Of a DNA stretch of 64,000 nt, positions 1 to 64,000 are shown piece by piece. Origin of the DNA: Alloprevotella sp. Lung230 (GTDB lineage: Bacteria > Bacteroidota > Bacteroidia > Bacteroidales > Bacteroidaceae); NCBI RefSeq assembly GCF_014385435.1, contig NZ_JACSUD010000014.1, positions 1 through 64,000 of the forward strand, in the 5' to 3' direction. The notes beneath the pieces were generated by a model. That model saw only the letters and a list, made by a program, of their open reading frames with translations, was not told the origin of the DNA and did no database searches. The position numbers and the translations under genes were made by a program. How positions within the stretch are numbered: position 1 is the first letter of the stretch; every line of letters starts with the position of its first letter.

Positions 1-340
1 GTGCAATTTTTGCCTTCATTGCCTTCACCTCTGTCCTAACCATCACTTTCACAGTAACTTATGGGTGAAGGCAAAGCAGGAATTTGCCTTCACCTCCTCC
101 CTCTGTTTTTCGGCAGTTTGTCGATGCGGTGAAGGCAGTGAAGGCAAAAAACACAACTATTATAGTGTATACGCGCGCGAGGAACATCCCATTTTCATCG
201 CCCGCTCGATGCGCATGAGGAGTACGATGAGCGGATAGACATCAGGAGCAACCCATTTTCATCTTCTGTGCTTGTCGTGACAACTATCTCCCATGTAGTT
301 TCATCTACCTCTGAGGTAAATCAAATTACCTCAGAGGTAA
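1..340 (-). repeat. Composite dispersed repeat, copy A (cut by window start)
   Basis: Copy A is in the opposite orientation to the other four. Two short palindromes of the TACCTCTGAGGTA type lie at 306-318 and 326-340. A CGCG-rich end is at 171-181, followed inward by the GTGAAGGCAGTGAAGGC arm (128-154) and its partner arm at 7-29. Inside sits a perfect 12-bp hairpin, 64-75 paired with 83-94. The far CGCG end lies outside the window. Other copies are at 16055-16496, 27899-28193, 39873-40205 and 55888-56258. I see no gene here. Confidence 0.85.
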
Positions 341-355
341 ATTTTACTCCCGATA

Positions 356-462
356 GGCGTCCCCTTCGGGGGCGTTCCTTGCAGCGTTGGGCGATCCGTA
401 GGTTCGTCGGGCAAGCCCTCCTCACGCTACGGCTATTCAAATTCGCCCCCTTCGGGGACGCC
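356..462. repeat. Pair of inverted TTCG-loop hairpins
   Basis: A 19-base block at 356-374 and its near reverse complement at 444-462 each contain CCCC-TTCG-GGGG, a stem closed by the very stable UUCG tetraloop. The two blocks can also pair with each other. A 77-codon open frame over 268-501 crosses repeat copy A and this structure and looks accidental. The role is unknown. Confidence 0.6.
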
Positions 463-522
463 ACAGCCCACAGACACCGCAGCCCACACGAAAAACTCTA
501 ATGACCGATTTGGGTTTATCTT

Positions 523-562
523 AAAAAAAACTTCGCCGTTCCTTTGGTGGGGGCGAAGTTTT
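523..562 (-). terminator. Terminator for murF-alr (minus strand)
   Basis: An 11-bp perfect stem (527-537 with 552-562) is followed on the minus strand by a run of eight T (plus-strand A at 523-530). It lies about 135 bases past the murF-alr stop. The plus-strand promoter of the small-RNA candidate overlaps it. Confidence 0.8.
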
Positions 563-573
563 ATGTACTTTTG
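543..573 (+). promoter_or_regulatory. Promoter TTTG-N19-TActTTTG for the small RNA candidate
   Basis: TTTG at 543-546 and TACTTTTG at 566-573 are separated by exactly 19 bases, matching the Bacteroidetes housekeeping promoter (-33 TTTG, -7 TAnnTTTG). It points away from any protein gene and towards a terminator about 65 bases on. Confidence 0.75.
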
Positions 574-578
574 CAATG

Positions 579-675
579 ATGTTCTTAGGGAAAGGCTAAC
601 TGGCAATTGGAATGCCTACTTGTCGCCCGAAGCGCACTAAGAAAGAGAAGGTTTTGCCTTCTCTTTCTTTTTTTT
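579..675 (+). ncRNA. Candidate small RNA of about 95 nt
   Basis: The stretch between the promoter at 543-573 and the terminator at 639-675 has no credible protein frame; the longest start is a 7-codon ATG frame at 577. It can fold: CTTAG near 584 can close with CTAAG near 637, and GGCA/TGCC forms an inner stem at about 602-616. It is antisense to the 3' untranslated part of the murF-alr transcript. I do not recognise an SRP, 6S or tmRNA signature. A leader RNA or an antisense regulator of murF-alr is possible. The exact start is inferred from promoter spacing. Confidence 0.6.
639..675 (+). terminator. Rho-independent terminator of the small RNA
   Basis: A perfect 13-bp stem (639-651 with 657-669), a 5-base loop and a run of T to 675. 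The minus strand lacks a T run after this stem, so it acts for plus-strand transcription. Confidence 0.85.
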
Positions 676-697
676 GTGCCTGCCCGACAGCGGGGGA

Positions 698-3178
698 TTA
701 TTGGAAATAGACCCGCTTCACACGGTCGCTCACGGAGGTGAGGATTTCGTAGGGGATGGTGCCGAGGCAGTCGGAGAGTGTGGCGATGGGCAGATGGTCG
801 CCAAAGATTTCCACGCGGTCGCCTTCACGGCAGGGGATGTCCGTGACATCAATCATGCACACGTCCATGCAGATGTTGCCCACATAGGGCGCGCGCCGGC
901 CATTGACGAGGCAGAAGGCATTGCGATTGCCCAAGCGGCGGTCGAGTCCGTCGGCATAGCCAATGGGGATGGCAGCGATGCGCGAGGGACGGTCCACGAT
1001 GGTGCGGCGCGAGTAGCCCACGGAAGTGCCCGCCTCGATGTCGCGAAGCTGGAGGATGGTGGTGTGGAGAGAGGCCACGTTGGAGAGCGTGCGGTTGTCG
1101 ATGGGGTCGATGCCGTAAAGTCCCAACCCCAGGCGGCACATGTCGAGATGACGCTCGGGGAAGCGCTCGATGCCTGCCGAGTTGCAGATGTGGCGGAGGA
1201 TGCGGTAGGAGAAAGCCGCTTGCAGTTGGCGCGAAGCCCGGTCGAAGCGGGCAAACTGCTCTGCGGAGAAGGCATCGAAATCCGGCGAGTCGCTCCCGAC
1301 GAAGTGAGAGAAGACGGAGCGCGGACGGAGTGCCTGCTGGCGGTGGAGACGTTCGATGAGGGGAAGGAGGTCGTGCTCGGGATTGAACCCGAGGCGGCAC
1401 ATGCCGGTGTCGAGCTTGAGGTGGATGGGGAAGTCGGTGATGCCCTCTTGTCGGGCAGCGGCCACCAGCGCATCGAGCAGGCGGAAATTGTAGACTTCCG
1501 GTTCTAAGCGATACTTAAAGAGCGTGTGGAGGGCACTCATCTCGGGATTCATGATGAGGATGCCGGCGGTGATGCCCGCCCGACGGAGTTCCACGCCCTC
1601 GTCGGCCACGGCCACGGCCAGATAGTCGACCCCCAGGTCTTGGAGCGTGCGTGCCACCTCGACACTGCCGCTGCCATAGGCCGCTGCCTTGATCATGCAC
1701 GTGAGTTTCGTGCCGGGGCGCATGAAGGAGCGGTAGTAACGCACATTTTCGGCCAGTGCCCCCAGATTGACTTCGAGGGTGGTCTCGTGCACTTTGAGCT
1801 GGAGTTCGTCGGCGATGCGTTCAAAGTGGAAGTTGCGGGCGCCTTTGAGCAATACCACCCGGTGGGAAAGGCTGTCGAGCAGGGTGCTGTCGAGCAGACT
1901 TTGCGTGCTGTCGAAGAAGTGCTTTTCGCCCGAGAAGAGGTGGTGCATGGCGCTGATGTGCGGCCCGATGCCGATGAGCACATCGACCTGCCGATGGTGC
2001 AGCATTTCGGCCACGCGACCGTAGAGGGCGGCATCGTCCTGTCCCGTCTGGCAGAGGTCGCTCAGCACGACCACCGAGGGCTGTTGCTCCTTGCGGCGCG
2101 CCAGGAAGTCGAGGGCAATGTCAAGCGAGGCGAGGTCGGAATTGTAGGCATCGTCGATGAGGGTGAGGCCGCGCACGCCGGCTTTCACTTCGAGGCGCAT
2201 CGAGACGGGTTGTAGTTGCGCCATGCGTTCCCCCAGTTCGTGGAGTGCGGGGAGGGGCAAGGCTTCGCTCGGCAAACTGCACACGGTGACAAAAGCGGTG
2301 ATGGCGTTTTCGATGGAGGCTTCGTCGGAGAAGGGGATGTGGAAGTCGCACAGCGGCTGCCCGACGTGGTGGCAGACGATGCGTGTGCTGTCGCCCTCGG
2401 GATGCACCTTGAAGGTGTAGGCCGCCCGCGAAGAATGGCGCGACCAACTGATGCGCTCGCCGGCAAAGTCGGCCTCTGCGAGACAGCGCACGATGAGTTC
2501 GTTGTCGGCATTGTAGACGAGGGCATCGGCATGCTTGAAGAGTTTGAGTTTTTCGAGACACTTCTCTTCGAGCGTGGCAAAGTTCTCCTGGTGTGCCGGT
2601 CCGATGTTGGTGAGCACTCCCAGCGTGGGGCGGATGATGTGGCGCAAGGCCGACATCTCGCGTGGCTGACTGATGCCGGCTTCGAAGATACCGAGCCGAC
2701 TGCGCTCGTTGAGCAGCCACACCGAGAGCGGAACGCCCACCTGCGAGTTGTAGGAGCGTGGCGTGCGGGTCACGGTGGGAGCGTGGTCGAGGAGTTGGTA
2801 GATCCACTCTTTGACGATGGTCTTGCCGTTGGAGCCGGTGATGCCCACCACGGGGATGTCGAAGCGGCGGCGGTGCTGTTCGGCCAGCAGTTGGAGGGCT
2901 TTGAGGGGCGATGCGGTGAGGAGGAAGGTGGCTTCGGGATATTGTGCAGCGTAGTGGTCGGGGAGGACGCCTACCACGAAACTGCGCACGCCGCGATGGT
3001 AGAGACCGTCGATGTAGCGGTGGCCGTCGCCCGTTCGGGTGTGGAGGGCAAAGAAGAGGGAAGTTTCGGGATAGGCCAAAGAGCGGCTGTCGGTGAGCAG
3101 CCATTCGATGGTCGGGTTGGTCGTTCCAAAGATTTGGGCGCCTGTGAGCGTCGCTACTTGCTGAAGAGTGTAGGACAT
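698..3178 (-). CDS. murF-alr: Bifunctional MurF ligase / alanine racemase
   Basis: A fused protein of 826 residues. The N-terminal half (about 1-455) is MurF, UDP-MurNAc-tripeptide:D-Ala-D-Ala ligase, with the ATP loop GITGSNGKT at residues 112-120. The C-terminal 364 residues are a fold-type III alanine racemase. Its PLP lysine is in MIKAAAYG (about residue 497) and a catalytic tyrosine is in SVGYSRR (about 722). One chain therefore makes D-Ala and uses D-Ala-D-Ala in the last cytoplasmic step of the muropeptide. The fusion is known in Bacteroidetes. I start at 3178 because the frame beyond it runs back through the GSCFA stop, and a TAACTTTG -7 element sits at 3211-3218. Confidence 0.96.
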   Translation of the reverse strand: MSYTLQQVATLTGAQIFGTTNPTIEWLLTDSRSLAYPETSLFFALHTRTGDGHRYIDGLYHRGVRSFVVGVLPDHYAAQYPEATFLLTASPLKALQLLAEQHRRRFDIPVVGITGSNGKTIVKEWIYQLLDHAPTVTRTPRSYNSQVGVPLSVWLLNERSRLGIFEAGISQPREMSALRHIIRPTLGVLTNIGPAHQENFATLEEKCLEKLKLFKHADALVYNADNELIVRCLAEADFAGERISWSRHSSRAAYTFKVHPEGDSTRIVCHHVGQPLCDFHIPFSDEASIENAITAFVTVCSLPSEALPLPALHELGERMAQLQPVSMRLEVKAGVRGLTLIDDAYNSDLASLDIALDFLARRKEQQPSVVVLSDLCQTGQDDAALYGRVAEMLHHRQVDVLIGIGPHISAMHHLFSGEKHFFDSTQSLLDSTLLDSLSHRVVLLKGARNFHFERIADELQLKVHETTLEVNLGALAENVRYYRSFMRPGTKLTCMIKAAAYGSGSVEVARTLQDLGVDYLAVAVADEGVELRRAGITAGILIMNPEMSALHTLFKYRLEPEVYNFRLLDALVAAARQEGITDFPIHLKLDTGMCRLGFNPEHDLLPLIERLHRQQALRPRSVFSHFVGSDSPDFDAFSAEQFARFDRASRQLQAAFSYRILRHICNSAGIERFPERHLDMCRLGLGLYGIDPIDNRTLSNVASLHTTILQLRDIEAGTSVGYSRRTIVDRPSRIAAIPIGYADGLDRRLGNRNAFCLVNGRRAPYVGNICMDVCMIDVTDIPCREGDRVEIFGDHLPIATLSDCLGTIPYEILTSVSDRVKRVYFQ

Positions 3179-3210
3179 GAGGAAAAACGGAATATTTGAA
3201 AACAATGGTG

Positions 3211-3218
3211 CAAAGTTA
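3211..3218 (-). promoter_or_regulatory. -7 element TAACTTTG for murF-alr
   Basis: On the minus strand this reads TAACTTTG, fitting TAnnTTTG. It lies between the GSCFA stop and the murF-alr start. No good -33 TTG was found at the expected distance. Confidence 0.5.
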
Positions 3219-3221
3219 CGA

Positions 3222-4181
3222 CTAAATCGCGGCTGTCCCCCACTTTTGCCGGAAAAGTTGGAGGCGCTCCCGGTGTTTCTGTTCAAAAGTCCGATGGGCG
3301 TCGCTGTCGGGATGGAGGGGGCGGTGGGCAGCCTCGCGGCGAAGGGCGGCTCGCTCGCACTCAAACTCCAGCAGCGCCGGCGAGAAGCACCAGTCGCGGA
3401 GGCGCTCCCAGATGTAATGGACTGCCTGTTCGGAGGGATGGAGCATGTCGGGCTTGTAGAAGCGGTAGTCGCGGAGCTCGTCCATCAAGATTTCGTAGGC
3501 CGGGAAGTAGCTGCTGTGGACATCGGTTGCCGTGAGGGCGTCGATGAGGAGGAAGAGTTTGGCTTTGTCCACTTGCGACGTGTGGAGGCCATACTTCCGA
3601 TAGCGATAGGGGCTGAGGGTGAAGATCACCCTGAGGTCGGGGCGATGGGCACGCAGCAGTTCCAAGGTCGACCGCCAGAGGTCGAGCAGAGCCGCGAGGG
3701 AATCGTTGTCCTCTACAAAGGTGTCGGCCGACGCCTTGTGGCAGTTGGCCACCACCACATCGGGCCGCTCGGCGAGGCGATAGAGATGCGTGGTGCTGAA
3801 CGTGAGGAAAAGCACATCGGCCTGCGCCAACATTTCGGCACCGGCGTGCAGATGGTCGGTCACGAGCGTGCGGCATTGCGCGCGAGTGTCGCCCACGAAC
3901 GCTCCCGAGTGCAACCAACTGCGCCAAAGCCCGTCGTGCCCCTGGAAGAGGAAATCGTCGGAAGGCGGTGAGCACCGGAGCAGCGTGCGGAGCAGGAGGG
4001 CGATGCTCCGTGCATTGTAGAGCACACCAGAGGGATTGACCAAGGCGTGGCCTTGGGGGAGGGCATCGGTCATGTGCCGCCCCACTTCCTCGGCAAAGCA
4101 AGAGCCGATGAGGAGGACGCGGGAGGAAGGAGTGAGCCGAAAGGGAGCGGCATCGAGGAGGACGGGCGTGGTGAATTGCAT
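3222..4181 (-). CDS. GSCFA domain protein
   Basis: 319 residues. The GSCFA signature is near the N-terminus (LLIGSCFAEEVG, about residues 21-32), and ThrSerxxxLxPxxY-like and HPSEQAVHYIW-like segments follow, as in the SGNH-type GSCFA family. The biochemical role of this family is not established. It is commonly next to murF-alr in Bacteroidetes, here 43 bases upstream of it, suggesting a cell-envelope function by context. An in-frame ATG at 4223 would add 14 low-complexity Ser/Pro residues; I prefer 4181 because a -7 element (4224-4231) overlaps the earlier start. Confidence 0.85.
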   Translation of the reverse strand: MQFTTPVLLDAAPFRLTPSSRVLLIGSCFAEEVGRHMTDALPQGHALVNPSGVLYNARSIALLLRTLLRCSPPSDDFLFQGHDGLWRSWLHSGAFVGDTRAQCRTLVTDHLHAGAEMLAQADVLFLTFSTTHLYRLAERPDVVVANCHKASADTFVEDNDSLAALLDLWRSTLELLRAHRPDLRVIFTLSPYRYRKYGLHTSQVDKAKLFLLIDALTATDVHSSYFPAYEILMDELRDYRFYKPDMLHPSEQAVHYIWERLRDWCFSPALLEFECERAALRREAAHRPLHPDSDAHRTFEQKHRERLQLFRQKWGTAAI

Positions 4182-4223
4182 GGGCAGGGGAGGGGGAGAT
4201 GAAGGGGAAAAAGAAGAGGACAT

Positions 4224-4252
4224 CAAAGATAAAGTTGTTTTCGTCAAAGATA
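4224..4252 (-). promoter_or_regulatory. Two -7 elements (TATCTTTG) before the GSCFA gene
   Basis: TATCTTTG occurs twice on the minus strand, at 4224-4231 and 4245-4252. Either could start the GSCFA transcript. No convincing -33 box is correctly spaced. Confidence 0.45.
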
Positions 4253-4404
4253 ATCTATAAACCAAACCTTGGTTTATGTAATTCAAAGTTTAGTTTATAG
4301 TTTACGCCTTGACTTTTGAACTTTTCTTGCTGAAGCGGCAAACTTTGTCTACGTCGTAGGCCGTTTTCTACTTTGAGCCTATCCCTTCCCGTCGGATATC
4401 TACT

Positions 4405-4448
4405 TAAAAAAACGGCGAAACGAAAGCGGGGATCTCGCTTTCGTTTCG
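4405..4448 (-). terminator. Terminator of the recA operon
   Basis: A perfect 13-bp stem (4416-4428 with 4436-4448), a 7-base loop and a minus-strand T run (plus A at 4405-4412), just after the recA stop. Confidence 0.9.
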
Positions 4449-4471
4449 TCCGTCAGTGTCAGGAGGGGATT

Positions 4472-5536
4472 TTAGTCGTCGCCGGGTACGTCGTCATCGC
4501 CGAAGTCGGGCACATCGGGAGCGCCCTTCATGGCGGCCACCACTTTGGCGGTGATTTCTTCCGTCAGTTCGGGATTGTCGGTGAGAGTGCGCTTCAAGCC
4601 TTCGCGGCCTTGTCCGAGCTTGGTGTCGCCGTAGCTGTACCACGAACCACTCTTATTGATGACGTCGTATTTCACACCGAGGTCGGCCACCTCGCCGATG
4701 TGCGAAATGCCGTGGCCGAAGGAGAGTTCAAACTCGTAGCGCTTGAAAGGAGGCGCGAGCTTGTTTTTGGCAATCTTCACGCGCACCTGGTTGCCCACGA
4801 TGTTGTCGCCATCCTTGATGCTGGTGATGCGGCGGATGTCGAGGCGCACGCTTGAGTAGAACTTCAGCGCGTTGCCGCCGGTGGTCGTCTCGGGGCTGCC
4901 GAACATCACGCCAATCTTCTCGCGCAACTGGTTGATGAAGATGCACGTGGTGTTGGTCTTGGAGATGGTGGCGGTGATTTTGCGCAGCGCCTGGCTCATC
5001 AGGCGCGCTTGCAGGCCCACCTTGTTGTCGCCCATGTCGCCTTCGATTTCGGCCTTGGGGGTGAGGGCGGCCACGGAGTCGATGACGATGATGTCGATGG
5101 CCGACGAGCGGATGAGTTGGTCGGCGATGTCGAGCGCCTGTTCGCCGTTGTCGGGCTGGGAGATGAGGAGGTTGTCGATGTCTACACCGAGGGCTTGGGC
5201 GTAGAAGCGGTCGAAAGCGTGCTCGGCGTCGATGAAGGCCGCGATGCCACCCATCTTTTGCGCTTCGGCGATGGCGTGGATGGCGAGCGTGGTCTTACCG
5301 GACGACTCGGGGCCGTAGATTTCGATGATGCGGCCGCGGGGGTAGCCGCCGATGCCCAGTGCGTTGTCCAGACCGATGGAGCCGGTGGGGATGACGGCGA
5401 CATCTTCTATCTGCTGGTCGCCCATTTTCATGATGGAGCCTTTGCCGAAGTCCTTTTCGATTTTGGCCATGGCCGATTGCAGCGCTTTGAGTTTGGCGGC
5501 TTGCGAGTCCTGTTCTATCACTTCTTTCTTTGCCAT
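4472..5536 (-). CDS. recA: Recombinase RecA
   Basis: 354 residues, normal RecA length. It forms the ATP-dependent filament on single-stranded DNA for homologous recombination and SOS signalling. The Walker A motif GPESSGKT is at residues 75-82, followed by the DNA-binding loop regions and an acidic tail ending DDDVPGDD, typical of RecA. It is last in a three-gene minus-strand run (thioesterase, MazG-like, recA), 32 bases after the MazG-like gene, with a strong terminator behind it. No SOS box was recognised upstream. Confidence 0.98.
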
Positions 5537-5568
5537 ATTGTTGGAGTTGTTTTGTGGTTTTGCTGTTT

Positions 5569-5910
5569 TTATTGTTGTTCTGTGGGGCGTTGGAGCTTGG
5601 TGTTGTTATGGTGTCGGTCGTGGTCGCGGGCGGTCTTCTTGCGGAGGTTGGCGGCGAAGGCTTCGGTGAGGTCGACGCCCGTCTGGTTGGCCAGGCAGAT
5701 GAGCACCCACAGCACATCGGCCATCTCGTCGGCCAGGTTGTCGTGCTCGCCCGCTTTGAAGGACTGGTCGCCGTAGCGGCGGGCCATCACGCGTGCCAGT
5801 TCGCCCACCTCTTCGGTGAGCACGGCCAGGTTGGTGAGTTCGGAGAAGTAGCGCACGCCGTAAGTCTTAATCCACGTGTCCACTTGCTGTTGGGCTTCTT
5901 GAAGGGTCAT
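5569..5910 (-). CDS. MazG-like nucleotide pyrophosphohydrolase
   Basis: 113 residues. The all-alpha NTP pyrophosphatase pattern is clear: [11 protein letters not shown] at about residues 31-41, then [13 protein letters not shown] at about 60-72, giving the EExxE and ExxD metal-binding sets. It probably hydrolyses non-canonical (d)NTPs to monophosphates. The tail after about residue 90 is basic and polar and probably disordered. It has its own -7 element and leads into recA, which fits nucleotide-pool cleaning linked to DNA maintenance, though that link is inference. Confidence 0.88.
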
Positions 5911-5930
5911 AAGTATGCGTTTGTGGGCAA

Positions 5931-5938
5931 CAAAGGTA
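5931..5938 (-). promoter_or_regulatory. -7 element TACCTTTG for the MazG-like gene and recA
   Basis: TACCTTTG on the minus strand, about 21 bases before the start codon. The -33 region is weak. Confidence 0.5.
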
Positions 5939-5988
5939 CGTATTTCTTTTCAGATGTCTATGCCGCACGGCAGAGGAAATGTGCGAGG

Positions 5989-6759
5989 CTATTGTTGCTC
6001 TTCGTCCATTGGTGCAAAGGTGACGATGCTTCGGGCGATGATGGTCTCGCTGCCGTCGGACGCGGGGCGCACGATGCGCACGGCAAACTGATGTTCGCTC
6101 AGGGCGTCGCGGAAGATGTGGAAGCGGTCGCCGCAATAGCCTTCCAGGCCGTAGCTCATTTCGATGCGCGCCACGCGGTGCCGGTCGTGCCACGCTTTGG
6201 GGAAGGTGTCGAGCACCATGTCAATGTAGCGGATGGAATTGACGTGCCCGTTGATGTCGAGGTCGCTGTAGACGGCCGTGTGCTTGAGCACCGGTTCGGC
6301 CGCCACGCAGCGTCCGCGCGAGGGACGCGCCACCGGCACCTCTTCGGGCAGTACCACGTGGGTGAAACCGCCGTCGGGGAGCGTTTCGAGATTGACGGGC
6401 TGGCGCGTGGCGTAGTCGATGAGCGCCCAAGTGGACGTGCCGTGGCCGTAGATGCGTCCATCTGCACCACTGATGGTGTAGAGGCGGTCGGTGAACTGTC
6501 CGAAGATGCGCTTCACCCACGTGGCAATCGCATAGTCGTCGCCCGTGCGCGGCAGGGCGCTCACTTCGAGGATGAGGCGCGCCAGCACCCATCCTTGGCG
6601 GTGCTCCTTCATGTAGGTGTGCCCGAACCCATGGGCTTCAGCGTGGAGCGAGGAGGCGCGCAGGATTTGGTTGCCCAGGTTGCTCCACGAGAGTCGCCCG
6701 GTGTAGTCTTCCTGAAAGGGTTCGACCCGAAAGGGGAAAGCGAGTTTTTTCTCTATCAT
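5989..6759 (-). CDS. Acyl-ACP thioesterase
   Basis: 256 residues with two hot-dog domains, as in bacterial FatA/FatB relatives. The second domain carries SDLDINGHVNSIRYIDMVLD, the conserved D-x-N-x-H-V-N-x-x-x-Y segment that holds the catalytic Asn and His. It releases free fatty acids from acyl carrier protein in the cytoplasm. I start at MIEKKLAFPF (6759) rather than at an ATG 84 bases further upstream, because homologues begin just before this segment and the extension reads through the promoter region. Confidence 0.9.
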   Translation of the reverse strand: MIEKKLAFPFRVEPFQEDYTGRLSWSNLGNQILRASSLHAEAHGFGHTYMKEHRQGWVLARLILEVSALPRTGDDYAIATWVKRIFGQFTDRLYTISGADGRIYGHGTSTWALIDYATRQPVNLETLPDGGFTHVVLPEEVPVARPSRGRCVAAEPVLKHTAVYSDLDINGHVNSIRYIDMVLDTFPKAWHDRHRVARIEMSYGLEGYCGDRFHIFRDALSEHQFAVRIVRPASDGSETIIARSIVTFAPMDEEQQ

Positions 6760-6830
6760 AAAAAGGAGGGTATTAAAGAGGTAAAACACATTTTTTCGCA
6801 GCGGTCGGCGGTGGTTTGCAGCAAAAGTCG

Positions 6831-6838
6831 TACTTTTG
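6831..6838 (+). promoter_or_regulatory. -7 element TACTTTTG for the 6887 gene
   Basis: TACTTTTG lies 48 bases before the start codon. The surrounding GCAAAAG...CTTTTGC is palindromic, so a weaker minus-strand -7 (GACTTTTG) for the thioesterase may overlap it. Confidence 0.5.
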
Positions 6839-6886
6839 CGCACGATTTAACTGCACAAAACCTCACCCTTCAACCCTCACCGAACC

Positions 6887-7138
6887 ATGGCAAAATACAA
6901 CTACGAACCCTACCCTCCCGAGGCCATCGACGAACTTCTCCAATGGTATGAGGAGCGCATGGACCGCATCCCCCACACCGCGCTCGACCTCAAGAAAGAT
7001 ATGCATATCCCCGACGTGGCCTTCATGGTGGGGCAATACCTGCCCTTCGTCAAGCGCCATCGTGAAAGCCTGACCTACACACCGCAAATCCGGCACATGT
7101 TCTGGCTTCGCGATAAGCTCCGCGAGATAGGATTGTAG
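6887..7138 (+). CDS. Small conserved-looking hypothetical protein
   Basis: 83 residues, soluble and charged, with no signal peptide. The sequence is rich in Trp, Tyr, Arg and Glu (LLQWYEERMDRIPHTALDL) and looks like a compact helical domain. I do not recognise the family. It has its own -7 element and codon use like its neighbours, so I believe it is real. Its stop is only 4 bases from the end of the next, convergent gene. Confidence 0.75.
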   Translation: MAKYNYEPYPPEAIDELLQWYEERMDRIPHTALDLKKDMHIPDVAFMVGQYLPFVKRHRESLTYTPQIRHMFWLRDKLREIGL

Positions 7139-7142
7139 ACTT

Positions 7143-7406
7143 TCAGCCGCGCCGCGTCAGTCGGCTTTTCAGCCGCCGCCATCCCTCCACACCGAGGATG
7201 GTGAGCCCGGCATACTGGAAGGTTTTGGCCAGTCCGAACCACACCACCCACCACGCGCCTTTTGCACCGCCGCTCATGCCGGCTCCCAAGAGGAGCGGTG
7301 CAAAGGAGATAAGGTAGCACGGCACGCAGAGACCCAGCACGACGACGCCGGTGCGAAAGGAAAGCCGACCGAGCCAAGCCTTCACGCGAAGGAGGATTGT
7401 ACGCAT
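7143..7406 (-). CDS. Small membrane protein, unknown function
   Basis: 87 residues with two clear membrane segments (about residues 17-42 and 48-70) and a basic C-terminal tail (GWRRLKSRLTRRG), which predicts a cytoplasmic end. A promoter of the phylum type lies upstream (7431-7462). I know no function. It is convergent with the preceding small gene. Confidence 0.7.
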   Translation of the reverse strand: MRTILLRVKAWLGRLSFRTGVVVLGLCVPCYLISFAPLLLGAGMSGGAKGAWWVVWFGLAKTFQYAGLTILGVEGWRRLKSRLTRRG

Positions 7407-7430
7407 AAGTTGAGGTTTGATTTACAGCGG

Positions 7431-7462
7431 CAAAGGTACGACTTTCTCTCGGTCCAACCAAA
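7431..7462 (-). promoter_or_regulatory. Promoter TTTG-N20-TAccTTTG for the 7406 gene
   Basis: On the minus strand TTTG (7462-7459) is followed after 20 bases by TACCTTTG (7438-7431). Confidence 0.6.
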
Positions 7463-7487
7463 CCGCTACCACACCGATTGCACCACG

Positions 7488-7520
7488 CGCCCCGCTCACA
7501 GTTTTGCTGTGAGCGGGGCG
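7488..7520. terminator. GC-rich hairpin after pdxB
   Basis: A perfect 14-bp stem (7488-7501 with 7507-7520) and a 5-base loop lie 15 bases past the pdxB stop. Neither strand has a T run, so it may stabilise the 3' end rather than terminate by itself. Confidence 0.5.
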
Positions 7521-7535
7521 TGTGCTGTGGAGCAC

Positions 7536-8606
7536 CTATGGCAGGGCAGAAACTTTGGCATACTCGCGACGGAAAGGATAGTGTCCGCGCTGCTGCTCAA
7601 ACGTCGAAGGGGCAGCTTTCAGGCGCTGAGAGTCGGTGTGTGGGTTGTAGAGGCGCAGTTGCTCAAGGGCACGGGGAGAGAAAGCGCTAGTGGGGTAGGG
7701 GAGTTCGCCGTAGGCAAAGTGAGGAGGTAGGGCAGGAGGCAGGATGTCGAAGGTCAAGGGCAGGTGGAAATATCGTGCCACGGCTTCGAGTGCCATCTGC
7801 GTGCCACACGCTTTGCCGTCGGCACTGTAGCCGGCGATGTGGGGCGTGGTGATGAAGGCTGCTTCCAAGAGTTCGCGGTCGATGTCGGGCTCTTTCTCCC
7901 ACGTATCAATAATCGCTTGACGGATGAGCCCTTCGCGCAGGGCGGTTTTGACAGCAGCAGTGTCCATACATTCGCCACGGGCAGCGTTGAGAAAGAGGGG
8001 ACGTTTGCGAAGACTGCGGAAGAAAGCTTCGTCGGCTAAATGGAAGGTTGGGCAGGGGCCTGTGGTGGTGAGCGGTGTGTGCAAACAGATGACATCGGCT
8101 TCACGGGCTAAATCATCGAGGGTGCAGGGTGCGCCTTTGGGAGGGTCGCAGTGGAGGGTGCGACAACCTTCGGCTTCGAGGGCACGAATGACGGCCGTAC
8201 CTACATGGCCACAACCCACAATGCCCACCGTGAGGGGATGAGGGAGCGTGTCGAGGGCAAAACGCGGGTCGAGATGTCCGGCTGCCGATGCCAAGCGGAG
8301 CGCATTGCGGACATATTGCCCTACACTCGTGGCGTTGCAGCCGGGACAGTTGGCCCAGGCGATGCCGGCCGCCGACAAATAGGCTTTGTCGATATGGTCG
8401 TGGCCGATGGTGGCAGTGACAACCAACTGCACACGACTCCCTTCGAGCAAGGCGCGGGTGCAGTGGGTGCGGGTGCGAACGATGAGCACATCGGCGTCGC
8501 GCACATCCTCGGCCGTGATGGCGGATCCCGGCAGATAGGTGCAGGTGCCTAAGCGTTCGGCTTGGCCTTCGATGAAGGGGATTTTGTTGTCGATGACGAG
8601 GTGCAT
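7536..8606 (-). CDS. pdxB: Erythronate-4-phosphate dehydrogenase
   Basis: 356 residues. D-isomer-specific 2-hydroxyacid dehydrogenase family: the Rossmann motif VGIVGCGHVGTAV is at about 118-130, catalytic Arg and Glu lie around NAARGE and the TWEKEP segment, and the catalytic His is in TPHIAGYS. The C-terminal dimerisation part and the start VIDNKIPFIEG are characteristic of PdxB rather than SerA. It oxidises 4-phosphoerythronate in the DXP-dependent pyridoxal phosphate pathway. It lies 59 bases after rpoN and may be cotranscribed with it. Confidence 0.93.
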   Translation of the reverse strand: MHLVIDNKIPFIEGQAERLGTCTYLPGSAITAEDVRDADVLIVRTRTHCTRALLEGSRVQLVVTATIGHDHIDKAYLSAAGIAWANCPGCNATSVGQYVRNALRLASAAGHLDPRFALDTLPHPLTVGIVGCGHVGTAVIRALEAEGCRTLHCDPPKGAPCTLDDLAREADVICLHTPLTTTGPCPTFHLADEAFFRSLRKRPLFLNAARGECMDTAAVKTALREGLIRQAIIDTWEKEPDIDRELLEAAFITTPHIAGYSADGKACGTQMALEAVARYFHLPLTFDILPPALPPHFAYGELPYPTSAFSPRALEQLRLYNPHTDSQRLKAAPSTFEQQRGHYPFRREYAKVSALP

Positions 8607-8665
8607 GAGTGGAGCGTAAGTGGGAGAGAGAAAGAAGGATTTAGAAAGCGGGTAGGGAAGGGTGG

Positions 8666-10138
8666 CTATCGGCGCAAATTGGCTTTGGGAATGCCCAGTG
8701 TTTCGCGATATTTGGAAATGGTGCGGCGTGCCACTTTCAATCCTCGTTCGGCCAGTAGGGCAGCCAAGGTTTCGTCGGAATAGGGGGCAGACTTGTCCTC
8801 TTCGGCTATGAGTTCGAGGAGAGCGGCACGCACTTGACGTGCGGCTACGGTGTCGCCGGTGGAATTGGTGAATTGTGTGGAGAAGAAGTGGCGTAGGGAG
8901 TAAATGCCGAAAGCAGTTTCTACATATTTTGAATTGACGGCGCGCGAAACGGTGCTGACATCGACTTTGGCGCGTTCGGCCACATCTTTGAGCACCATGG
9001 GACGGAGCAGACTTTCGTCATCGTCGGCCAAAAAGAAATTGCGCTGCAAGGCCACGATACTCTCCATCACCGCTTGCAGGGTGTGGTGACGGCGGTGGAT
9101 ACTCTCGATGAAGGCTTGGGCAGATTCCACCTTTTGGCGCGCATAAACAAAGGCGTCTTCCTGCGCACGACTCAGTTGGGCCTTTTCGCCCGATTTTGCT
9201 GCCCGCTCTTGGGCATGGCGGTGCATGACGATGGTTTCGGCAAAAGCCGGACTGACCCGAAGTTCGGGAATGCGTCCGCGCAGTTGATGCACCACAGGTT
9301 CGCCGTCGGCATCGATGTCGACGCGAAAGTCGGGAAGTACGCTCGGTGCCGTGCTGCGGGTGTTTTCGGCGAGCAGGCTTCCCGGACGTGGATTAAGATG
9401 GGCGATGTCGTGACGAATATTGTCGATGGTGGCATCGTCGACATCCAGGCGCTCTTGGATGCGCTTCCAACGGGAGTGCATGAGGTCGTCGAAATGCTCG
9501 GCCACCACTTGTCGCGTCCAGCCCGAACGAGGGAGTTGCAGGAGGAGGCATTGTTGCAAATTGCGGGCGCCGATGCCGCGCGGCTCGAATTGTTGGAGCA
9601 GATGGGCGAGGTGCTCGATTTGCTCGGGTGTGGTGTCGATATACTCCTTAAAAGCGAGTTCGTCGCAAAGGGTGTCGTTGTCTTTGGAGAGAAATCCGTT
9701 GTCGTCGAGCGAACCTACGAGATAGGTCATCACAGCCGCTTCTTCTTCTGTGAGTTGGAGTTCTCCAATTTGCCGATAGAGGTCTTCGTAGGAAGTTTCT
9801 TCGTCGGAAATCTGGCGCTCGCCACGTCCTTCCTCTCCTTGTTGGTTGTAGGCTTCGCGGATGTTCTCCGGCACATCATCGAGGGTGCGATAATCGCTCA
9901 GGGCATCGCCGATGGGGTCGGTTTCTCGAGGCTCGCTGCTTTCGCCCTCCATCTCCCAACTGCTCTCTTCATGCTCGTTCACTTCAAGGGCTTCGTTGTC
10001 CATCAATTCGTTTTGCAAGCGCTCTTCAAAATCGGCCAAAGGCATTTCGAGGAGCGAAGAGAGAAGCACCTGTGCGCTTGATGCAATCTGCACCTGCGCT
10101 TGCTGTTGTTGCTGTTGAAGACTTTGGTGGTTGGCCAT
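8666..10138 (-). CDS. rpoN: RNA polymerase sigma-54 factor
   Basis: 490 residues. Region I is Gln-rich (residues 5-14), followed by an acidic linker (about 50-110), the core-binding domain, a helix-turn-helix (DVSTVSRAVNSKYVET) and the RpoN box ARRTISKYRETLGIP near the C-terminus, which reads the -24 promoter element. It therefore directs enhancer-dependent transcription. No sigma-54 activator is in the window. It sits between dacB and pdxB, all minus strand. Confidence 0.97.
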   Translation of the reverse strand: MANHQSLQQQQQQAQVQIASSAQVLLSSLLEMPLADFEERLQNELMDNEALEVNEHEESSWEMEGESSEPRETDPIGDALSDYRTLDDVPENIREAYNQQGEEGRGERQISDEETSYEDLYRQIGELQLTEEEAAVMTYLVGSLDDNGFLSKDNDTLCDELAFKEYIDTTPEQIEHLAHLLQQFEPRGIGARNLQQCLLLQLPRSGWTRQVVAEHFDDLMHSRWKRIQERLDVDDATIDNIRHDIAHLNPRPGSLLAENTRSTAPSVLPDFRVDIDADGEPVVHQLRGRIPELRVSPAFAETIVMHRHAQERAAKSGEKAQLSRAQEDAFVYARQKVESAQAFIESIHRRHHTLQAVMESIVALQRNFFLADDDESLLRPMVLKDVAERAKVDVSTVSRAVNSKYVETAFGIYSLRHFFSTQFTNSTGDTVAARQVRAALLELIAEEDKSAPYSDETLAALLAERGLKVARRTISKYRETLGIPKANLRR

Positions 10139-10182
10139 GGTGGGAAGAGATGAAAGGAAGAAAAGAAAGAAAACGGAAGCCG

Positions 10183-11463
10183 TCAGGCTGCGGCGAGGGT
10201 GTCGGTGGGAAGTGCCTCGTCCTCATCCTCGTCGCTGTTGTCGACAGGTGCAGGAATGAGGGCATTGTAAGGAGCGGTGAGAGCTTTGCACACGCGGTTT
10301 TGAAAGCGTCGGCCTATGGCTGCTTTGGCAATGCCTTGGTTGATGATGGCAAAGGCGAGCAAATGGCCGTTGGGGGCGGTGGCATAACCTGCCAGCGAAC
10401 TGACCCCATCGACGGTGCCGGTTTTTGCCCAAACGCGGTTTTGCGCTGAGGAGTTGAGACACCGCTTTCGCAGTGTGCCGTCGCGCCCCATCACCGGCAG
10501 ACTCGGAACGAGGGAGTTGAAGACGGCTTCATGTCGATAGGCGTAGCGGAGGGCGGCTACAAGGAGTTCGGGGCTGACGTAGTTGTAGAGCGAAAGCCCG
10601 CTGCCGTCGGCAAACTGGTAGTGGTCGGGAGAGAGTCCGATTTTGCGGACAAAATCCTCCATCACCTTTACCGCTTCGGAACGACCTGCATAGAGTTTTC
10701 CTGCGGAGGCCGCGATTTGATAGAAAAGGCTTTCGGCAAAAAGATTGTCGGAGCGCTTCATCATCGGCACCAAAACTTGTTGGATGCTGTGGGTGCGGAT
10801 GAGCAGTAGTTCGGCATCGCCGGTGACGACCCCTTCGTGGATGTTGCCCTCAAGGGTGATACCGGCTTCGGCCAGTACTTTCTCAAGTTGGATGATGAAA
10901 TGATCTTCGCCCCGATAGAGCAGAGGATTGAGGGGAACGGTGTTGTCGTCCCAACACCAGCCCCATCCCATTAAGTTGGCATCCTTCATGGAGAGGTCAA
11001 GCAGGATATTACCTTCGATGCGACGCACACCTGCATTGCGCAGGATGCTGATTATGGCGCCGAGGTCGTCGTGGGAGAAGAGGGGGTCGAAACCGCCGTG
11101 GATGATGAGGTGCCCACGCACGATGCTGTCGAGTGGGGCTGTGGTGTAGAAACGGGTGTGATAGCGGTAGTCGCCTCCGAGTTTGTCGAGCGCAACTATG
11201 GCCGTGATGACCTTCATCGTGGAGGCGGGACGCATCCGCTGCCGATGGCCGTAGGTGTAGAGGGAGCGGTCGGCAGTGAGATCATAGACGTACAGCCCCA
11301 ACTGTGAGCGTTGGAGCAGTTCGTCGGTGGTGATGGCGTCAAGTCGCCGCTTCATCTCCTGCCCTAAGGTGTCGAAAGGCACGGACGCAGTGGCCTCTTG
11401 TGCTTTCATGCCGGTGGAAGGCAGGAGAAGCAAAAGAAGGAACGAAAGTAGAAAACGTAACAT
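10183..11463 (-). CDS. dacB: D-alanyl-D-alanine carboxypeptidase/endopeptidase (PBP4 type)
   Basis: 426 residues, peptidase family S13. It has an N-terminal signal peptide (hydrophobic run ending near MKAQ) and the active-site serine in RPASTMK (about residue 81). SDN is in MKRSDNLFAES and KTG in WAKTGTVDG. It is exported to the periplasm, where it trims or cleaves peptidoglycan cross-links. The first GTG two codons upstream is possible, but I take the ATG at 11463. The C-terminal tail is very acidic (SDEDEDEA), unusual but harmless-looking. Confidence 0.93.
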   Translation of the reverse strand: MLRFLLSFLLLLLLPSTGMKAQEATASVPFDTLGQEMKRRLDAITTDELLQRSQLGLYVYDLTADRSLYTYGHRQRMRPASTMKVITAIVALDKLGGDYRYHTRFYTTAPLDSIVRGHLIIHGGFDPLFSHDDLGAIISILRNAGVRRIEGNILLDLSMKDANLMGWGWCWDDNTVPLNPLLYRGEDHFIIQLEKVLAEAGITLEGNIHEGVVTGDAELLLIRTHSIQQVLVPMMKRSDNLFAESLFYQIAASAGKLYAGRSEAVKVMEDFVRKIGLSPDHYQFADGSGLSLYNYVSPELLVAALRYAYRHEAVFNSLVPSLPVMGRDGTLRKRCLNSSAQNRVWAKTGTVDGVSSLAGYATAPNGHLLAFAIINQGIAKAAIGRRFQNRVCKALTAPYNALIPAPVDNSDEDEDEALPTDTLAAA

Positions 11464-11484
11464 GGTCACGAGAGGTAAGAATTA

Positions 11485-11523
11485 GCACCTGCCTTCACTC
11501 AACAATCTGAGGAGGGCAGGTGC
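11485..11523 (-). terminator. Hairpin between ompH and dacB
   Basis: A 9-bp stem (11485-11493 with 11515-11523), then a weak T-rich stretch on the minus strand. It may partly separate the ompH transcript from dacB. Confidence 0.5.
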
Positions 11524-11574
11524 TCATTTCATAGGCTTTGCCCTGTCCGGGCAATGTTACTGATATTTACTGTT

Positions 11575-12081
11575 TTATTTGATACCCAATTTGGCTTTCA
11601 CCTGTGCAGTGATGTCGGTGGAGAGGGCTTCGTTGATGGTGACGCCTTGCACCATGGCCTTGTCTACGGCATAGACGTAGCCACCTTCTTTGAGCACAGC
11701 ATCAAGGGCTTTGTAGACAGCGTCTTGGATGGGCTGCATCTTCTTGATTTGCTCTTGGCGGAAGGCTTGCTCGTTGTCCTGATAGGCCTGCTGAATGCGC
11801 TGCTGCAACTCTTGCAGTTCCTGGGTGCGGCGTTGGCGCATGTTTTCAGGAGTCTTTTCATTCACTTCTGCTTCAAACTTTTGTCCTTTGGTTTGAAGTT
11901 CCTTTTGCATGGCTTCGAGGTCGGCTTGATACTGCTTTCCGAGGTTTTCAAGCTCCGTTTGCACGGCCTTGGCGGCGGGATAAGCCGTGAGGACATCGTT
12001 GGAATTGAAGTGAGCAAACTTTTGAGCAAAGATGCTGAGCGGCGCGGCCATAAGCGCCATAAGAATGAGTTTCTTAAACAT
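11575..12081 (-). CDS. OmpH/Skp family periplasmic chaperone (second copy)
   Basis: 168 residues with a signal peptide (MFKKLILMALMAAPLSIFAQ). The mature part begins KFAHFNSNDV and is then a long coiled coil rich in Gln, Glu and Lys (about 45-125), the Skp tentacle pattern. It should hold unfolded outer-membrane proteins on the way to the Bam complex. It has its own -7 element in the 41-base gap after the first ompH. I start at 12081, not at the earlier ATG, because the signal peptide begins there. Confidence 0.92.
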   Translation of the reverse strand: MFKKLILMALMAAPLSIFAQKFAHFNSNDVLTAYPAAKAVQTELENLGKQYQADLEAMQKELQTKGQKFEAEVNEKTPENMRQRRTQELQELQQRIQQAYQDNEQAFRQEQIKKMQPIQDAVYKALDAVLKEGGYVYAVDKAMVQGVTINEALSTDITAQVKAKLGIK

Positions 12082-12108
12082 ATTAGGTGATGAATTTATT
12101 TCTGGAGA

Positions 12109-12116
12109 CAAAGTTA
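12109..12116 (-). promoter_or_regulatory. -7 element TAACTTTG for the second ompH
   Basis: TAACTTTG on the minus strand lies inside the 41-base gap between the two ompH genes. Confidence 0.5.
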
Positions 12117-12122
12117 CGACTT

Positions 12123-12641
12123 TTACTTGGAATAGCCTAATTTTGAGAGTACTTCATTGCTGATGTCGATGTTGGGCGAAGCAAAAATAATGCCTGCTCC
12201 TTCGCTGGCACGATCGAGGATGAGCTGAAAACCGCGGCTTTGTGCCACACCTTTCACGGCATTGTACACCTCTTCCTGAATGGGCTCGAGTAGGGAGGTG
12301 CGCTTCTTGTAGAGTTCACCTTGTGGCGAGAAGTACTTCTTTTTCAATTCGGCAGCTTCCTTCTCTTTGGCGACGATGCTTTCTTCACGTTGCTTCTTTT
12401 GGGCTTCGCTCAAGAAGACGGCTTCGTTCTGATAGTTGCGGTAGAGGGTCTTGGCTTCGTTGTCGAGGGCTTCGACTTCGGCTTGCCATTTCTTGGAAAT
12501 CTGGTTGAGTTGCTCGTTGGCGCGTTCATAGGCTGGAACGTTGCTCATGATGTATTCCATATCGATGAGGGCGAACTTTTGGGCTTGTGCACCGGCGACA
12601 AAAGCCAAGGTGAGCAGGAGAGTGGCAAAAATCTTTTTCAT
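12123..12641 (-). CDS. OmpH/Skp family periplasmic chaperone (first copy)
   Basis: 172 residues with a signal peptide ending in AQAQ. The mature start KFALIDMEYIMSNVPAY is the usual OmpH opening, followed by a long coiled coil (about 45-120) and a C-terminal AsnIleAsp-containing strand. Periplasmic holdase for outer-membrane proteins. The two copies are tandem paralogues. In many Bacteroidales this pair follows bamA; here the next gene upstream is an unrelated esterase, so the pair is uncoupled from bamA. Confidence 0.93.
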   Translation of the reverse strand: MKKIFATLLLTLAFVAGAQAQKFALIDMEYIMSNVPAYERANEQLNQISKKWQAEVEALDNEAKTLYRNYQNEAVFLSEAQKKQREESIVAKEKEAAELKKKYFSPQGELYKKRTSLLEPIQEEVYNAVKGVAQSRGFQLILDRASEGAGIIFASPNIDISNEVLSKLGYSK

Positions 12642-12682
12642 TGTCTTGGGATTGTGAGATTTGCAATACGTATATCTGTCCA

Positions 12683-12712
12683 CAAAAATAGGGGATAATG
12701 TGCGAAATCAAA
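12683..12712 (-). promoter_or_regulatory. Promoter TTTG-N18-TAttTTTG for the ompH pair
   Basis: On the minus strand TTTG (12712-12709) precedes TATTTTTG (12690-12683) by 18 bases. Confidence 0.6.
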
Positions 12713-12802
12713 AAGATTACGTACTGAAAAAGGGAAATTTGTGCTGTTTTTTAACACAAAGTGGATTTCAACTTCGAGTATAAGCGACTTATGGGCTGTG
12801 GG

Positions 12803-13396
12803 TCAGGATAATCCTAATACACTTTTGATGACGGGGAGAATGCTGTGGTTGAGCACTTTGTCGTTCAGTCGATGTCCGCCTTCAAAAAGGATGAAGTGCT
12901 CGCGGTCGTAGTGCTTGAGAAAATCTTTTTGGTGGTTGACACTTTCGTCTTTGTCGCCAAAACAGCCCCATACCATGGCTTTATCGGCAGTGGTGATGCC
13001 TTTGAATGCTTCTTTTTCGATGACCTTGAATTGTTCAATCATCGTTTTGTCGACCTTGAAATCTTTGGCACCATCTTCGCGTTTGTTGAGAAATTCTCTG
13101 CGCCCGATGCCGCGAAAGGTGAGCAGGCGAGAGGTTTGAAACGAGGGATTGACCAAAATGCGGGGAACACCGCGCAACTGTTCGGCATAAAATCCTCCCA
13201 TTGAGGTGCCGATAATTAGATCGGGGTGCTCCTGCGCTACGATATTTTGCAAAAAAGGAAAAGCTTCGGCCGGCATGACAGGCACATCGGGCGAAAGCAC
13301 TCGGACACCTTGTGGGTAGAGCATTTGGCGCAACATCTGTGGCGTTCCCGAATGGCCGCTTGATGCAAAACCATGGATATAGAGAATGGTGAGCAT
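12803..13396 (-). CDS. YqiA-like alpha/beta-hydrolase (esterase)
   Basis: 197 residues. It opens with ILYIHGFASSGHSGTP (oxyanion HGF motif). The nucleophile elbow is GTSMGG (about residue 70), the acid Asp lies near WGCFGDKDESV, and the catalytic His is in FEGGHRL. This matches the UPF0227/YqiA esterase group. A cytosolic carboxyl-ester hydrolase with unknown substrate. It begins 17 bases after cysS and is probably translated from the same mRNA. Confidence 0.88.
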   Translation of the reverse strand: MLTILYIHGFASSGHSGTPQMLRQMLYPQGVRVLSPDVPVMPAEAFPFLQNIVAQEHPDLIIGTSMGGFYAEQLRGVPRILVNPSFQTSRLLTFRGIGRREFLNKREDGAKDFKVDKTMIEQFKVIEKEAFKGITTADKAMVWGCFGDKDESVNHQKDFLKHYDREHFILFEGGHRLNDKVLNHSILPVIKSVLGLS

Positions 13397-13413
13397 GGCA
13401 AAAGAGATATGTT

Positions 13414-14898
13414 TTACACCTCCAACTTCCACGTTGCGCCATCCTTGGTGTCTTTGACCAAGAAACCGAGGGCGGCCAGATTGTCGCGAATCTTATCGCT
13501 GGTGGCCCAGTCTTTATCGGCTTTGGCTTTGGAGCGCATTTCCAGCAAAAGGTCGACAGCACCACCGAAAGCCACTTCGCGTTGGGCATTGCCGTTCTCC
13601 TCTTGAGCCAGTCCGAGGATGTCGAAACAGAAGGTGTGGAACACTTTGGCGAGTGCTTCCAAACCCGCAGCGGTGATGCTTTCTTTGCCATCGGCCAGTG
13701 TGTTGATGGTGCGGCAGGCATCGAAAAGATGACTGATGACGATCGGCGAATTGAGGTCGTCGTTCATCGCATCATAGCACTTCTGTTCAAGCGTGGCGGC
13801 ATATTCCTCCGTGAGGTTTCCTTGTGCAGAGGGCGTGATACGTGAGAGTTGGCGCACAGCATCCATCAAGCGGTCAAGTCCTTTTTTGGAAGCTTGGAGG
13901 GCTTCGTTGCCGAAGTCGAGCGTCGAGCGGTAGTGAGCTTGCAGGATGAAGAAGCGAATGGTCATCGGCGTGTAGGCTTGCTCCAAGAGTTCGTGTTGGC
14001 CGGTGAAGAATTGTTCGAGGGTGATGAAGTTGTTGTACGACTTACCCATCTTTTTGCCGGCGATGGTAATCATGTTGTTGTGCATCCAATAGTGTACCAT
14101 CTGCTTCTTTTGCGAGGCCACGGCTTGTGCAATTTCGCATTCGTGGTGGGGGAATACCAAATCCATACCTCCACCATGGATGTCAAACTCTTCGCCCAAG
14201 TATTTGCGCCCCATAGCGGTACACTCGCAGTGCCAACCGGGGAAACCTTCGCCCCACGGTGACGGCCAGCGCATGATGTGTTCGGGGGCTGCCTTTTTCC
14301 ATAGGGCAAAATCCACTTGATTGCGCTTTTCGCCCACGCCGTCCAATTCGCGACTGGCATCATAGACATCTTCGAGGTTGCGTCCCGAAAGAATGCCGTA
14401 TTTGAAATCTTCGTTGTATTTCACCACGTCAAAATAGACCGAACCGTTGCTTTCGTAGGCATAGCCGGCCTCAAGGATTTCCTGCACCAAGCGGATTTGC
14501 TCAATGATATGTCCCGAAGCGTGCGGTTCGATGGAGGGTGGCAGGCAGTTGAGTCGTTCCATCGCATGGTTGAAGCGGTTGGTGTAATACTGCGCCACTT
14601 CCATGGGTTCGAGCTGTTCAAGGCGTGCTTTTTTGGCAATCTTGTCTTCCCCCTCGTCGGCATCGTGTTCCAAATGCCCCACGTCGGTGATGTTGCGCAC
14701 ATAGCGCACCTTGTAGCCGAGGTGTTGGAGATAACGGAAGAGGAGATCGAAAGTGATGGCAGGACGTGCGTGTCCGAGATGCGCGTCACCGTAGACCGTA
14801 GGGCCGCAAACGTACATTCCCACACGGCCTTCGTGAAGGGGCTTGAAGAGTTCTTTCGAACGCGAGAGGGTATTGTAGACAAAGAGTGGTGGTGTCAT
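13414..14898 (-). CDS. cysS: Cysteinyl-tRNA synthetase
   Basis: 494 residues. The class I HIGH motif is HLGH at residues 40-43, the zinc Cys is in [12 protein letters not shown] (C31), and further zinc ligands lie in GWHCECTAM and HHECEIAQ. The KMSKS loop appears as KMGKS, a variant common in CysRS. It charges tRNA-Cys. A perfect-spacing promoter lies upstream. Confidence 0.98.
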
Positions 14899-14924
14899 AT
14901 CAGTGATTGTTTTCTTACAATCTG

Positions 14925-14955
14925 CAAATATAACAAATCTGCGTGAGATTACAAA
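14925..14955 (-). promoter_or_regulatory. Promoter TTTG-N19-TAtaTTTG for cysS
   Basis: On the minus strand TTTG (14955-14952), a 19-base spacer and TATATTTG (14932-14925) match the phylum consensus exactly. Confidence 0.75.
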
Positions 14956-14982
14956 ATTTCAAGTCGGCAGAAGACAAAACGA

Positions 14983-15020
14983 CCACTGCCGACCTTTTCA
15001 GGCGAAAAGGTCGGCAGTGG
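14983..15020 (-). terminator. Terminator of the DUF417 gene
   Basis: A perfect 17-bp stem (14983-14999 with 15004-15020) and a 4-base loop, followed on the minus strand by TCGTTTTG, shortly after the DUF417 stop. Confidence 0.85.
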
Positions 15021-15074
15021 GGGAAATGGGTTCTTCACGGAAGTAAAGAAATACCCGTTTTTGTGAGCAGTTAC

Positions 15075-15701
15075 TTATGCTTTATGTGCTTGCAGAAAGC
15101 GGCGTCCGGCTTCGGCGGCTACGAGCAAACCACCGGCGCTCATAATGATGTCCTTAATCACCAAACGTCCGGCACCTGAGAGATAGGGGAATCCATAGTT
15201 GGGGGTGGGGAGGTCGCCGCCGAGATTGGGCACCCAACATTCGGGCGTGGTGATGAGGAAAGAGAGCGTAACGATGCTCATGCCGAAGGTGAGCAGACCG
15301 CCCAGCATACCCAAGCGCGGACACCAAATGCCGAGCAGCACGAGCAGGCCGATGCAGACAATCATTGTGCCGAGGCCATAGGAGAAGAGGTAGGTGCCGT
15401 TTTGCTGGTGCCATTCGATGTTTTTGGCCACCATTTCGCCTTCCTTGTTCTTGTGAACCACATATTCTTTCACTGTCTTTCCTTCTTTATTGACGGTTGT
15501 CTTATTGGAATTGTGGTAGAAGAAACTCATGAAAGGGCTGTTGCTGACGAAAGGCACGATGCCGTCGGCTTCATATTGAAAGGCTTTCAAACCACCAATC
15601 CAAGCCATAACCACGAAGATGGCGATGCGCAGGTAGGTGTAAAAGTGACGTTCTAAGCAAGTGAGCAGTTGAGCTGCAAATGTAAAAAGAGAATGAAACA
15701 T
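15075..15701 (-). CDS. DUF417 (YkgB/RclC-like) inner membrane protein
   Basis: 208 residues with four membrane segments (about 20-38, 108-130, 137-158, 180-197). The opening (LRIAIFVVMAWIGGLKAFQYEADGIVPFVSNSP) and the PECW turn are characteristic of DUF417. E. coli RclC of this family is part of the reactive-chlorine response. A Lys/Glu-rich loop (about 68-95) is inserted between the first two helices. Stress role by family only; the gene stands alone. Confidence 0.85.
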   Translation of the reverse strand: MFHSLFTFAAQLLTCLERHFYTYLRIAIFVVMAWIGGLKAFQYEADGIVPFVSNSPFMSFFYHNSNKTTVNKEGKTVKEYVVHKNKEGEMVAKNIEWHQQNGTYLFSYGLGTMIVCIGLLVLLGIWCPRLGMLGGLLTFGMSIVTLSFLITTPECWVPNLGGDLPTPNYGFPYLSGAGRLVIKDIIMSAGGLLVAAEAGRRFLQAHKA

Positions 15702-15738
15702 AGGAGTTGAATAAAAGGATTGAATAAAATGTAGGTTA

Positions 15739-15819
15739 TAAGTAGGTGTTCAAAATTAAACGCGGCTATCTTAATTGTAGAATGTTCTCTACTTTCAATT
15801 CATTTTGAACACCTACTTA
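15739..15819. mobile_element. MITE-like palindromic element, copy 1 (81 bp)
   Basis: Perfect 18-bp terminal inverted repeats (15739-15756 and 15802-15819, beginning TAAGTAGGTGTTC) enclose a 45-base core. No coding capacity. A diverged copy in reverse orientation is at 16217-16308, and the core is recognisable in both, e.g. GCTATCTTAATTGTAG against its reverse complement. It lies in the probable leader of the DUF417 gene. Confidence 0.8.
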
Positions 15820-15947
15820 GGTTTGGAAAACGCTCGTTTTACAGACGTTGCCTTACCACAGTCTTGCTCAAAACTCGTGGTTTCGTTTGGGCATTACTCA
15901 TCCGACCGGCCGTGTTCCGTCAAATTAGAGTCAAACTAATTCATAAG

Positions 15948-15955
15948 CAAAGGTA
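15948..15955 (-). promoter_or_regulatory. Possible -7 element for the DUF417 gene
   Basis: TACCTTTG on the minus strand, about 247 bases before the start codon. If used, the leader RNA would contain the MITE-like palindrome. The region 15820-16054 otherwise shows nothing I recognise. Confidence 0.35.
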
Positions 15956-16054
15956 AGCATTAAAACTAAATTATAGACGCATACCTCTGCATTTTAACAT
16001 CGGTTTGTGCAAAGTGCTGATAAAGATAAATCCGGTGAGGGAAAGCGGTAGATT

Positions 16055-16496
16055 TAGCTCAGAGGTAGTTTGATTTATCTCTGAGCTGCGTAAAACTACC
16101 TCTGAGGAAAAATATTTTACTTCCTTTGCGTCTTTCGCGCGCGCCCACGCGCGCGCTACACTACATAAGGGCGTATTTTCCTTCACTGCCTTCACCGCAT
16201 CTATTAAAGTGCTTGATAAATAGGTGTTTAGGAGGAAACAAAGATAATGTCGAAGTAGAGTACAGTCTATAATTAAGATAGCCACGTTTAGTATTGAAGA
16301 CCTGCTTATGTGTCGTTTATAGTGATGTCTTTCGTGTACTCTCGTGAGCCCACCACAAGCGAAGGCGGGAAGGGTGAACGTTTTCCTTCCGACATCTTTC
16401 ACCCATAACTGCAAGATCAACAGAGGTTTATCACCATTGGTGAAGGCAGTGAAGGCAAAAAACACGCACTATATAGTAGAGTACACGCGCGCGAGA
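16055..16496 (+). repeat. Composite dispersed repeat, copy B (interrupted)
   Basis: Three AGAGGTA-type palindrome units lie at 16055-16107. The CGCG-rich left end and GTGAAGG arm are at 16137-16198 and the right arm with its CGCG end at 16439-16496. The centre is longer than in other copies because a MITE-like palindrome (16217-16308) is inserted. The inner small hairpin is degenerate (around 16371-16412). Confidence 0.85.
16217..16308. mobile_element. MITE-like palindromic element, copy 2 (diverged, nested)
   Basis: The reverse complement of the 15739-15819 element aligns along its whole length, with the same terminal repeats (TAAATAGGTGTTTA and TGAAGACCTGCTTA) and the core AATTAAGATAGCCACGTTTA. 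It lies between the arms of repeat copy B, so it probably inserted there. Confidence 0.75.
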
Positions 16497-16546
16497 GAGA
16501 AACAGTGGGTAGTGGTAACCTGGGTTTGGTTTAAGAAAGCGCCTCA

Positions 16547-16590
16547 AAAAAGATTCTGCCGGCTGTTTAGGGCGTTGGCAGAATCTTTTT
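16547..16590. terminator. Strong bidirectional terminator-like hairpin
   Basis: A perfect 14-bp stem (16547-16560 with 16577-16590) with A5 on the left and T5 on the right, so both strands end in a T run. No gene precedes it on the plus strand except repeat copy B, so it either insulates the subtilase promoter or ends a transcript crossing the repeat. Confidence 0.75.
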
Positions 16591-16643
16591 AGAAAGGGAA
16601 GAGCCGAATCTTGTCGTTTTTTGGGTGAATATGATACAAAAGT

Positions 16644-16674
16644 TTTGGTAAGTTGTAATTTCTATGTAGCTTTG
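16644..16674 (+). promoter_or_regulatory. Promoter TTTG-N19-TAgcTTTG for the subtilase
   Basis: TTTG at 16644-16647 and TAGCTTTG at 16667-16674 with a 19-base spacer, 52 bases before the start codon. Confidence 0.75.
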
Positions 16675-16725
16675 TACGCTAAATTGTGAGCGCCTACTTA
16701 TAATCTCAAATTCCAGTATTAAGTT

Positions 16726-18954
16726 ATGAAAAAAGAACTCCTCACCGGAGCGTTGTGCTTAGTGGTAGCTTGTGCCTGGGCACAAAGTGAAAACACCATC
16801 AACAAGATGGACAACCGCTTGGAGCAGTTGGTGCAAAATTATCACCAACAAGTGAAATCAAAAACTCCGAACCGTCCTATCCTCAAAAGTCAGGGACAGC
16901 ATTTCTCAACAGCCGCTGTCGTGAGTCTGACGATAAGCACCCACGACGGACAGGCACAGACTGTGGCCGATGCCATCGTAGCCGCCGGTCATTCGGCCAC
17001 AAAAATCACTGATAAGTTTGTCGTGGCACGTGTGCCGTTGAGTTATGTCGAACAACTCACAGCGATGCCCGAAGTGAAAAGCGTGGCACTTTCGCGCAAA
17101 TATAAGCCCCTCCTGAATAAAGCACGTGCGGCAACGAATGTTGATAAGGTGCGCAGTACGAGCGAGTTTACCACTCCGTTTACGGGTAAAGGTGTTGTGC
17201 TGGGCGTCATCGACCAAGGTTTCCAATACGACCATATCGCTTTCCAAAAGGAGGGTAAATCACGTGTGGTAAGTGCATGGGATCGCAGCAATTCTAAAAA
17301 GAAGACCCAACCTTCCACTACATTGCCCAAGAATGAAACCGAGGGTTCGCACGCCACGCACGTGACGGGTATTGCCGCCGGTACGGATGTGGGCAACAAC
17401 TTCGGTGGAGTGGCTCCCGATGCAGAACTGGTATTGATTTCTTCCGGTTTGGAGGCTGCCGAAGTGGCGGAAGATGTGGCTTATATCAAGAAATTTGCCG
17501 AAACCCAACACAAACCTTGGGTGGTGAACATGAGTTTCGGTTCGCAGATGGGTGGACACGATGGTACTGATCCCACGGAAAACGCGACCAGCGAACTGAC
17601 GGGCAAAGGCGGATTGATTACCGCAGCCATGGGCAACGAAGGTGAACAGCGCATTCACGGTACTGCAGTGGTACAACCGGGAGAAACCTACTACTTGGTG
17701 GTTGAACCCGACGTTCGCGATACTGAACTTTCCGATGTGTTCTATGGTATTTGGGGACAGACCAACGATGGCAAAGAACACTTCAAATTCACTCCGATGC
17801 TTTGTGTCGATGATGAGATTTTTGAAGCAAAGCAGGCCTTTTGGGATGAGGTGTTGAAGCGAAATTCCAAAAATGAAGCAATCGCAGAGCACTATAAGGG
17901 CATCGAAGACGGAAGTCATAAGCAGTTTTTCCAAGGTTACTATACTTACAAAGGCTTCAGTGAAAAGGCCATTAAATATAATAAATTAGGAAATGATGCC
18001 GATGTTCAACTGATGCTTAAAATCGAACTGGCTCCCGGTGAAACTCAGCCCCAAACTTTCCACACTTGGGTGGAGAGCGGCTACGGTCACATCTCTACGA
18101 CCTCTTTCGATGGTGAACTTATGGTGAAGGGCGATAGCGAATACCTCTGCGGACAAGGTGGCGCGAGCATCCCCAAAGCCATTGCAGTGGCCTCCTTCAA
18201 CACGGCCGACCGCTGGAAGGCTGTCCTTGAAAACAACGATGAGTATAAAACGCAATCGGGCAAACTCCACGATATCAGCTCTTTCTCCAGCCATGGCCCT
18301 TCGCTCGACGGAACCTACAAACCCACGATTGCGGCTCCGGGCAGTATCTTGTCGAGTGCAGTGAACGGTGAGGACAAAGATTGGGAGCGCGAAAATGGAA
18401 AGATTGTAGACAACTACATCACCCATGTTAAGACCATCAACAACAAGCCTTATTATTATGGTGCGATGGAAGGTACTTCGATGGCTTCGCCCTTTATGGC
18501 CGGTGTGCTGTGTCTGTGGTTGCAGGCTAATCCTGAACTGGACTACGACGACATTATCCATGTCCTCAAAACAACTGCACAGCACGATGAGTTTGCCCAA
18601 AACAAGGACTGGAATCCTACGTGGGGCTTTGGTAAGGTGGATGCTTACGCAGGCTTGAAAGAAGTGTTGCGTATGGCGAAAACCACCGGTGTTGAGCGTG
18701 TCAATAACTCCGATGCTCCTGTGTCTATCCAAAAGACCGATGAGGCTTGGCGTATTCTTTTCAACAACGCAGAGCGATATGCCGAACTGCGCCTCTTCAA
18801 TGCCGAAGGTAAACTTCTCTCTTCGCGCCGTATGGAGCAGGTACAGCAAGGTGACGAAACGATGCTCAGTTTCGAAGGGCTTTCGGCCGGAGTTTACCTC
18901 GTCAATCTTCGCACAGCAGGCAGCAACACGACCCAACGTGTGCTGGTGAAATAA
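16726..18954 (+). CDS. Secreted subtilisin-like serine protease (S8) with sorting-type C-terminal domain
   Basis: 742 residues. Signal peptide (MKKELLTGALCLVVACAWAQ), an inhibitor-I9-like propeptide (about 60-140), then the S8 catalytic domain. The triad is Asp163 in GVIDQGF, His209 in GSHATHVTG and Ser585 in GTSMASP. An insert of roughly 180 residues lies between His and Ser. The last 75 residues form a beta-sandwich ending TTQRVLVK, with GVYLVNL just before, the pattern of type IX secretion C-terminal domains. It is probably secreted or surface-attached and degrades protein. Monocistronic, with strong terminators on both sides. Confidence 0.93.
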   Translation: MKKELLTGALCLVVACAWAQSENTINKMDNRLEQLVQNYHQQVKSKTPNRPILKSQGQHFSTAAVVSLTISTHDGQAQTVADAIVAAGHSATKITDKFVVARVPLSYVEQLTAMPEVKSVALSRKYKPLLNKARAATNVDKVRSTSEFTTPFTGKGVVLGVIDQGFQYDHIAFQKEGKSRVVSAWDRSNSKKKTQPSTTLPKNETEGSHATHVTGIAAGTDVGNNFGGVAPDAELVLISSGLEAAEVAEDVAYIKKFAETQHKPWVVNMSFGSQMGGHDGTDPTENATSELTGKGGLITAAMGNEGEQRIHGTAVVQPGETYYLVVEPDVRDTELSDVFYGIWGQTNDGKEHFKFTPMLCVDDEIFEAKQAFWDEVLKRNSKNEAIAEHYKGIEDGSHKQFFQGYYTYKGFSEKAIKYNKLGNDADVQLMLKIELAPGETQPQTFHTWVESGYGHISTTSFDGELMVKGDSEYLCGQGGASIPKAIAVASFNTADRWKAVLENNDEYKTQSGKLHDISSFSSHGPSLDGTYKPTIAAPGSILSSAVNGEDKDWERENGKIVDNYITHVKTINNKPYYYGAMEGTSMASPFMAGVLCLWLQANPELDYDDIIHVLKTTAQHDEFAQNKDWNPTWGFGKVDAYAGLKEVLRMAKTTGVERVNNSDAPVSIQKTDEAWRILFNNAERYAELRLFNAEGKLLSSRRMEQVQQGDETMLSFEGLSAGVYLVNLRTAGSNTTQRVLVK

Positions 18955-18978
18955 GGCGGATGGCCTAAACCTAAAAAC

Positions 18979-19011
18979 GACCGCGTCAGAACGATGAGTT
19001 CTGACGCGGTC
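18979..19011 (+). terminator. Terminator of the subtilase gene
   Basis: A perfect 14-bp stem (18979-18992 with 18998-19011) and a 5-base loop, then a T-rich stretch. Confidence 0.85.
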
Positions 19012-19093
19012 TATTTTGTTGTTTTGGTGACATCTGAGATGAGGATAGCGTAAGTCTCCGGACTACCTCTTAATGTGGCCTTAGTAGGAAAAT

Positions 19094-19133
19094 AAAAACG
19101 GCTCACCGCTCCTTAAAGGAGTGATGAGCCGTT
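19094..19133 (-). terminator. Terminator of the fumarate reductase operon
   Basis: A 9-bp outer stem (19097-19105 with 19125-19133) and an inner CTCC/GGAG stem, followed on the minus strand by T5-A-TT. It lies 22 bases past the frdB stop. Confidence 0.85.
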
Positions 19134-19155
19134 GAGGGTAGGGTGTCTTATCGAC

Positions 19156-19914
19156 TTAGTCCTTGAACTTAGCCACAACAAACTCGCGGTTGAGGCGGGC
19201 AATGTTGGCGATGCTTTCGTTCTTGGGGCATACAGCTTCGCAAGCGCGGGTGTTGGTGCAGTTGCCGAAACCGAGTTCGTCCATCTTGGCCACCATGGCT
19301 TTGGCACGTTTTGCGCCTTCTACACGACCTTGGGGAAGGAGGGCGAATTGCGACACCTTAGAGGCTACGAAGAGCATGGCAGAACCATTCTTACAAGCGG
19401 CAACGCAGGCACCGCAACCGATGCAGGTGGCGCAGTCCATCGCTTCGTCGGCATCGGCCTTAGGAATGAGGATGGCGTTGGCGTCTTGTGCTTGTCCGGT
19501 GCGGATGGTGGTGTAACCGCCTGCGGCTTGGATTTGGTCGAAAGCGGTGCGATCGACCATGCAGTCCTTGATGACGGGGAAGGCGGCCGAACGCCAAGGT
19601 TCAACGGTGATGACATCGCCATCGTTGAAACGGCGCATATAGAGCTGGCAGGTGGTGGCACCGCGCTCGGTTTTGCCGTGGGGCGTTCCGTTGATGTAGA
19701 GCGAGCACATACCGCAGATGCCTTCGCGGCAGTCGTGGTCGAAGACGAAAGGCTCTTTGCCGTCGTTGATGAGTTCTTCGTTGAGGATGTCGAGCATTTC
19801 GAGGAAGCTCGTATCATCGGGGATGTTCTTCATCTCGCGCTGTTCGAAATGACCAGCATCCTTAGGACCATTTTGCTTCCAGTATTTTACTGTGAAAGAT
19901 ATATTCTTTGCCAT
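19156..19914 (-). CDS. frdB: Fumarate reductase / succinate dehydrogenase iron-sulfur subunit
   Basis: 252 residues. The plant-type [2Fe-2S] ligands are in CREGICGMC, the [4Fe-4S]/[3Fe-4S] Cys sets in CIGCGACVAAC and CEAVCP. It passes electrons between the FAD subunit and the diheme cytochrome b. Last gene of the C-A-B operon, 32 bases after frdA. In an anaerobe of this type it probably works mainly as quinol:fumarate reductase; direction cannot be told from sequence. The symbol follows that inference (sdhB is equally valid). Confidence 0.95.
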   Translation of the reverse strand: MAKNISFTVKYWKQNGPKDAGHFEQREMKNIPDDTSFLEMLDILNEELINDGKEPFVFDHDCREGICGMCSLYINGTPHGKTERGATTCQLYMRRFNDGDVITVEPWRSAAFPVIKDCMVDRTAFDQIQAAGGYTTIRTGQAQDANAILIPKADADEAMDCATCIGCGACVAACKNGSAMLFVASKVSQFALLPQGRVEGAKRAKAMVAKMDELGFGNCTNTRACEAVCPKNESIANIARLNREFVVAKFKD

Positions 19915-19946
19915 TGTTTTGTCTTGTTAGGGTTGGTCAAATTCGA

Positions 19947-21893
<1,947 letters not shown>

Positions 21894-21921
21894 AATGGTA
21901 ATTTCGATTTAGAGGTAAAAC

Positions 21922-22629
21922 TTAGTTTGCACAAGCAGCACCACAAGCCTGACCGCAGAAGAGGGCGGCAAACTGGAACTTGATGACTACGGCAGCAAAC
22001 ATGGCGATGACGATGGTCGAGTAGACCAAACCGATGCACTGCAAGCGGCTGAGCCAGATTTTACCACTGGCACCGAGGGTTTGGAAGGCACTCCAAAAAC
22101 CGTGGTTGAGGTGAAACCAAAGGGCGCAAAGCCAAACGAGGTAGAGTACGGAGTAGACGGGGCAGGAGAAAGTTTGTTCAATCCAATAGTAACCGTCGGT
22201 GGCATAGACGGCTGCCGCGCCCTGTGTGTGCAGGAGTTCGACGAGCATCATCTTTGCCCAAAAGTTGTAGAGGTGCAAGCCCATGCCGAGAATGACAATC
22301 AGGCCGAGCACAAACATGTTTTGCGAAGCCCATTCGACTTTGGCGGGACGGTCGGTAACGGCATATTTGCTGTTGCCACGCGCCTTTTGGTTTTGCAAAG
22401 TGAGGATGATGGCATAGACGAAGTGAAGGAGTACAAGGACGCCCAGGCCGGCTGTTGCCGCCACAGCATACCAGTTTGCACCCAGCATTTCGCATACCCA
22501 GTTGTAGCCTTCACGCGAGAAGAGCGCCACAACATTCATGCAGCCGTGGAACGTGAGGAAGAGAATGAGCGCAAGACCGGTGACGGACATAATCACTTTT
22601 CTTCCGATAGAGGAGTTTGTTAACCACAT
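21922..22629 (-). CDS. frdC: Fumarate reductase / succinate dehydrogenase cytochrome b subunit
   Basis: 235 residues with five predicted membrane helices and conserved His residues suited to two haems (FHGCMN near 30, LLHFVY near 90, GLHLYNF near 119, FHLNHGFWS near 177). It exchanges electrons with menaquinone. The C-terminus is Cys/Ala-rich (CGQACGAACAN), an odd tail. I start at 22629 (MWLTNSSIG), since the longer frame has no family match. First gene of the operon, 94 bases after the likely transcript start. Confidence 0.93.
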   Translation of the reverse strand: MWLTNSSIGRKVIMSVTGLALILFLTFHGCMNVVALFSREGYNWVCEMLGANWYAVAATAGLGVLVLLHFVYAIILTLQNQKARGNSKYAVTDRPAKVEWASQNMFVLGLIVILGMGLHLYNFWAKMMLVELLHTQGAAAVYATDGYYWIEQTFSCPVYSVLYLVWLCALWFHLNHGFWSAFQTLGASGKIWLSRLQCIGLVYSTIVIAMFAAVVIKFQFAALFCGQACGAACAN

Positions 22630-22691
22630 AGTAAGGGAGAAATTTAAATTGTTGATAATGTTTATTTTGCTACGATAGGGAGGAATGGACA

Positions 22692-22722
22692 AAACGCCTC
22701 CTCATTTATGGGGAGGGCGTTT
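22692..22722 (-). promoter_or_regulatory. 5'-end hairpin of the frd mRNA
   Basis: At the extreme 5' end of the predicted transcript a 10-bp stem with one bulge (AAACG...CGTTT outer part) and a 10-base loop forms, followed by four U. It may protect the mRNA end or act as an attenuator. Functional role inferred only from position. Confidence 0.5.
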
Positions 22723-22728
22723 GCTGTG

Positions 22729-22759
22729 CAAAAGTACTCCTTTTCTTTCAATTTACAAA
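22729..22759 (-). promoter_or_regulatory. Promoter TTTG-N19-TActTTTG for frdCAB
   Basis: On the minus strand TTTG (22759-22756), exactly 19 bases, then TACTTTTG (22736-22729). Confidence 0.75.
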
Positions 22760-22773
22760 AAAAAACGTAGTTT

Positions 22774-23391
22774 TTACGATAAACTCTCTAAGAGCCGCTC
22801 TCCACGTGCAGTTTCGGCCGCTCCCAAATCCATAAATTTGTAAAGTGTGTTCAGGGCGGTGCGTTTCAGTTCGGGGTCGTTGCCTTGTGCCGTAAGTTCG
22901 CTTTCAAGATGATCAAGCAGCTCGTCGGCATCCCGCTGTGAAGGGCGGTGTTGCGCCATAAAAAGACGACCCAAAAGCAACCAAGCCACGAGGCGGGACA
23001 TGGGTTGTTCGCTCGCTACGAGGCGGAAGGCGATGTCGGAAGCAAAAGGAAGATGGCAGAGAAGGTGCATCACGAGGACTTGGGCTTCTTCGGCAAAATG
23101 GAGTTGTTCTATCCAAAGCAAAGCCAGTTCTTCGTCCATCTCATCGCGGGGCATCAGCATCGGGGCAAGCAACCGGAGTTCGCGGATGTCTTCTTTCCAA
23201 AGTTTTGCGGCAAGGGCGGCGGTGTGTGGAATTTCATCGGACAATTCGATGAGCCGCGGTTGGTCGACTCCGAAATTGACGCGATAGGTGAGCCCTTGCT
23301 GACGCATCGAACCGCTCAACACGCCGTTCATTGTGGCGCGGAGCATCTTTTTGATTTCGCGGATTTGGTCTTCGAGAGGTAGATTTTGCAT
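22774..23391 (-). CDS. HEAT-like protein, possibly AlkD-type DNA alkylation repair family
   Basis: 205 residues, nearly all alpha-helical. The segment AAKLWKEDIRELRLLAPML (about 82-100) resembles the helix pair around the lesion-binding site of AlkD-like HEAT-repeat proteins, and paired amphipathic helices continue to the end. The family assignment is tentative; a plain HEAT scaffold is the alternative. It follows the nucleoside kinase by 75 bases on the same strand, so the two are probably cotranscribed. Confidence 0.55.
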   Translation of the reverse strand: MQNLPLEDQIREIKKMLRATMNGVLSGSMRQQGLTYRVNFGVDQPRLIELSDEIPHTAALAAKLWKEDIRELRLLAPMLMPRDEMDEELALLWIEQLHFAEEAQVLVMHLLCHLPFASDIAFRLVASEQPMSRLVAWLLLGRLFMAQHRPSQRDADELLDHLESELTAQGNDPELKRTALNTLYKFMDLGAAETARGERLLESLS

Positions 23392-23466
23392 AAAGAGTTG
23401 GGGGGGAGGGGCGTTTTGCCGCGGTGGCGTTCTCCTCAGTCGGAGAAGGAAAAGGGCGGCAGACGA

Positions 23467-25125
23467 TTAGTATTGGAAGGTGCTGTGTCCCATAAATTCG
23501 CGCAGAAGCGAGGTGGGAGGAACGGCGTCCATCGGCATCGGGGTGAAGTAGGTGATGAATTTGCGCAGTCGATAGGCTTCGCTGTATTCGGGTGCGCATT
23601 CGGGCACCATCTCCAGCAGGGGGAGAGCCTGTGCGCGCAGTGCAGCCAGTTCGTAGATGAGGGCGGTGTTGATCATCACATCGGCCTGCTCTTGGAAGGG
23701 GAAAATCCATTTTTCTTCGCCCGCCGTGACAGAGGGGCAACGACGAATGACTTCCTGCGGATGATAGCCTCGATACTTGTAGTCGCGGCAAATGCGGCGG
23801 AGCAAACGGCTGTCGGTGGTGGGGATGTAATTGTGGTCGTCGAGCATGATGGTGGTCAGTGCCGATGCGTAGATCTTATACTTGTTTTCGGCAGGGATAC
23901 CTTCGCTCAAGCGTGGATTGAGGGCGTGATTGCCTTCGAGGATGAGGATATTGCCCTCTTCGAGTTGCAGGAAGTGTCCCGAAGGCATATTCTTACCGGT
24001 GGGGAAATCGTAGAAGGGAAGTTCGATGCTTTCGCCATGGATAAGGCGGCAGATATGGTCGTTGAAGAGCGGGAGATTGAGCGCTTCGATATGCTCAAAG
24101 TCGTAGTCCCCTTTTTCGTCCAAAGGCGTGAGTTCGCGATCCACGAAATAGTTGTCCATCGAGATACTCACCGGTTTGCGGCCGCAGGCTTTGAGTTGTA
24201 CGCTCAAACGCTTGGAAAAGGTGGTCTTTCCCGACGACGAGGGACCCGCAATAAGAATGACCTTGAGTTTCGGGTTGTGGGCGATGTGGTCGGCAATTTG
24301 CGCAATCTTCTTCTCCTGCAAGGCTTCGGCCACATTGACCAAATCGTTGGTGTAGCCTGCCTTGATGGCTTGGTTGAGTTCGCCCACGGTGGTGCAGCCC
24401 AAGATGTCCTGCCAGTGGTGTTGCTCCTGAAACACACCGAAGATTTTGCTCTGTTCCTTCATGGGGCGGAGTTGGAGCGGATTTTGCGAATCGGGCACAC
24501 GCAGCAGCAGTCCGTCGCCGTAGCGCATCACGTCAAAGAGCGTGAGTTGTCCGGTGCGCAGCAGGAGCGAACCGTAAAAATAGTTGAGCGTGCCATCCAG
24601 CGAATAGTAGTGGGTGTAGAGGTCGCCGATGCTTTCGAGGAGTTTCACCTTTTTGGTAAGACCTTGTGAGCGGAACAATTCGATGGCTTCGGTGGTGTGT
24701 ACCGTCATCCGACGAAAGCGGAGGTCGGCCGCTACAATCTCCAGCATTTTTTCACGGAGTCGATTGACCACCTCGTCCGTCACGCCGCCCTCAATATCAA
24801 GACGGCAATAGTAGCCGTTGCTTACGGGAGTACCGATGCGCACTTGCGAGCCGGGATAAGTTTCGTAGACGGCCTTGTAAAGCACGAAGAAAAGACTGCG
24901 CGTGTAGGTGCGCAGACCCGATGGCGAGGTGATGTTGAGAAATTCGAGGTCGCGGGAGTCGTTGATGGTATAGTGCAAACCTTCCACGCGGTTATTGACC
25001 TTACAACTGGTCACGCAATAGGGTAGGTTCAGCTGGAGTTGGGCGTAGACCTCCTCGAGCGTAGCCCCTTTGGGCACGTCGTGGTAGTCGTTGGTGTTTT
25101 TGCAAAAGATGCGGATGGTTTTCAT
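23467..25125 (-). CDS. TGS-domain nucleoside kinase (uridine kinase-like)
   Basis: 552 residues. The N-terminus is a TGS-like domain followed by a threonyl-tRNA-synthetase-like second additional domain (HYTINDSRDLEF, about 50-60). From about residue 280 there is a phosphoribulokinase/uridine-kinase fold with the P-loop GPSSSGKTTF, and ISMDNYF and ILEGNHALN motifs. The architecture is common in Bacteroidetes and Firmicutes and is annotated as nucleoside kinase; the true substrate is unclear. The start at 25125 (MKTIRIFCKN) begins exactly at the TGS domain. Confidence 0.88.
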   Translation of the reverse strand: MKTIRIFCKNTNDYHDVPKGATLEEVYAQLQLNLPYCVTSCKVNNRVEGLHYTINDSRDLEFLNITSPSGLRTYTRSLFFVLYKAVYETYPGSQVRIGTPVSNGYYCRLDIEGGVTDEVVNRLREKMLEIVAADLRFRRMTVHTTEAIELFRSQGLTKKVKLLESIGDLYTHYYSLDGTLNYFYGSLLLRTGQLTLFDVMRYGDGLLLRVPDSQNPLQLRPMKEQSKIFGVFQEQHHWQDILGCTTVGELNQAIKAGYTNDLVNVAEALQEKKIAQIADHIAHNPKLKVILIAGPSSSGKTTFSKRLSVQLKACGRKPVSISMDNYFVDRELTPLDEKGDYDFEHIEALNLPLFNDHICRLIHGESIELPFYDFPTGKNMPSGHFLQLEEGNILILEGNHALNPRLSEGIPAENKYKIYASALTTIMLDDHNYIPTTDSRLLRRICRDYKYRGYHPQEVIRRCPSVTAGEEKWIFPFQEQADVMINTALIYELAALRAQALPLLEMVPECAPEYSEAYRLRKFITYFTPMPMDAVPPTSLLREFMGHSTFQY

Positions 25126-25217
25126 CGGGAGAAAAAGAAGCATAAAAACCACAAAACGCACAACGCAAGGGAAGCGCGTATGTGAGTTTCGTGGTTGTTG
25201 TGAAGTGGTGGAAGGAT

Positions 25218-26606
25218 TTACTCTTCGCCCTTGAAGAGAGGATCCCATGCCGGAAGGAGCGTGGGTTTCTGCTTGAAGAGGTCGAGGGTGCGTTGAGGAA
25301 CGAAGCGCTTTTCGACTACGAGGCGGAACATATATTCGTCAAACCACTGGTCGGTCATGATGAGGTGGCCGCCTACGCCGCTGTTGAGTCCCCACGAGTT
25401 TTCGACCTTCCATTTGCGGGGTTGTCCTTTGTCGTCGAGGTCAACGGCACAAAGCGTCATTGCATGGCTGGAAGCCGAAGCAAAAGTAGAGATGCGTTCA
25501 GCCTTCGACATCGGGAAGTCGGTGTTGAAGAGCGAACCGTAGTCGTAGTTGTTGAGGCTCAGTACACCCGACTTTTTGTTGTAGAACTTGCCCACGTCGC
25601 ACGACATGTACATACGCACACTGTCCTTGATACTGGCAATGGCCATTTGCTTGATTTCTTCAATCGGCAGGTTGAGGTAAGTCCAGTTGTGGCCGTCGTA
25701 AGTGTGGCGGTCGAGGTCGATGGCATAGGTCTTGTGGTAGGGACGCGTGGGGTCGTTCATGAGCAGCACGTAGTTGTTTTCCAAATCCCAACCTACAAAG
25801 CGCTGGTAGAACGAGAGGGGAGTGTACTTCTCTTCCTTCATCGGGCGACCGTCGGCCGACTTGACAGCGTAGGTAAATTCCGTGGGAGGCTCGCCCAAGC
25901 AGGAAGTGAGGATGCGGTAAATTACGCTGAGCATTTCCTCCTTGCGGGCTGCGAGCTTTTTGCCACGTTCGCCGGCAGCATAGGCTTTGCGCAGGGTGAG
26001 ACCGTATTCGCGCAGTTTGAGGCTGATGAGGGAAGCCATGCGCGAGGTGTTGTTGGCGTTATAACTTTCGGGCATCACTTCGGCAGGTACGGCACCATAT
26101 TTCGTCACGATGTCTTGCACACCGGTGAAGGTGCCGCCGTCGGAGATGGGGTTCTTGAAAAGCCACTCCACCGTCTTGTCGCTCATGGGCTTGTCGGCCT
26201 TGTCGATGATGGATTGCAGGAAAAGGTTGGCCTTTTCAAGTTGGTCGTAGAAAGAGTTGAAACTCTGCGAAAATTCAAAACTCTTGAGCGCCTGTTGTTT
26301 GATGACATGGGCGCGCATCACGTTGAGCCCGGTGAAGAGCCAGCAACGACCGCTGGCTGCTTGGTCGGTGATGCCCTTTGAGGGGGCTTCGTTGGAGAAG
26401 TAGGTATCGTTCACTTCGGCCGTGTTGGGGCGCGTAGCGAGAAGGTCGATGCCGTTGACGATGAGGGCATTTTGAATGGCCTTATCGGCTTTCGACGAAC
26501 TGTGTTTTCTGAATTTGGTGAGCATCTCGGGGGTGACGCTGCCGCTTTGCGCCCACGTGCAGAGGGGAGCACCGAGAAGCAAAAGAGAGAAAAGAAGTTT
26601 GTTCAT
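25218..26606 (-). CDS. PepC/bleomycin-hydrolase-type cysteine aminopeptidase (C1B), exported
   Basis: 462 residues with a signal peptide (MNKLLFSLLLLGAPLCTWAQ). The nucleophile Cys is in QAASGRCWLFTGLN, the His in ASSHAMTLCAVDL and the Asn in VENSWG. Length and spacing fit peptidase C1B. Unlike classical cytosolic PepC it carries a signal peptide, so it probably acts in the periplasm on imported peptides. It lies 85 bases after the epimerase gene and may be cotranscribed. A shorter papain-fold paralogue is at 52513. Confidence 0.92.
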   Translation of the reverse strand: MNKLLFSLLLLGAPLCTWAQSGSVTPEMLTKFRKHSSSKADKAIQNALIVNGIDLLATRPNTAEVNDTYFSNEAPSKGITDQAASGRCWLFTGLNVMRAHVIKQQALKSFEFSQSFNSFYDQLEKANLFLQSIIDKADKPMSDKTVEWLFKNPISDGGTFTGVQDIVTKYGAVPAEVMPESYNANNTSRMASLISLKLREYGLTLRKAYAAGERGKKLAARKEEMLSVIYRILTSCLGEPPTEFTYAVKSADGRPMKEEKYTPLSFYQRFVGWDLENNYVLLMNDPTRPYHKTYAIDLDRHTYDGHNWTYLNLPIEEIKQMAIASIKDSVRMYMSCDVGKFYNKKSGVLSLNNYDYGSLFNTDFPMSKAERISTFASASSHAMTLCAVDLDDKGQPRKWKVENSWGLNSGVGGHLIMTDQWFDEYMFRLVVEKRFVPQRTLDLFKQKPTLLPAWDPLFKGEE

Positions 26607-26690
26607 GATATTGAAAATTAGAATTTGAGGGACAACGACCACCCATTATGTATGCAGGGGCTTGTCCGCAGAAATACAAATCGGGGGCGG

Positions 26691-27737
26691 CTACAACCAG
26701 CCTTCGGATTGATACCAAGCGATGGTTTCTTTCACACCGCGTTCCAACGGCCATTGCGGTTGGTAGCCCAGTTCTTCGCGTGCCGGAGCAATATCGCACC
26801 GCCAGTTGCGCTGACGCAGGATGTTGAACTTGTCCATGTTGAGAGGCGACATTTTGCCGGTGGCGGCGATGAGCAGCGAGTTGATGCGGCAAATGGCGTG
26901 GAGTACCCAAACGGGGGCGGTGATGTGCAGCACGTGCCGAACGCCCATTTCACGTTGCAGCAAATCGCTGAAGGCGCGACTGCTGTAGTCGTTGCCATCG
27001 CTCAGCAGGTAGGCGCTGCCACTCTTACCGCGAGTCAAGGCGAGGAAACAGGCATCGACCAAATCGCGCACGTAGATGAAGGTGATGATTTGCGGAGTGT
27101 AGCCCACGGCAAAGTCGATGTGCTTCTTGATGCTGTCGGCCATGATGAAATAATCCCGTTCGCGAGGGCCGTAGACCCCTGTGGGTCGGAGAATGACGTA
27201 GTCCAGCCCTTCAATGGAGGCCAACCCTTCTTCGGCCAAAAGTTTGGAGAGTCCGTAGGCCGTGTTGGGCTGCGGTGTGTCGTTGGCCGAAAGGGGTTGA
27301 TAACGTTCGGCTCCCGGCAAGGTGCGGCCGTCGGCATCTTTGCGGGCTTTCTCCCGCGGTGCACCCAGCACACTGAGGGTCGATACGAAAACAAAGCGTC
27401 CCGTGAGTAGTTCGTGCTTCACCAGCAGGCGTGCCAAGCGCAGGGTGCCTTTGGTGTTGGTGCGTACGAAAGCTTCTTTGGAAGGGGCTTTGGTGGCTCC
27501 GGCGGCATGAATCACGTGGTCGAACGCCCCATGTTCTGCGCGGTGTGCGGCCAACTGGCGGTCGAGCGTGTCCTCATTACCCAAATCAAGTTCGAGAAAG
27601 TGGATGCGTTCGTCTTGCAAATACTGTCGGCTGCTACTGCTGCGCATACCTGCCCACACTTCAAAACCTTGTTCCAAAGCGTGCTCAACGAGAAACGAAC
27701 CTACGAAGCCCGAAGCCCCGGTGATGAGTATTTTCAT
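26691..27737 (-). CDS. NAD-dependent epimerase/dehydratase (extended SDR)
   Basis: 348 residues. The Rossmann glycine motif ITGASGFVGSFL is at residues 4-15, the catalytic Tyr-xxx-Lys in AYGLSKLLAE, with LRPTGVYGPRE after it. Extended short-chain dehydrogenase of the nucleotide-sugar epimerase or 3-beta-HSD-like type; the substrate cannot be told. A phylum-type promoter precedes it. Confidence 0.88.
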   Translation of the reverse strand: MKILITGASGFVGSFLVEHALEQGFEVWAGMRSSSSRQYLQDERIHFLELDLGNEDTLDRQLAAHRAEHGAFDHVIHAAGATKAPSKEAFVRTNTKGTLRLARLLVKHELLTGRFVFVSTLSVLGAPREKARKDADGRTLPGAERYQPLSANDTPQPNTAYGLSKLLAEEGLASIEGLDYVILRPTGVYGPRERDYFIMADSIKKHIDFAVGYTPQIITFIYVRDLVDACFLALTRGKSGSAYLLSDGNDYSSRAFSDLLQREMGVRHVLHITAPVWVLHAICRINSLLIAATGKMSPLNMDKFNILRQRNWRCDIAPAREELGYQPQWPLERGVKETIAWYQSEGWL

Positions 27738-27756
27738 GTTGTTAGGGATTATGCTG

Positions 27757-27788
27757 CAAATTTACTACATTCTTCTCAATGCTGCAAA
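27757..27788 (-). promoter_or_regulatory. Promoter TTTG-N20-TAaaTTTG for the epimerase
   Basis: On the minus strand TTTG (27788-27785) is followed after 20 bases by TAAATTTG (27764-27757). Confidence 0.65.
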
Positions 27789-27898
27789 CGATAAGTCGGT
27801 GTTCCGGAAGAATTGGAAAGACATTTCTCCCGATTTTGTGTCGGGTTGTCCCAAGGGCGGAGTGTGCAGATGAGTCGCGCGCCAATCTTTCGGTCTGA

Positions 27899-28193
27899 TT
27901 TACCTCAGAGGTAATTTTGTCTATGTCTGAGGTAGATTTATTTTTCTCTGAGGTAGGAAAATCTTCTTCCCGTGCGTTGCTCTCACGCGCGCGTGCGTTA
28001 CTTGTGATTTTGTGATTTTTTCCTTCACTTCCTTCACTCATTTGCCAAATTTTACCTTATGAGAGGGGTAGGGTGAAGGATGAGCGTAAAGAAATCCTTC
28101 ACCCGCAAACAGAAGAAAATCAAAGTATTACAACGGCGGTGAAGGATTGAAGGATAAAAACCTGCACTATAGTGTAATATACGCGCGCGAGGC
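27899..28193 (+). repeat. Composite dispersed repeat, copy C (GTGAAGGA variant)
   Basis: Three AGAGGTA-type palindrome units lie at 27899-27957, the CGCG-rich left arm at 27981-28039 and the right arm at 28138-28193. A perfect 11-bp inner hairpin pairs 28071-28081 with 28094-28104. In this copy the usual GAAGGC modules read GAAGGA in both arms and in the inner hairpin, so pairing is kept. Confidence 0.85.
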
Positions 28194-28196
28194 ATA

Positions 28197-28242
28197 AGAA
28201 AAACTGTGCGAAATGTTTGTCGGAACAAAACATTTCGCACAG
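28197..28242 (-). terminator. Terminator of the rubredoxin gene
   Basis: A perfect 15-bp stem (28204-28218 with 28228-28242), a 9-base loop and T5 on the minus strand, 31 bases past the rubredoxin stop and directly abutting repeat copy C. Confidence 0.85.
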
Positions 28243-28273
28243 CCTTAAAAATAGATGAGGGGTTGTGTCGCGT

Positions 28274-28438
28274 TTAGTCTTCGTAGACGCTGAAGTCTTC
28301 CTTGCCTACGCCGCAGATGGGGCAAACCCAATCTTCGGGAATGTCTTCAAAAGCGGTGCCGGGAGCAATGCCGGAATCGGGATCACCTTCGGCGGGATCG
28401 TAAATATAACCACAGGGGTCGCAGATGTACTTTTTCAT
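28274..28438 (-). CDS. Rubredoxin
   Basis: 54 residues. Both iron-binding knuckles are intact: [10 protein letters not shown] (C6, C9) and [11 protein letters not shown] (C39, C42), with the usual aromatic core residues (Y4, W37). A small cytosolic one-electron carrier, in anaerobes often a donor to rubrerythrin or oxygen/peroxide reductases. Monocistronic, with its own promoter and terminator. No partner gene is adjacent. Confidence 0.97.
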
Positions 28439-28482
28439 TGTCGTGTAACTTAAATTGTTATTGAGTTCGATTTGGATGAACG

Positions 28483-28547
28483 ACGCTTTATGCTAAAAGC
28501 GTCCGTTGTTTCTGCTGCAAAAGTAATAAAAAAGGCGCGCGCGACAA
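28483..28547 (-). promoter_or_regulatory. Rubredoxin promoter and leader hairpin
   Basis: On the minus strand TTTG (28547-28544) precedes TACTTTTG (28525-28518) by 18 bases. The leader then contains an 8-bp GACGCTTT/AAAGCGTC hairpin over about 28483-28504. Confidence 0.6.
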
Positions 28548-28646
28548 AATGTTTGGGCCACTTTTTCTGCTTTTTGTTGAGAACTCGGCGGTTGTGCGAG
28601 GTGCGTGTGGCAAATTGGAGGGGCTGATGTGAGGGATTTTTGTCAC

Positions 28647-29606
28647 TCAATCGTTTGGCAGACACCATCGGGCCGCTCGCCATACGCCGCGTATGCCTTG
28701 CGCAGAGAGCCACCGAAAGGCGCGCACCAAGCCGCGTTGTAAGGGGGAGAGGGGCGCGCGGAGTGGGCTGGTGGCGGCGTGCAACTGTCGGGCTAATTCG
28801 GGGGCGGCGGTACATTGCAGTTGGCCGCACACGATGGCGCAGCGATAGGCCAGAGCCACGCGGGCAGCGTGTGGCGCAGCGTAAGTGTTCAGCGTTCGAG
28901 AGATGCTGTTGAGGGTTTGTACGATTTTCGGAAGTTTGTCGGCAAGGGCTTCGCCCGTGATGCTGTCGGCATGCTGATAGATGCGATGGAACACGCCTTG
29001 GCACCATGCGGGTGGTGCTTCGTTGAGGAGCAGGCGCACCCCGACTTCGTAGTCGTTCCAGCAAGGCAAGGCCGCGTCCCATCCACCGATGTGCAGGAGC
29101 AAGTCGCGTTGTGTCATGAACGATTGGGTCGAGATGAGGCAGCCCAGAATATGATCGGTGAGGGTGGGGGATGGCCACCCATCGCGCACCCTTTCTCGCC
29201 CGTCGCCGAACACCATTCGTGTGCGCGCCACGACCCATCGGGCATTGGGCTTCTTATGGGCGGCACGGAGCATCTCTGAGGCAAAATCGGGCGACATCGT
29301 GTCGTCGTCATCGAAAAAAGCCACCCATTGACCATGGGCGGCGCGTAGTCCGCAGTTGCGTGCTGCGGAAGCTCCTCGTTGCATTTCGTCGAGGAGTTGT
29401 ATCGAGAGTTCGGAATCGGGGTGTTCCGTCTGCCAGTGTTGTACGGTGGCTTGGCACATCTTTTTTGAGTCATCGGACGAAGCATTGTCGACGACGATGA
29501 TTTCCAGCGGTCGGTAGGTTTGCGCGAGGAGCGACCGAAGACTTTCGGCCACCCGATCTGCGCGGTTGTGGACGGTGAGAATGATCGAAACCAGTGGGTG
29601 AGGCAT
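28647..29606 (-). CDS. Glycosyltransferase family 2
   Basis: 319 residues. The GT-A fold opens VSIILTVHNRADRVAESL, then VVDNASSDDS and the DxD metal motif in FFDDDDTM (about 98). The C-terminal third is helical without clear membrane spans. Probably a cytosolic sugar transferase for a surface polysaccharide or glycoprotein; donor and acceptor unknown. It stands alone and is divergent from secDF. The start at 29606 is supported by a TATCTTTG -7 element 29 bases upstream. Confidence 0.9.
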   Translation of the reverse strand: MPHPLVSIILTVHNRADRVAESLRSLLAQTYRPLEIIVVDNASSDDSKKMCQATVQHWQTEHPDSELSIQLLDEMQRGASAARNCGLRAAHGQWVAFFDDDDTMSPDFASEMLRAAHKKPNARWVVARTRMVFGDGRERVRDGWPSPTLTDHILGCLISTQSFMTQRDLLLHIGGWDAALPCWNDYEVGVRLLLNEAPPAWCQGVFHRIYQHADSITGEALADKLPKIVQTLNSISRTLNTYAAPHAARVALAYRCAIVCGQLQCTAAPELARQLHAATSPLRAPLSPLQRGLVRAFRWLSAQGIRGVWRAARWCLPND

Positions 29607-29634
29607 AAGTGGAGCGGGGTGAAGAGTGCTTTTG

Positions 29635-29765
29635 CAAAGATAAGTAGAAAATAAGGCTTGACCAACGCTGCTGCTTGATTTTGTCGCCCACCCTGCGAGA
29701 AGTGGTATGAAAATGTGGATTTGTGGCTTGATTTTCGTTTGTTTGAAAAAAAAGAAGTATATTTG
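29635..29765. promoter_or_regulatory. Divergent promoters between the glycosyltransferase and secDF
   Basis: Minus strand: TATCTTTG at 29642-29635 for the glycosyltransferase, with a TTG about 20 bases upstream. Plus strand: TATATTTG at 29758-29765 for secDF, leaving a 5' leader of about 140 bases (29773-29913) in which I see no strong hairpin. Confidence 0.55.
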
Positions 29766-29913
29766 CACGCTCATCAGTGTGTGCAGGTGTCAAAAGACGC
29801 TGTTGAAGGCATAATAACTACCTTCTCTTTTAGATGTGCATACGAGCGGTGCAGCATTTCTGCTTCTCAATAAGCAACAATCAAAATAATCATAAAATCT
29901 CAACTCAAAATCA

Positions 29914-32913
29914 ATGCAAAACAAAGGATTTGTAAAAGTCATTGCGGTACTTTTGGGTCTGATTTGCCTCTATTACCTGAGTTTCTCCTTCGTAACGTCT
30001 CACTACGAGAAGAAGGCAGCGGCTATGGGCGAAGTGGCAGGTAAGGCCTATCTGGATTCGCTGCGACAGAGCGAAGGTAATGTTTGGCTCGGCCAAAATT
30101 ACAAAACTTGCGAAACGCTTCAAATTGGTTTGGGACTTGACTTGCAGGGTGGTATGAACGTCATCCTCGAAGTTTCCGTGCCCGAAGTCGTGACCAAACT
30201 GGCCGGTAGCAACGCCGACGACCCCAAAGTCAAGAAGGTGATTGCTGAAGCTCGTGCCGAAGCGGCCACTTCGTCTGAGAACTTCCTCGACGTCTTCGTG
30301 AGCAAGTTTCAACAGCAAGTGGGGAAAAACCAACTCGGTGGCGTGTTTGCCCTCAAACTCAAAGACGACGGTATCACGCCCAACAGTTCGGACGCCCAAG
30401 TGAAGTCGGCGCTTGAAAAGGAAATCAAGGCCGCTGTGAGCAACTCTTATCAAGTGGTGCAGCAGCGTATCGACCGCTTTGGTGTGGCGCAACCCAACAT
30501 CCAAATCCTTGAAGGCCGTGGCCAAATGGGACAAATCATGGTGGAAATGCCGGGTATCAAAGAGCCCGAACGTGTGCGTAAACTCCTCCAAGGTTCGGCC
30601 AACCTCGAATTTTGGGAAACTTACGACTATGCCGATGTGCAAGCCGCCATCATGAACCTTGACAGCCGTCTTGCTCAGGCCGGTTCTTCCGAAAAGACCG
30701 ATACCGTGGCCGAAGAGAAGGCTGCACCTGCTCAAACGGCATCGGTCGCTGATGCACTGAAAGCTGCTAAAAACAGCGAAGAAAAGGTGAGCACCAAGGA
30801 TGCAGCTGCACAAGCCGGGGCTGCCAACAAGGCCGCTCGCTTGAAGAGCAATCCCTTGCTGGCCAACTTCGTGCAGATGGGCAATCCGCAGTATTGCATC
30901 GTGGGTTATGCGCTCAGTGCCGACACCGCGGCTATCAACAAAGCCCTCCACTCTCCCTTGGCACAAGAGACTCTGCCCAACGATCTTCATCTCTCTTGGA
31001 GCGTAAATCCTGAGGGCGGAGTCTACTCTCTCTATGCGCTGCGCAAGACCAACGGCAAAGCCGCTCTCGCCGGTGCTGTGATTGCCGATGCCAAAGACGA
31101 CTACAACGAGCACCACAAGCCTGTCGTTTCGATGACGATGACCCCCGACGGCTCTCGCGAGTGGGCTTCCATCACTAAGAAAAATTTGAAGCGTCCCGTT
31201 GCCATCGTATTGGATGATGTGGTGTACAGTGCTCCCACCATCCAAAGCGAAATCAATGGTGGACAGAGTCAAATCTCGGGCCACTTTACCACGCAACAAA
31301 CTCAAGACTTGGCCAATGTGCTCAAGAGCGGTAAGATGCCTGCGCCCACCAACATTGTGCAGGAAGAAACCGTCGGCCCGAGCCTCGGTGCTGCCTCCAT
31401 CCAAGCCGGTTTCACCGCTTGCGTAGTGGCTTTCGTGCTCCTCATGGCTTTCATGTGTGCTTTCTATGGCTTCATTCCTGGTATGGTGGCCAATGGCGCC
31501 CTCATCCTCAACTTCTTCTTCACTTTCGGTGTGCTCACTTCCTTCCAAGCCGCCCTCACTATGAGCGGATTGGCCGGTATGGTGCTTTCGCTCGGTATGG
31601 CCGTCGATGCCAACGTGCTCATTTATGAGCGTACGAAGGAAGAACTTCGTGCCGGCAAGAACCTCAAGCAGGCTCTTGCGGATGGTTACGGAAATGCCTT
31701 CTCGGCCATTTTCGACTCCAACCTCACCTCTATCATCACCGCCATTATCCTCTACAACTTCGGTACGGGTCCCATTCGTGGGTTTGCCATGACGCTCGGC
31801 ATCGGCATCGTTGCCTCCTTCTTCACCGCAGTTTGGTTGACGCGCATCGTCTACGAACACTTCACCAACAAGGATAAGTGGCTCGGTTTGACCTTCACCA
31901 CAGGACTTTCTCGTAATCTCCTCACCAATACCAACTTCGACTTCATGAAGATGGCCAAAAGGACCCTCGTCATTGTTGTTGCTGCCGTTTTGGTGGGTGT
32001 TGCAGGACTTGCCGTTCGCGGTTTGCAGCGTGGCATCGACTTCTCCGGAGGTCGCAACTACGTGGTCGAATTTGAACAAAAGGTTTCCCCCGAAGAGGTG
32101 AAGAAAGCCGTAGAAGCCGAAGTGGTCAAGACAGGCGAAAAGGCCACGGTGAGCACCCTTGCCATCGTTACCACGCAAAACCCCGCTGTGCGTATCTCGA
32201 CGTCTTACAAGATTGACCAAAATGATGAGAAGGTCGACCAAGAGGTAGAACAACTCATCTGGCGTGCCCTCCACAACGCCCACCTCATCAAGGCCGATTA
32301 CAATGTCTTCAAGGATCGCGACAATCGCGTGGGAGGCTCCATTATCTCTGCCCAGAAGGTAGGACCGAGTGTCGCTGCCGATATGGTGAAGGGCGCATTC
32401 ATTGCCGTCTTCCTTTCGCTGGTGGCCATCTTCATCTACATCCTCGCCCGCTTCCGTAGTGTAGCGTTCTCGGTAGGTGCCATTGTAGCTTTGGCTGTCG
32501 ACACCTTCCTCATCATCGGTGTCTATGCCCTCTGCTGGGGTCTGGTACCCATGTCGCTCGAAGTCGATCAAACCTTCATCGGTGCCATCCTTACCGTGAT
32601 TGGTTACTCCATCAACGACAAAGTGGTGGTGTTCGACCGCATCCGCGAAAACCTCGGACTCTATCCCAACCGCGATTCTGAGCGTGTGTTCAACGACTCC
32701 ATCAACAACACGTTGACGCGTACCATCATGACTTCGCTCACCACCTTCTTGGTGCTCCTCTGCATCTTCTTCCTCGGTGGTGAAGCCATTCGCTCCTTCT
32801 CGTTTGCGATGTTGCTCGGTGTCCTCTTCGGTACGCTCTCGTCCATCTTCTTGGCTGCCCCCATCGCCAACAAGATCTACCATCGTCGTGCCGGCAAGTC
32901 GGCCCAAGCCTAA
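29914..32913 (+). CDS. secDF: Fused protein translocase SecDF
   Basis: 999 residues, a single chain joining SecD and SecF as usual in Bacteroidetes. TM1 is at residues 5-25, followed by a large periplasmic P1 domain. An Ala/Lys/Glu-rich low-complexity insert (about 265-310) lies inside it. The SecD membrane bundle follows with the D-x-N motif in AVDANVLIYER, then SecF with its own TM and IGYSINDKVVVFDRIREN. It uses the proton gradient to help SecYEG-driven export. Long leader, strong terminator, monocistronic. Confidence 0.97.
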   Translation: MQNKGFVKVIAVLLGLICLYYLSFSFVTSHYEKKAAAMGEVAGKAYLDSLRQSEGNVWLGQNYKTCETLQIGLGLDLQGGMNVILEVSVPEVVTKLAGSNADDPKVKKVIAEARAEAATSSENFLDVFVSKFQQQVGKNQLGGVFALKLKDDGITPNSSDAQVKSALEKEIKAAVSNSYQVVQQRIDRFGVAQPNIQILEGRGQMGQIMVEMPGIKEPERVRKLLQGSANLEFWETYDYADVQAAIMNLDSRLAQAGSSEKTDTVAEEKAAPAQTASVADALKAAKNSEEKVSTKDAAAQAGAANKAARLKSNPLLANFVQMGNPQYCIVGYALSADTAAINKALHSPLAQETLPNDLHLSWSVNPEGGVYSLYALRKTNGKAALAGAVIADAKDDYNEHHKPVVSMTMTPDGSREWASITKKNLKRPVAIVLDDVVYSAPTIQSEINGGQSQISGHFTTQQTQDLANVLKSGKMPAPTNIVQEETVGPSLGAASIQAGFTACVVAFVLLMAFMCAFYGFIPGMVANGALILNFFFTFGVLTSFQAALTMSGLAGMVLSLGMAVDANVLIYERTKEELRAGKNLKQALADGYGNAFSAIFDSNLTSIITAIILYNFGTGPIRGFAMTLGIGIVASFFTAVWLTRIVYEHFTNKDKWLGLTFTTGLSRNLLTNTNFDFMKMAKRTLVIVVAAVLVGVAGLAVRGLQRGIDFSGGRNYVVEFEQKVSPEEVKKAVEAEVVKTGEKATVSTLAIVTTQNPAVRISTSYKIDQNDEKVDQEVEQLIWRALHNAHLIKADYNVFKDRDNRVGGSIISAQKVGPSVAADMVKGAFIAVFLSLVAIFIYILARFRSVAFSVGAIVALAVDTFLIIGVYALCWGLVPMSLEVDQTFIGAILTVIGYSINDKVVVFDRIRENLGLYPNRDSERVFNDSINNTLTRTIMTSLTTFLVLLCIFFLGGEAIRSFSFAMLLGVLFGTLSSIFLAAPIANKIYHRRAGKSAQA

Positions 32914-32931
32914 GCACAATCTTCTATTCCT

Positions 32932-32973
32932 CCCCCTCATTGCTCGTTGGAGCAGTGAGGGGGAGTTTTTTTT
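32932..32973 (+). terminator. Terminator of secDF
   Basis: A 14-bp stem (32932-32945 with 32950-32963), a 4-base loop and T8. Confidence 0.95.
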
Positions 32974-33037
32974 GAAAGCACTTTCTCTCTCCTGAAAAAT
33001 ATTCATTGCAACCTCCCTGATTGTCAAAGATTTTTAG

Positions 33038-33045
33038 TATATTTG
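33038..33045 (+). promoter_or_regulatory. -7 element TATATTTG for pnp
   Basis: TATATTTG lies 49 bases before the pnp start. The -33 box is not convincing. Confidence 0.55.
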
Positions 33046-33093
33046 CCACGCATTTCTGCCGACAAATCATTTACACTATATAATTTACATTAG

Positions 33094-35310
33094 ATGAACG
33101 TTATTACAAAGACTGTCTCTTTGCCCGATGGACGCACCATCAGCATTGAGACTGGCAAGTTGGCCAAGCAAGCCGATGGTGCTGTGATGCTCCGCATGAA
33201 CAACACCATGTTGCTGGCCACTGTCTGCGGTGCCAAAGACGCTGCCCCCGGCACCGATTTCATGCCCCTCCAATGCGATTACAAGGAAAAGTATTCGGCC
33301 GTAGGTCGCTTCCCTGGTGGATTTACCAAGCGCGAAGGCCGTGCCGGTGACTACGAAATCCTCACCTCCCGCCTTGTCGATCGTGCCCTCCGCCCCCTCT
33401 TCCCCTCCGACTATCATGCTGAAGTGTTCGTCAATATCACCCTCTTCAGCGCCGACGGCGTAGACATGCCCGATGCCCTCGCCGGTTTTGCCGCTTCGGC
33501 AGCCCTTGCCTGCACCGATATTCCTTTCGACGGCCCCATTTCCGAAGTGCGCGTGGCGCGCATCAATGGCGAGTTTGTCATCAACCCCACTTTCGAACAA
33601 CTCAAAGGCGCCGACATGGATCTCATGGTCGCTGCCACCGAAGAAAACATCATGATGGTGGAAGGCGAAATGGACGAAGTGCCCGAAAGTGCGCTCCTCG
33701 AAGCCTTGAAGGTGGCTCATGCCGCCATCAAGCCCATGTGCCAAATCCAGAAGGAACTCTCCAAGGAACTCGGCAAGGACGTGAAGCGCGAATACTGCCA
33801 CGAAGTGAACGACGAAGACCTCCGTACGCAAGTCAAGAGCGAGTGCTATCAGAAGTGCTACGACATCACGAAGTCGGCCCTTGAAAAGCACGAGCGTTTT
33901 GATGCTTTCGAAGCCGTGCGCGAAGCTTTCAAGGAAAGTTATGCCGCTGCACACACCGAACTTTCTGCCGATGAGCTCGAAGAAAAGAATGCGCTGATCG
34001 ACCGCTACTACCACGACGTGGAAAAGGACGCTATGCGCCGCTGCATCCTCGACGAAGGCGTACGTCTCGATGGTCGTAAGACCACCGACATCCGCCCCAT
34101 CTGGTGCGAAGTCAATCCCCTTCCCGGTCCTCACGGTTCAGCCATCTTCACACGTGGCGAAACGCAGAGTCTGACCACAACCACCCTCGGCACGAAGCTC
34201 GACGAAAAGATGGTGGACGACGTGCTGGACAAGAGCTATATGCGCTTCCTCCTTCACTACAACTTCCCTCCCTTCTCTACAGGTGAAGCCCGTGCTCAAC
34301 GCGGCGTAGGTCGTCGCGAAATCGGCCACGGCCACCTCGCTTGGCGCGGTTTGAAGGGTCAGCTGCCCGACAACTTCCCCTACACCGTGCGTGTGGTGAG
34401 CGACATCCTCGAATCTAACGGTTCGTCTTCTATGGCTACCGTTTGTGCCGGTACGCTCTCGCTCATGGATGCCGGTGTGCCCATCAAGGCTCCCGTTTCA
34501 GGTATCGCCATGGGACTTATCAAGAATCCCGGTGAAGACAAGTATGCCGTCCTCTCCGACATCCTCGGCGACGAAGACCACTTGGGCGATATGGACTTCA
34601 AAACCACCGGTACGCTCAAGGGTTTGACTGCTACGCAAATGGACATCAAGTGCGATGGTCTTTCTTACGAAATCCTCGAAAAGGCACTTGCACAAGCCAA
34701 GGCCGGCCGCGAACACATCCTCGGTGAGATGATGAAGACCATCGACCACCCCCGCGAAGACTACAAGCCCCACGTGCCCCGCATCGAAGCTTTCGAAATC
34801 CCCAAAGAATTTATTGGTGCAGTCATCGGCCCCGGCGGAAAGATCATTCAAGGCATGCAGGAAGAAACCGGCGCCACCATCACCATCGATGAAGAAGACG
34901 GCGTAGGCAAAATCCAGGTTTCTGCTCCCAACAAGGACAGCATCGATGCAGCCGTTGCCAAGATTCGCGCCATCGTGGCCATCCCCGAAGTGGGCGAGAT
35001 CTACGAAGCCAAAGTGGTGAGCATCATGCCTTACGGCTGCTTCGTAGAGTTCATGCCCTCTAAGGAAGGTTTGCTCCACATCAGCGAAATCTCTTGGAAC
35101 CGTCTCGAAAGCGTTGAAGACGCCGGTATCAAGGAAGGTGACAAGATCCAGGTGAAACTCCTCGAAATCGACGAAAAGACCGGCAAGTTCCGCCTTTCGC
35201 ACAAGGTGCTCACCGAGAAGCCCGAAGGTTGGGAAGAACGCCCTGCCCGCCGTCCTCGCCGCGAAGATGGCGAACGCCGTCCCCGTCGTCCCCATCGTGA
35301 CGAAGACTAA
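33094..35310 (+). CDS. pnp: Polyribonucleotide nucleotidyltransferase (PNPase)
   Basis: 738 residues. Two RNase PH-like domains are separated by a helical linker, the second with [10 protein letters not shown] and [12 protein letters not shown] domain ([17 protein letters not shown], about 576-592) and an S1 domain ([19 protein letters not shown], about 635-653) follow. The tail is Arg/Asp-rich ([15 protein letters not shown]), often seen in this phylum and likely RNA-binding. It degrades RNA 3'-5' phosphorolytically. Monocistronic with a strong terminator. Confidence 0.98.
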
Positions 35311-35348
35311 TCCTGTTTAAGGACACCCTCCTGTGTCCTCGACTCGAT

Positions 35349-35391
35349 AAAAAAGCCGTGCTGAAACTGCTGTTTTGGCGCGGCTTTTTTT
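35349..35391 (+). terminator. Terminator of pnp
   Basis: A 10-bp outer stem of AAAAAAGCCG with CGGCTTTTTT (35349-35358, 35381-35390) and a T7 tail, 38 bases past the pnp stop. Confidence 0.9.
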
Positions 35392-35416
35392 GTGTGAGCG
35401 CAACACCCTCTACTCC

Positions 35417-35476
35417 TATATAGACATCTCGCCCGCCAAAACAGCCACTCCGTACCAATTTTAACACAACTTTAAC
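35417..35476. repeat. 60-bp shared block, copy 1 (after pnp)
   Basis: Three invariant words with fixed spacing: TATATAGACATCTCG, then 10 bases, CAGCCAC, then 11 bases, then TTTAACAC-n-ACTTTAAC. The same arrangement occurs at 55800-55859 after pckA. The last word is a TTTAAC direct repeat with an 11-base period. Both copies follow a terminator. Function unknown; a protein-binding site or minus-strand promoter is possible. Confidence 0.75.
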
Positions 35477-35483
35477 GCAAATC

Positions 35484-35568
35484 GGTCGTTTGACAGACGC
35501 TTTCTCGCCACGGTAGTACCCATAAGTATTGAGTACAGCCGTGGCGAGAATACTTTTGTCAAACGACC
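35484..35568. repeat. Long two-stem palindrome beside tRNA-Arg
   Basis: A perfect outer stem of 12 bp (35484-35495 with 35557-35568), a symmetric 7-base internal loop, a perfect inner stem of 11 bp (35503-35513 with 35539-35549) and a 25-base loop. It lies 10 bases beyond the 3' end of tRNA-Arg. There is no T run, so it is not a classical terminator. It could be a processing structure or a single MITE-like element. Confidence 0.75.
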
Positions 35569-35578
35569 TACTGAAAAG

Positions 35579-35650
35579 TAGCTCCGAGGGGAATCGAACC
35601 CCTATTTACCCTTTAGGAGAGGGTTGTTCTATCCATTGAACTACGAAGCC
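35579..35650 (-). tRNA. tRNA-Arg (anticodon CCT)
   Basis: A 72-base cloverleaf on the minus strand, without encoded CCA. The acceptor stem GGCTTCG pairs with CGGAGCT, discriminator A. The D arm is GTTC/GAAC, the anticodon stem ACCCT/AGGGT with loop CTCCTAA (anticodon CCT, reading AGG), and the T arm AGGGG-TTCGATT-CCCCT. A likely -7 element TAAATTTG lies 84 bases upstream, at 35741-35734. Confidence 0.96.
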
Positions 35651-35699
35651 GGGTGAAGAGTGACACCACGCAACAGCATCGTCGTGTGGTTGCAAGTGG

Positions 35700-35852
35700 C
35701 AGGAGCGCCTACCGCTGTGCCACAATCGAATTGCAAATTTAGCGATAAAAATCGGATGGCCCACACAAAAAACAGTGATTTTGGCGCAGGCAAAGGTAAA
35801 TCGTGCGTGGAAAGTTTGTGGATAAGAGATTTTTTGCGAATTTTGCGCCAAC
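35700..35852. repeat. Direct repeat of about 150 bp, copy 1 (divergent promoter block)
   Basis: Closely similar to 37563-37713 in the same orientation. It contains a minus-strand -7 TAAATTTG (35741-35734) facing tRNA-Arg, and on the plus strand TTTG (35815-35818), 19 bases, then GAATTTTG (35838-35845). It therefore looks like a divergent promoter block. The two copies bracket an AT-rich islet. Confidence 0.8.
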
Positions 35853-36342
35853 ATCTTCACAACGCCAAATCAAACCTCAATAATTAAAGACTCGAATAGA
35901 GGTTGTAGCCTTAGATGGAATACTCAATACAACTATGATGGGATGAGCACAACTGAAATTGCAAAATAGTTATGCGTTGCGTTGGCGAAAAATGAGTGGA
36001 TGTTCTCTACTTTGATACCCTCTTTGTTTCCATTTTCCACCCTCTCCACTTTGTTCATGCCTCATGTAGCTCGCTACACCCCTTCCTCGCAAAAACAATC
36101 TGTCGAAAAATGAAACAAATATAATTGCAAAATATTCTCTTCCGGATCAATTCATTCAAAGGGTGACAGATAGTGCGCTTCGCTATGCTCATGCACATAT
36201 ATCAGACGTATATTATCGATGTTTTTTTGGGGCTACTTTGCAAAGATAAGATATACACTTCACTTTTTCTGTGGATTATTTGTTGGATTGAAAATTTCTT
36301 TCTAAATTCGCACACGTCAAACTAATAAACCATATTCCTTTT
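35853..36342 (+). other. AT-rich non-coding stretch before the lipoprotein gene
   Basis: No credible gene of useful length. Base composition is clearly more AT-rich than the flanks. A possible promoter for the next gene is TTTG (36279-36282), 20 bases, then TAAATTCG (36303-36310), a one-base departure from TAnnTTTG. Confidence 0.5.
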
Positions 36343-36987
36343 ATGAAAACAGTACTCTCTAAAACCATTTTTCTTTGCATTATTTTATTATCCCTGTTTG
36401 TTGCTAGTTGTAGCAATGAGACATTCTTGGAAGAATATAGAGCCACTCAACCGAATGCAATCATCAAAGATTTAAAGTTAACTTCTCTCCCTAGCACTCG
36501 AGGTACAAGTGTTTCGGGAAAAGAAAACTTAGTAAGCTTTACAGACGATGCCACAGGAGAAGAGTATGAGTATCTACTCCGACAGGACTCAAAAGACAAA
36601 TACTCAGCTATATTCGAGACAGAGGATGAACCCATTAAACTCTCGATGAAAGTTCAACAAATCAACGAACATGAATGGGTAATAGAACACGAATATGATA
36701 GTCTTTACAAGGCCGTCAAAATAACCACGACACCACTATCAAACGGAAATGTCCTCATTAGCTTGAACCACAAGGCACCCAACACTCGTTCTTATTGGGT
36801 TCGAGAAACTTGGTGGGATTGTGTAACCAGATTGAGTCTTTGTAAAGAGTCTGCTATGGTTGCTCTCACTATAGGTTCTTATGCTCCTTGCGTTGCAGCA
36901 GCTGCATCTCTTATTTGTTTAGACAATCGAGTTCGAAAACACACTTTTGTGAGAAACAATGACCATGGAAGTATCAGGCCTCTTTAA
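36343..36987 (+). CDS. Lipoprotein with hydrophobic Cys-containing C-terminus, unknown function
   Basis: 214 residues. The signal peptide ends in a lipobox, FVASC (Cys at about residue 23), so the protein should be lipid-anchored. Residues 30-150 are polar and beta-rich. The last 60 residues change character: WWDCVTRLSLC, then a hydrophobic stretch with further Cys (APC, LIC), then a basic tail. Such an exported domain plus small hydrophobic Cys segment recalls bacteriocin precursors like halocin C8, but I see no firm homology. AT-rich codon use unlike the neighbours suggests transfer. A small membrane protein gene follows 63 bases later. Confidence 0.75.
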   Translation: MKTVLSKTIFLCIILLSLFVASCSNETFLEEYRATQPNAIIKDLKLTSLPSTRGTSVSGKENLVSFTDDATGEEYEYLLRQDSKDKYSAIFETEDEPIKLSMKVQQINEHEWVIEHEYDSLYKAVKITTTPLSNGNVLISLNHKAPNTRSYWVRETWWDCVTRLSLCKESAMVALTIGSYAPCVAAAASLICLDNRVRKHTFVRNNDHGSIRPL

Positions 36988-37050
36988 GCAGCCTGATATT
37001 CCTTAGAAGTCTCTCTCGAAGTGTTGTTTTTTCTCTAAATATAGAAGGAT

Positions 37051-37242
37051 ATGAAAAAAATCTTCGTTTACATAGTATTTGCTATCATGAATTGTGGGAT
37101 TGTATACTTTACATGGGATGAACCCTGGGTTCGTTCTCATGAAAACTTTCTAATGGCTTGTATCATTCTATATGGTTTGTTTTGGAATTTTTACGGGAAT
37201 AACCTTCTTGAAAGATTTATCAATCGTTTTCTTTCATGGTAA
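37051..37242 (+). CDS. Small two-helix membrane protein
   Basis: 63 residues with two hydrophobic helices (about 4-22 and 34-50) separated by a charged turn (WDEPWVRSHENF). AT-rich like the preceding lipoprotein gene and on the same strand, so the two probably form one unit, followed by a strong hairpin. It could be a partner or immunity-like protein of the lipoprotein; that is inference from context only. Confidence 0.6.
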   Translation: MKKIFVYIVFAIMNCGIVYFTWDEPWVRSHENFLMACIILYGLFWNFYGNNLLERFINRFLSW

Positions 37243-37330
37243 TTTACTTTAATAACCTATAAGGGGATTTTTCAACACTATATGATGGTCCCATCATCTT
37301 GATAGATTTTTCCATCATATTACAAAAACA

Positions 37331-37372
37331 ACCGCTATCATTGAGTTCTTAGACTCATTGATAGCGGTTTTT
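37331..37372. terminator. Bidirectional terminator after the islet genes
   Basis: A 16-bp stem with one mismatch (37331-37346 with 37353-37368), a 6-base loop and T5 on the plus strand; the minus strand also has a T run (plus A at 37324-37328). The stretch 37373-37562 shows only one more hairpin (TTCGCCCTC/GAGGGCGAA type, around 37412-37434). Confidence 0.8.
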
Positions 37373-37562
37373 ACGACTATGTTTTCGGTAAAAAATATGG
37401 GGGTACAGTGAGAAACTGCGTTCGCCCTCAGAGAGAGGGCGAATATCGGTCGATGTTACCTCCATCAGATGCCGGTTGCTCATAAATGCCCTAACTGTCA
37501 AAGCATACTGCGCATTTAAGATAGAAGTGCAACACTCTACCTCACTCTCCTTGTCGTGAAAT

Positions 37563-37713
37563 AGGAGCGCTCTCCTGTGCCACAATCGAATTGCAAATTT
37601 AGCGATAAAAATCGGACTGCCCACACAAAAATAGGTTATTTTGGAGCGGGCGATGGCAAATCGTGTGCAGAAAGTTTGGGGATAAGAGATTTTTTTGCGA
37701 ATTTTGCGCCAAC
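37563..37713. repeat. Direct repeat of about 150 bp, copy 2 (upstream of nhaD)
   Basis: Matches 35700-35852 with scattered substitutions and small indels. The plus-strand promoter elements are TTTG (37675-37678) and GAATTTTG (37699-37706), 20 bases apart, placed to drive nhaD. The minus-strand -7 TAAATTTG (37601-37594) now faces no tRNA or other gene I can recognise. Confidence 0.8.
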
Positions 37714-37750
37714 AAACATTCTCAACCTTCAACACCCCTTCCCCACCCTT

Positions 37751-39112
37751 ATGCTCACCCCCATCATCGTAGCCGTTTTTGTGCTGGGCTATCTCTGCAT
37801 CACCCTCGAAGACGGGCTGAAAGTCAACAAAGCGGCCATCGCTTTGCTCATGGCTGTCGCCTGCTGGGTGCTCTACACTTTCGGTGCTGCTGACTACATC
37901 ACGCAGTTTCACCTGGCCGACTTCAAAGCCTCGGGCGAGAGTATTTCCGCCTTTGTCTCCTCCCACATCCTGCGCGAGCACTTGGGCGAAGTGGCCGAAA
38001 CCCTCTTCTTCTTGATTGGTGCCATGACGGTGGTGGAAATCATCGACACCAACGGCGGTTTCAACTTCGTGCGCGATGCCCTCGACACCCGCTCCAAGCG
38101 GTCGCTTATGTGGAAAATGGCCTTTATGACCTTCTTCCTTTCTGCCGTGCTTGACAATCTCACCACCACCATTGTGATGATTATGGTGCTCCGCAAACTG
38201 GTGCACGATCACAACGACCGTATCATCTACGCTTCGCTCATCGTCATTGCCGCCAACTCCGGTGGTGCTTTCTCCCCCATCGGTGATGTGACCACCATCA
38301 TGCTCTGGATCAAAGGCTGCCTCACCACCCAGGGCGTCATCAAGGAAATCTTCATCCCCAGTCTTGTTTCGATGGTTGTGCCGGCCGCCATTTTGCAATT
38401 CAGCCTCAAAGGCGAACTCTCCTCTCCCTCGGGCGAAACTGCCGAGGCCACTACGGGGCATCAGTTCACCAAAATCGAGCGCAACAGCATCTTCTGTCTC
38501 GGTGTGGGCGGCCTGCTCTTTGTGCCCATCTTCCACAGCCTCACCCACCTGCCCCCCTTCATGGGCATCCTCTTGGTGCTCGGATCGCTTTGGGCGCTCA
38601 CAGAAGTGTTCTATCGCCGCCGGAAGCACCGCGACAGCACGATGAAGCAGCGCGTCACGAGCATCCTCCGGAAGATCGACATGACCACCATCCTCTTCTT
38701 CCTCGGCATCCTGCTGGCTGTGGCCACTTTGCAAGAAACCGGCGTACTCACCGCCTTTGGCAAGTGGCTGAATGAAGTGTCGCACGCAAACCACTTCCTC
38801 GTCACCGGCTTCATCGGTGTGGCGTCGGCCGTGGTGGACAACGTGCCCCTCGTGGCTGGTTGCATGGGCATGTACGACATTGCGTCGGTGGGCGACTTTG
38901 CCCGCGATGGTATCTTCTGGCAACTCCTCGCCTATTGTGCCGGTGTGGGCGGCTCTATGCTCATCATCGGCAGTGCTGCCGGCGTGGTGGCCATGGGCTT
39001 GGAAAAAATCCCCTTCGGCTGGTACATGAAGCGCATCACGTGGATTGCCGCTTCGGGCTATCTGGCCGGCATCCTCGTCTACTACGTGGAGCGCGTCATC
39101 CTCCAGATGTAA
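37751..39112 (+). CDS. nhaD: NhaD-type Na+/H+ antiporter
   Basis: 453 residues, about 11-12 membrane helices. Conserved ion-transporter-superfamily patches include DNLTTTIVMIMVLRKL, ANSGGAFSPIGDVTTIMLW and SAVVDNVPLVAGCMGMY, the charged intramembrane residues typical of NhaD. It exports Na+ in exchange for protons at the inner membrane. The frame is open 174 bases further upstream, but that extension runs through the promoter repeat, so I take 37751. Confidence 0.9.
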   Translation: MLTPIIVAVFVLGYLCITLEDGLKVNKAAIALLMAVACWVLYTFGAADYITQFHLADFKASGESISAFVSSHILREHLGEVAETLFFLIGAMTVVEIIDTNGGFNFVRDALDTRSKRSLMWKMAFMTFFLSAVLDNLTTTIVMIMVLRKLVHDHNDRIIYASLIVIAANSGGAFSPIGDVTTIMLWIKGCLTTQGVIKEIFIPSLVSMVVPAAILQFSLKGELSSPSGETAEATTGHQFTKIERNSIFCLGVGGLLFVPIFHSLTHLPPFMGILLVLGSLWALTEVFYRRRKHRDSTMKQRVTSILRKIDMTTILFFLGILLAVATLQETGVLTAFGKWLNEVSHANHFLVTGFIGVASAVVDNVPLVAGCMGMYDIASVGDFARDGIFWQLLAYCAGVGGSMLIIGSAAGVVAMGLEKIPFGWYMKRITWIAASGYLAGILVYYVERVILQM

Positions 39113-39173
39113 AAACAGAAGCCGACGTTCGGCTTATTTCTCATTCTAACAACGAATTCTAAATTATTATTGT

Positions 39174-39845
39174 ATGAAAAAGTCTTTTCTCTGTTTGATT
39201 GCTTTCCTTTCGATGGCAATTTCAGCACAAGCTGGCGATGTTATCCAGTTGGGTGTGATGGGCGGTTATAATCTTACTGCTGTCAACTTCAAACGAGGCT
39301 CACTCGACAACACTTTAATCGGTAAAAATGGTTCGGGTTGGTATCTCGGCCCGAAGGTTCAATTCAATGCCTTTAGAGGATTTGGCCTCAATGCCGCCCT
39401 TGTTTACAACCAGTGCCGCTATACGTTGGAAAACACAGTAGGTGAACAAAGCAGCAAAACCACCCACTCCTTCAACATCCCCTTAAATTTGAAGTATTCC
39501 TTCGAAGTGCGAGGCACAGGCGTTCATTTCACCACCGGCCCTAACTTTGCATTCAATGTCGGCAATCGTTCGTGGAATTTCAGCAATCTGTTGAGCAGCA
39601 AAAAACTGGGTAACACCTCCTACGAAGTGAATGGTGTTTTCAAAAACAAAGTAATCAACACGACTTGGAATATCGGAGCCGGAATTAACATTTTCTCTTC
39701 GCTTGATTTAGGTATTGTCTACAATTTCGCAATCGGAAAAGTCGGCAAGTCCGCTTTGAATCAAACAGGGATTAATGCCGGAGATTTGGTTCTACCCTCT
39801 TACAAAACCAATACCTTCAGTTTGCAGGCCAGCTATTACTTCTAA
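39174..39845 (+). CDS. Outer membrane beta-barrel protein
   Basis: 223 residues with a signal peptide (MKKSFLCLIAFLSMAISAQA). The rest alternates polar and hydrophobic residues, with gly/aromatic-rich strands, and ends with an aromatic residue (SLQASYYF), the Bam recognition pattern. It resembles the PorT-like barrels of Bacteroidetes. Probably a small outer-membrane barrel of unknown function. It follows nhaD by 61 bases, with only a weak hairpin (GCCGA/TCGGC) between. Confidence 0.82.
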   Translation: MKKSFLCLIAFLSMAISAQAGDVIQLGVMGGYNLTAVNFKRGSLDNTLIGKNGSGWYLGPKVQFNAFRGFGLNAALVYNQCRYTLENTVGEQSSKTTHSFNIPLNLKYSFEVRGTGVHFTTGPNFAFNVGNRSWNFSNLLSSKKLGNTSYEVNGVFKNKVINTTWNIGAGINIFSSLDLGIVYNFAIGKVGKSALNQTGINAGDLVLPSYKTNTFSLQASYYF

Positions 39846-39872
39846 ACATTTTTCTCCCATCTTCGCACAACT

Positions 39873-40205
39873 ATCTCAGAGGTAGTTTTTCCTACCTCCC
39901 ATCCGCGTGAAACTACCTCTGAGTTTGTTGGAACTTGGGCACAAAGGACACCATAAGGCGCACCGCTCTGTGATGCCCTCTCCTCAATCCCTCGCGCGCG
40001 TACGCGCGCTACTTGTGTTTTCGTCTTTTTTGCCTTCACTGCCTTCACCCTTAGTTGATTTTGCTGAGATTCAGCAGAGAATCGGTGAAGGAAAAGCACC
40101 CCTTTGCCTTCACCCGTAACGTTCTGAAAATCTTTTTGATAAGGGCTTTGGTGAAGGAGTGAAGGCAAAAAACAATCCATATTGTAGGTATACGCGTGCG
40201 CGTGA
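39873..40205 (+). repeat. Composite dispersed repeat, copy D
   Basis: AGAGGTA-type palindrome units lie at 39873-39923, the CGCG-rich left arm at 39991-40049 and the right arm at 40150-40205. The inner GGTGAAGG / CCTTCACC hairpin is at about 40084-40114. It lies between the beta-barrel gene and the small monooxygenase-fold gene, ending 47 bases before the latter's start. Confidence 0.85.
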
Positions 40206-40252
40206 GGATGCCCCATTGTTTGCTGTATTATCTTCTAAAATCTCATTTTCTC

Positions 40253-40528
40253 ATGATTCGTATCAACTGTTTCTTCCAGGCCAACGAAGGCCAATATGAT
40301 GCTGCCCTTCAAGTGGCACTGACCCTCACCGCTGCCAGCCAAAAGCACACCGGCTGCGTGTCGTACGATGTTTTTGAAAGCGGCACCCGCTCCGATGTCT
40401 TCATGTTTTGCGAGACGTGGACCGATGCCGATGCCCTCGCGGCACATGCTGCCACGGAAGACTTCAAGAGTGCCATTGCGCAGCTCGAAGGTCTGGGCAA
40501 GATGAAACTCGAACGCTTCGAGTTCTAA
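40253..40528 (+). CDS. ABM-superfamily small monooxygenase-fold protein
   Basis: 91 residues. A ferredoxin-like beta-alpha-beta dimer fold of the antibiotic biosynthesis monooxygenase (YgiN-like) type: the start strand RINCFFQANEGQ, the turn TGCVSYDVFES, FMFCETWTDADALAAHAATEDF, and a last strand KLERFEF. Many family members are quinol or small-aromatic oxygenases or have no known substrate. An earlier in-frame ATG at 40196 would start inside repeat copy D and is unlikely. Confidence 0.88.
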   Translation: MIRINCFFQANEGQYDAALQVALTLTAASQKHTGCVSYDVFESGTRSDVFMFCETWTDADALAAHAATEDFKSAIAQLEGLGKMKLERFEF

Positions 40529-40559
40529 GTCTCCCCCGCTCTCTTTCCCACCCGCATGA

Positions 40560-40617
40560 AAGGTTTAGCGACGTGCTGCTTGTAGTCCCTTCTTCAGGCA
40601 GAACGTCCCTAAACCTT
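40560..40617. repeat. 58-base imperfect palindrome
   Basis: Three stems of 9, 5 and 6 bp (40560-40568, 40570-40574, 40576-40581 with 40596-40601, 40603-40607, 40609-40617) are separated by single symmetric mismatches, with a 14-base loop. No long T run follows. It could be a weak terminator or processing signal between the monooxygenase-fold and rhomboid genes, or a lone mobile palindrome. Confidence 0.7.
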
Positions 40618-40648
40618 ATCTGCTTTTCTCTGTATTCTCCTACCTCTT

Positions 40649-41653
40649 ATGCTCAAGAACATTCCCCCCATCACGCGCAATCTCCTTTTTATCAACATCA
40701 TCGTCTTTATGGTGCAGCTCGTCATCCAGCAGCGCACCAACGATGTGCTCACTGAGATTTTCGGGTTGCACTTCTTTTTAGCTTCCGACTTCCGCATCTG
40801 GCAGTTGCTGACCTACATGTTCCTCCACGGTTCGTGGAGCCACGTGTTGCTCAACATGTTTTCGCTGTGGATGTTCGGCCGCATCATCGAAGGGACGATG
40901 GGGCAGCGCCGTTTCCTGATTTACTATCTCATCACGGGGGTAGGTGCAGGTTTGTGCCAAGAACTTTGGCAGTTCGGCCAATACTACCTGTCGGGAATGC
41001 ACCATTACACCATGGTCAATACCGGTATGGAACTGCTGCCGATGGATGCTTTTCTCAACCAATGGGTGACGATTGGCGCCAGCGGTGCGTGCTACGGTGT
41101 GCTGTTGGCCTTCGGCATGACCTTCCCCAACGAGCGCATCATGCTCCTCTTCCCTCCGATACCGATGAAGGCCAAATACTTCGTGATTGTCTATGCCCTC
41201 ATCGAAGCCTATTCGGCCTTTGCCTCCAACGGCAACGTCGCCCACTTTGCCCACTTAGGGGGAATGTTCTTCGGCTGGCTCTACTTTGTGCGCTGTCGTC
41301 GACAGCAGCGCGCCTCCTCTTCCTTCGGTGGATGGCAGCACTATGCCGGATCTTCGTCCGGGCAGGGGAGCACTTCCGGCAACATCTTGCAGCGCATCCG
41401 CAACGCTTTCGGGCGGTGGGGCGCCGGATTGGAGAACGCTCTGCGCGGATGGTTCGGGTCGAACGATAAAGGGCGCAACGAACGGCGCAACATGCACACG
41501 CACTACACCAACCCCGACCACGACTACAACGCTCGAAAGCGCGAACAGCAGGCACGCATCGACGCCATCCTCGACAAGGTGCGCCGCTCGGGCTATGCCT
41601 CGCTCACCGAAGAGGAGAAGCGCCTGCTCTTCGACCACAGCAACCGCCGATAA
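40649..41653 (+). CDS. Rhomboid family intramembrane serine protease
   Basis: 334 residues with six membrane helices in the first 215. The family marks are present: HGSWSHVLLNMFSLWMFG (about 63-80), the catalytic serine in GASGACYG, and the His in AHFAHLGGMFFGW. The C-terminal 110 residues are polar, basic and probably cytosolic. It should cleave transmembrane substrates within the inner membrane. The EEP-family gene follows 17 bases later, so the two are probably cotranscribed. Confidence 0.93.
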   Translation: MLKNIPPITRNLLFINIIVFMVQLVIQQRTNDVLTEIFGLHFFLASDFRIWQLLTYMFLHGSWSHVLLNMFSLWMFGRIIEGTMGQRRFLIYYLITGVGAGLCQELWQFGQYYLSGMHHYTMVNTGMELLPMDAFLNQWVTIGASGACYGVLLAFGMTFPNERIMLLFPPIPMKAKYFVIVYALIEAYSAFASNGNVAHFAHLGGMFFGWLYFVRCRRQQRASSSFGGWQHYAGSSSGQGSTSGNILQRIRNAFGRWGAGLENALRGWFGSNDKGRNERRNMHTHYTNPDHDYNARKREQQARIDAILDKVRRSGYASLTEEEKRLLFDHSNRR

Positions 41654-41670
41654 AATCCACCCTCACGCCT

Positions 41671-42810
41671 ATGTTTCGCCGCATCTATCAGTTTTTCAAG
41701 CGTCCCGAACGCAACGTCTTTGTGCGTGCCATTTCCTCGGTGGCAGCCGGTGCTTCGGTGCTTTCGGTGCTCGGCTTGTGGCTCTGTGTGCTGAGTGTAT
41801 GGGTCAGTCCTGCCGACTTTAAGTTGGCCGGATTGATGGGCTTGTCTTTCCCCGTCATGTTGGCCGGCACAGTGGGATTGTTCCTCTTTTCGCTCCTTTT
41901 CGCTCCGCGGCGGGCTTGGATCACCGCTGTCGGACTGATTTTTGCTTGGGGCAGCATCAGCGACTACCTGCCTTATCATCCTTTCCAGCGTGCCGATGCC
42001 CAATCCGACGATCAGCTTAACACCTTTTCGCTGATCAACTACAACACCGCGGGGATGGGCGGCAGTTACGACGCACAAAAAGGCATCTTTGCCTATTTGC
42101 AAGCGCAGCACGCCGACATCGTTTGTTTGCAGGAAGTACCGCAGTCGCCCCAGATGATGGCGGAGTTGAAAACTTTTTCTGATAGTTCTGCCCTCCGGCA
42201 TCTTCACGCCACGTCCAACCCGCAGGCGGCACTTGTCCTCTTGAGTCGATACCCCATCGTACGCCACGAGCGCATCACCGAAATCGGCGGCAACGGGGCA
42301 TGGGGATATTGGCTGAAACGAAACGGGGGCGACACCCTCCTTGTGGTCAACTGCCACCTGCGCTCCAACGCCCTCACCCGCGACGAGCGGGAAAGTTATG
42401 CCGGATGGGTGAAAAACGCCGAAGCGCAGAACGAGAGCGAAGCCTATCGCACCGCCCATCATTTGGGTGCCAAGATTGCCCATGCCTCACAGGAGCGGGC
42501 ACTGATGGTCGACACGCTCTGCACCTTCCTTGACCGGCATCAAACGATGCCCACCGTGGTTTGTGGAGATTTCAACGACACCCCCATTTCCTACACCTGC
42601 CACCGCCTTTCGCAGGCCGGCTTAAAGAGCGCTTTCTCCACCGTGGGCAAAGGGCTGGGGCGCACCTTCAACCGCGATGCCTTCGTCGTGCGCATCGACC
42701 ATGCTTTTGCTTCACCGCAACTCGTCCCCCTCACTTGCCGTGTGGACAACAGCGTCTTTTTCTCCGACCACTACCCCCTCCTCACCCGCTATCGGCTCGA
42801 AACGCCCTGA
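41671..42810 (+). CDS. Endonuclease/exonuclease/phosphatase family membrane protein
   Basis: 379 residues. Two or three N-terminal membrane helices (about 20-45, 48-72, 78-95) precede an EEP domain from about 112. That domain has the metal Glu in VCLQEVPQS, NCHLRSN, the GDFNDTP motif and a C-terminal RIDHAF and SDHYPLL. The catalytic domain should face the periplasm and cleave phosphodiesters; the substrate is unknown. A frequent partner of rhomboid in this order. Confidence 0.9.
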   Translation: MFRRIYQFFKRPERNVFVRAISSVAAGASVLSVLGLWLCVLSVWVSPADFKLAGLMGLSFPVMLAGTVGLFLFSLLFAPRRAWITAVGLIFAWGSISDYLPYHPFQRADAQSDDQLNTFSLINYNTAGMGGSYDAQKGIFAYLQAQHADIVCLQEVPQSPQMMAELKTFSDSSALRHLHATSNPQAALVLLSRYPIVRHERITEIGGNGAWGYWLKRNGGDTLLVVNCHLRSNALTRDERESYAGWVKNAEAQNESEAYRTAHHLGAKIAHASQERALMVDTLCTFLDRHQTMPTVVCGDFNDTPISYTCHRLSQAGLKSAFSTVGKGLGRTFNRDAFVVRIDHAFASPQLVPLTCRVDNSVFFSDHYPLLTRYRLETP

Positions 42811-42821
42811 GGGAACTCTTA

Positions 42822-42853
42822 TTTGCTCAAAAGCCGAGAAAATCGTAACTTTG
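42822..42853 (+). promoter_or_regulatory. Promoter TTTG-N20-TAacTTTG for argS
   Basis: TTTG at 42822-42825 and TAACTTTG at 42846-42853, 26 bases before the argS start. Confidence 0.65.
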
Positions 42854-42878
42854 CACAAAATAACAATTTCATTCTGAT

Positions 42879-44696
42879 ATGAATCTCGAAAAGCAACTCA
42901 CCGAAGCCATCGTCAAGGCGGTCAAAGCCCTTTACGATGCCGATATTACCCCCGAGCAGGTTTCGCTCCAAAAGACACGCCCCGACTTTGAAGGCCACCT
43001 CACCCTCGTGACCTTCCCCCTCTTGCGCATCTCCAAGCGTAAGCCCGAAGACACCGGAGAAGACATCGCGCTGTGGCTCGTTGAGAACACCGACCTTGTG
43101 GCGACTTTCAACATCGTCAAAGGTTTCTTAAACCTCATCATCGCTCCCAAGAAGTGGATTGAACTCCTCGACAGCATCCACGCCGATGCTCACTACGGCT
43201 TCACCGCCCCCACGGAGGAGAGCCCGCTGGTGATGATCGAATACTCTTCGCCCAACACCAACAAACCCCTCCACCTCGGCCACGTCCGCAACAACCTCCT
43301 CGGTTGGGCGGTGGCACAAATTGCCGAAGCCAACGGCAATCGGGTGGTGAAGACCAACATCGTGAACGACCGCGGTATCCACATTTGCAAATCGATGCTC
43401 GCTTGGCAGAAGTACGGCAACGGCGAAACACCCCAGTCGTCGGGCAAAAAAGGCGATCACCTCATCGGCGACTACTACGTGGCTTTCGACAAGCATTATC
43501 GCGCAGAAGTGGCCGCCCTCAAAGCCCAACTCCTTGAAGAGGGTGTGAACAGCGAAGAGGCTGAAACACGCGCCAAGGAAGAAGCACCGCTGATGGTGGA
43601 AGCGCGCGAAATGCTCCGCAAATGGGAGCAGGGCGACCCCGAAGTGCGCGGACTCTGGCGCAAGATGAACGAATGGGTGTATGCCGGTTTTGACGAGACC
43701 TACAAAGCCCTCGGGGTGTCGTTCGACAAGATTTACTACGAAAGCGACACTTATCTCGAAGGTAAGGAAAATGTGGAGGAAGGTCTGGAAAAGGGAGTCT
43801 TCTACCGCCGTCCCGATGGTTCGGTATGGGCTGACCTCACCGCCGATGGTTTGGACGAAAAACTCCTCCTCCGCTCCGATGGCACGAGCGTCTACATGAC
43901 ACAGGACATCGGTACGGCTAAACTCCGCTACCAAGACTATCCCATCTCGAAGATGATTTATGTCGTGGGCAACGAGCAAAACTATCATTTCCAAGTACTC
44001 TCCCTCCTCCTCGACAAACTTGGTTTTGAATGGGGTAAGAACCTTGTGCACTTCTCTTACGGCATGGTCGAACTTCCCAATGGTAAGATGAAAAGCCGTG
44101 AAGGCACGGTGGTCGATGCCGACGACTTGGTGGAAGGTATGATTGCGCAGGCTCGCCAAACGATGGACGAAGCCGGCAAGAACGCTGACATGAGCGAAGA
44201 TGAGAAGCAGGAGGTGGCGCGCATCGTAGGATTGGGCGCACTCAAATACTTCCTGCTCAAAGTAGATGCCCGAAAGAACATGGTGTTCAACCCCGAAGAA
44301 AGCATCGACTTCAACGGCAACACCGGTCCCTTCATCCAATACACTTACGCCCGCATCCGCTCTATTCTCCGCAAAGCGCAAGATGCCGGCATCGACCTTC
44401 CCGCTACGCTCCCCACAGGAGTGGCGCTCTCCACCAAGGAAGAAGAAATCATCCAGCAGTTGGCCGATTTCGCCGCTGTGGTACGTGCTGCCGGTGAGGA
44501 TTTCAGCCCTTCGGCCATCGCCAACTACTGCTACGATTTGGTCAAGAACTACAACCAGTTCTACCACGAGTTTCAAATCCTGCGCGAAGAAAACACCGAT
44601 CTGCGTGCTTTCCGCCTCGTCCTCTCGCAAAACGTGGCGAAGGTCGTACGCCTCGGTATGGGTCTCTTAGGCATTGAAATGCCCGAACGTATGTAA
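42879..44696 (+). CDS. argS: Arginyl-tRNA synthetase
   Basis: 605 residues. N-terminal additional domain (1-110), then class I HIGH as HLGH in NKPLHLGHVRNN (about 130), and the region GKMKSREGTVVDADDL, the ArgRS equivalent of KMSKS. The C-terminal DALR anticodon-binding domain ends MPERM. It charges all tRNA-Arg species, including the tRNA-Arg(CCT) of this window. Confidence 0.98.
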   Translation: MNLEKQLTEAIVKAVKALYDADITPEQVSLQKTRPDFEGHLTLVTFPLLRISKRKPEDTGEDIALWLVENTDLVATFNIVKGFLNLIIAPKKWIELLDSIHADAHYGFTAPTEESPLVMIEYSSPNTNKPLHLGHVRNNLLGWAVAQIAEANGNRVVKTNIVNDRGIHICKSMLAWQKYGNGETPQSSGKKGDHLIGDYYVAFDKHYRAEVAALKAQLLEEGVNSEEAETRAKEEAPLMVEAREMLRKWEQGDPEVRGLWRKMNEWVYAGFDETYKALGVSFDKIYYESDTYLEGKENVEEGLEKGVFYRRPDGSVWADLTADGLDEKLLLRSDGTSVYMTQDIGTAKLRYQDYPISKMIYVVGNEQNYHFQVLSLLLDKLGFEWGKNLVHFSYGMVELPNGKMKSREGTVVDADDLVEGMIAQARQTMDEAGKNADMSEDEKQEVARIVGLGALKYFLLKVDARKNMVFNPEESIDFNGNTGPFIQYTYARIRSILRKAQDAGIDLPATLPTGVALSTKEEEIIQQLADFAAVVRAAGEDFSPSAIANYCYDLVKNYNQFYHEFQILREENTDLRAFRLVLSQNVAKVVRLGMGLLGIEMPERM

Positions 44697-44721
44697 AGAA
44701 ATTATTTCTACAACGTGAGGA

Positions 44722-44770
44722 ATTAGACGTTAGATATTAGCGCTTTTTGCTCTAATATCTAATGTCTAAT
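44722..44770. terminator. AT-rich 19-bp palindrome after argS
   Basis: 44722-44740 pairs with 44752-44770 with a single G-T pair, around an 11-base loop. It is followed by TTATC rather than a T run. It is probably the argS 3' end structure; its AT-rich, almost perfect form also resembles a small palindromic insertion. Confidence 0.6.
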
Positions 44771-44801
44771 TTATCATATAATCGTCTACTATTTATACAG
44801 A

Positions 44802-47252
44802 ATGCGCCATCAAATCAAAAGAACATTGTTTTTGGCACTTACCCTACTGGCAAGTGTTTCATTTTCACATGCAAACCCTATCACCCAAGGGCAGGCTTTG
44901 AACATAGCCTCAAAATATCTCAACCATCCAACACTCTCATCAAAGAAGACGCTTAACACCCGTGCGGTGGCAGCCAAGGAACCACCGGCTTATTATCTCT
45001 TTACCAGTGCTAAGGATAAAAAGTTTGTGATTATCTCCGGAGAAAGCGGACTGAACGAAGTGGTGGGCTATGGAGACAACTTCTCAAAAGAGGGCAGCGA
45101 ACAGCCGCCTTATTTCAAAAAGTTTTTGAGCGATTATGAACGCGTGGTAAAAGCCGTGCGCAACACCAAGCGGGAAGCGACGACTCCCACCATGCCTCTC
45201 AAACGAAAAGTGGAACCGCTGCTCACTTGCAAGTGGGGTCAATACTTTCCTTTTAACAAATATACCCGTGTTGTGGATGGAAGAACTACGCCCACGGGCT
45301 GTGTGGCCACGGCTACGGCACAAGTGATGTATCACCACAAATGGCCGAAAAAACGCCCGGAGGGTTATATAAAAACCGAGGGCGACGAAGCCTGGAAGAG
45401 CGCCACTTACTGGTGGAGCGACATGGAAGATACCGCCGACAAGATGTTTTCGGAACGCTCCAAACAAGCTGTCGGTGTGTTGATGCGCGACATTGGTAAT
45501 GCAGTGAATATGAGGTATTACTACAAGGGGAGCGATTCTAACCTGCAATATGCTTGTAATGCGCTTCGGGATCAATTTGATTATACCGTGCGCTTCCTCG
45601 ACAAAAACTTCATGCCCGCCAATGAATTTCTCAAAGAAGTGATGCAGGAAATCTCTAACGGCTACCCTGTTTTGGTTGTAGGAGGTCCGCACGCCTTTGT
45701 ATATGACGGCTATGATGAACGCGGCTTTATACACACCAACTGGGGCTGGGAAGGTGAATACGACGGCTATTTTGACATTAACACCGTTTATTTGAACGTT
45801 TACGGCTTTGCCCTCAGTGGCACTTTCTGGGACGATATTTCGGTTGTCTTTGCCCATCCCAATGATGGAAAGGCCACTCCTTTTCCGGAAATAGCACGTG
45901 GCTTAGATGCCCGTACCACCACTGCATTCACCATCAATCAAACAGAAGCTGCACGTACAGGGAGTTTCAGTGCCGAAATTAAAAGATTAGGTTCGTACAG
46001 TCCGGTGAAAGGCGAATTGGGCGTGTTTGCCGGAAAGGTGGGGTTGGCACTTTACAACGACAAAAAGGAATGCGTGAAAATCTTTAATTCTACCAGCGAC
46101 AACCAAATTTGGGCGTCTATTTTCACCTCGATGTCGTTTGAAGTGAACGATATTCGTTTTGAAGATGTTCCCGACGGGCATTATCGCTTAGTACCTGTAT
46201 TCTCTGAAATGCTCAATGCTCAGACGAAGCAAAACGGGGAGTGGAAGCCCATTCAGCATGCCAATGAGATGGACGTAGAACTCACGGCCGATGCGGTGCG
46301 CATCAACCCCAACAACCCGAAAGATGTTGTCATTATGGAGAAAAGCCCGAGCCTGCTGGCTCCTTTCTATGAAGACTCGAGCAATATGGCGGCTTTTAGT
46401 TTCACTATGTACAACCCCGGTCGGGAAGAAGTGCGGGGCGACTTAGTAATGACCCTGAAAAGCCAGGAAACCCAGAAAGAGTTTAACGCCTATCTGCTGA
46501 CGCCCAATGTGGTGGCACAGCGTTTGGGACACACTTCTTTCGTCATCAATATGCGGTCGCAGTATAACAATCCGGGCGATTTTGGTAACTTGAAAGCAGG
46601 TAAGTACAACGTAACACTATCGATCAAAGTCAAGAGAAAGGGCACCGAAGTGATTGTCCCGATTACGATGAAAGAACCTTTTGAAGTGGAAGTGCTGCCC
46701 CATATCATCAGCAGTACCTTTGAGTTTAATTCGGTAGATTTCTTTGTAGATGGTGCCGAAGCCAATTACAGCACTTTCCAACTCAATGAAATCAACGAAA
46801 TCGGTTTACAAGTGCATTCCACAATACGTGGGTATCCCCTTCGGCAAGGCTATCGCGGCCGCATTTACTACCGTCTGCTCGATTTGACGGAGCGTGAATG
46901 GATTGACTTAGGTGCCGTTGAGGGAGTTTATCTGCCTTGTGAACAACCCAACGATGCTGGAAAGACCCGCATCACGTTTGAGGATTCAAAACTGAAACCC
47001 AATCGTACTTACGAAGTGCATATTGAGGTTGACCGAAACGGCAAGCGTGAAAATGTTTGGAACCCTCATGTGCAACGCAACGTGTTCTACACGGCCGAGG
47101 AATTGAACCCCACCGCCATCGGTTCCCTTGATAGCAAAAAGGAAGCAATCAAACCTATTTTTGATCTTAAAGGCGTGCGCCAAACCTCGGTTTGGGAAGC
47201 CCTTCCTGCCGGCACCTACATTGTAGACGGCAAAAAAGTCATCAAGAAATAA
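44802..47252 (+). CDS. Secreted C10 (streptopain-type) cysteine protease
   Basis: 816 residues. Signal peptide (ends near SHAN), a Spi/C10 propeptide (ITQGQALNIASKYL, to about 135), then the catalytic domain. It has the nucleophile Cys in TPTGCVATATAQVMYHH and the His in GGPHAFVYDGYDERGF, with HTNWGWEG. The C-terminal 450 residues look like tandem beta-sandwich modules. They end in DLKGVRQ...LPAGTYIVDGKKVIKK, a short sorting-type tail common in the phylum. It resembles interpain/periodontain-like proteases of oral Prevotellaceae and Porphyromonadaceae, so probably an extracellular virulence or nutrient protease. Confidence 0.92.
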   Translation: MRHQIKRTLFLALTLLASVSFSHANPITQGQALNIASKYLNHPTLSSKKTLNTRAVAAKEPPAYYLFTSAKDKKFVIISGESGLNEVVGYGDNFSKEGSEQPPYFKKFLSDYERVVKAVRNTKREATTPTMPLKRKVEPLLTCKWGQYFPFNKYTRVVDGRTTPTGCVATATAQVMYHHKWPKKRPEGYIKTEGDEAWKSATYWWSDMEDTADKMFSERSKQAVGVLMRDIGNAVNMRYYYKGSDSNLQYACNALRDQFDYTVRFLDKNFMPANEFLKEVMQEISNGYPVLVVGGPHAFVYDGYDERGFIHTNWGWEGEYDGYFDINTVYLNVYGFALSGTFWDDISVVFAHPNDGKATPFPEIARGLDARTTTAFTINQTEAARTGSFSAEIKRLGSYSPVKGELGVFAGKVGLALYNDKKECVKIFNSTSDNQIWASIFTSMSFEVNDIRFEDVPDGHYRLVPVFSEMLNAQTKQNGEWKPIQHANEMDVELTADAVRINPNNPKDVVIMEKSPSLLAPFYEDSSNMAAFSFTMYNPGREEVRGDLVMTLKSQETQKEFNAYLLTPNVVAQRLGHTSFVINMRSQYNNPGDFGNLKAGKYNVTLSIKVKRKGTEVIVPITMKEPFEVEVLPHIISSTFEFNSVDFFVDGAEANYSTFQLNEINEIGLQVHSTIRGYPLRQGYRGRIYYRLLDLTEREWIDLGAVEGVYLPCEQPNDAGKTRITFEDSKLKPNRTYEVHIEVDRNGKRENVWNPHVQRNVFYTAEELNPTAIGSLDSKKEAIKPIFDLKGVRQTSVWEALPAGTYIVDGKKVIKK

Positions 47253-47316
47253 AACGTCGGTTGATTTCGTTTGAAATGAAAAGACAGCCGTAACATTCCC
47301 ACCCACCTCATCCTCT

Positions 47317-48015
47317 ATGGCAAAGAAACCGAAATTTTACGTTGTTTGGCGCGGTCTCGTCCCCGGTGTCTATGAGTCGTGGGAGGAGTGTGAAGCGCAG
47401 GTGAAAGGCTATGAAGGGGCGGTCTACAAAAGTTTTAAGACACGCGAAGAGGCACTTACGGCTGAACTGCAAGACCCTGCCGACTATATCGGCACCAAGG
47501 GCACGGACACCCTCTCCGGCAGCGGCAAACCCGCCCCTCAGAGTGCGCCACAGCGCATTGCTGCCCCCGAAGGCCGCACCGTGACGATGCCGTCCGGAGA
47601 GGTGCTGAAAATCATCGAACACGAAGCCATCGCCGTCGATGCGGCTTGCTCCAAAAATCCGGGGCCGATGGAGTATCGCGGCGTGTATCTGCGCACAGGA
47701 AAGGAGATTTTCCACTTCGGCCCAATCGAAGGCACGAACAACATCGGTGAGTTTCTCGCCATCGTCCACGCTCTCGCCATTCTTGAGCAAAAGGGGCTGA
47801 AAATGACCATCTACAGCGACTCGCGCAACGCCATCAACTGGGTGCGGCGCAAACAGTGCAAAACCACCCTCGCCCGCAATTCCCGCACTGAGCAGGTTTA
47901 TGCCATGATTGCCCGTGCCGAAACGTGGCTCAAAGCGCACCGCGTCACCTGCCCCATTCTGAAATGGGAAACTCAAGAGTGGGGGGAAATCCCTGCCGAC
48001 TTCGGCCGCAAATAG
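47317..48015 (+). CDS. rnhA: Ribonuclease H with viroplasmin-like N-terminus
   Basis: 232 residues. Residues 1-50 form the caulimovirus VI/RNase H1 hybrid-binding domain (FYVVWRGLVPGVYESWEEC, GAVYKSF). The catalytic RNase H fold begins near 100; acidic residues include D109 in AIAVDAACSKNPG, E in GTNNIGEFLAIVHAL and D in IYSDSRNAINW. It removes RNA from RNA-DNA hybrids. Domain layout matches Bacteroides type RNase H. Convergent with the next gene. Confidence 0.93.
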   Translation: MAKKPKFYVVWRGLVPGVYESWEECEAQVKGYEGAVYKSFKTREEALTAELQDPADYIGTKGTDTLSGSGKPAPQSAPQRIAAPEGRTVTMPSGEVLKIIEHEAIAVDAACSKNPGPMEYRGVYLRTGKEIFHFGPIEGTNNIGEFLAIVHALAILEQKGLKMTIYSDSRNAINWVRRKQCKTTLARNSRTEQVYAMIARAETWLKAHRVTCPILKWETQEWGEIPADFGRK

Positions 48016-48033
48016 TGCGGATGGGCAATCCGT

Positions 48034-48912
48034 TTATTCCAAAATCTCAATGAGCTTTTTCTTGTAGTTGACCACGAACGGATGCCCCTCGAAGGCCGTG
48101 GCGCGGAGCGTACCCATCTCGTCGCCGGGATAACCGAGCACATAGTCGGTGGTGAAGCGAAAATCGCCGATTTCAGTTGTTACGCCTTCGTACACAGGTA
48201 TCGTTTCTTCCGAAATCCCTCGCTGCAAACTTCCGCCTTCTTTGGTGAGTGCCGTTGAGGGGAAGGGATAAATGCCGTGGGGCAGAATGTTTTTCCCTAA
48301 ATCCATGGTGAATTGTAGCCGTACCTTGCGACCGCCTACCTTGGCTTTCAAGAACATCATCGTACTTTCGTAGGTGCTCCCTGTTTTCCACTTCAATCTC
48401 GTCTTGCTGTAATGCAGTTTCGGACTGCATGGTGTGAACGTTTGGCCTTTCAAGTCCACGCGCCAAGCCTTTCCGCCCAGCACATTGTTCCCGATGACCA
48501 CTCGGGGCATGTTTCCCTTAAGTCGCCTCTTGGTTTCCATCACCAAGCACCATACTTTCCGATAGGTTTCGCCGCAGAACTCCAAAGAGTCGAGTTGCAG
48601 CACACAACATCCCCTTTTTTCGCCATTGATGGTGGAGGGTTTCAGTTGGGAGATGTCCACCCCAAGACTGTCCACAACGTAGGTGGAGTCGAGCAGGCAG
48701 TGGGACATACCGGTGCTCAGCCCGACCTCAAGGTGGTGTGCCACATTCTTGTGGTGAATTGTTGCGTCCACCATCAGAAAATGTGCTCCGTAACGAAACG
48801 ATGAAGCAACGGTGCACAAGGGAAGTGCGCACATCAAAACACAGAGGCAGCAGCGGCATGACCGCCCCAAGGCCTTCCATAGAAGAGGGAAAAAGGAGAA
48901 GAGAGTTTTCAT
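48034..48912 (-). CDS. Exported retropepsin-like protein lacking a catalytic Asp
   Basis: 292 residues. Signal-like N-terminus (hydrophobic, Cys-rich, about 15-38). The fold pattern is that of bacterial retropepsin-like aspartyl proteases: VIGNNVLGGKAWRVDL resembles the usual lIGxDfLxxxxxxiD strand, and GHPFVVNYKKKLIEIL is the second such hairpin. Where an Asp-Thr-Gly would stand, it reads LSTGMSHCLLDS and TMDLGKNILP. The catalytic Asp is therefore missing in the first lobe and displaced in the second. Probably an inactive, binding-only relative. Family assignment is from pattern only. Confidence 0.55.
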   Translation of the reverse strand: MKTLFSFFPLLWKALGRSCRCCLCVLMCALPLCTVASSFRYGAHFLMVDATIHHKNVAHHLEVGLSTGMSHCLLDSTYVVDSLGVDISQLKPSTINGEKRGCCVLQLDSLEFCGETYRKVWCLVMETKRRLKGNMPRVVIGNNVLGGKAWRVDLKGQTFTPCSPKLHYSKTRLKWKTGSTYESTMMFLKAKVGGRKVRLQFTMDLGKNILPHGIYPFPSTALTKEGGSLQRGISEETIPVYEGVTTEIGDFRFTTDYVLGYPGDEMGTLRATAFEGHPFVVNYKKKLIEILE

Positions 48913-48942
48913 AGGGTAGGGGTATGTAATTCGAGAGGACTA

Positions 48943-49986
48943 CTATTCGCCCCACACCAAGCCTTGCTCACCGATGCGGAAGGTGGTGGGCAGGGCAGGG
49001 AGGTGGGCTGCGCGCTGGGCCATGGCCAAAGCCACGTGCCCCATTGTGCGGCGGAGGTTGATTTCGATGCAAGGGTGCAATCCGGCAGGTGTGAAGAGGA
49101 CGTCGATGCCCAGCGGTCCTTCGTAGCGTCCTTGCAGAAGCCGGGAAAGTTGTTGTTCCAAGAGCGCCACAAGTGCGGTGAAACTCCGTTGCGCCACATC
49201 GAACGTGGGAATCAGGTGTGGACAACAGCGCTGCCACAGGGTGAGGAAGTCGTGCTCCAATGCCGCAGGAGCGGCCACACGTTGCCCACAGTAAGCACCG
49301 CCCGCGGTGGTGGCAAACAGCGAAGGGCCAAGGTAAACAATCCGCCCATCGGTCTGCGCCTGAAATTCCAATGCCCCGTCAGCCAAACGCTCGTAGCGAG
49401 GTTGCACTTCGACCGCCCCCTGACGGTCGATTGTTTTTTTGATACGTGCCAAAAGCGGGGTGGGGAGGTCGGAATTGCAGGGGAAAACACCGCGACCGCT
49501 GCTGCTCCAAGGTTGTTTGACCATCGCCTCGCCGGAGCAGTGGGCAAGGGCAGATTTCACCTCGGCGAACGTTGCGCACCACCAACTGTTGCCTTTCAGC
49601 ACTCCCGCCGGCAGCACTTCGTCGTTCAGTGCGTGCAGGAAGCGTGTGGTGGATTGGCGCGAACTCAAACTGCGGAGGTGTGCCAACCGAAGGGCATCCG
49701 GAAGCAACCGCTCGGGAGTACCCAGCCGTTGCAGCATACCCACGATGTGGGCATCCCATCCCCATGGCTCAATGCGGTCGATGCGTCTCCAATCGGGAGG
49801 TGTAACTGCATCCAAACCCATCGCCTCGGGCAGCCGGAGCACCTCGTCGTCCTCTGCCGCCCACCAGCGCGGTAGGTCGGCCAGTACATCGCCCAAACGG
49901 CGGGCGGCACGGCTCGGGCAATAGTCGGCACGTCCGAAAGCGAGCGCTTCATCGTGGGAGGGGTTGAAAATGTGGAGCGTGGGCAT
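48943..49986 (-). CDS. ATP-grasp-like protein, unknown substrate
   Basis: 347 residues. The segment AMVKQPWSSSGRGVF (about 174) looks like the ATP-grasp lysine and glycine-rich loop, and LGIDVLFTPAGLHPCIEINLRRTMGHVALAM (as several pieces) carries the D, E and N metal ligands plus Arg of the ATP-grasp core. The N-terminus begins LHIFNPSHDEALAFG. Probably an ATP-dependent carboxylate-amine or -thiol ligase; the substrate is unknown. It starts 4 bases after the patatin stop and is translated with it. The start at 49986 avoids a 25-residue overlap with the patatin gene. Confidence 0.7.
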   Translation of the reverse strand: MPTLHIFNPSHDEALAFGRADYCPSRAARRLGDVLADLPRWWAAEDDEVLRLPEAMGLDAVTPPDWRRIDRIEPWGWDAHIVGMLQRLGTPERLLPDALRLAHLRSLSSRQSTTRFLHALNDEVLPAGVLKGNSWWCATFAEVKSALAHCSGEAMVKQPWSSSGRGVFPCNSDLPTPLLARIKKTIDRQGAVEVQPRYERLADGALEFQAQTDGRIVYLGPSLFATTAGGAYCGQRVAAPAALEHDFLTLWQRCCPHLIPTFDVAQRSFTALVALLEQQLSRLLQGRYEGPLGIDVLFTPAGLHPCIEINLRRTMGHVALAMAQRAAHLPALPTTFRIGEQGLVWGE

Positions 49987-49990
49987 GCGG

Positions 49991-50863
49991 TTAGTCTTTG
50001 TCGAGGGCGGAGAGATAGGGGCGGGCGGCATCGGACGTGAGTACTTGTTGCGCCGTGGCATAGCCCGCCTCGTAAAGGGTGCGGAGCTTATTGGTATTGG
50101 TCTCCAACCGATCTACTTCGACCGCACGTTCAGGACGGATGCAGAGGGCGATGCCCGATTCTTCCAATCGCTCGACAAGAGCAATCTTTTCATTGTAGAC
50201 GCGCCGCATCCGCGACAGCACGACCCGCAGACGCGGATAATTTTTGTAGATAAAGCGGGGCACTTTGATGTCTTTGCCGTCGCGATAGCCGTGCTCATGG
50301 GTGAGTACCACCACGAGACGCTGACAACCCTGCTGGAGAGCGCGTTCAGTGGGAATGGGGTCGACAATGCCGCCATCGAGCATAGGTGTGTCATCGACAG
50401 GGCAAATGGGAGAAACGAAAGGCAGCGAAGAAGAGGCTTTGCAGATGGCCAAAACGCGTTCGCGCGAGGACGTTTCGGTGAGATATTCGGCACGTCCGGT
50501 CAGGCAGTTGGTCGTCACCATTTCGAAGCGCATAGGGCTGCTAAAAGCCGCTTCATAATCGAAAGGAATCAGTTCGTTGGGTAGGCGGTCGTAGAGCAGC
50601 TCCTGATCCAAGATGGCGTGGGTGTGCCAAAGGTGTTTGAGGCCTACATATTTGTAGTATTTCAAAATGTCGATGGCGCACTTCCGTGCTCGGCCGCGCT
50701 GGCCGCTCACGAACGACATGCCGTGGCAGGCCCCGGCCGATACACCGATGCCATAAGAAAAGGTGAGCCCGGCATCCATCATGTAGTCGAGCACACCGAT
50801 GGTGAAGACGCCCCGCTGTCCGCCTCCTTCCAAAACAAGTCCTGTGTTGCCATTGATTGCCAT
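49991..50863 (-). CDS. Patatin-like phospholipase
   Basis: 290 residues. The oxyanion hole is in LEGGGQRGVFTIGVLDYM (residues 11-28), the nucleophile elbow in GVSAGACHG (S about 42), and the catalytic Asp in MLDGGIVDPIP. A Ser-Asp dyad acyl hydrolase of the patatin family, close to bacterial YjjU-like proteins. Likely acts on membrane lipids from the cytosol. Own promoter, divergent from the Xaa-Pro peptidase. Confidence 0.92.
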   Translation of the reverse strand: MAINGNTGLVLEGGGQRGVFTIGVLDYMMDAGLTFSYGIGVSAGACHGMSFVSGQRGRARKCAIDILKYYKYVGLKHLWHTHAILDQELLYDRLPNELIPFDYEAAFSSPMRFEMVTTNCLTGRAEYLTETSSRERVLAICKASSSLPFVSPICPVDDTPMLDGGIVDPIPTERALQQGCQRLVVVLTHEHGYRDGKDIKVPRFIYKNYPRLRVVLSRMRRVYNEKIALVERLEESGIALCIRPERAVEVDRLETNTNKLRTLYEAGYATAQQVLTSDAARPYLSALDKD

Positions 50864-50949
50864 TAGCCTAATTGTTTTTCATCCACATCTTTCTGTCTGA
50901 CCCATGAGAAAGTAGGATAATTCCACGAAAAAGTCTATTAAAAGATGTG

Positions 50950-50986
50950 CAAAGTTAGTGTTTTTCAAGGGAAATGGTTATCTTTG
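50950..50986. promoter_or_regulatory. Divergent -7 elements for patatin and Xaa-Pro peptidase
   Basis: Minus strand TAACTTTG (50957-50950) faces the patatin gene; plus strand TATCTTTG (50979-50986) faces the peptidase gene. They are 21 bases apart, so the two polymerases would compete. Confidence 0.6.
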
Positions 50987-51019
50987 CCGCTAATAAATAG
51001 TCTTAAAATACCACTTGTT

Positions 51020-52417
51020 ATGCTTTTTTCTACGAACACATACGTTGAGCGTCGTGCGCAATTGCGCAAGCTGGTAGGCGACGGTATCATCGTACTGATG
51101 GGCAACAACGAATGCCCTTACAACTACCCGGCCAACACTTACAAATATCGCCAAGACAGCTCGTTTCTCTACTTCACCGGGCAGCATCGCGACGGACTGG
51201 CACTCGTCATCGACTGCGAGAGCGGTGTGGAGACGCTCATCGGCAACGACATCGATATCGACGACATCATTTGGACAGGGCCTGTCCCCTCGATGCGCGA
51301 TATGGCCGATGAGAGCGGCATTGCCGAAACGGGGCCGATGAACGAACTCGCGCGCCTCATCAGCCTGGCCAAACACACCGGACGGAAGGTGCATTTCCTC
51401 CCGCCCTACCGCCACGACATCATGATCCAACTGATGGACTTGACGGGCATCCATCCGCGCGACCAACGTGCCGCTGCGAGCCTCGACCTCATTCATGCTG
51501 TGGTGAAACTCCGCAATGTGAAAACGGCCGAAGAGGTGGAAGAACTCGAACGCGCCGCCCGCATCGGCTACAAAATGCACACCACCGCCATGCGACTTGC
51601 CGTGCAGGAAGGCGTCACCGAAGCCTATATCGGTGGCATCCTCGACGGCATTGCCGCGAGCGAAGGCAAGCACGTATCCTTCCCCAGCATCGTGTCGATG
51701 CATGGTGAGGTGCTGCACGGATTTCCCTCGCCTCGTCCACTCGAAAAGGGGCGCCTGCTCCTCGTAGATGCCGGCGGCGAAACCCGCGAGGGCTATTGTT
51801 CCGACCACACTCGCACCACGCCCATTTCGGGCACCTACACCCAGCGGCAGCGCGACATCTACGACATCGTGGTGGACTGCCACGACCTGGCCCTCACCGA
51901 AGCCCGCCCCGGCGTGCGCTATATGGACGTGCACCTTGCCGTGTGCCGTCTGATGACCGAACGTCTCAAAGCCCTCGGTCTGATGAAGGGCGATGTGGAT
52001 GCCGCTGTGGCCGCCGGTGCTCACGCTCTCTTCCTCCCTCACGGCCTCGGCCACTCCATGGGCATGGATGTGCACGACCTCGAAGGGCTTGGTCAAATCA
52101 ACGTAGGTTATGACGAAGAGACGCGTCCCTCCGACCAGTTCGGACTGGCCAGTCTGCGCTTTGGCCGCCGCCTCGAAGTGGGCAACGTCGTGACGGACGA
52201 ACCGGGTATCTACTTCATCCCCGACCTCATCGACCTGTGGCGGAGCGAAGGCACAAACCGCGACTTCCTCAACTTCGACGAAATCGAAAAGTTCAAAGAC
52301 TTCGGCGGCATCCGCATCGAAGACGATCTCCTCATCACCCCCGACGGCTGTCGCTTCCTCGGAGAAGAACGTATCCCCTACCACGCCAAGGACGTCGAAG
52401 CCTTTGTGACACAATAA
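51020..52417 (+). CDS. pepP: Xaa-Pro aminopeptidase (M24B)
   Basis: 465 residues. An N-terminal creatinase-like domain (to about 175) precedes the pita-bread fold with its dinuclear metal ligands: D in LVDAGGET, D in YCSDHTRTTPISGTY, H in LPHGLGHSMGMDVHD, E in VVTDEPGIYF and E in GIRIEDDLLI. It removes N-terminal residues in front of proline. The start at 51020 (MLFSTNTYVERR) matches the family start; the longer frame has no support. Confidence 0.95.
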   Translation: MLFSTNTYVERRAQLRKLVGDGIIVLMGNNECPYNYPANTYKYRQDSSFLYFTGQHRDGLALVIDCESGVETLIGNDIDIDDIIWTGPVPSMRDMADESGIAETGPMNELARLISLAKHTGRKVHFLPPYRHDIMIQLMDLTGIHPRDQRAAASLDLIHAVVKLRNVKTAEEVEELERAARIGYKMHTTAMRLAVQEGVTEAYIGGILDGIAASEGKHVSFPSIVSMHGEVLHGFPSPRPLEKGRLLLVDAGGETREGYCSDHTRTTPISGTYTQRQRDIYDIVVDCHDLALTEARPGVRYMDVHLAVCRLMTERLKALGLMKGDVDAAVAAGAHALFLPHGLGHSMGMDVHDLEGLGQINVGYDEETRPSDQFGLASLRFGRRLEVGNVVTDEPGIYFIPDLIDLWRSEGTNRDFLNFDEIEKFKDFGGIRIEDDLLITPDGCRFLGEERIPYHAKDVEAFVTQ

Positions 52418-52512
52418 GCACAGCTGCGCTCGCTCAACGGCATCGCTGCCGGAGAGAAGGCGTGCGCCGTACGGAACATTGCATAATCATTTTAATAACA
52501 ATTTATCCTTTC

Positions 52513-53733
52513 ATGAAAAAAACGCTCCTCATCGCCCTTGCAACGCTCTGCACCCTGGGGGCTGCTGCCGCTAATCCCAAAACACCGGCCGCAAAAAAAG
52601 ATACGCTCATCTTCACCACCGTTGTGACCAACCCCGTGACCAGCATCAAGAACCAAAATAACTCTGGTACCTGCTGGTCCTATTCTGCCCTTGCTTTCCT
52701 CGAAAGTGAAGCCCTCCGCAAGAACCCCAGTCTCGACCCAAAGAAGCTCGACCTCTGCGAGTCGTTTTTGGTGACGAAAACCTATACCGACCGTGCCGAC
52801 CGCAATGTGCGCACCCACGGTGACGCCAGTTTTTCTCAAGGTGGCTCTTTCTATGACGCTATCTACTGCATGCAGCACTACGGTCTCGCTCCCGAAGGCG
52901 TGATGCCCTATCCCAAACTCCCTTACGGCGACAGCTTGTTCAACTTCACCCAGTTCTGGCCCGGACTTGAAGCCTATGTGAAAACCATTGCCACCGGCAG
53001 CCACAAGACTATCAATCCCATCTGGAAGAAGACGGTGCAACAGATGCTCGATGGCTACTTCGGCGTAGCCCCCGAACGCTTCACCGTGGAAGGCAAGGAA
53101 TACACGCCCAAAACCTACGTGAGCGACTATCTCCGTCTCGACCCCAACGACTACGTGAGCCTCACGTCCTACACCCACCACCCCTTCTACAGCTCGTTCA
53201 TCCTCGAAATCCAAGACAACTGGCGTTGGGCTTCCAGCTACAACCTCCCCCTCGACGAGTTCATGAGGGTGATGGAGAGTGCCGTGCGCAACGGCTACAC
53301 CTTTGCTTGGGGTGCCGATGTGAGCGAAGACGGTTTCTCCCGCCGCACCGGTCGCTTCAAGTGCGTGGCCACCGTACCCGACACCAAGCAAACCGCCGGT
53401 GTGGGTTCCGACCAATCGCGCTGGACAGGCGAAAAGGCCGGTGCTAAAATTGCCGCCAACGATGCCAAGGGCGAAAAGACCATCACGCAAGAGATGCGTC
53501 AGTTGGCTTACGACAACTGGGAAACGACCGACGACCACGGCATGCAAATCTACGGTATCGCCAAGGATCAAAACGGCAAAGAATACTTCATGATGAAGAA
53601 CTCGTGGGGTGAGTTCGGCCCCTACAAAGGCTTCTGGTACATCTCTAAGCCCTACGTGGCCTACAAGACCATGAACATCGTCATCAACAAGAACGCCATC
53701 CCGGCCGACATTCGTGCAAAGCTCGGCATCTAA
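52513..53733 (+). CDS. Exported papain-fold (C1) cysteine peptidase
   Basis: 406 residues with a signal peptide (MKKTLLIALATLCTLGAAAA). The nucleophile Cys is in NSGTCWSYSALAFLE, the catalytic His in DDHGMQIYGIAKD and the Asn in MKNSWG. Shorter than C1B PepC but with a similar insertion pattern, and paralogous to the gene at 25218. Probably periplasmic peptide breakdown together with the upstream Xaa-Pro peptidase (95-base gap, same strand). Confidence 0.9.
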   Translation: MKKTLLIALATLCTLGAAAANPKTPAAKKDTLIFTTVVTNPVTSIKNQNNSGTCWSYSALAFLESEALRKNPSLDPKKLDLCESFLVTKTYTDRADRNVRTHGDASFSQGGSFYDAIYCMQHYGLAPEGVMPYPKLPYGDSLFNFTQFWPGLEAYVKTIATGSHKTINPIWKKTVQQMLDGYFGVAPERFTVEGKEYTPKTYVSDYLRLDPNDYVSLTSYTHHPFYSSFILEIQDNWRWASSYNLPLDEFMRVMESAVRNGYTFAWGADVSEDGFSRRTGRFKCVATVPDTKQTAGVGSDQSRWTGEKAGAKIAANDAKGEKTITQEMRQLAYDNWETTDDHGMQIYGIAKDQNGKEYFMMKNSWGEFGPYKGFWYISKPYVAYKTMNIVINKNAIPADIRAKLGI

Positions 53734-53763
53734 TCTCCTTGTTTTGCCAACTCATTACATAGC

Positions 53764-53804
53764 AAAAAGCCACCATTATCCCATTGTGATAATGGTGGCT
53801 TTTT
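53764..53804 (+). terminator. Terminator after the C1 peptidase
   Basis: A perfect 17-bp stem (53764-53780 with 53788-53804), a 7-base loop and a T run within the stem end. Confidence 0.95.
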
Positions 53805-53901
53805 GTTATTTCTGCTTTTCAAAAGTGTGTATAAAATCAAGTCAGAGGTACAAATTCAGTTAATAAACGAAGCGCGCCCCAAAGAAAATTAGAAAAATCT
53901 T

Positions 53902-53932
53902 TTTGTGAGCCACAACTTTATTCGTACCTTTG
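53902..53932 (+). promoter_or_regulatory. Promoter TTTG-N19-TAccTTTG for pckA
   Basis: TTTG at 53902-53905, exactly 19 bases, TACCTTTG at 53925-53932. The leader to the start codon is about 95 bases without a strong hairpin. Confidence 0.75.
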
Positions 53933-54035
53933 TTTCGGCGGAAAGGAAATGTGGCTTCAGCACGCCCGACAGCCCCTGAAATCTTTCCTTGCCCAACCTC
54001 GAAAGATCACAAACCCATAAATAATTTATCAACCA

Positions 54036-55649
54036 ATGGCAACATTAGATCTCACCAAGTACGGTATCACCGGTACCACCGAAATCGTACACAACCCCTC
54101 CTACGAAGTGCTCTTCGCAGAAGAAACCAAGGCCGGTCTCGAAGGCTTTGAAGTTGGTCAAATCACCGAACTCGGCGCAGTAAACGTGATGACGGGTATC
54201 TACACCGGTCGCTCTCCTAAGGACAAGTTCATCGTGATGGACGAAAACTCCAAGGATACCGTTTGGTGGACTTCTGACGAGTACAAGAACGACAACAAGC
54301 CCATGAGCGAAAGCACTTGGAAGGTGGTGAAAGACCTCGCCAAGAACGAACTCTCCAACAAGCGCCTCTTCGTTGTCGACGCTTTCTGCGGTGCCAACAA
54401 GGACACTCGTCTGGCCGTTCGCTTCATCGTAGAAGTGGCTTGGCAGGCTCACTTTGTGACCAACATGTTCATCAAGCCTACGGCTGAAGAACTCGCTTCG
54501 TTCGAACCCGACTTCGTGGTTTACAACGCTTCTAAGGCTAAGGTTGAAAACTTCAAGGAACTCGGCATCAACTCCGAAACTTGCGTAGCCTTCAACATCA
54601 CTTCCAAGGAGCAAGTCATCCTCAACACTTGGTATGGTGGCGAAATGAAGAAGGGTATGTTCTCCATGATGAACTACTACCTCCCCCTCCGCGGCATCGC
54701 TTCGATGCACTGCTCGGCCAACACCGACATGAAGGGCGAAAACACGGCTGTCTTCTTCGGCCTCTCCGGTACGGGTAAGACCACCCTTTCCACCGACCCC
54801 AAGCGTCTCCTCATCGGTGACGACGAACACGGTTGGGACGACAACGGCGTCTTCAACTTCGAAGGTGGTTGCTACGCTAAGGTGATCAACCTCGACAAGG
54901 AAAGCGAACCCGACATCTACGCTGCCATCCGCCGCGATGCACTCCTCGAAAACGTTACTGTGGCTGCCGATGGCAAGATCAACTTCGCTGACGGTTCTAC
55001 CACCGAAAACACCCGCGTTTCTTACCCCATCAATCACATCGAAAAGATTGTCAAGAACGTACACCCCGTTTCCGCTGGTCCCGCTGCCAAGAACGTCATC
55101 TTCCTCTCTGCCGACGCTTTCGGTGTGCTGCCTCCCGTTTCTATCCTCGACGCACAGCAAACTCAATACTACTTCCTCAGCGGTTTCACCGCTAAGCTCG
55201 CAGGTACAGAGCGCGGCATCACTGAGCCCACTCCCACCTTCTCTGCTTGCTTCGGTCAGGCCTTCTTGAGCCTCCACCCCACGAAGTATGCTGAAGAGCT
55301 CGTGAAGAAGATGAACGTGAGCGGTGCCAAGGCTTACCTCGTCAACACTGGTTGGAACGGTACCGGCAAGCGCATTTCCATCAAGGACACGCGTGGCATC
55401 ATCGATGGCATCCTCTCCGGCGCCATCCTCACCGCTCCCACGAAGAAGCTCCCCATCTTCAACTTCGAAATTCCCACTCAGCTCGAAGGCGTGGACACCC
55501 ACATCCTCGACCCCCGCGACACTTACGCTCAGGCTTCTGAATGGGAAACCAAGGCTCAGGACCTCGCTGCCCGCTTCATCAAGAACTTTGCGAAGTACAC
55601 CACCAACGAAGCCGGTAAGGCCCTCGTTGCTGCAGGTCCCCAGCTCTAA
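54036..55649 (+). CDS. pckA: Phosphoenolpyruvate carboxykinase (ATP)
   Basis: 537 residues. The kinase P-loop is [13 protein letters not shown] (about 247), with the metal motif [10 protein letters not shown] after it. Substrate residues include the TGRSPKDKF loop near the N-terminus and [10 protein letters not shown] near 435. In anaerobic Bacteroidales it usually runs as PEP + CO2 to oxaloacetate with ATP formation, feeding the reductive branch to fumarate and so the frd operon of this window. Codon use is strongly biased, which suggests high expression. Confidence 0.98.
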
Positions 55650-55692
55650 TCGCTGACACACACTGAAACTTCCCTTTCAGTCCCCCATTTTC

Positions 55693-55734
55693 AACGCCCC
55701 TCTCACCTTGTGTGAAAGGGGCGTTGCTTTTTTT
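55693..55734 (+). terminator. Terminator of pckA
   Basis: An 8-bp outer stem AACGCCCC/GGGGCGTT (55693-55700, 55718-55725) extended inward by CTCAC/GTGAA pairs, then GC and T7. Confidence 0.9.
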
Positions 55735-55799
55735 CTGAGGCTTCGCTGCATAACTCGCTGAGCCTATATGCCTGGATGTTGTGCATGTCTCTCTATGAA

Positions 55800-55859
55800 T
55801 ATATAGACATCTCGGCGTCGATTTCAGCCACATGCCCCTGACTTTAACACGACTTTAAC
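55800..55859. repeat. 60-bp shared block, copy 2 (after pckA)
   Basis: The same three words with identical spacing as at 35417-35476: TATATAGACATCTCG (55800-55814), CAGCCAC (55825-55831) and TTTAACAC-n-ACTTTAAC (55843-55859). The bases between the words differ, so the words appear selected. It ends 29 bases before composite repeat copy E. Confidence 0.75.
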
Positions 55860-55887
55860 ATTTTGGAGGATTGAATAGAGAGGTTTT

Positions 55888-56258
55888 AGCTCAGAGGTAG
55901 TTTTCTCTACCTCTGAGGTAGTTGGATTTAGCTTTGAGGTAGATTTTCAGAGGAAGCTGAAAATCCAAAGAAACTTCATGATTCCAGATTTTATCGAAGT
56001 TATCGGGAATCCGGCAGTTTTCATGGAAAAGTTGTCCTCAATTTTGTCTCCTCGCGCGCGTATACACACTACAATAGGGGCTGTATTTTTCCTTCACTGC
56101 CTTCACCTCTCCCCAAAATGAGTGGCTTTTGGTGAAGGCTTTTGGATGGGTTGCCTTCACCCGTAAATAGCAGAAAATGAGGACATAAACCACTTGGTGA
56201 AGGCAGTGAAGGAAAAATGCAGCCCCTATTGTAGTGTATATGCGCGTACGCGCGCGAG
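55888..56258 (+). repeat. Composite dispersed repeat, copy E (best preserved)
   Basis: Three AGAGGTA-type units lie at 55888-55942, the left arm at 56051-56107 and the right arm at 56196-56258. After allowing for a short CGCG insertion in the right arm, the arms are reverse complements over about 45 bases, including a copy-specific CACTACAATAGGGGCTG segment. The inner GGTGAAGG / GCCTTCACC hairpin is at about 56131-56162. It lies between pckA and the Fic remnant. Confidence 0.9.
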
Positions 56259-56280
56259 GAGAGGTTCGGTGTCCACGTCC

Positions 56281-56728
56281 TTAGTTTCTTTGCTCGTCAT
56301 ACCAGCTGTCGAACTTCTCGCCGCGCACATAGCCGCGCTTCACGCCGTTGAGTGGTATTTCGCGCACGAGCCCTTGGTCGATGAGTTTCACGAGGTCGGC
56401 CTTGGCTGTGGTGGGCGTGATGCCAAACCGCTGAGACAAGTCGCGAACGGTGAACATCTCCTCCCGATTTTTTGCAAAAAGAGTGAGGAGTTGGGCTTGA
56501 CGAGGGTTGAGGCCGCCGCGATGGAGCAGGTGGGCGGCTTGTTGCTGCTGATCTTGTTTGTGCTGAAGGTAGGTGCGCAAATCGCTGAATGCCTTCTGTA
56601 GTACCTCTAAATGGAATTGAATAAAATAGCCCATGTCGTTGCCATCGGCCTCAGTGTAGAGGAAGGCGTTTTCGTACGCCTTTTTGCGGCGCTTGATTTG
56701 TACTGATGGGTGGAGGAAATTCTATCAT
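56281..56728 (-). pseudogene. Fic-family protein remnant
   Basis: The readable frame (56634-56281, 117 codons) is only the C-terminal part of a Fic/DOC-type protein: a helix pair followed by a winged helix (MFTVRDLSQRFGITPTTAKADLVKLIDQG). The same frame continues upstream without a start, with a KRRKKAYENAFLYTEADG-like segment normally found inside Fic proteins. A start-like MIEFPPPISTNQ occurs at 56728 in a different frame. The Fic core (HPFxDGNGR) is absent. So an internal deletion and frameshift have removed the catalytic domain. A small surviving DNA-binding protein from 56634 remains possible. Confidence 0.7.
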
Positions 56729-56757
56729 GGTGGCGGCTTTTGCGGTAAAAGTAAGCA

Positions 56758-56873
56758 ATCCTTTCCAATTTTACAAGAATTGGAAAGGATTTCAGTGTTT
56801 TTGCTCCGAAATAGTCTGTTTTTGCTTGCTTTTCTATTTAATTCTTTCCAATCTTTGAAGAATTGGAAAGGAT
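56758..56873. repeat. Two near-identical TTTCCAATT / AATTGGAAA hairpins
   Basis: A perfect 13-bp inverted repeat (56758-56770 with 56778-56790, 7-base loop) and a second one (56841-56852 with 56861-56873) share the CTTTCCAA...TTGGAAAGGAT arms. A third half-site (GGGAATTAGAAAGAAT) lies at about 56878-56893. They sit in the upstream region of the Fic remnant and look like paired operators or hairpins. The rest of 56729-56990 holds only the lepB 3' hairpin. Confidence 0.65.
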
Positions 56874-56935
56874 TGGAGGGAATTAGAAAGAATGGGTCTT
56901 GTTAAAGAGAGGTACTGATGGTGGAAAGCAGAAGG

Positions 56936-56970
56936 ACTGCATCAGGCTCGAAAGCGTGATGCAGCCCTTG
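56936..56970 (-). terminator. Hairpin after lepB
   Basis: A CTGCATCA/TGATGCAG stem with a further GC pair set on each side, 20 bases past the lepB stop on the minus strand. It lacks a good T run. Confidence 0.55.
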
Positions 56971-56990
56971 AGGAAAGGCGTGAGCGTCCT

Positions 56991-58457
56991 CTATTTGATG
57001 TCGGCCACCCACTTGAAGAGGCGGTTCCAACGGACTTTGCCATCAAAAAGTCCGTAGTCGGGATTGAGCGAAAGCCACACGAAGAGCGGTTTGCCCACGA
57101 TGTGGTCTTCGGGGACGAAACCCCAGAAGCGGGAGTCGGCGGAGTTGTCGCGGTTGTCGCCCATCATCCAGTAGTAGTCCATCTTGAAGGTGTAGCTTTG
57201 GGCGCGCTGTCCGTTGATGAAGATGTTGCTGCCGCGCACTTCGAGGCGGTTCTTCTCGTAGACCGCGATGCAGCGCTCATAGAGGGGAAGGTTGTCGAGG
57301 GTGAGGGCAATGGTAGCCCCTTTCTTGGGAATCCAGACAGGGCCGTAGTTGGCCGTCGTCCAGCGCTTGGCCTTGTTGAGGGGGAAGAGCCAATTGCCGT
57401 AGGCAGGAGAGAGCGGGCCGACGGTGCAGAGGGCAGGAAGTTGCTGAAGCGTGCGTTTGGTGGCCGGCGTGAGGGGCATGCGGATGGGGCGGCCGAGGGT
57501 GAGGGCATCGAGGCTTCCGCCTTCGGCTGCGGGGGGCAGACCGAGGTCTTCAAAGGAGATGTCGTTGTCTTGGAGGAACTCGGTCGAGGGCATTTGCTTG
57601 AACGTGACCTCGTAGGCCTGCTGCGCACGTTCGGGCTGCGGCTGAGGGCGATGGTCGAGGTAGACGATGTTGTTCTTGATCTCGAGCGTTTGTCCGGGTT
57701 TGCCAAGGCAGCGTTTCACGTAGTTCTCGCGGCGGTCGGCCGGTCGGCTGATGATGCCGCCCACCGAAGGTTCGTTGGCGAGGATGGCCCGCCCCGTGGC
57801 ATAGATTTTGGCGTAGAGTTCGCGCTGTGCGAGCAGGGGCATGCTGTCGGAAGGTTCGGCGATGTTCAGTGCCTGCGCTCCTGTGGAGTAGACCATCGTG
57901 TAGTAGTCCTGATTTTGGAAATTGACGGCCACGGTGTCGCCCGAAGGGTAGTTGAACACCACGATGTCGCCCACTTCCACCTGCCCTAATCCTTTGACGC
58001 GGCGATAGTCCCACTGCGGCCATTCGATGTAGCTCTTGCCACCGCCGAGGGCTGCGGGGAGGTTGTGCTGGGTGAGCGGAGCGGTGAGCGGTGTCTGGGG
58101 GATGCGCGGGCCGTAGCTCAGTTTGGACACCAAAAGATAGTCGCCCGTGAGCAGGCTCTTTTCCAGCGAGGAAGAGGGGATGACGAAATTTTGGAAGAAA
58201 AACTGGTTGATGAAGTAGATGGCCACGAGAGCAAAGACGATGGCATCGACCCAGCCCATGGCAAAGCGCACCACGGGGTTGGGATTGGAGCGCCACCAGC
58301 CCCAGTTGATTTTGTGGGTGATGTAGGCATCGAAGATGAAGGGCATCACCAGCAGTCCCCACCACGAACCGACCCATAGGAGGAAGAGCAGGTAGAGGAT
58401 GGAGATGAGGATGAAAGCGGGCCATTGCTTCTTTTGCGGATGGAGATTGTAGGGCAT
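56991..58457 (-). CDS. lepB: Signal peptidase I (Bacteroidetes type, long)
   Basis: 488 residues. Hydrophobic segments lie near the N-terminus (about 14-45 and 68-90). The catalytic serine is in IPSSSLEKSLLTGD (about 94) and the general-base Lys in RRENYVKRCLGKPGQTLEI. The box E MGDNRDNSADSRFWGFVPEDHIVGK pieces lie near the C-terminus. An insertion of about 170 residues between boxes D and E is typical of this phylum. It removes signal peptides from exported proteins. The dapB stop is 11 bases upstream, so they form an operon. Confidence 0.95.
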   Translation of the reverse strand: MPYNLHPQKKQWPAFILISILYLLFLLWVGSWWGLLVMPFIFDAYITHKINWGWWRSNPNPVVRFAMGWVDAIVFALVAIYFINQFFFQNFVIPSSSLEKSLLTGDYLLVSKLSYGPRIPQTPLTAPLTQHNLPAALGGGKSYIEWPQWDYRRVKGLGQVEVGDIVVFNYPSGDTVAVNFQNQDYYTMVYSTGAQALNIAEPSDSMPLLAQRELYAKIYATGRAILANEPSVGGIISRPADRRENYVKRCLGKPGQTLEIKNNIVYLDHRPQPQPERAQQAYEVTFKQMPSTEFLQDNDISFEDLGLPPAAEGGSLDALTLGRPIRMPLTPATKRTLQQLPALCTVGPLSPAYGNWLFPLNKAKRWTTANYGPVWIPKKGATIALTLDNLPLYERCIAVYEKNRLEVRGSNIFINGQRAQSYTFKMDYYWMMGDNRDNSADSRFWGFVPEDHIVGKPLFVWLSLNPDYGLFDGKVRWNRLFKWVADIK

Positions 58458-58468
58458 AGCGGGGAGGA

Positions 58469-59224
58469 CTAAAAGTTAAACAAGTCGTCGGTGGAGAGCA
58501 GACCTTCGTGGACGGCGGTAAATTCGGCCGCCAGAACTGCCCCGAGGGCGAAGCCTTGGCGCGAATGGGCATCGTGGGTGAGGGTGATGCTGTCGGCCGG
58601 CGAGTCGTAGGTGATGGTGTGGATGCCAGGCACTTCGTCGCGGCGAATGGCATCGATGCGGAGCGCGTCGGGAGCGTTGTCGCGGCTGCCGCTGATGCTG
58701 CCGTCGGCTTCGTGCACTTCGCCCTTGACCCAGGTGGTCTTTCGGTCGAGCGTCCGGACGATGTCTTCGGCCAGCGTGATGGCAGTACCTGAAGGGGCAT
58801 CGAGCTTGTGGATATGGTGCGTTTCGACCATCGAAACGTCATAGTCGGCAAAGCGGTTCATGATCTGTGCCAAATAGCGATTGACGGCCGAGAAGATGGC
58901 CACGCCCAGCGAGAAGTTGGAGGCCCAGAAGAGGGTGTGTCCCTCTTCGGTGCAGGCGCGGCGCACATCGGCTTCGTGCTCCGCGCGCCAACCCGTCGAG
59001 CCGCTCACCACTTTCACCCCCTGTGCCCAGGCGCGGAGGTAGTTGGCATAGGCCGCTGTGGGGGTGGTGAACTCGATGGCGACATCGGCCGAACGAAAGG
59101 CATCGCTTTCAAAATCCTGGGGGTTATCGACATCGATGATGGCAACGATTTCGTGACCGCGGCTGCGTGCGATTTGTTCAATCATTTTGCCCATCTTGCC
59201 GTAGCCGATAAGTGCAAATTTCAT
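58469..59224 (-). CDS. dapB: 4-Hydroxy-tetrahydrodipicolinate reductase
   Basis: 251 residues. The NAD(P) motif is GYGKMGK (residues 7-13), the catalytic segment ETHHIHKLDAPSGTAI (about 143-158) carries the His pair, Lys and substrate loop. It makes tetrahydrodipicolinate on the path to lysine and meso-diaminopimelate for the cell wall. The start at 59224 (MKFALIGYG) is the family start; the longer frame is open but unsupported. First gene of dapB-lepB. Confidence 0.96.
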   Translation of the reverse strand: MKFALIGYGKMGKMIEQIARSRGHEIVAIIDVDNPQDFESDAFRSADVAIEFTTPTAAYANYLRAWAQGVKVVSGSTGWRAEHEADVRRACTEEGHTLFWASNFSLGVAIFSAVNRYLAQIMNRFADYDVSMVETHHIHKLDAPSGTAITLAEDIVRTLDRKTTWVKGEVHEADGSISGSRDNAPDALRIDAIRRDEVPGIHTITYDSPADSITLTHDAHSRQGFALGAVLAAEFTAVHEGLLSTDDLFNF

Positions 59225-59313
59225 ATTTTCTGTGGGGGCTTGTGGGGAAGAGAAAGGCGGGAAAAAAGGCATTTTCCGCTTGTCTGCCCGATGTTTGAGA
59301 TGGATAGTATGGG

Positions 59314-59424
59314 CAAAATTACGCCTTATTTGGCAGAGGAGCAAAGGATTAAGCAATTTTGTGTGCGAAAGCGCTGATTTGTCGGGGCTAAATTTGGCAA
59401 ATCGCTGCTTTTATGGTAACTTTG
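59314..59424. promoter_or_regulatory. Divergent promoters for dapB-lepB and ychF
   Basis: Minus strand: TTTG (59345-59342), 20 bases, TAATTTTG (59321-59314) for dapB. Plus strand: TTTG (59393-59396), 20 bases, TAACTTTG (59417-59424) for ychF. Confidence 0.65.
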
Positions 59425-59452
59425 CCCAAAATAAAAACGTAAAAAAGACCGA

Positions 59453-60556
59453 ATGAGTTTACAATGTGGCATTGTCGGCCTGCCCAACGTGGGGAAGTCG
59501 ACGCTTTTCAATTGTCTGAGCAACGCCAAGGCGCAAAGCGCCAATTTCCCCTTTTGCACCATCGAACCCAACGTCGGGGTCATCACCGTGCCCGATGAGC
59601 GCTTGGCAGCGCTCGCCGCTTTGGTGAAAACCAACAAAATCATCCCCACCACGGTGGAAATCGTTGACATCGCCGGGTTGGTGAAAGGTGCCTCCAAGGG
59701 CGAAGGCTTGGGCAATCAGTTTCTCGGCAACATCCGTGAGACCGATGCCATCCTACACGTGTTGCGCTGCTTCGACGACGGCAACGTGGTGCACGTGGAC
59801 GGCAGCGTAGACCCCGTTCGAGACAAAGAAATCATCGACACCGAGTTGCAGCTCAAAGATTTGGAAACGGTGGAAAACCGCATCAAGCGCGTGGAGAAAA
59901 TAGCCCAAATCGGCAACGACAAGAACGCAAAGGTGGAATATGACGTGCTCACCGCCGTACGAGCCGCCCTGCTTGAAGGCAAAAATGCCCGCAGCGTGGA
60001 CTTTGACTCCAAAGACGAGCAAACGGCGTTGCGCAACCTCTTCCTCCTCACCTCGAAGCCCGTGCTCTATGTGTGCAACGTCGATGAGGCGAGTGCCGCC
60101 ACCGGCAACGAATATGTGGAGCGGGTACGCGAAGCCGTGAAGGGCGAAGGCGCGGAAATCCTCGTTGTGGCCGCGCAGACGGAAGCCGACATTGCCGAAC
60201 TCGAAACCTACGAAGAGCGCCAAGAGTTCTTGAAGGACGTGGGGCTGGAAGAGAGTGGAGTGTCGCGCCTCATCAAGTCGGCCTACCGCCTGCTCGACCT
60301 CGAAACCTACATCACCGCCGGTGAGGTGGAGGTGCGCGCATGGACCTACAAGCGCGGATGGAAAGCTCCACAGTGTGCCGGCGTCATCCACACCGACTTT
60401 GAGAAGGGCTTCATCCGTGCACAGGTCATCAAGTACGAAGACTTCATCAAGTACGGCAGCGAGGCGGCGGTGCGCGAAGCCGGATTGCTCCACATCGAAG
60501 GCAAAGAATATGTGGTGCAGGATGGCGACATCATGCACTTCCTCTTCAATGTCTAA
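59453..60556 (+). CDS. ychF: Redox-regulated ATPase/GTPase YchF (OLA1)
   Basis: 367 residues. The P-loop is GLPNVGKST (8-16), followed by [20 protein letters not shown] (switch II) and the variant NKxD-type site NVDEASA, then a coiled coil and a C-terminal TGS domain ending [12 protein letters not shown] ribosome-associated P-loop NTPase that prefers ATP in characterised members. lgt begins 37 bases later. Confidence 0.97.
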
Positions 60557-60593
60557 CTCCGAGTTTTGATCAACAGAATTTGAATACCTACTT

Positions 60594-61442
60594 ATGATTA
60601 CTTGGAATCCCGACCTTATCGCTTTTCAGCTCGGCCCGATTGCCGTGCGTTGGTATGCGCTCTGCTGGGTGTTGGGGCTGATTGCGGCCTACTTTGTGGT
60701 CTATTGGCTCTATCGCCGACAGCGCATTCCGCAAGAGAAGTTTGATCCCCTCTTCTTCTATTGCTTCTTCGGTATTCTCATCGGTGCGCGTTTGGGGCAC
60801 TGCCTGCTCTACGAACCAGCCTACTTCCTGGCGCATCCTCTGGAGATGCTCCTGCCCATCCGGCAAACCGCCGAAGGCTGGCGCTACATCGGTTATGCCG
60901 GCCTTGCCTCCCACGGTGGCACGCTGGGACTGATGATTGCCCTTTGGCTCTACGTGCGCCGCACGAAAATCAGCCTGATGCGCGTGCTCGACAACATCGC
61001 CATTGCCACGCCCATCACGGCGTTTGCCATCCGTATGGGCAACCTGATGAACTCTGAAATCGTGGGCAAATTTACCGGCTCCGACTTCGGTTTCATCTTC
61101 GCCCGCAACCTCGACACTCAGCCGCGCCATCCTGCCCAACTCTATGAAGCCATCGCCTACTTGGTGTTTTTCTGCGTCGGACTGCTGCTTTATTGGCGGC
61201 GTCCCAACAAACTCGGCACAGGTTTCTTCTTCGGTTGGTGCTTGACGAGCATCTTCACGTTCCGTTTTCTGGTAGAATTTCTCAAAGAGGTGCAAGAACC
61301 TTGGGAAGTGGCCATGCAGCAAGCCATCCACCTCAATCAAGGCCAACTCCTCTCCATCCCCTTTGTTGCGCTCGGTCTCTACTGTCTGCTGGGCGGAAAA
61401 GCCTGCCGAAAACTGGGCGACAACGGATTGATGGAACAATAG
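60594..61442 (+). CDS. lgt: Prolipoprotein diacylglyceryl transferase
   Basis: 282 residues with seven membrane helices. The Lgt signature is clear: GARLGHCLLYEPAYFLAHP (about 63-81), then AIRMGNLMNSEIVGK, and DTQPRHPAQLYEA with the conserved His. It moves a diacylglyceryl group from phosphatidylglycerol to the lipobox Cys, so it matures the lipoproteins encoded at 36343, 61486 and 63269. Its start codon directly follows a word (ATTTGAATACCTACTTA, 60578-60594) resembling the end of the MITE-like element. Confidence 0.96.
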   Translation: MITWNPDLIAFQLGPIAVRWYALCWVLGLIAAYFVVYWLYRRQRIPQEKFDPLFFYCFFGILIGARLGHCLLYEPAYFLAHPLEMLLPIRQTAEGWRYIGYAGLASHGGTLGLMIALWLYVRRTKISLMRVLDNIAIATPITAFAIRMGNLMNSEIVGKFTGSDFGFIFARNLDTQPRHPAQLYEAIAYLVFFCVGLLLYWRRPNKLGTGFFFGWCLTSIFTFRFLVEFLKEVQEPWEVAMQQAIHLNQGQLLSIPFVALGLYCLLGGKACRKLGDNGLMEQ

Positions 61443-61485
61443 AACAACGGACTCATCCCCCTCCCCCTCCTTATACATTACGCTT

Positions 61486-63186
61486 ATGAAAACTTCACTT
61501 TCTCTGGCACTTTCTGCCACTCTGGCCATCTCTACGCTCTGCGGATGCAGCAGTGGCCTCGCCCCCCTTTCGAAAGACAACTTCACCGTCACCCCCAGTC
61601 CGCTTGAAGCCGTGGGACAAAATGTGGCATTCACCCTCAACGGACATTTCCCTGAGAAATACATGAAGAAGAAGGCCGTGGTCACCGTCATCCCCCAGCT
61701 CCGCTATGGCAACGGCCAAACCCTCAACACTGAGGGCGCAACCTTCCAAGGCGAAAAGGTGGTGGGCAACGACCAAGTCATCGCCTACAAGACCGGTGGC
61801 AATTTCACCGCACGCCAACTCTTCACCTACCGCCCCGAAATGGCCATGAGCGAACTCTACCTCACTTTCGTGGCTAAGGTGGGCAAGAAGTCAGTGAACC
61901 TCCCCGCGGTCAAGGTGGCCGACGGTATCAACGCCACTTCGCAACTTGTCTACGAGACGGTGCGCACGGCCCGCACGGCTACGGCAGCCGATGCCTACCA
62001 GCAGCAAATCACGCAACGCCAGGAAGCACAAATCAAATACCTCATCAACCAGGCCAAAATCCGCACCAGCCAACTCAACACCACCTCGGTGCAAGAATTT
62101 GTGAAGGTGCTCCGCGAAATCAAGGCCGACCAGAAAAGCTTTGCCCTCGACAACATCGAAGTGTCGGCCTATGCCTCGCCCGATGGTACACTGAGCTACA
62201 ACACCCAACTGGCCGAACAGCGTCAAAACACGGCTTCACACTACGTCGACCAGCAACTCAAGAAGGTGAAAGTGGCCACTCAAGTCGACACCAAATACAC
62301 CGCCGAGGACTGGAACGGCTTCCAAGAACTCGTGGCTTCCAGCAACATCCAAGACAAGGAGGTCATCCTCCGCGTCCTCTCGATGTACAAAGACCCCGAG
62401 GAGCGCGAACAGCAAATCCGCAACCTTTCCCTCGCTTTCCGCGAACTTGCCGACGAAGTGTTGCCCGAGTTGCGCCGTGCCCGCCTCACGCTCAACTATC
62501 GCCTCATCGGTCGCACCGATGCCGAAATTCAAGCGCAATACCAGGCCGACCCCGCTCAGTTGAGCATTGAGGAGTTGCTCTATGCCGCCACCCTCACCAA
62601 CGACCTCAAGCAGCGCAAGCAAATCTTTGAAACCGCCGTACGCCAATATCCCGCCGACAAGCGCGCCTACAACGGCTTGGCACAAGTGGCCTATGCCCAG
62701 GGCGACTATGCCGCTGCCCAGGATGCCATCTCTCAGGCCGGCGACAACGTGGCGCCCAACGCCAACGCTGCCCTCATCGCCATCGGCGAAGGTCGTCTTG
62801 AGCCTGCTGAAGCCCTCTTGGGCAAGGCCCTCACCGCCGACAACTACAATGAAGTGTTGGGCAACCTCCAACTCGCACAAGGCCGCTACACCCAGGCCGC
62901 CCAGAGCCTCAAAGGTGTGAAGAGCAACAGCGCTGCCTTGGCACAACTCCTCACGCAGGACTACACCGGCGCACAAACCACGCTCGCCGGCCTCGCCGCT
63001 CCCGATGCCCTGAGCGACTACCTCGCTGCCATCGTGGCCATGCGCACCGGCCAGACCGAACAAGCGCTCCAATCGCTCACGGCAGCCGTTCGCCGCGACA
63101 GCCGTCTGGCACAGCGCGCTGCGAGCGACATCGAGTTTGCCCGCCTTGCCGGTAACACAGCCTTTGGTGCGCTCGTCGGAAAATAG
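61486..63186 (+). CDS. TPR-containing lipoprotein
   Basis: 566 residues. The lipobox is in STLCGCSS (Cys about 20 or 22). The N-terminal third is beta-rich. Residues about 215-260 (EVSAYASPDGTLSYNTQLAEQRQN) resemble an OmpA-like peptidoglycan-binding segment. From about 350 the protein is helical with Ala-rich TPR-like repeats (ADKRAYNGLAQVAYAQGDY). Probably a periplasm-facing outer-membrane lipoprotein for envelope assembly or scaffolding. Close to lgt (43-base gap) and likely in one operon. Confidence 0.78.
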   Translation: MKTSLSLALSATLAISTLCGCSSGLAPLSKDNFTVTPSPLEAVGQNVAFTLNGHFPEKYMKKKAVVTVIPQLRYGNGQTLNTEGATFQGEKVVGNDQVIAYKTGGNFTARQLFTYRPEMAMSELYLTFVAKVGKKSVNLPAVKVADGINATSQLVYETVRTARTATAADAYQQQITQRQEAQIKYLINQAKIRTSQLNTTSVQEFVKVLREIKADQKSFALDNIEVSAYASPDGTLSYNTQLAEQRQNTASHYVDQQLKKVKVATQVDTKYTAEDWNGFQELVASSNIQDKEVILRVLSMYKDPEEREQQIRNLSLAFRELADEVLPELRRARLTLNYRLIGRTDAEIQAQYQADPAQLSIEELLYAATLTNDLKQRKQIFETAVRQYPADKRAYNGLAQVAYAQGDYAAAQDAISQAGDNVAPNANAALIAIGEGRLEPAEALLGKALTADNYNEVLGNLQLAQGRYTQAAQSLKGVKSNSAALAQLLTQDYTGAQTTLAGLAAPDALSDYLAAIVAMRTGQTEQALQSLTAAVRRDSRLAQRAASDIEFARLAGNTAFGALVGK

Positions 63187-63212
63187 TCCACCGCACCTTT
63201 CATCACAAAAAG

Positions 63213-63256
63213 GGGGGATGCAAAGTGTGTTCTACTTTGCATCTCCCTTCTTCTTT
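63213..63256 (+). terminator. Terminator after the TPR lipoprotein
   Basis: A perfect 10-bp stem GATGCAAAGT/ACTTTGCATC (63217-63226, 63234-63243) with GGG/CCC beyond, then a pyrimidine-rich T-containing tail. Confidence 0.75.
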
Positions 63257-63268
63257 TCCTCTTTCCCC

Positions 63269-64000
63269 ATGAAGTTCCTCTATCTTCTCTGCTTTCTGCT
63301 GCCTTTGATATTCTGGGCTTGCGCTCCCGACCGACAAACGCTCCGTCTGGAAGGCGAAATCAAAGGCATTGATCAAGCCGATCTGCTGGTGTGCGAAGCC
63401 GAAAGCAGCATCGACACCGTCGGGCTCGACACCCTTCGTGTGCGTCGGGGCAAGTTCACCTACGAGCGCCCCCTCAGCGGCCCCACGTTGCTCACGATCA
63501 TTTACCCCAACAGCAGCACCACCACTTTTGTGGCCGAACCCGGCACCGCCCTCCACCTCTCAGGCGATGCCAACCGACTGAGCGAGGTGAGCATCAAAGG
63601 CAGCGACAACAACGACCTCGTCACCGACCTCCGCCTGCGCTTGCTCCACAAGTCTACCTCCGACGCGCAGAGGGAAGCTGCCAGTTTTGTGCGTTCGCAT
63701 GCCGGGACGCTGGCAGCCGTGGCGGTGTTTCGCGCCTATTTCGACGAGGTGAAACAACGCAAACTTCAGCCAGCGCTCTCCCTGCTTGATGCGCTCCAAA
63801 AGGCGCAACCGCAGCAACCCGCTGTGCGCACCCTCGTCCGGCGTCTACGGCCTCAGCTCCTCACGTCCCCGGACGGAAAGCTCCCTGCCTTCTCTGCTCC
63901 GAAGCTCGATGGGAGCACCTTCTCCTCCTCGGCCCTGCGCGGCAAACCGGCGCTCATCGTCTTCTGCGCTTCGTGGGACGGCAGCAACTACGCCACCGGA
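63269..64000 (+). CDS. DUF4369/thioredoxin-like lipoprotein (partial, runs off the window)
   Basis: 244 codons are present and the frame is open to the window end. The signal peptide ends in a lipobox, IFWAC (Cys at 18). An N-terminal DUF4369-like beta domain (about 24-110) follows, with LEGEIKGIDQADLLV at its start, and a linker leads into a TlpA-like thioredoxin domain (LPAFSAPKLDGSTFSSSALR). Where the redox CxxC is expected it reads FCASWDGSNYATG, so the two active-site cysteines appear absent in the visible part. Likely a periplasmic thioredoxin-fold protein without normal redox activity. Confidence 0.8.
   Translation, partial: MKFLYLLCFLLPLIFWACAPDRQTLRLEGEIKGIDQADLLVCEAESSIDTVGLDTLRVRRGKFTYERPLSGPTLLTIIYPNSSTTTFVAEPGTALHLSGDANRLSEVSIKGSDNNDLVTDLRLRLLHKSTSDAQREAASFVRSHAGTLAAVAVFRAYFDEVKQRKLQPALSLLDALQKAQPQQPAVRTLVRRLRPQLLTSPDGKLPAFSAPKLDGSTFSSSALRGKPALIVFCASWDGSNYATG

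Follow-up and report, generated by a model that had tools for sequence, protein, structure and literature searches.

A composite intergenic repeat of Alloprevotella with paired arms and a phased palindrome array, a candidate protein-bound chromosomal site

Anatomy of the repeat unit

The DNA analysed here (the window) is a stretch of 64,000 nucleotides from Alloprevotella sp. Lung230 that holds five copies, A to E, of a composite repeat. A preliminary description had reported these copies, and we found all five at or very near the positions it gave, with the same order of parts in each (Table 1; window arms were located with an arm profile model, R1). The unit consists of two inward-facing arms and an adjoining array of palindromes and spans roughly 200-700 bp. 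An arm is composed of a near-tandem pair of words of about 9 bp, an A-tract and an outer CG tract, and typically reads GGTGAAGGCAGTGAAGGCAAAAA, about 20 variable bases, CGCGCGCGAG; the palindromes lie on one side of the arm pair, spaced 21 bp apart, or 42 bp where one of them is degenerate. Copy E has in each arm two GTGAAGG words, an A-tract and an outer CG tract, with an inner pair GGTGAAGG / CCTTCACC in its centre, and its 51-nt arms are 94% complementary. One arm of copy A is incomplete because contig C14 begins at the first base of the window, and the arm pair of copy B, at 356 bp, is the longest of the 70 in the genome. Four of the five copies contain a triple of palindromes on the 21-bp lattice (up to three mismatches); no such triple is found in the rest of the window, and 50 shuffled versions of the window contain none.

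Table 1. Parts of the five repeat copies, in window coordinates
Feature	Position	Strand	Details
Copy A, palindrome array on 21-bp lattice	284..340	-	cores start at 286, 307, 328
Copy A, arm pair and centre	6..181	-	R1 arms 6-29(-), 128-181(+)
Copy B, palindrome array on 21-bp lattice	16055..16110	+	cores 16056, 16077, 16098
Copy B, arm pair	16140..16495	+	R1 arms 16140-16196, 16439-16495
Copy C, array on 21-bp lattice	27901..27956	+	cores 27902, 27923, 27944
Copy C, arm pair and centre	27982..28191	+	R1 arms 27982-28037, 28138-28191
Copy D, array	39872..39927	+	cores 39873, 39915; middle unit degenerate
Copy D, arm pair and centre	39991..40204	+	R1 arms 39991-40049, 40150-40204
Copy E, array on 21-bp lattice	55887..55942	+	cores 55888, 55909, 55930
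Copy E, arm pair and centre	56051..56257	+	R1 arms 56051-56107, 56196-56257
Copy E, outer module beyond the array	55801..55860	+	ATATAGACATCTC, doubled TTTAACA 42 bp on (start to start)

Several other repeated sequences were seen in the window. An orphan outer module (ATATAGACATCTC ... TTTTAACACAACTTTAAC) lies without arms or array at 35418-35480, between a gene end and a tRNA gene. A direct repeat of 121 bp (88% identical; 35715-35835 and 37575-37695, 1.86 kb apart) is found near this tRNA gene, a 36-bp inverted repeat on AATCCTTTCCAATTTT (86% complementary; 56756-56791 and 56840-56875) lies just past copy E, and a 29-bp inverted repeat (93% complementary; 26426-26454 and 44387-44415) has its halves 18 kb apart inside called genes.

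Genome-wide, R1 detects 148 arms at E <= 0.01, which form 78 units, comprising 70 inward-facing pairs and 8 single arms, on 18 of the 31 contigs; the exact word GGTGAAGGNNNTGAAGG occurs 83 times and its reversed pattern not at all. The pairing rule sought inward pairs, and among the 8 leftover arms there is no outward pair within 1.5 kb; by eye, several of them have a partner too weak for R1, one is cut by an apparent insertion and one is a lone arm. The preliminary description had extrapolated to a few hundred copies, which the count of 78 does not bear out, and had considered that the similarity might come down to a few copies without conserved order or to mere low-complexity words, which is not what the genome scan found. 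At least two palindromes on the lattice (up to three mismatches, within 260 bp on either side) accompany 76 of the 78 units, compared with 4 of 149 controls, where two windows were examined per unit and one per 260-bp control window from the same loci. The two exceptions are the lone arm and one further unit, located where a contig begins. Three lattice palindromes are present in 47 units, the range is 2 to 6, and one unit carries arrays on both sides.

The unit is polar. In the arm on the array side the GTGAAGG words are 9 bp apart in 61 of 70 pairs and 8 bp apart in 1, whereas in the far arm they are 8 bp apart in 40 of 70 and 9 bp apart in 14, the rest being unclassified in both cases. A ATATAGACATCTC-type word lies within 900 bp of 28 of the 78 units, on the array side in 25 of these 28 as counted from the listing, and in 20 units a doubled TTTAACA follows 42-43 bp beyond it. 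Alternating purine-pyrimidine runs of at least 14 are found at the CG ends of 85 of 138 arms in this genome and at none after shuffling; in two related genomes that carry the repeat, G033 and G062, they are found at 58 of 86 and 54 of 78 arm ends.

The suggestion that the units are all intergenic holds, by rough codon-usage gene calls, for 75 of 78, which overlap no gene by more than 20 bp; of the exceptions, two share 24 and 33 bp with a called gene, and in the remaining one an arm (C4:154331) falls within a called frame. For the 50 of 78 units with both neighbouring genes called, the arrangement is convergent in 13, divergent in 8 and tandem in 29, showing no clear preference, and alternation of unit orientation along the contigs is not supported by eye. 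No gene or transposase was seen between the arms, in agreement with the preliminary description, and none of the pairs formed by the 148 arm matches exceeds 356 bp. The units thus have traits of a MITE, namely terminal inverted repeats (the 70 inward pairs) without coding capacity between them.

The arms had been described as complementary, and as a rule they are not complementary outside the conserved words. Similarity of the outer arm segments within a unit is no higher than between units (0.49 against 0.54 in G033, 0.43 against 0.47 in G062 and 0.39 against 0.44 in this genome), indicating that no stem is being maintained. A search of the units against Rfam gave no match reaching its gathering score; five miRNA-precursor matches, with E down to 2e-9 and far below the gathering scores, arise because of the inverted repeat. 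On the arm comparison and the Rfam search together we rejected the reading of the unit as a hairpin or RNA.

Distances between arms vary, up to about 0.65-0.7 kb, the 0.69-kb one being filled with array units. In G033 the inner distances cluster at 165-168 bp (17 of 42), and these 17 centres of almost one length are weakly alike, with a mean identity of 0.38 (0.29 after shuffling) and an identity above 0.5 in 3 of 136 pairs. The distance between the arms shows clear helical phasing in G062 (p 1e-7, best period 10.4); in G033 the signal is mixed (p 3e-6 at 10.5, yet with a best period of 11.3), and in this genome it is weak (p 0.18 and 0.035). When each length is counted once, p is 0.002 in G062 and 0.04 in G033.

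Three further observations concern individual units. The far arm of one (L106, C21:30008) is cut off by what appears by eye to be an insertion sequence with a transposase reading frame. Another (L020, C4:123019-123262) ends about 26 bases from the dnaA match (L140, C4:123288). Two more (L108, C25:3426-3662, and L068, C6:4052-4282) have 16S rRNA genes nearby, at about 0.7 and 1.3 kb, and, together with the units at C15:1279 and C19:8, are 88-95% identical to one another.

Chromosomal position and distribution in the genus

All units found in G033 lie on one 2.76-Mb contig, with 42 of 43 between 0.437 and 2.055 Mb and one at 2.550 Mb. This leaves an arc of 1.145 Mb with 1 of the 43 units, which was matched by none of 20,000 simulations. 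Inside the unit arc are dnaA, at 1.08 Mb, and two parS-type sites, of which the one at 1.621 Mb is exact and the one at 1.568 Mb a close match (four genomes have two sites each for the parS pattern, but G033 and G062 also have one each for its reversed control), and the rRNA genes point downward at 1.05 Mb and upward from 1.80 Mb. The positions of dnaA and the parS-like sites and the orientation of the rRNA genes indicate that the origin most likely lies inside the arc, and the units are probably spread over the origin side of the chromosome. Within 0.69 Mb of the exact parS-type site are 37 of the 43 units; parB, at 2.066 Mb, is just outside the unit arc, and the nearly unit-free arc lies away from dnaA and the parS-like sites. 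GC skew was uninformative about the origin, and a dif-like pattern was found once in G004 and not in G033, G062 or the Lung230 genome (G000).

The units also keep a distance from one another. In the dense arc of G033, which was picked after the positions had been seen, none of 36 gaps is shorter than 10 kb, where about 10 would be expected, and the smallest is 11.5 kb; in the Lung230 genome 5 of 59 gaps are shorter than 8 kb, compared with 21 expected. The spacing of 12-16 kb seen within the window is not uniform genome-wide: C4, C10, C12, C14, C15 and C16 have 13-17 kb per unit, and C2 has one unit in 196 kb.

Among 57 other members of the genus, the R1 scan found many copies in four (G033, G062, G064 and G005), where at most 97 candidates were scored per genome and the counts are therefore lower bounds; G008, with one match, and G026, with two, were left out of the carriers. 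In an ArgRS tree of 25 genomes, 5 of an initial 30 rows having dropped out at the choice of reading frame, the five carriers form one side of a branch with support 100/98; the non-carriers nearest to them there are G063, G022, G075, G025 and G077. The related species share the same plan with different words: the arm word is GTGAAGGTTGTGAAAGCAAAA in G033 and G062, GCGRAGGCAGTGAAGGCAAAA in G064 and mostly GTGGAAGCAGTGGARGCAAAA in G005, and the array words are, by eye, of the CTCCGAC-/CCCACGT-type in G033 and G005 and of the CTCTGAG-type in G064 and the Lung230 genome. Self-similarity around the units, computed with no word assumed, is strongest at lag 21 in all five carriers, with 5 loci in G064 and 4 in G005, both without control; control counts at lag 21 are low in this genome and G062, and the G033 flanks, high at every lag, were unusable as a control. 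The array finder in this analysis missed many arrays, calling "none" for 22 of 43 loci in G033 and 32 of 39 in G062, and these rows mean little.

Beyond the genus, a mixed-word model (R2) gave two single weak matches (G138 and G209) in 392 other genomes of the order, both without a second arm or CG run and rejected as units. Unrelated genomes contain 10 matches to the exact arm pattern, each of them single, and a viral contig contains another; this viral match, having neither second arm nor CG run, was likewise rejected. No description of the repeat was found in the literature, as judged by titles and abstract openings.

Conservation, duplication and rearrangement of units

The core of the arm in G033 is one 21-mer, exact in 78 of 86 arms. 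Allowing one mismatch, it occurs at 79 places in the G033 genome, 78 of them exact, and its reversed control at none. Counts at 0 to 5 mismatches are 78, 1, 4, 2, 1 and 0 in the fetched G033 loci and 68, 4, 6, 1, 3 and 0 in those of G062. At loci shared by these two species (29 pairs, 58 arms, picked by hand from 36 locus pairs sharing proteins, some with one flank only in common), identity per position is 0.93-1.00 in the 21-mer, compared with 0.52-0.91 over 80 bases inside, 0.47-0.95 over the bases outside and 0.69-0.95 over the nearest 40 outside, a contrast that is somewhat inflated because the pairs needed the motif in both species. If gene conversion were responsible, longer tracts would be expected. 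Between the Lung230 genome and G033, 29 locus pairs share proteins and about a dozen were judged by hand to be orthologous neighbours; by the same judgement, the positions common to the two look to be about as many as chance would give.

Whole units, from the array to the far CG tract, have been duplicated. Four pairs that were aligned, each of them inverted, share 86-91% identity across 429-553 bp, and other similar pairs are direct; one end of the duplication stops just outside the CG tract and the other fades past the array, and no target duplications were seen by eye in these four pairs. The two most similar G033 pairs (L171/L172 and L186/L187) are immediate neighbours, although the tendency of the best partner to be a neighbour does not reach significance over all 43 G033 units (p 0.064). 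Between L186 and L187 the arrays differ by precisely one 21-bp unit.

Rearrangements between the sister species G033 and G062 also involve the units. Of 43 G062 units examined, 29 could be mapped by both flanks to the G033 stretches retrieved; 19 of these are collinear with a unit in both genomes and 10 are breakpoints, with flanks in opposite orientation in 8 and in the same orientation in 2, a count that has no background rate and includes stretches fetched on suspected rearrangement. An inversion of 11 kb is bounded in G062 by the units L049 and L300; in G033 it lies between L171 and L172, which are inverted copies 87% identical. At one place a unit is present in G033 (L170) and absent from G062 (L299); the difference of about 1.1 kb takes in other repeats and is not a clean unit. 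At another place G062 (L302) has an array without arms where G033 (L174) has both.

A candidate site for a chromosome-organising protein

The symmetry of the arms, the phased array, the near-invariant core, the arc and the minimum spacing suggest a nucleoprotein site whose role is on the scale of the chromosome, and we lean towards regarding the repeat as a clade-specific, protein-bound chromosomal site. Its units look more like docking sites for a putative chromosome-organising protein than like ordinary jumping DNA. The preliminary description had left the choice between a mobile element and a structural or regulatory site; the latter is the better supported by the near-invariance of the core, the arc, the spacing and the lattice, and the duplications keep the former under consideration. 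Indeed, unit duplication and recombination are what mobile DNA would produce, and they count against a protein-bound site.

The main rival is a non-autonomous mobile element in which target immunity keeps the copies apart, the arms and array bind a transposase encoded elsewhere, and the arc results from replication-linked or local insertion. We consider this unlikely, even though it would account for the whole-unit duplicates, for the two neighbouring pairs in G033 (though over all units the neighbour effect is not significant), for the place occupied in G033 and empty in G062, and for the minimum spacing, which is what immunity would give. However, no gene was seen between the arms, whose longest distances are about 0.65-0.7 kb, the four duplicate pairs lack target duplications by eye, and the occupied and empty places do not differ by a clean unit. 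Moreover, where two species have copies at a common position, the 21-mer has been kept and the spacers have decayed, a near-invariance that mobility leaves unexplained. It is quite improbable, in our view, that the units are ordinary interspersed repeats spread by homologous recombination and inversion and without present function. The breakpoints at 10 of 29 mapped units, 8 of them with opposite flanks, the inversion bounded by two inverted unit copies and the array without arms would fit such repeats, but the arm core is mostly exact or absent and not graded, the arc and the spacing are non-random, and the species differ in their words but not in the plan. Least of all do we expect a transcription-linked element, be it a bidirectional terminator, a promoter or a structured RNA; the intergenic placement of nearly all units and the long hairpin that can be drawn for copy E would suit one, whereas the lack of a clear preference in gene orientation, of a maintained stem and of an Rfam match reaching its gathering score speaks against it, and the arc and minimum spacing would go unexplained.

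If the repeat is a protein-bound site, one dedicated DNA-binding protein, or a pair, would recognise the arm word and the array word, bridging the two arms and oligomerising on the array, where the 21-bp lattice, about two helical turns, would place the array units on the same face of the DNA. With some forty to eighty of these complexes, the half of the nucleoid around the origin would be marked and the terminus side left without them. They might tie division or segregation to position on the chromosome, in the manner of Noc or SlmA sites, or they might anchor loops. The arm and array words would have drifted together with the protein within the clade, and new copies would arise through duplication of the whole unit. 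Put in its full form, which we advance tentatively and as a possibility rather than an expectation, this would be a previously undescribed chromosome-organising system in which a putative protein pairs the arms and polymerises on the array, with forty to eighty anchors, mostly about 10 kb or more apart, setting up, in one clade, a macrodomain around the origin or a zone of nucleoid occlusion, and with words that change together between species.

Known systems resemble the units in part. MatP and its short matS sites mark one chromosomal region by a repeated motif, in the terminus region of enterobacteria; here too one region is marked by a repeated motif, but the marked arc holds dnaA and the parS-like sites. 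The REP and BIME elements of enterobacteria are composite intergenic repeats with palindromes in many copies, as are the units described here, from which they differ in that the arms of the units do not co-vary as a stem and in the arc restriction and minimum spacing; compensatory pairing of the REP/BIME type was not found in the outer segments of the arms, the arms only being compared. Nucleoid occlusion may offer the closest functional parallel, a likeness by analogy and not a claim of membership. The Noc binding sites (NBS) of Bacillus subtilis and the SlmA binding sites (SBS) of Escherichia coli are dispersed sequence-specific sites that are scarce near the terminus (PMC4726725, PMC4117426); they number about 70 for Noc and 24-52 for SlmA and are under-represented near Ter (PMC4726725). 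Like these, the units are dozens of dispersed sites. In G033, 1 of 43 lies in the 1.145-Mb arc away from dnaA and the parS-like sites; unlike NBS and SBS, which are short palindromes (14 bp for NBS), they comprise about 200-700 bp with two inverted arms and an array on a 21-bp lattice. A second, Noc-like ParB as the cognate protein is rejected, since parB has one match in each of the five carriers, as in most of the genus. The BrickBuilt MITE of Porphyromonas gingivalis is an intergenic element with tandem short repeats and flanking parts at loci in four strains, with 23-nt repeats without spacers (AGAYCATARTATCCTCTCRTRTG), IS5-like ends (GAGACC...) and 19 copies (PMC4596501). The units are like it in being intergenic with tandem short repeats plus flanking parts, and identity was rejected by eye, as the words, ends and period differ, the units having a 21-bp lattice and CTCGCGCG-type ends.

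Whichever reading holds, some units are rearrangement breakpoints between sister species. If the units are mobile elements, they would represent an unusual kind of mobile DNA that spaces itself and keeps to the origin side. If they are protein-bound sites, as we are inclined to think, the clade would mark its chromosome through sites much more elaborate than those of Noc, SlmA or MatP, and its five related species, with one plan and different words, would offer a natural experiment in the joint change of a DNA-binding protein and its dozens of sites. If the fuller system is real, the joint change of the words would record a nucleoid protein co-evolving rapidly and simultaneously with all of its sites.
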